From Acidobacteriaceae bacterium (GTDB taxonomy: Bacteria > Acidobacteriota > Terriglobia > Bryobacterales > Bryobacteraceae), in NCBI GenBank assembly GCA_019246575.1, contig JAFAQG010001020.1:1-9171 (forward strand): a stretch of 9,171 nucleotides of DNA, given 5' to 3'. The number at the start of each line of letters is the position of its first letter. Position 1 is the first letter of the stretch. The notes below the pieces were generated by a model. It was not told where the DNA came from. It saw only the letters and a list, made by a program, of their open reading frames with translations, and did not search any database. Below are positions 1 to 9,171 of the stretch, in pieces. A program made the translations under genes and the position numbers.

Positions 1-492
1 CCCCGTCACACCAGCCGCCGTCTGGGCCAAAAACGTGTAGTTACGACCGTTCAAGGGAAGATCGTTCACCTGTTGCGAGCCAATATCCTGACCCACTGTC
101 GAGGATTGCGTTTGAAGCAGCGGGATTGCCGAGGTGACTTCGACGGTCTGCGTAACTTGTCCAGGATTCAGACTGAAATCGACCTTCACCTGATCGTTGG
201 CGCCGACGGGAACGTTGGCGTGAGAAATCTTCTGGAATCCCGGGTGTTCCACAGTGACTGTGTACGTGCCGATTTTGATTGGGCTGAAACTATAGGTCCC
301 GTCACTGGCCGTTGCCGTATCGAGCGCCAGTCCGGTACCTTCGTTCGTCAGCGTGACTTTCGCCGCAGGAATGACGGCGCCGCTGGGATCCTGAACGGTG
401 CCGCGAATCGCGCCTTGATCGATCTGTGCCCAAGCGGAGCTCGCAAAGACGAGGAGCGCACTCGTGTGCAAAAAACGGTGATAGCCTGGCAT
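1..492 (-). CDS. TonB-dependent receptor, Oar-like, carboxypeptidase-regulatory-like N-terminus (partial, 3' end beyond the left edge)
   Basis: Reading the minus strand from the ATG at 492 gives 164 residues with no stop before the window edge. Residues 1-22 form a signal peptide (MPGYHRFLHTSALLVFASSA, then WA and Q), with likely cleavage after AWA. Residues about 24-105 fit a carboxypeptidase-regulatory-like beta-sandwich: GAIRGTVQDPSGAVIPAAKV, then GTYSFSPIKIGTYTVTVEHPG. The segment after it (QVTQTVEVTSAIPLLQTQSS, QQVNDLPLNGRNYTFLAQ) is the typical entry to the TonB plug domain in these proteins, where LPLNGRN is highly recurrent. The family forms outer-membrane beta-barrels of about 1000 residues or more that import large substrates using TonB energy; here only the start is visible. 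The start is supported by a strong purine-rich site just upstream. It is divergent from the glycosidase operon, so a role in taking up that operon's substrate is plausible but unproven. Confidence 0.88.
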   Translation of the reverse strand, partial: MPGYHRFLHTSALLVFASSAWAQIDQGAIRGTVQDPSGAVIPAAKVTLTNEGTGLALDTATASDGTYSFSPIKIGTYTVTVEHPGFQKISHANVPVGANDQVKVDFSLNPGQVTQTVEVTSAIPLLQTQSSTVGQDIGSQQVNDLPLNGRNYTFLAQTAAGVTG

Positions 493-495
493 AAA

Positions 496-504
496 TCCCC
501 CCTT
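496..504 (-). promoter_or_regulatory. Ribosome binding site of the TonB-dependent receptor gene
   Basis: On the minus strand the bases read AAGGGGGGA, followed by TTT and the ATG at 492. This G-rich Shine-Dalgarno-like site at short spacing fixes the receptor start and supports the minus-strand reading of this region. Confidence 0.6.
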
Positions 505-575
505 CGCTGCTGCATTCACTCTATATCAAACCGCCCCTGAGCGGCGCCTGCGGAAGAGGCGAGTAGACTACGTTC

Positions 576-580
576 GAGGA
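576..580 (+). promoter_or_regulatory. Ribosome binding site of the DUF5107/TPR gene
   Basis: GAGGA lies six bases before the ATG at 587, a normal Shine-Dalgarno spacing. It supports that start over any later in-frame ATG. Confidence 0.6.
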
Positions 581-586
581 CTCACG

Positions 587-3500
587 ATGGGCAACGAGAG
601 CTCCGTTCGCGCATGGGAAGAAACGGTTACGATTCCTACCTACCCGACTCCGCCGCCCGATAAGAATCCGATGTTTCTGGACAAGCGCATCTATCAGGGG
701 AGCAGCGGCAAGGTGTACCCGAATCCGTTTACCGACCGCGTTTCCGACGAAAAGCGCGACCTGCCGTACCGAGCCGTGTTTCTCGAGAACGAATTCTTAC
801 GGGTCATGATCCTGCCGGAGATCGGTGGGCGCATTCATGTTGGCCAGGACAAGACGAACGGTTACGAGTTTTTCTATCGCCAGCAGGTGATCAAGCCGGC
901 GCTCGTCGGGCTGCTCGGCCCGTGGATCTCAGGCGGGGTCGAATTCAATTGGCCACAGCACCACCGTCCTTCGACCTTCATGCCCGTCGAATATGCGATC
1001 GAAGAGCGGGAAGACGGCAGCCGTATCGTCTGGTTGAGCGAGCACGAGCCGATGAACCGCATGAAAGGCATGGCCGGCATTTGCCTCTATCCCGGTAAAG
1101 CGTTCCTTGAAGCAAAGGTTCGTCTATATAATCGGACACCATTTGTTCAGACCTTTCTCTGGTGGGCGAACGTCGGCGTGCATGTTCACGACCAGTATCA
1201 GGCGTTTTTTCCGCCCGACGTCCATTTCGTTGCCGATCACGCGAAACGCGCCATGTCGTGGTATCCCATCGCGCGCAACTTCTACTACGGAGTGGATTAC
1301 AGGCGAGGCGTTGATATCTCCTGGTATAAAAACATTCCCGTTCCGACCTCGTACATGGCGACGCAATCGAGTTATGACTTCGTCGGCGGTTACGATTACT
1401 CGAAACGCGCCGGGCTGGTTCATTACGCGAACCACCACATCGCACCCGGCAAGAAACTATGGACGTGGGGTAATGCCGAATTCGGCTACGCGTGGGACCG
1501 CGAGCTAACCGACTCGGATGGCCCTTACGTCGAGTTAATGGCCGGTGTTTACACGGACAACCAGCCGGATTTTTCCTGGCTTCACCCGTATGAAACGAAA
1601 ACCTTCAGTCAATACTGGTATCCGATTCAGGTGATAGGCCCGGCGAAGAACGCGAATCGTTTACTTGCGGTAAATCTCGAGCGTACGGACGAGAGTAAGT
1701 GGAGCATTGGCATCTACGCGACCGAATCTATAGCGAATGCCCGTGTCGTACTCACGGCCGGTAACAACACTGCGTTTGAAGAGCAGACCGATTTGCAACC
1801 CGGCAAACCATTTGTCGGCCGTGTTTCGGTTCTAACTGATGCCCAGCTTCGATTAACTGTTTTCGACCAGCATGGAAATGAGCTGATTCACTATGCCCCC
1901 CAACCGGCGCGCGATGTCGAGTTGCCCTCGCCCGCGACTGAGCCTCCTGCGCCCGAGGCGATTGCGAGCACGGATGAGCTGTATGTCACGGGTCTGCACC
2001 TCGAACAGTATCGGCACGCAACGCGCAGCCCCGAACCATACTGGCGCGAGGCATTGAAGCGCGACCCGGGCGACGCGCGCTCGAACAATGCGCTGGGCCT
2101 TCTCGCGCTCCGGCGAGGTAAGTTTGGCGAAGCAGGAGCCAATTTCGAGGCCGCGATAAGCCGGCTAACAAAACGTAATCCCAATCCCTACGACGGCGAA
2201 CCGTTCTACAACCTGGGCGTAGCTCGCACATTCGAGCAAAGAATCGATGATGCCTACGCGGCGTTCTATAAGGCGGCGTGGAATTACGCGTGGCAATCCG
2301 CGGCTTATTACGAACTCGCCGCAATCGATTCGAGCCGCGGATGTTTCGAACGCGCACTCGAGCATGTCGATCGTTCCCTGAACACGAATGTCGACCATCT
2401 GAAGGCTCGAAACCTCAAAGCCGCCATTCTGCGTAATCGAGAAACATACGAAGAAGCAACCCGCATTGCACGCGAAACAACGGAACTCGATCGGCTCGAC
2501 TTCTGGTGTCGCAACGAGATGCGACTCCTCGGCGAAGGCGACGAGCGCGACCGGCTCACGGATGAGCTTTTCGCAGTCATGCGCCACGACGCGCAGAACT
2601 GCCTCGATCTAGCGTTCGATTATGCACACGCGGGGCTCTGGACGGAAGCAGCGGAGCTCATCGACAGTTTCCTCGCGCACGCGAATGACACGCAACTCAG
2701 TCCCATGCTCTTCTACTCGCGCGCATTTGTTGCCAAGCAAAACCAGAACACAACCGATGTGGCGAAGTTTTATGAACTGGGCCGTAACGCTTCGCCCGAT
2801 TATTGTTTTCCCGCGCGGCTTGAAGAAATGATTGTGCTCGAAGCTGCTTTGAACCGCTTCCCTGAAGATGCGCGCGCCCATTACTACATAGGCAATCTGC
2901 TGTATGACAAACTTCGCCCCGAGGAGGCGATTCATCATTGGGAAGAGGCAGCGAGGCTGGATCCGGCGTTTTCAATTCCCTGGCGCAATCTCGGAATCGC
3001 GTATTACAACGTCCGCCGTAATTCAACCGAAGCTCTCGAGGCGTACCGCCGTGCCCGGCAGGCGAATCCAAATGACGCCCGCCTGCTCTACGAATTCGAC
3101 CAGCTACAAAAGCGGACTGGAGTAGCACCGGAACAACGGCTGGCCGAACTCGAGCAGCAGCGCGAGTTAGTCGATCAACGCGACGACCTCACAATAGAGT
3201 TAGTCACCCTATGTAACCAGACCGGCCAGAGCGAACGGGCACTCGCGATTTTGAGTTCTCGCCGGTTTCATCCATGGGAGGGCGGAGAAGGTCTCGTCTC
3301 GGGACAATTTTTCGCCGCCCATCTGCTGCTTGGGCGCGATGCTCTCGATGGGGGCGACGCCCGAACAGCATTACGTCACTTCGATGCTGCCCGAAGATAT
3401 CCGCCCAATCTGGGCGAAGGGAAACACTTACTGACCGAGGAGGCCGACGCCGATTATTTCAGCGGCATTGCCTCATCGCTGCTCGGGCGCGAACAACAAG

Positions 3501-3901
3501 CCGCGGCAAATTGGACGGCTGCCGCGGCCGCAAGACCTGGTCCCAGCCGGCACTCGTATTACGCCGCACTCGCGCTGAGAAAACTTGGACATGACGCTGC
3601 CGCGACCGAAGCTCTTACTAATTTGCGGCAAGCCGCCGAGGCGCAGATGCATGCGACCGTGAAGGTCGACTACTTTGCCACGTCGCTTCCGAATTTCCTG
3701 CTGTTCGATGACGATCTTCAGAAACGAAATCAAATCGATTGTCTATTTGTTCGCGGTCTTGCGAACCTCGGTCTGGGATACGACGGTGAAGCGGCCGGCG
3801 ACTTACAAAAAGTGCTCGATCTGGATCGGAATCATCTCTGGGCTCGGGTGGAACTCGCGCGCATTTTGACCCGCGCCGAACAGCCGGCACAAACAAGATG
3901 A
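587..3901 (+). CDS. DUF5107-type domain and tetratricopeptide-repeat protein, cytoplasmic
   Basis: This 1104-residue protein has no signal peptide or membrane segment, so it should be cytoplasmic. Residues about 20-350 resemble the DUF5107 family, which I read as having a galactose-mutarotase-like beta-sandwich. Supporting pieces are RVMILPEIGGRI (72-83), GYEFFYRQQ (92-100), GGVEFNWPQHH (116-126), WWANVGVHVHDQYQ (192-205) and YVELMAGVYTDNQPDFSWLHP (314-334). A small beta-rich segment (about 355-440) and a Pro/Ala-rich linker (about 441-462) follow. Residues about 480-1095 are helical TPR-type repeats, for example PYWREALKRDPGDARSNNAL, AIHHWEEAARLDPAFSIPWR and DLQKVLDLDRNHLWARVELA. His199, His201 and Glu316 are candidate polar centre residues by analogy with mutarotases; this is inference. 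The family's reaction is not established to my knowledge. The operon position, four bases into the sugar porter gene, suggests work on an imported sugar or a sensing or scaffold role. Confidence 0.85.
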   Translation: MGNESSVRAWEETVTIPTYPTPPPDKNPMFLDKRIYQGSSGKVYPNPFTDRVSDEKRDLPYRAVFLENEFLRVMILPEIGGRIHVGQDKTNGYEFFYRQQVIKPALVGLLGPWISGGVEFNWPQHHRPSTFMPVEYAIEEREDGSRIVWLSEHEPMNRMKGMAGICLYPGKAFLEAKVRLYNRTPFVQTFLWWANVGVHVHDQYQAFFPPDVHFVADHAKRAMSWYPIARNFYYGVDYRRGVDISWYKNIPVPTSYMATQSSYDFVGGYDYSKRAGLVHYANHHIAPGKKLWTWGNAEFGYAWDRELTDSDGPYVELMAGVYTDNQPDFSWLHPYETKTFSQYWYPIQVIGPAKNANRLLAVNLERTDESKWSIGIYATESIANARVVLTAGNNTAFEEQTDLQPGKPFVGRVSVLTDAQLRLTVFDQHGNELIHYAPQPARDVELPSPATEPPAPEAIASTDELYVTGLHLEQYRHATRSPEPYWREALKRDPGDARSNNALGLLALRRGKFGEAGANFEAAISRLTKRNPNPYDGEPFYNLGVARTFEQRIDDAYAAFYKAAWNYAWQSAAYYELAAIDSSRGCFERALEHVDRSLNTNVDHLKARNLKAAILRNRETYEEATRIARETTELDRLDFWCRNEMRLLGEGDERDRLTDELFAVMRHDAQNCLDLAFDYAHAGLWTEAAELIDSFLAHANDTQLSPMLFYSRAFVAKQNQNTTDVAKFYELGRNASPDYCFPARLEEMIVLEAALNRFPEDARAHYYIGNLLYDKLRPEEAIHHWEEAARLDPAFSIPWRNLGIAYYNVRRNSTEALEAYRRARQANPNDARLLYEFDQLQKRTGVAPEQRLAELEQQRELVDQRDDLTIELVTLCNQTGQSERALAILSSRRFHPWEGGEGLVSGQFFAAHLLLGRDALDGGDARTALRHFDAARRYPPNLGEGKHLLTEEADADYFSGIASSLLGREQQAAANWTAAAAARPGPSRHSYYAALALRKLGHDAAATEALTNLRQAAEAQMHATVKVDYFATSLPNFLLFDDDLQKRNQIDCLFVRGLANLGLGYDGEAAGDLQKVLDLDRNHLWARVELARILTRAEQPAQTR

Positions 3902-5274
3902 GCACAGCGCGAGAATCCGTCGCGGCTGAACAAGGCAGCTCCGTCTACGTCTATCTCGCTGCTATCGTGGCGGCAACAGCGGGCCTGCTGTTCGGATTCG
4001 ACATCGCTGTCATCAACGGCGCCCTCATCTTTCTGCAAAACGAATTTCACCTGACGGATGTCGAAACCGAAATCGCCACCAGCAGTTTGCTTTTCGGATG
4101 CATTTTCGGTTCGATGCTCGCGGGCTCGCTTACGGATCGCCTCGGGAGAAGACGCGTGCTCATGATCACTGGCCTGGGTTTTGCGGCTTCGGCCATTGGC
4201 GCCGCCATGCCGCGGACGTTAGGGCAATTCATTGCGGCTCGTTTCATCGGCGGCCTCGCAATCGGCGCGGGATCGGTACTTGCGCCACTTTATATTGCCG
4301 AAGTCTCGCCGGCCCAGAAGCGCGGGCGTCTCGTCTCGCTAAACCAGATGGCGATTGTGTCCGGAATCCTGATCGCGTACCTGGTGAATTGGAGTTTGTC
4401 CTTTCTTGGACCCGAAAGCTGGCGCTGGATGTTTGTGGCCGCCGCCGTACCCTCGATGGCGTTGTTTGTTGCGCTGTTCTTTGTGCCCGAAAGCCCGCGC
4501 TGGCTCGTAGAGCAGGGGCACAGTTCCGACGCACTCGCCGTCCTGACGCGCGTGAACGGCCCCGTCATCGCCGCGCAAGAACTCAAGAGCATCGAGGAAA
4601 CGGTCGCGGAGGAGAGCGGCACGTTACGCGAGCTGTTTATGCCAGCGTTTCGCCGCCCGTTGTGGATCGCTGTTTCACTCGCAATTCTGCAACAGATTAC
4701 AGGAATGAATACGGTCCTGTTTTACGGCGCTCTCATTTTCAAGAAACAAGTCGGGCACGAAACAGAGAACGCGGCCATCTTCGCCAATGTCATCGTTGGT
4801 CTGGTGAATGCTCTCGCGACCGTCGTCGCGCTCTGGCTGATCGATCGCCTCGGCAGGCGACCGTTGCTTATGGTTTCCACAAGCGTCATGGCGTTCTCAC
4901 AAGCTGGACTGGGCTTAGCATTTTTGAGTGGCAACCCGTCTGCCGCGCTTGTCCTCACGATGATGCTGTTTTGCGTCGCGGCATTCGCGATCGGCCTCGG
5001 CCCCGGTTTTTGGGTGTTGCTCTCCGAAGTATTTCCTACACGCATCCGCGGCCGTGCGATGTCGATCGCGACTGTTTGTTTGTGGTGCGCGAGCACCTTG
5101 CTCACCGTTACTTTTTTGACGCTAACCAAGGCGGTTTCCCCCACGGGCGCGTTCCTTATTTACGCAGGCTTTTGTGTCGTGACGTTTGCAATCGTGTGGC
5201 TCGCGGTACCCGAAACGAAGGGCCGCACGCTCGAGGAGATCGAACAATCATGGCTTCGACAAGAATCAACGTAG
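3898..5274 (+). CDS. MFS sugar porter (XylE/GalP/AraE type)
   Basis: This 458-residue protein has about twelve hydrophobic segments and the signatures of the sugar porter family of MFS transporters, which usually couple proton entry to monosaccharide uptake at the inner membrane. Visible marks are GLLFGFDIAVINGA (29-42, with the Asp of TM1), DRLGRR (80-85), RFIGGLAIGAGSVLAPLYIAEVSPAQKRGR (starting at 115, TM4 to loop), PESPRWL (197-203), QQITGMNTVLFY (265-276), DRLGRRP (316-322), GLGPGFWVLLSEVFPTRIRG (366-385) and PETKGRTLEEIE (438-449). In XylE-type porters the QQ pair, the following Asn (here Q265, Q266, N271) and the TM5 Gln (here Q150) line the sugar site, and all are present. Length is normal for the family. 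The start overlaps the previous stop as ATGA with no clear Shine-Dalgarno, so coupled translation is likely. The exact sugar is unknown; galactose or glucose would fit the neighbours. Confidence 0.95.
   Translation: MSTARESVAAEQGSSVYVYLAAIVAATAGLLFGFDIAVINGALIFLQNEFHLTDVETEIATSSLLFGCIFGSMLAGSLTDRLGRRRVLMITGLGFAASAIGAAMPRTLGQFIAARFIGGLAIGAGSVLAPLYIAEVSPAQKRGRLVSLNQMAIVSGILIAYLVNWSLSFLGPESWRWMFVAAAVPSMALFVALFFVPESPRWLVEQGHSSDALAVLTRVNGPVIAAQELKSIEETVAEESGTLRELFMPAFRRPLWIAVSLAILQQITGMNTVLFYGALIFKKQVGHETENAAIFANVIVGLVNALATVVALWLIDRLGRRPLLMVSTSVMAFSQAGLGLAFLSGNPSAALVLTMMLFCVAAFAIGLGPGFWVLLSEVFPTRIRGRAMSIATVCLWCASTLLTVTFLTLTKAVSPTGAFLIYAGFCVVTFAIVWLAVPETKGRTLEEIEQSWLRQEST
5233..5238 (+). promoter_or_regulatory. 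Ribosome binding site of the GH59 gene, inside the porter coding region
   Basis: GAGGAG lies within the last codons of the porter gene, 11 bases before the ATG at 5250. The spacing is slightly long. Together with the signal peptide that begins at this ATG it supports the start; the reading frame stays open far upstream, so frame length alone would give a wrong start. Confidence 0.5.
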
Positions 5275-7226
5275 GCGTGATCGGAACCGGCCTGTTGTTG
5301 GCTGCGGCAATTTCTGCGTGTGCCCAAACGAAAACGATCGTCATCGACGGCAAAGCCACCGGCCGCGTGTTCGAGGGCATCGGTGCGGCGAGTGCCGGTG
5401 CTTCCTCGCGGCTGCTTCCCGATTATGCGGAACCGTACCGCAGCCAGATTCTCGATTACTTATTTAAGCCGCATTACGGTGCTTCGCTGCAACATCTAAA
5501 GGTGGAGATCGGCGCGGACGTAAACTCTACCGACGGGTCCGAGCCGAGCCATATGCGCACGCCGCAAGATCACGATTACACTCGCGGCTACGAATGGTGG
5601 CTTATGGAGGAAGGGCGGCGCAGAAATCCGCAAATTATGCTCGATTCGCTGGCCTGGGGCGCGCCCGGCTGGATCGGCCGCGGCCATTTCTACTCCCCCG
5701 ATATGGCGAATTATGTCGCGGATTTCATCGAGGGCGCCAAACACGTCCATCATCTCGACATGAAGTACACGGGAATCTGGAATGAAAAACCAGATCCCGA
5801 TCTTGCCTACATCAAGCTACTTCACGAAACGCTCGAAAGGCGGCAACTCGGAGTGAAGGTGGTTTGTTGCGACCAATACCCGAGCGAAGGCCAATGGAAA
5901 ATCGTCGATTCCATCCGTAATGATGCCGACCTTGGCAAAGCCGTGTATGCCGTGACGGTCCACTATCCGCGCGTGAAAGGAAAAGTGACGACTCCTGTTT
6001 CGGCAAAGGAACTTGATAAACCGCTGTGGTCGAGCGAAGACCAGCCTGAGTCGAGTGCAGTCGTGATCCTCTCGCGCGACTGGCAGATCGGCGGCCGCAG
6101 TCTTGCCCGCCTGTACAACCGCAATTACCTGGAAGGAGCATTTACGAAAACCGAGATCTGGAGTCCGATTACTTCTTACTACGACATCCTCGCGGCCCCA
6201 AACTCCGGCCTCATGTACGCGAATACACCATGGTCCGGCCACTACAACGTGCAGGGCGCGATCTGGGCTACCGCTCATACGACGCAATTTGCGGAGCCCG
6301 GGTGGCAATATCTGGATTCAAGTTCTGGATATTTGCCCGAGCAGGGCAGCTATGTCGCTTTAAGATCCCCGAAAGGAAACGATTGGAGCCTTGTGCTCGA
6401 GACCATCGACGCCAAACAGCCGCAGCAGATCGCAATTGAAATCGCGGGAGGACTCTCTGCGGCAACCATTCGCGTTTGGGAAACGAACGCACAAAAGACT
6501 TTCGAGCACATCCGCGACCTTAGGCCGCAGAACGGGAGATTTAGCTTCACCGCCGATCCGGACTCGTTGTACACTCTGACGAGCACCACGGGGCAGGGAA
6601 AGGGTACGGCCCAACCGCCGCCAGACCGGCCTTTCCCGATGCCGTACGACGAAAATTTCGAGTCGACAACCCTCGATCGCGCGCCCAAATTTCTTTCCGA
6701 CCAAGACGGCGCATTCGAAGTACGTCCGTGCACCCGTCGGCAGGGTCGATGCCTCGAACAGGTTATAACGCAGATCCCGATTCCTTGGAGTCCCTTGCCA
6801 GACCCGTGGACTCTCGCCGGCGATGTGAATTGGAAAGATTACACCGTCAAATGCGATGTGCTGCTAACCGGTTCCGGAAGCATCACTCTGATGGGCCGCA
6901 TCGATTCCGCCGATGTCTTCAAAGATAAAAAAGCCAAATGGCCGAGCGGGTATATTTTTAGCCTGAGTGCCGGTGGAAATTGGAAACTGGTGAGCGCGAA
7001 GTACAAAGCAGAGCCGCAAACCCTTGCTTCGGGCGATACGCCGATGGAAATCAATCGATGGCATCACGCCGAACTCAAGTTCAAATCGACACAGATCGGA
7101 GTCATGCTGGACGGGTACAGTATCGCAAGCGTATCCGATAACTCGCATACGAATGGGATGTTCGGCATCGGGACCGGGTGGAATAAAGCACAGTTCGATA
7201 ACCTGTCAGTTACTCAATCGGAATAA
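5250..7226 (+). CDS. GH59 family glycosidase, galactosylceramidase (GALC)-like, exported
   Basis: This 658-residue protein aligns by eye with animal GALC along its whole length (about 640-670 residues). Shared blocks include FEGIGAASAG (41-50), EPYRSQILDYLFKPHYGASL (61-80), KVEIGAD..STDGSEPSHM (84-102), RGYEWWLMEE (112-121), YTGIWNE (173-179), LWSSED (259-264), TTQFAEPGW (344-352) and GSYVAL (366-371). The family uses a retaining mechanism; Glu179 in IWNE matches the acid/base and Glu263 in WSSED the nucleophile. Domains are a TIM barrel (about 41-335), beta-sandwich (about 27-40 and 336-450), linker with PFPMPYDENFES (461-472), and a lectin-like jelly roll to the end. Family activity is release of beta-galactose; whether the substrate is a galactolipid or another galactoside cannot be read here. 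The N-terminus is a signal peptide; ISAC (21-24) could be a lipobox, or cleavage could follow ACA. It overlaps the porter gene by 25 bases. Confidence 0.93.
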   Translation: MASTRINVGVIGTGLLLAAAISACAQTKTIVIDGKATGRVFEGIGAASAGASSRLLPDYAEPYRSQILDYLFKPHYGASLQHLKVEIGADVNSTDGSEPSHMRTPQDHDYTRGYEWWLMEEGRRRNPQIMLDSLAWGAPGWIGRGHFYSPDMANYVADFIEGAKHVHHLDMKYTGIWNEKPDPDLAYIKLLHETLERRQLGVKVVCCDQYPSEGQWKIVDSIRNDADLGKAVYAVTVHYPRVKGKVTTPVSAKELDKPLWSSEDQPESSAVVILSRDWQIGGRSLARLYNRNYLEGAFTKTEIWSPITSYYDILAAPNSGLMYANTPWSGHYNVQGAIWATAHTTQFAEPGWQYLDSSSGYLPEQGSYVALRSPKGNDWSLVLETIDAKQPQQIAIEIAGGLSAATIRVWETNAQKTFEHIRDLRPQNGRFSFTADPDSLYTLTSTTGQGKGTAQPPPDRPFPMPYDENFESTTLDRAPKFLSDQDGAFEVRPCTRRQGRCLEQVITQIPIPWSPLPDPWTLAGDVNWKDYTVKCDVLLTGSGSITLMGRIDSADVFKDKKAKWPSGYIFSLSAGGNWKLVSAKYKAEPQTLASGDTPMEINRWHHAELKFKSTQIGVMLDGYSIASVSDNSHTNGMFGIGTGWNKAQFDNLSVTQSE

Positions 7227-7233
7227 TTTGTAA

Positions 7234-9171
7234 ATGACTCGTCTCTTCTCAACCATTCTGATTGCAGGATTGCTGGGTTCAATGTCCCCGGCTGCACAGA
7301 ATGCCGCAGCAACCAAGGACGAGACATCTGTGCGTTCACATTTGCCGCTGCGTACCGACGGTAGTTGGATTGTGGATCGCACAGGCAAGCGATTCAAATT
7401 GCGTAGCGTGAACTGGTATGGGGCAGAGGAGCAGGATCACGTTGTCGCCGGGTTAGAGCTCGAAAAGCTGAGCCTTATCGTACAGCGAATCAAGGCGATG
7501 GGGTTCAACTCCGTGCGCCTGCTGTGGTCGAACGAACTGTTTGAAATGAATCCCATCGTCCCCGATTACGCCATTAGGGGGAACCCGGAGTTCAGAGGAA
7601 TGCGCGCGATGCGGGTTTTCGATGCGGTGGTACACGCGATCGCAGATGCCGGGCTGCTCATCGTTCTTGATAATCACACCAGCAACGGCGATTGGTGTTG
7701 CGGCAACAACGATGGCAACGGCCTCTGGTACAACCAGGACTACCCGGAACAAAACTGGATCTCCGACTGGATGCACATCGTCGCGCGCTATCGAGATGTG
7801 CCGGAAGTGGTCGGCGCGGACCTGCGGAATGAGTTGCGCGCCGGTGCAACTTGGGGCGGCGCCCCATCTACAGATTGGCACGCAGCGGCCGAACGAGGCG
7901 GCAACGCTGTCCTTAGCGCCAATCGCAATCTTCTCATCTTTGTGGAAGGGATCAATTACGCTCTGGACCTCACCGGAGTCGCACGTTTACGCGTGCAGTT
8001 AGGTGTTCCGAATCGGCTAGTCTACTCCGCGCACGATTACCCTTGGGATCATAACGGCATCACAACCGAGCAACAACTTTTCGCACAGCTGGATCAGAAA
8101 TGGGGCTTCGTAACAGCGCCCGGACAGCCTTACACTGCGCCTATCTGGATCGGCGAGTTCGGAACGTGTCACGATCAGCCGTCATGTCTCACAAGCTCGA
8201 GCCCTGGCACGAACGGATTCTGGTTTCAAGGCTTTCGCGATTACTTAGACCGGCGCGATTTTGATTGGGCATATTGGGCGCTAAATGGGACCCAGGCGCG
8301 TGGAACGGGACGAACCTTCGGCTATGAAGAGAGCTATGGCGTCCTCGATCCATATTGGAATGCGCCCGCTCTCCCGTTGGTCATTCCACCGCCATCCGTG
8401 AATCTCTTGACGATGTTGCAGACCGTTATGCAGCCGCTACAGGGACCGGGAGCCGGAAGGCTGAATCTTGCGCCGGTTGTGAGCATCATTGCCCCACCGC
8501 CCGGTTCGATCTTTGCGGCAGGTTCGAACGTTGCGATCTCCGCCAATGCGAGCCGGCGTGCGGGCTTAATCCAGAAGGTGGATTTCTACGCGAATGGAGA
8601 GTCGATCGGTAGCTCGATAACAGCTCCGTTTCAGATTGAATGGACCAACGTACCGCCGGGCAACTTTGAAATCACCGCCGTCGCGACTGGTTCGGGCGAC
8701 ACTGTTGGCTCAACAACGGGCATCTCCGCGCCCGTTCGAGTGATGGTCTTCGATTACGAAAACTACGCGCCAGGTACCGGCAACAGCATCGCTATCGACT
8801 TTGGCAATTACCGCACCACACCCATGTCTCTCACGGAAATGGCCGGCGTCGTTCCGCAACAAAACTGGAATGGAGCATACGGGAACTCCGGCTCTCTAGG
8901 TTCGCTTGTCGACAAAAGCGGCAGTACGACTGGCGCTCAGGTTACGTGGGCGGCTAGCAACATGTGGTACACGAGCACTCCCGATCAGCCCGGGGACTTC
9001 CGGATGATGCGCGGCTATCTCGACAATACGAATACTTCGCCTACGATTGTTACTGTTTCGCAACTCCCCAATGCATTTGCCCATTACGACGTGTACGTGT
9101 ACTTCGACGGTGGAAACGGGACAGTGGAACGATTGGGGAACTATCGCATACTTACGAGTCAAGATGCGTCG
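7234..9171 (+). CDS. GH5 glycosidase with Ig-like and extra C-terminal domain, exported (partial, 3' end beyond the right edge)
   Basis: The frame is open from the ATG at 7234 to the edge, giving 646 residues without a stop. Residues 1-21 are a signal peptide ending near SPAAQ. Residues about 40-375 are a GH5 TIM barrel with all the usual active-site residues: Arg95 (NSVRLLW), His148 (LDNH), Asn199-Glu200 (DLRNE, acid/base), His267 and Tyr269 (SAHDY), Glu308 (IWIGEFG, nucleophile) and Trp348 (AYWALNG). DNHTSNGDWCCGNNDGNG with GADLRNELR resembles the GH5_11-type proteins of plants, fungi and bacteria more than classical cellulases; this rests on memory of motifs. A linker with a short helix (about 380-410) leads to an Ig-like domain (about 413-503, NLAPVVSIIAPPPGSIFAAG, KVDFYANGESIG). 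A further beta-rich domain starts at about 504. Only seven bases separate it from the GH59 stop, and its Shine-Dalgarno is weak (GGAA at 7220-7223). The substrate is not predictable; a beta-linked glycan or glycoconjugate is expected. Confidence 0.92.
   Translation, partial: MTRLFSTILIAGLLGSMSPAAQNAAATKDETSVRSHLPLRTDGSWIVDRTGKRFKLRSVNWYGAEEQDHVVAGLELEKLSLIVQRIKAMGFNSVRLLWSNELFEMNPIVPDYAIRGNPEFRGMRAMRVFDAVVHAIADAGLLIVLDNHTSNGDWCCGNNDGNGLWYNQDYPEQNWISDWMHIVARYRDVPEVVGADLRNELRAGATWGGAPSTDWHAAAERGGNAVLSANRNLLIFVEGINYALDLTGVARLRVQLGVPNRLVYSAHDYPWDHNGITTEQQLFAQLDQKWGFVTAPGQPYTAPIWIGEFGTCHDQPSCLTSSSPGTNGFWFQGFRDYLDRRDFDWAYWALNGTQARGTGRTFGYEESYGVLDPYWNAPALPLVIPPPSVNLLTMLQTVMQPLQGPGAGRLNLAPVVSIIAPPPGSIFAAGSNVAISANASRRAGLIQKVDFYANGESIGSSITAPFQIEWTNVPPGNFEITAVATGSGDTVGSTTGISAPVRVMVFDYENYAPGTGNSIAIDFGNYRTTPMSLTEMAGVVPQQNWNGAYGNSGSLGSLVDKSGSTTGAQVTWAASNMWYTSTPDQPGDFRMMRGYLDNTNTSPTIVTVSQLPNAFAHYDVYVYFDGGNGTVERLGNYRILTSQDAS
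8743..9171 (+). other. Region encoding an unassigned C-terminal beta-rich domain of the GH5 protein (partial)
   Basis: Residues about 504-646 follow the Ig-like domain. They contain IDFGNYRTTPMSLTEMAGVV, PQQNWNGAYGNSGSLGSLVD, GAQVTWAASNMWYTSTP, MMRGYLDNTNTSPTIVTVSQLP and YDVYVYFDGGNG. Similar blocks (an FG..., AGVVPQ.NWN, a V.W segment, GYLD, V..LP, YDVYVY.DG order) occur in large secreted proteins of Verrucomicrobia, Planctomycetes and Acidobacteria, as far as I recall. The pattern suggests a compact beta-sandwich, perhaps for carbohydrate or surface binding. I cannot attach a named family. Confidence 0.5.

Follow-up and report, generated by a model that had tools for sequence, protein, structure and literature searches.

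A stretch of 9,171 nucleotides from an Acidobacteriaceae bacterium, the whole of which is referred to here as the window, encodes a protein that belongs to the GH59 sequence family, to which the animal galactosylceramidase (GALC) also belongs. The protein is best explained, at a probability put at about 0.6, as an acidobacterial GH59 retaining exo-beta-galactosidase that is exported, forms part of a galactose-uptake operon and acts on galactose-bearing glycans or small galactosides. As both the loop bearing R380 of GALC and the saposin contacts of that enzyme are missing, it should not be named galactosylceramidase.

Family and domain architecture

The Glyco_hydro_59 profile (PF02057) is matched over its full length (1-294 of 294; 344.1 bits, cut-off 27) and is followed by Glyco_hydro_59M (PF17387), the central beta-sandwich at residues 358-448 (E-value 1.1e-6), which scores barely above threshold (29.2 bits, cut-off 28), and by Glyco_hydro_59_C (PF21708; 79 bits, cut-off 27). 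The best solved relatives are two mouse GALC PDB sequences (E-value 6e-110, 371.6 bits, query residues 31-654), and the predicted structure aligns with 3zr5 across residues 28-658, including the lectin-like domain. The three-domain architecture of GALC is thus present, and the proposal of the sequence-only reading, that this is a full-length counterpart of the animal enzyme, holds on profile, sequence and structure alike. Searches with PADLOC and NCBIfam assigned no family to the protein.

The next solved relative is AcXbh30A (7n6h) of GH30 subfamily 10 (9.4e-7, 17-20% identity), the match of which stops at residue 447 and so is without the lectin-like tail; with Foldseek it gives an E-value of 3e-23 compared with 5e-65 for GALC. 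Membership of GH30, the other clan GH-A family against which the profile was checked, was rejected, as its scores are far below those for GH59 and GALC at the levels of profile, sequence and structure.

The gene start at 5250 agrees with the alignment of a Terriglobia relative (locus L001) from the first residue, while a longer in-frame ORF (4098-7226) was taken as an artefact because it overlaps most of the MFS gene. By eye, the N-terminus is hydrophobic and resembles a signal peptide or a lipoprotein signal, with ISAC at residues 21-24, and the protein is probably exported from the cytoplasm. The features of the window are given in Table 1.

Table 1. Genes of the window and features of the GH59 protein, with positions in the window
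Feature	Position	Strand	Basis
N-terminal part of carboxypeptidase-regulatory-like domain protein, incomplete	1..519	-	PF13620 1.4e-22
DUF5107 and TPR protein, 1104 aa; stop overlaps MFS start	587..3901	+	Pfam, structure model
MFS sugar porter; overlaps GH59 start by 25 bp	3898..5274	+	Sugar_tr 1e-114
GH59 protein, ATG start, 658 aa	5250..7226	+	Pfam, PDB sequence and structure matches
(beta/alpha)8 barrel of GH59 protein, residues 41-346	5370..6287	+	PF02057 8.4e-103
E179, aligned with mouse acid/base E182	5784..5786	+	Sequence alignment
E263, aligned with mouse nucleophile E258	6036..6038	+	Sequence alignment
Extra loop QPESSAVVILSRDWQIGGR behind nucleophile, longer than in mouse	6042..6098	+	Alignment
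Short loop ETIDAKQPQQIAI; vertebrate enzyme 14 residues longer there, including C378 and R380	6399..6437	+	Alignment
C-terminal lectin-like domain of GH59 protein, residues 484-656	6699..7217	+	PF21708 5.5e-22
Endoglucanase-like GH5 protein carrying a Big_7 domain, cut off by window end	7234..9171	+	PF00150 1.8e-31

Active site, R380 loop and saposin contacts

Residues were compared in an alignment of mouse GALC with 120 animal matches, every named one of which is vertebrate, and 323 bacterial rows (322 distinct), these being the window protein and its nearest relatives (120 rows), the relatives of a Kitasatospora protein (120 rows, all named ones actinobacterial) and ORFs of loci L001-L081 (83 rows). 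Both catalytic glutamates, said in the sequence-only reading to be kept, are indeed Glu at the GALC positions. In addition, T94, W136, N178, W304 and W513 of the protein align with mouse T93, W135, N181, W291 and W524, the last two of which we take to be pocket residues, and all five, together with E182 and E258, are conserved in almost all rows of the family alignment. According to PMC12008523, the sites at mouse 93, 135, 181 and 380 touch the substrate while 182 and 258 are catalytic; the source numbers these as 109, 151, 197, 396, 198 and 274, and the conversion by an offset of 16 was made in this analysis. The linker carries the motif PFPMPYDENFES at residue 461 (6630-6665) and the lectin-like tail GDVNWKDYTVKCDV at residue 524 (6819-6860), with IGTG at residue 640 (a second copy lies at residue 11) and FDN at residue 649 (7194-7202). 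These had been put forward as motifs shared with animals; all are present, but the animal strings then quoted for the first two differ slightly from the mouse counterparts, KPFPTNYKDDFN and GDHHWTNMTVQCDV. The post-nucleophile loop is typical of acidobacterial rows and is missing or different in most other bacterial ones.

The R380 column is a gap in 323 of 323 bacterial rows, the window protein included, although these rows are the top of ranked lists and not a random draw, so that loop-bearing bacterial GH59 proteins may exist elsewhere. Segment 369-394 has 12 residues in 322 of these rows, the last being a fragment. On the animal side, which consists of vertebrates (there was no invertebrate or protist GALC among the 120 proteins listed by the mouse-seeded search), the column holds Arg and the segment 26 residues in 110 of 121 rows; the other 11, with a gap at R380, are probably short isoforms. 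An Arg occurs within 375-390 in 15 bacterial rows, never in the R380 column itself, and one elsewhere in the chain, such as that in SRDW of the acidobacterial post-nucleophile loop, could replace it.

The positions of the mouse saposin A contacts R520 and T523, as given in PMC5764952, are also changed in the alignment, being Ile509 and Pro512 in the window protein. Among the 120 rows of this protein and its nearest relatives, Pro stands at T523 in 119, while the R520 position is Lys or Arg in 104. Judged by the aligned residues, the galactose pocket is largely kept and the parts predicted to meet the leaving group and saposin are not. The earlier description of the protein as complete and lysosomal-type consequently stands for its architecture, but not for the R380 loop or the two saposin positions. 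Compared with mouse and human GALC (GH59; 3zr5, 4ccc, 5nxb), therefore, the protein is without the R380/C378 loop, has altered saposin-contact residues and a longer post-nucleophile loop, and belongs to a bacterial sugar-gene context rather than to the lysosome.

These differences bear on whether the protein could be a true galactosylceramidase that breaks down galactosylceramide or similar glycosphingolipids, derived from soil animals, from fungi or from bacteria that make sphingolipids. Its full-length homology and the retention of the catalytic and most pocket residues would agree with such a role, but it is very unlikely given the missing loop and the Ile and Pro at R520 and T523. PMC4949656 states that R380 binds substrate directly and that activity depends critically on it; the same source and PMC5031207 report that the R380W variant is secreted and shows co-localisation with lysosomes, its defect being held to be catalytic. 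According to PMC5764952, E182 and R380 shift conformation upon substrate binding, letting the leaving group be positioned. Moreover, there is no ceramidase among the families listed for the GH59 loci, which include two neighbour tallies (the best 25 of 57 and the best 25 of 58 families). With the R380 loop missing, a galactosidase that scavenges sugar is the likelier reading, ahead of an enzyme of sphingolipids.

The glycone may also be other than galactose, with a shifted pocket accepting, for example, beta-D-fucose or alpha-L-arabinopyranose, in which case "galactosidase" would be an inherited label. Mouse position 303 differs, as does the R380 loop, the sugar porter encoded beside the protein leaves the sugar unfixed, and no characterised bacterial GH59 was found in the open-access literature searched, where matches are overcounted since the text term GH59 also picks up "GH5_9" (in PMC3526467 and probably in PMC5604414). 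Nevertheless, this is quite unlikely, as almost every row retains the equivalents of T93, W135, N181, W291 and W524, and GH59 proteins have modules of the galactose-binding type and alpha-galactosidase among their partners.

Gene neighbourhood and fusion partners

The four plus-strand genes for the DUF5107-TPR, MFS, GH59 and GH5 proteins overlap or almost touch, the GH5 start being 7 bp past the GH59 stop. The placing of the GH59 gene in a sugar-use operon by the earlier reading was judged right. The MFS protein is of the XylE/GlcP kind, which leaves the transported sugar unfixed. The first 480 residues of the DUF5107-TPR protein model as a galactose-mutarotase fold (pLDDT 69.7), and its H125, H126 and E316 are kept in 24-25 of 25 rows. 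The partial protein at the start of the window may be an outer-membrane receptor like those that adjoin GH59 relatives; at L001 a neighbour combines a carboxypeptidase-regulatory-like domain with OMP_b-brl_4. For the galactosidase reading, the exported GH59 protein would cut terminal beta-galactose off its substrates, the MFS porter would import the galactose released, and the DUF5107-TPR protein may act downstream on the sugar or sense it.

In other genomes, an MFS relative lies immediately upstream of GH59 at 26 of 47 acidobacterial loci, the other 21 being without an adjacent MFS gene, and the order DUF5107-MFS-GH59 is found at 19 of 38 loci. DUF5107 is present in 20 of 24 GH59 genomes as against 30 of 126 others, and in 16 of the 24 the distance between the two is no more than 10 kb; the four GH59 genomes without a strong DUF5107 include G512, which like G446 and G566 has a weak match (E-values of the three 1.6e-5 to 2.0e-4) that was scored as negative. 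The nearest solved relatives of the GH5 protein are CelE2 and E1 endocellulase. GH5 was rejected as a fixed partner; being near GH59 at only 5 of 50 acidobacterial loci, it says little. Tallies of Pfam families among same-strand neighbours (48 of 61 acidobacterial and 45 of 46 other genes; best 25 of 57 and best 25 of 58 families listed) gave no dominant pathway and no family with more than three members.

Naturally occurring fusions carry more weight as hints than neighbouring genes do. At L077 (Verrucomicrobia) GH59 is joined in one protein with a full GH36 alpha-galactosidase, and by eye nothing resembling a signal lies between the two; L047 has a GH36 remnant. At L075 (Bacteroidia) the fusion partner is a sulfatase with SSPTR, presumably the sulfatase signature motif, and at L055, L064 and L073 sulfatases with C-x-P-x-R directly adjoin GH59, which gives a minimum of 4 among 30 non-acidobacterial loci with a sulfatase fused to or beside GH59. 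Modules of the galactose-binding type are attached as well, namely F5/8C in 6 of 15 bacterial GH59 ORFs scanned singly, and ricin-B on most of the 120 Kitasatospora-protein relatives (116 by QxW count). The earlier reading was also right to ask about the natural substrate, which the fusions, by analogy, would narrow towards galactose-rich glycans, sometimes capped with alpha-galactose or sulfated, the main rival being galactolipid head groups.

In such galactolipid salvage, beta-galactose would be removed from plant or algal MGDG, from DGDG after the action of an alpha-galactosidase, or from the galactosylglycerol left after deacylation. DGDG consists of an alpha-Gal on a beta-Gal, which would suit the GH36-GH59 fusion of L077. 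It would also suit the GH27-like genes that precede GH59 by one or two genes at L038 (by Pfam) and at L040, L041 and L050 (by similarity). The loss of the saposin contacts would fit a water-soluble head group. Vertebrate GALC is also stated, in PMC3208571, to degrade monogalactosyldiglyceride. Galactolipid salvage is nonetheless unlikely, as the ricin-B and F5/8C modules and the sulfatases indicate glycans, and a genome search for GH36 (PF02065) placed it no further than 10 kb from GH59 in just 1 of the 24 acidobacterial genomes, leaving 23 without a GH36 at that distance. For the same reason the fusions may not speak for the acidobacterial clade. GH36-like stretches occur in the flanks of L011, L013, L023 and L030, two of them confirmed by Pfam; with a GH36- or GH27-like stretch at 8 of 50 acidobacterial loci and GH36 in the single genome, a general alpha-galactosidase partnership in Acidobacteriota was rejected.

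Relatives and evolution of the family

The protein is not unusual: relatives are present in Acidobacteriota, Verrucomicrobiota, Bacteroidota, Planctomycetota and Actinomycetota. The protein search gave 4,308 relatives at an E-value of 1e-5 or below among 7,997 candidates, the nearest ones with an organism name being Acidobacteriaceae. A two-pattern scan with one genome per species gave 480 coding places among 495 stretches, the best 80 of which were retained; these are mostly from Acidobacteriota and Verrucomicrobiota, with Bacteroidota, Planctomycetota, Hydrogenedentes, an armatimonad and others also represented. Strong matches (E-value <1e-80) were found in 7 of 297 Acidobacteriota genomes, 24 of 150 genomes of one acidobacterial family and 11 of 141 genomes of a verrucomicrobial class, the centre genome of each draw having been chosen for carrying GH59 and PF02057 matches below 75 bits, probably GH30 relatives, having been left out of the counts. 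In a quick tree of 88 rows, built after the removal of four that were short or truncated, the window protein pairs with L001 (SH-aLRT 100) inside an acidobacterial clade.

The actinobacterial GH59 proteins with ricin-B share the R380-less 12-residue loop and the catalytic residues in 120 of 120 rows; unlike the window protein, most of them end in an additional trefoil lectin at the C-terminus. At L081, the one actinobacterial locus read, the annotation shows no DUF5107, and the MFS gene next to GH59 runs on the opposite strand. Several of these ricin-B proteins are annotated as galactosylceramidase.

It is possible, though doubtful, that the bacterial GH59 proteins represent an older, glycan-directed form and that the vertebrate GALC lineage later gained the 14-residue loop and the saposin interface, thereby becoming a sphingolipid enzyme. 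The GH30 chain aligned with the window protein and GALC is also without the long loop of the R380 region, a hint, from one outgroup alignment and vertebrate GALC, that the loop is an animal-side gain. If this were true, the sulfatase-GH59 fusion of L075 would, like the paired sulfatase and GH59 genes, form a bacterial parallel to the animal step in which arylsulfatase A is followed by GALC.

GALC is the enzyme lost in Krabbe disease, in which R380 is mutated, and mutations of R380 disable it. The large R380-less bacterial branch offers natural enzymes for asking what the role of this residue is, and a soluble, saposin-free comparison. For bacterial proteins labelled as galactosylceramidase, the substrate should be treated as unknown. 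Finally, through its linkage with a sugar porter and GH59, DUF5107, which a single paper of the open-access literature searched names, gains a functional context.

Neighbours and fusion partners of GH59

Genes and fusions considered alongside GH59 (L, loci with GH59 relatives)
Feature	Location	Position	Strand	Remark
Sulfatase-GH59 fusion	L075 (Bacteroidia)	2625-6005		single ORF
GH36 alpha-galactosidase-GH59 fusion	L077 (Verrucomicrobia)	7814-11818		
GH36-GH59 fusion	L047	1-2964		GH36 domain in pieces only; start is contig end
DUF5107-TPR protein	window	587-3901	+	linked to GH59
GH5 protein with Big_7 domain	window	7234-9171	+	near E1/CelE2 endocellulases
Two adjoining GH59 genes	L028	7818-9935 and 9980-11938		

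Besides the fusion, sulfatase and GH59 are present as gene pairs at three loci (L055, L064, and L073). In the DUF5107-TPR protein the block GPWISGGVEFNWPQHHRPST is near-invariant across 25 rows, among them the A5 rows. The tail of the window GH5 protein is without domain assignment and extends past the window end.

Upstream of GH59 in three acidobacterial loci (L038, L041, and L050) lie genes for a GH27-like alpha-galactosidase and a RhaT-like transporter. The post-nucleophile loop (after E263 in the window protein) is EFFYYT in the GH59 proteins of these loci.

Multiple copies and tree placement

The adjoining GH59 proteins of L028 share 49% and 59% identity with the window protein and are placed in separate regions of the tree. 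The acidobacterial genome G455 has three GH59 copies within approximately 22 kb (C13, 68104-90032), with a DUF5107 sitting amid them. The GH59 of L037, from a contig titled Gammaproteobacteria, nests within the acidobacterial clade of the tree, a placement which may reflect either a mislabelled bin or transfer.
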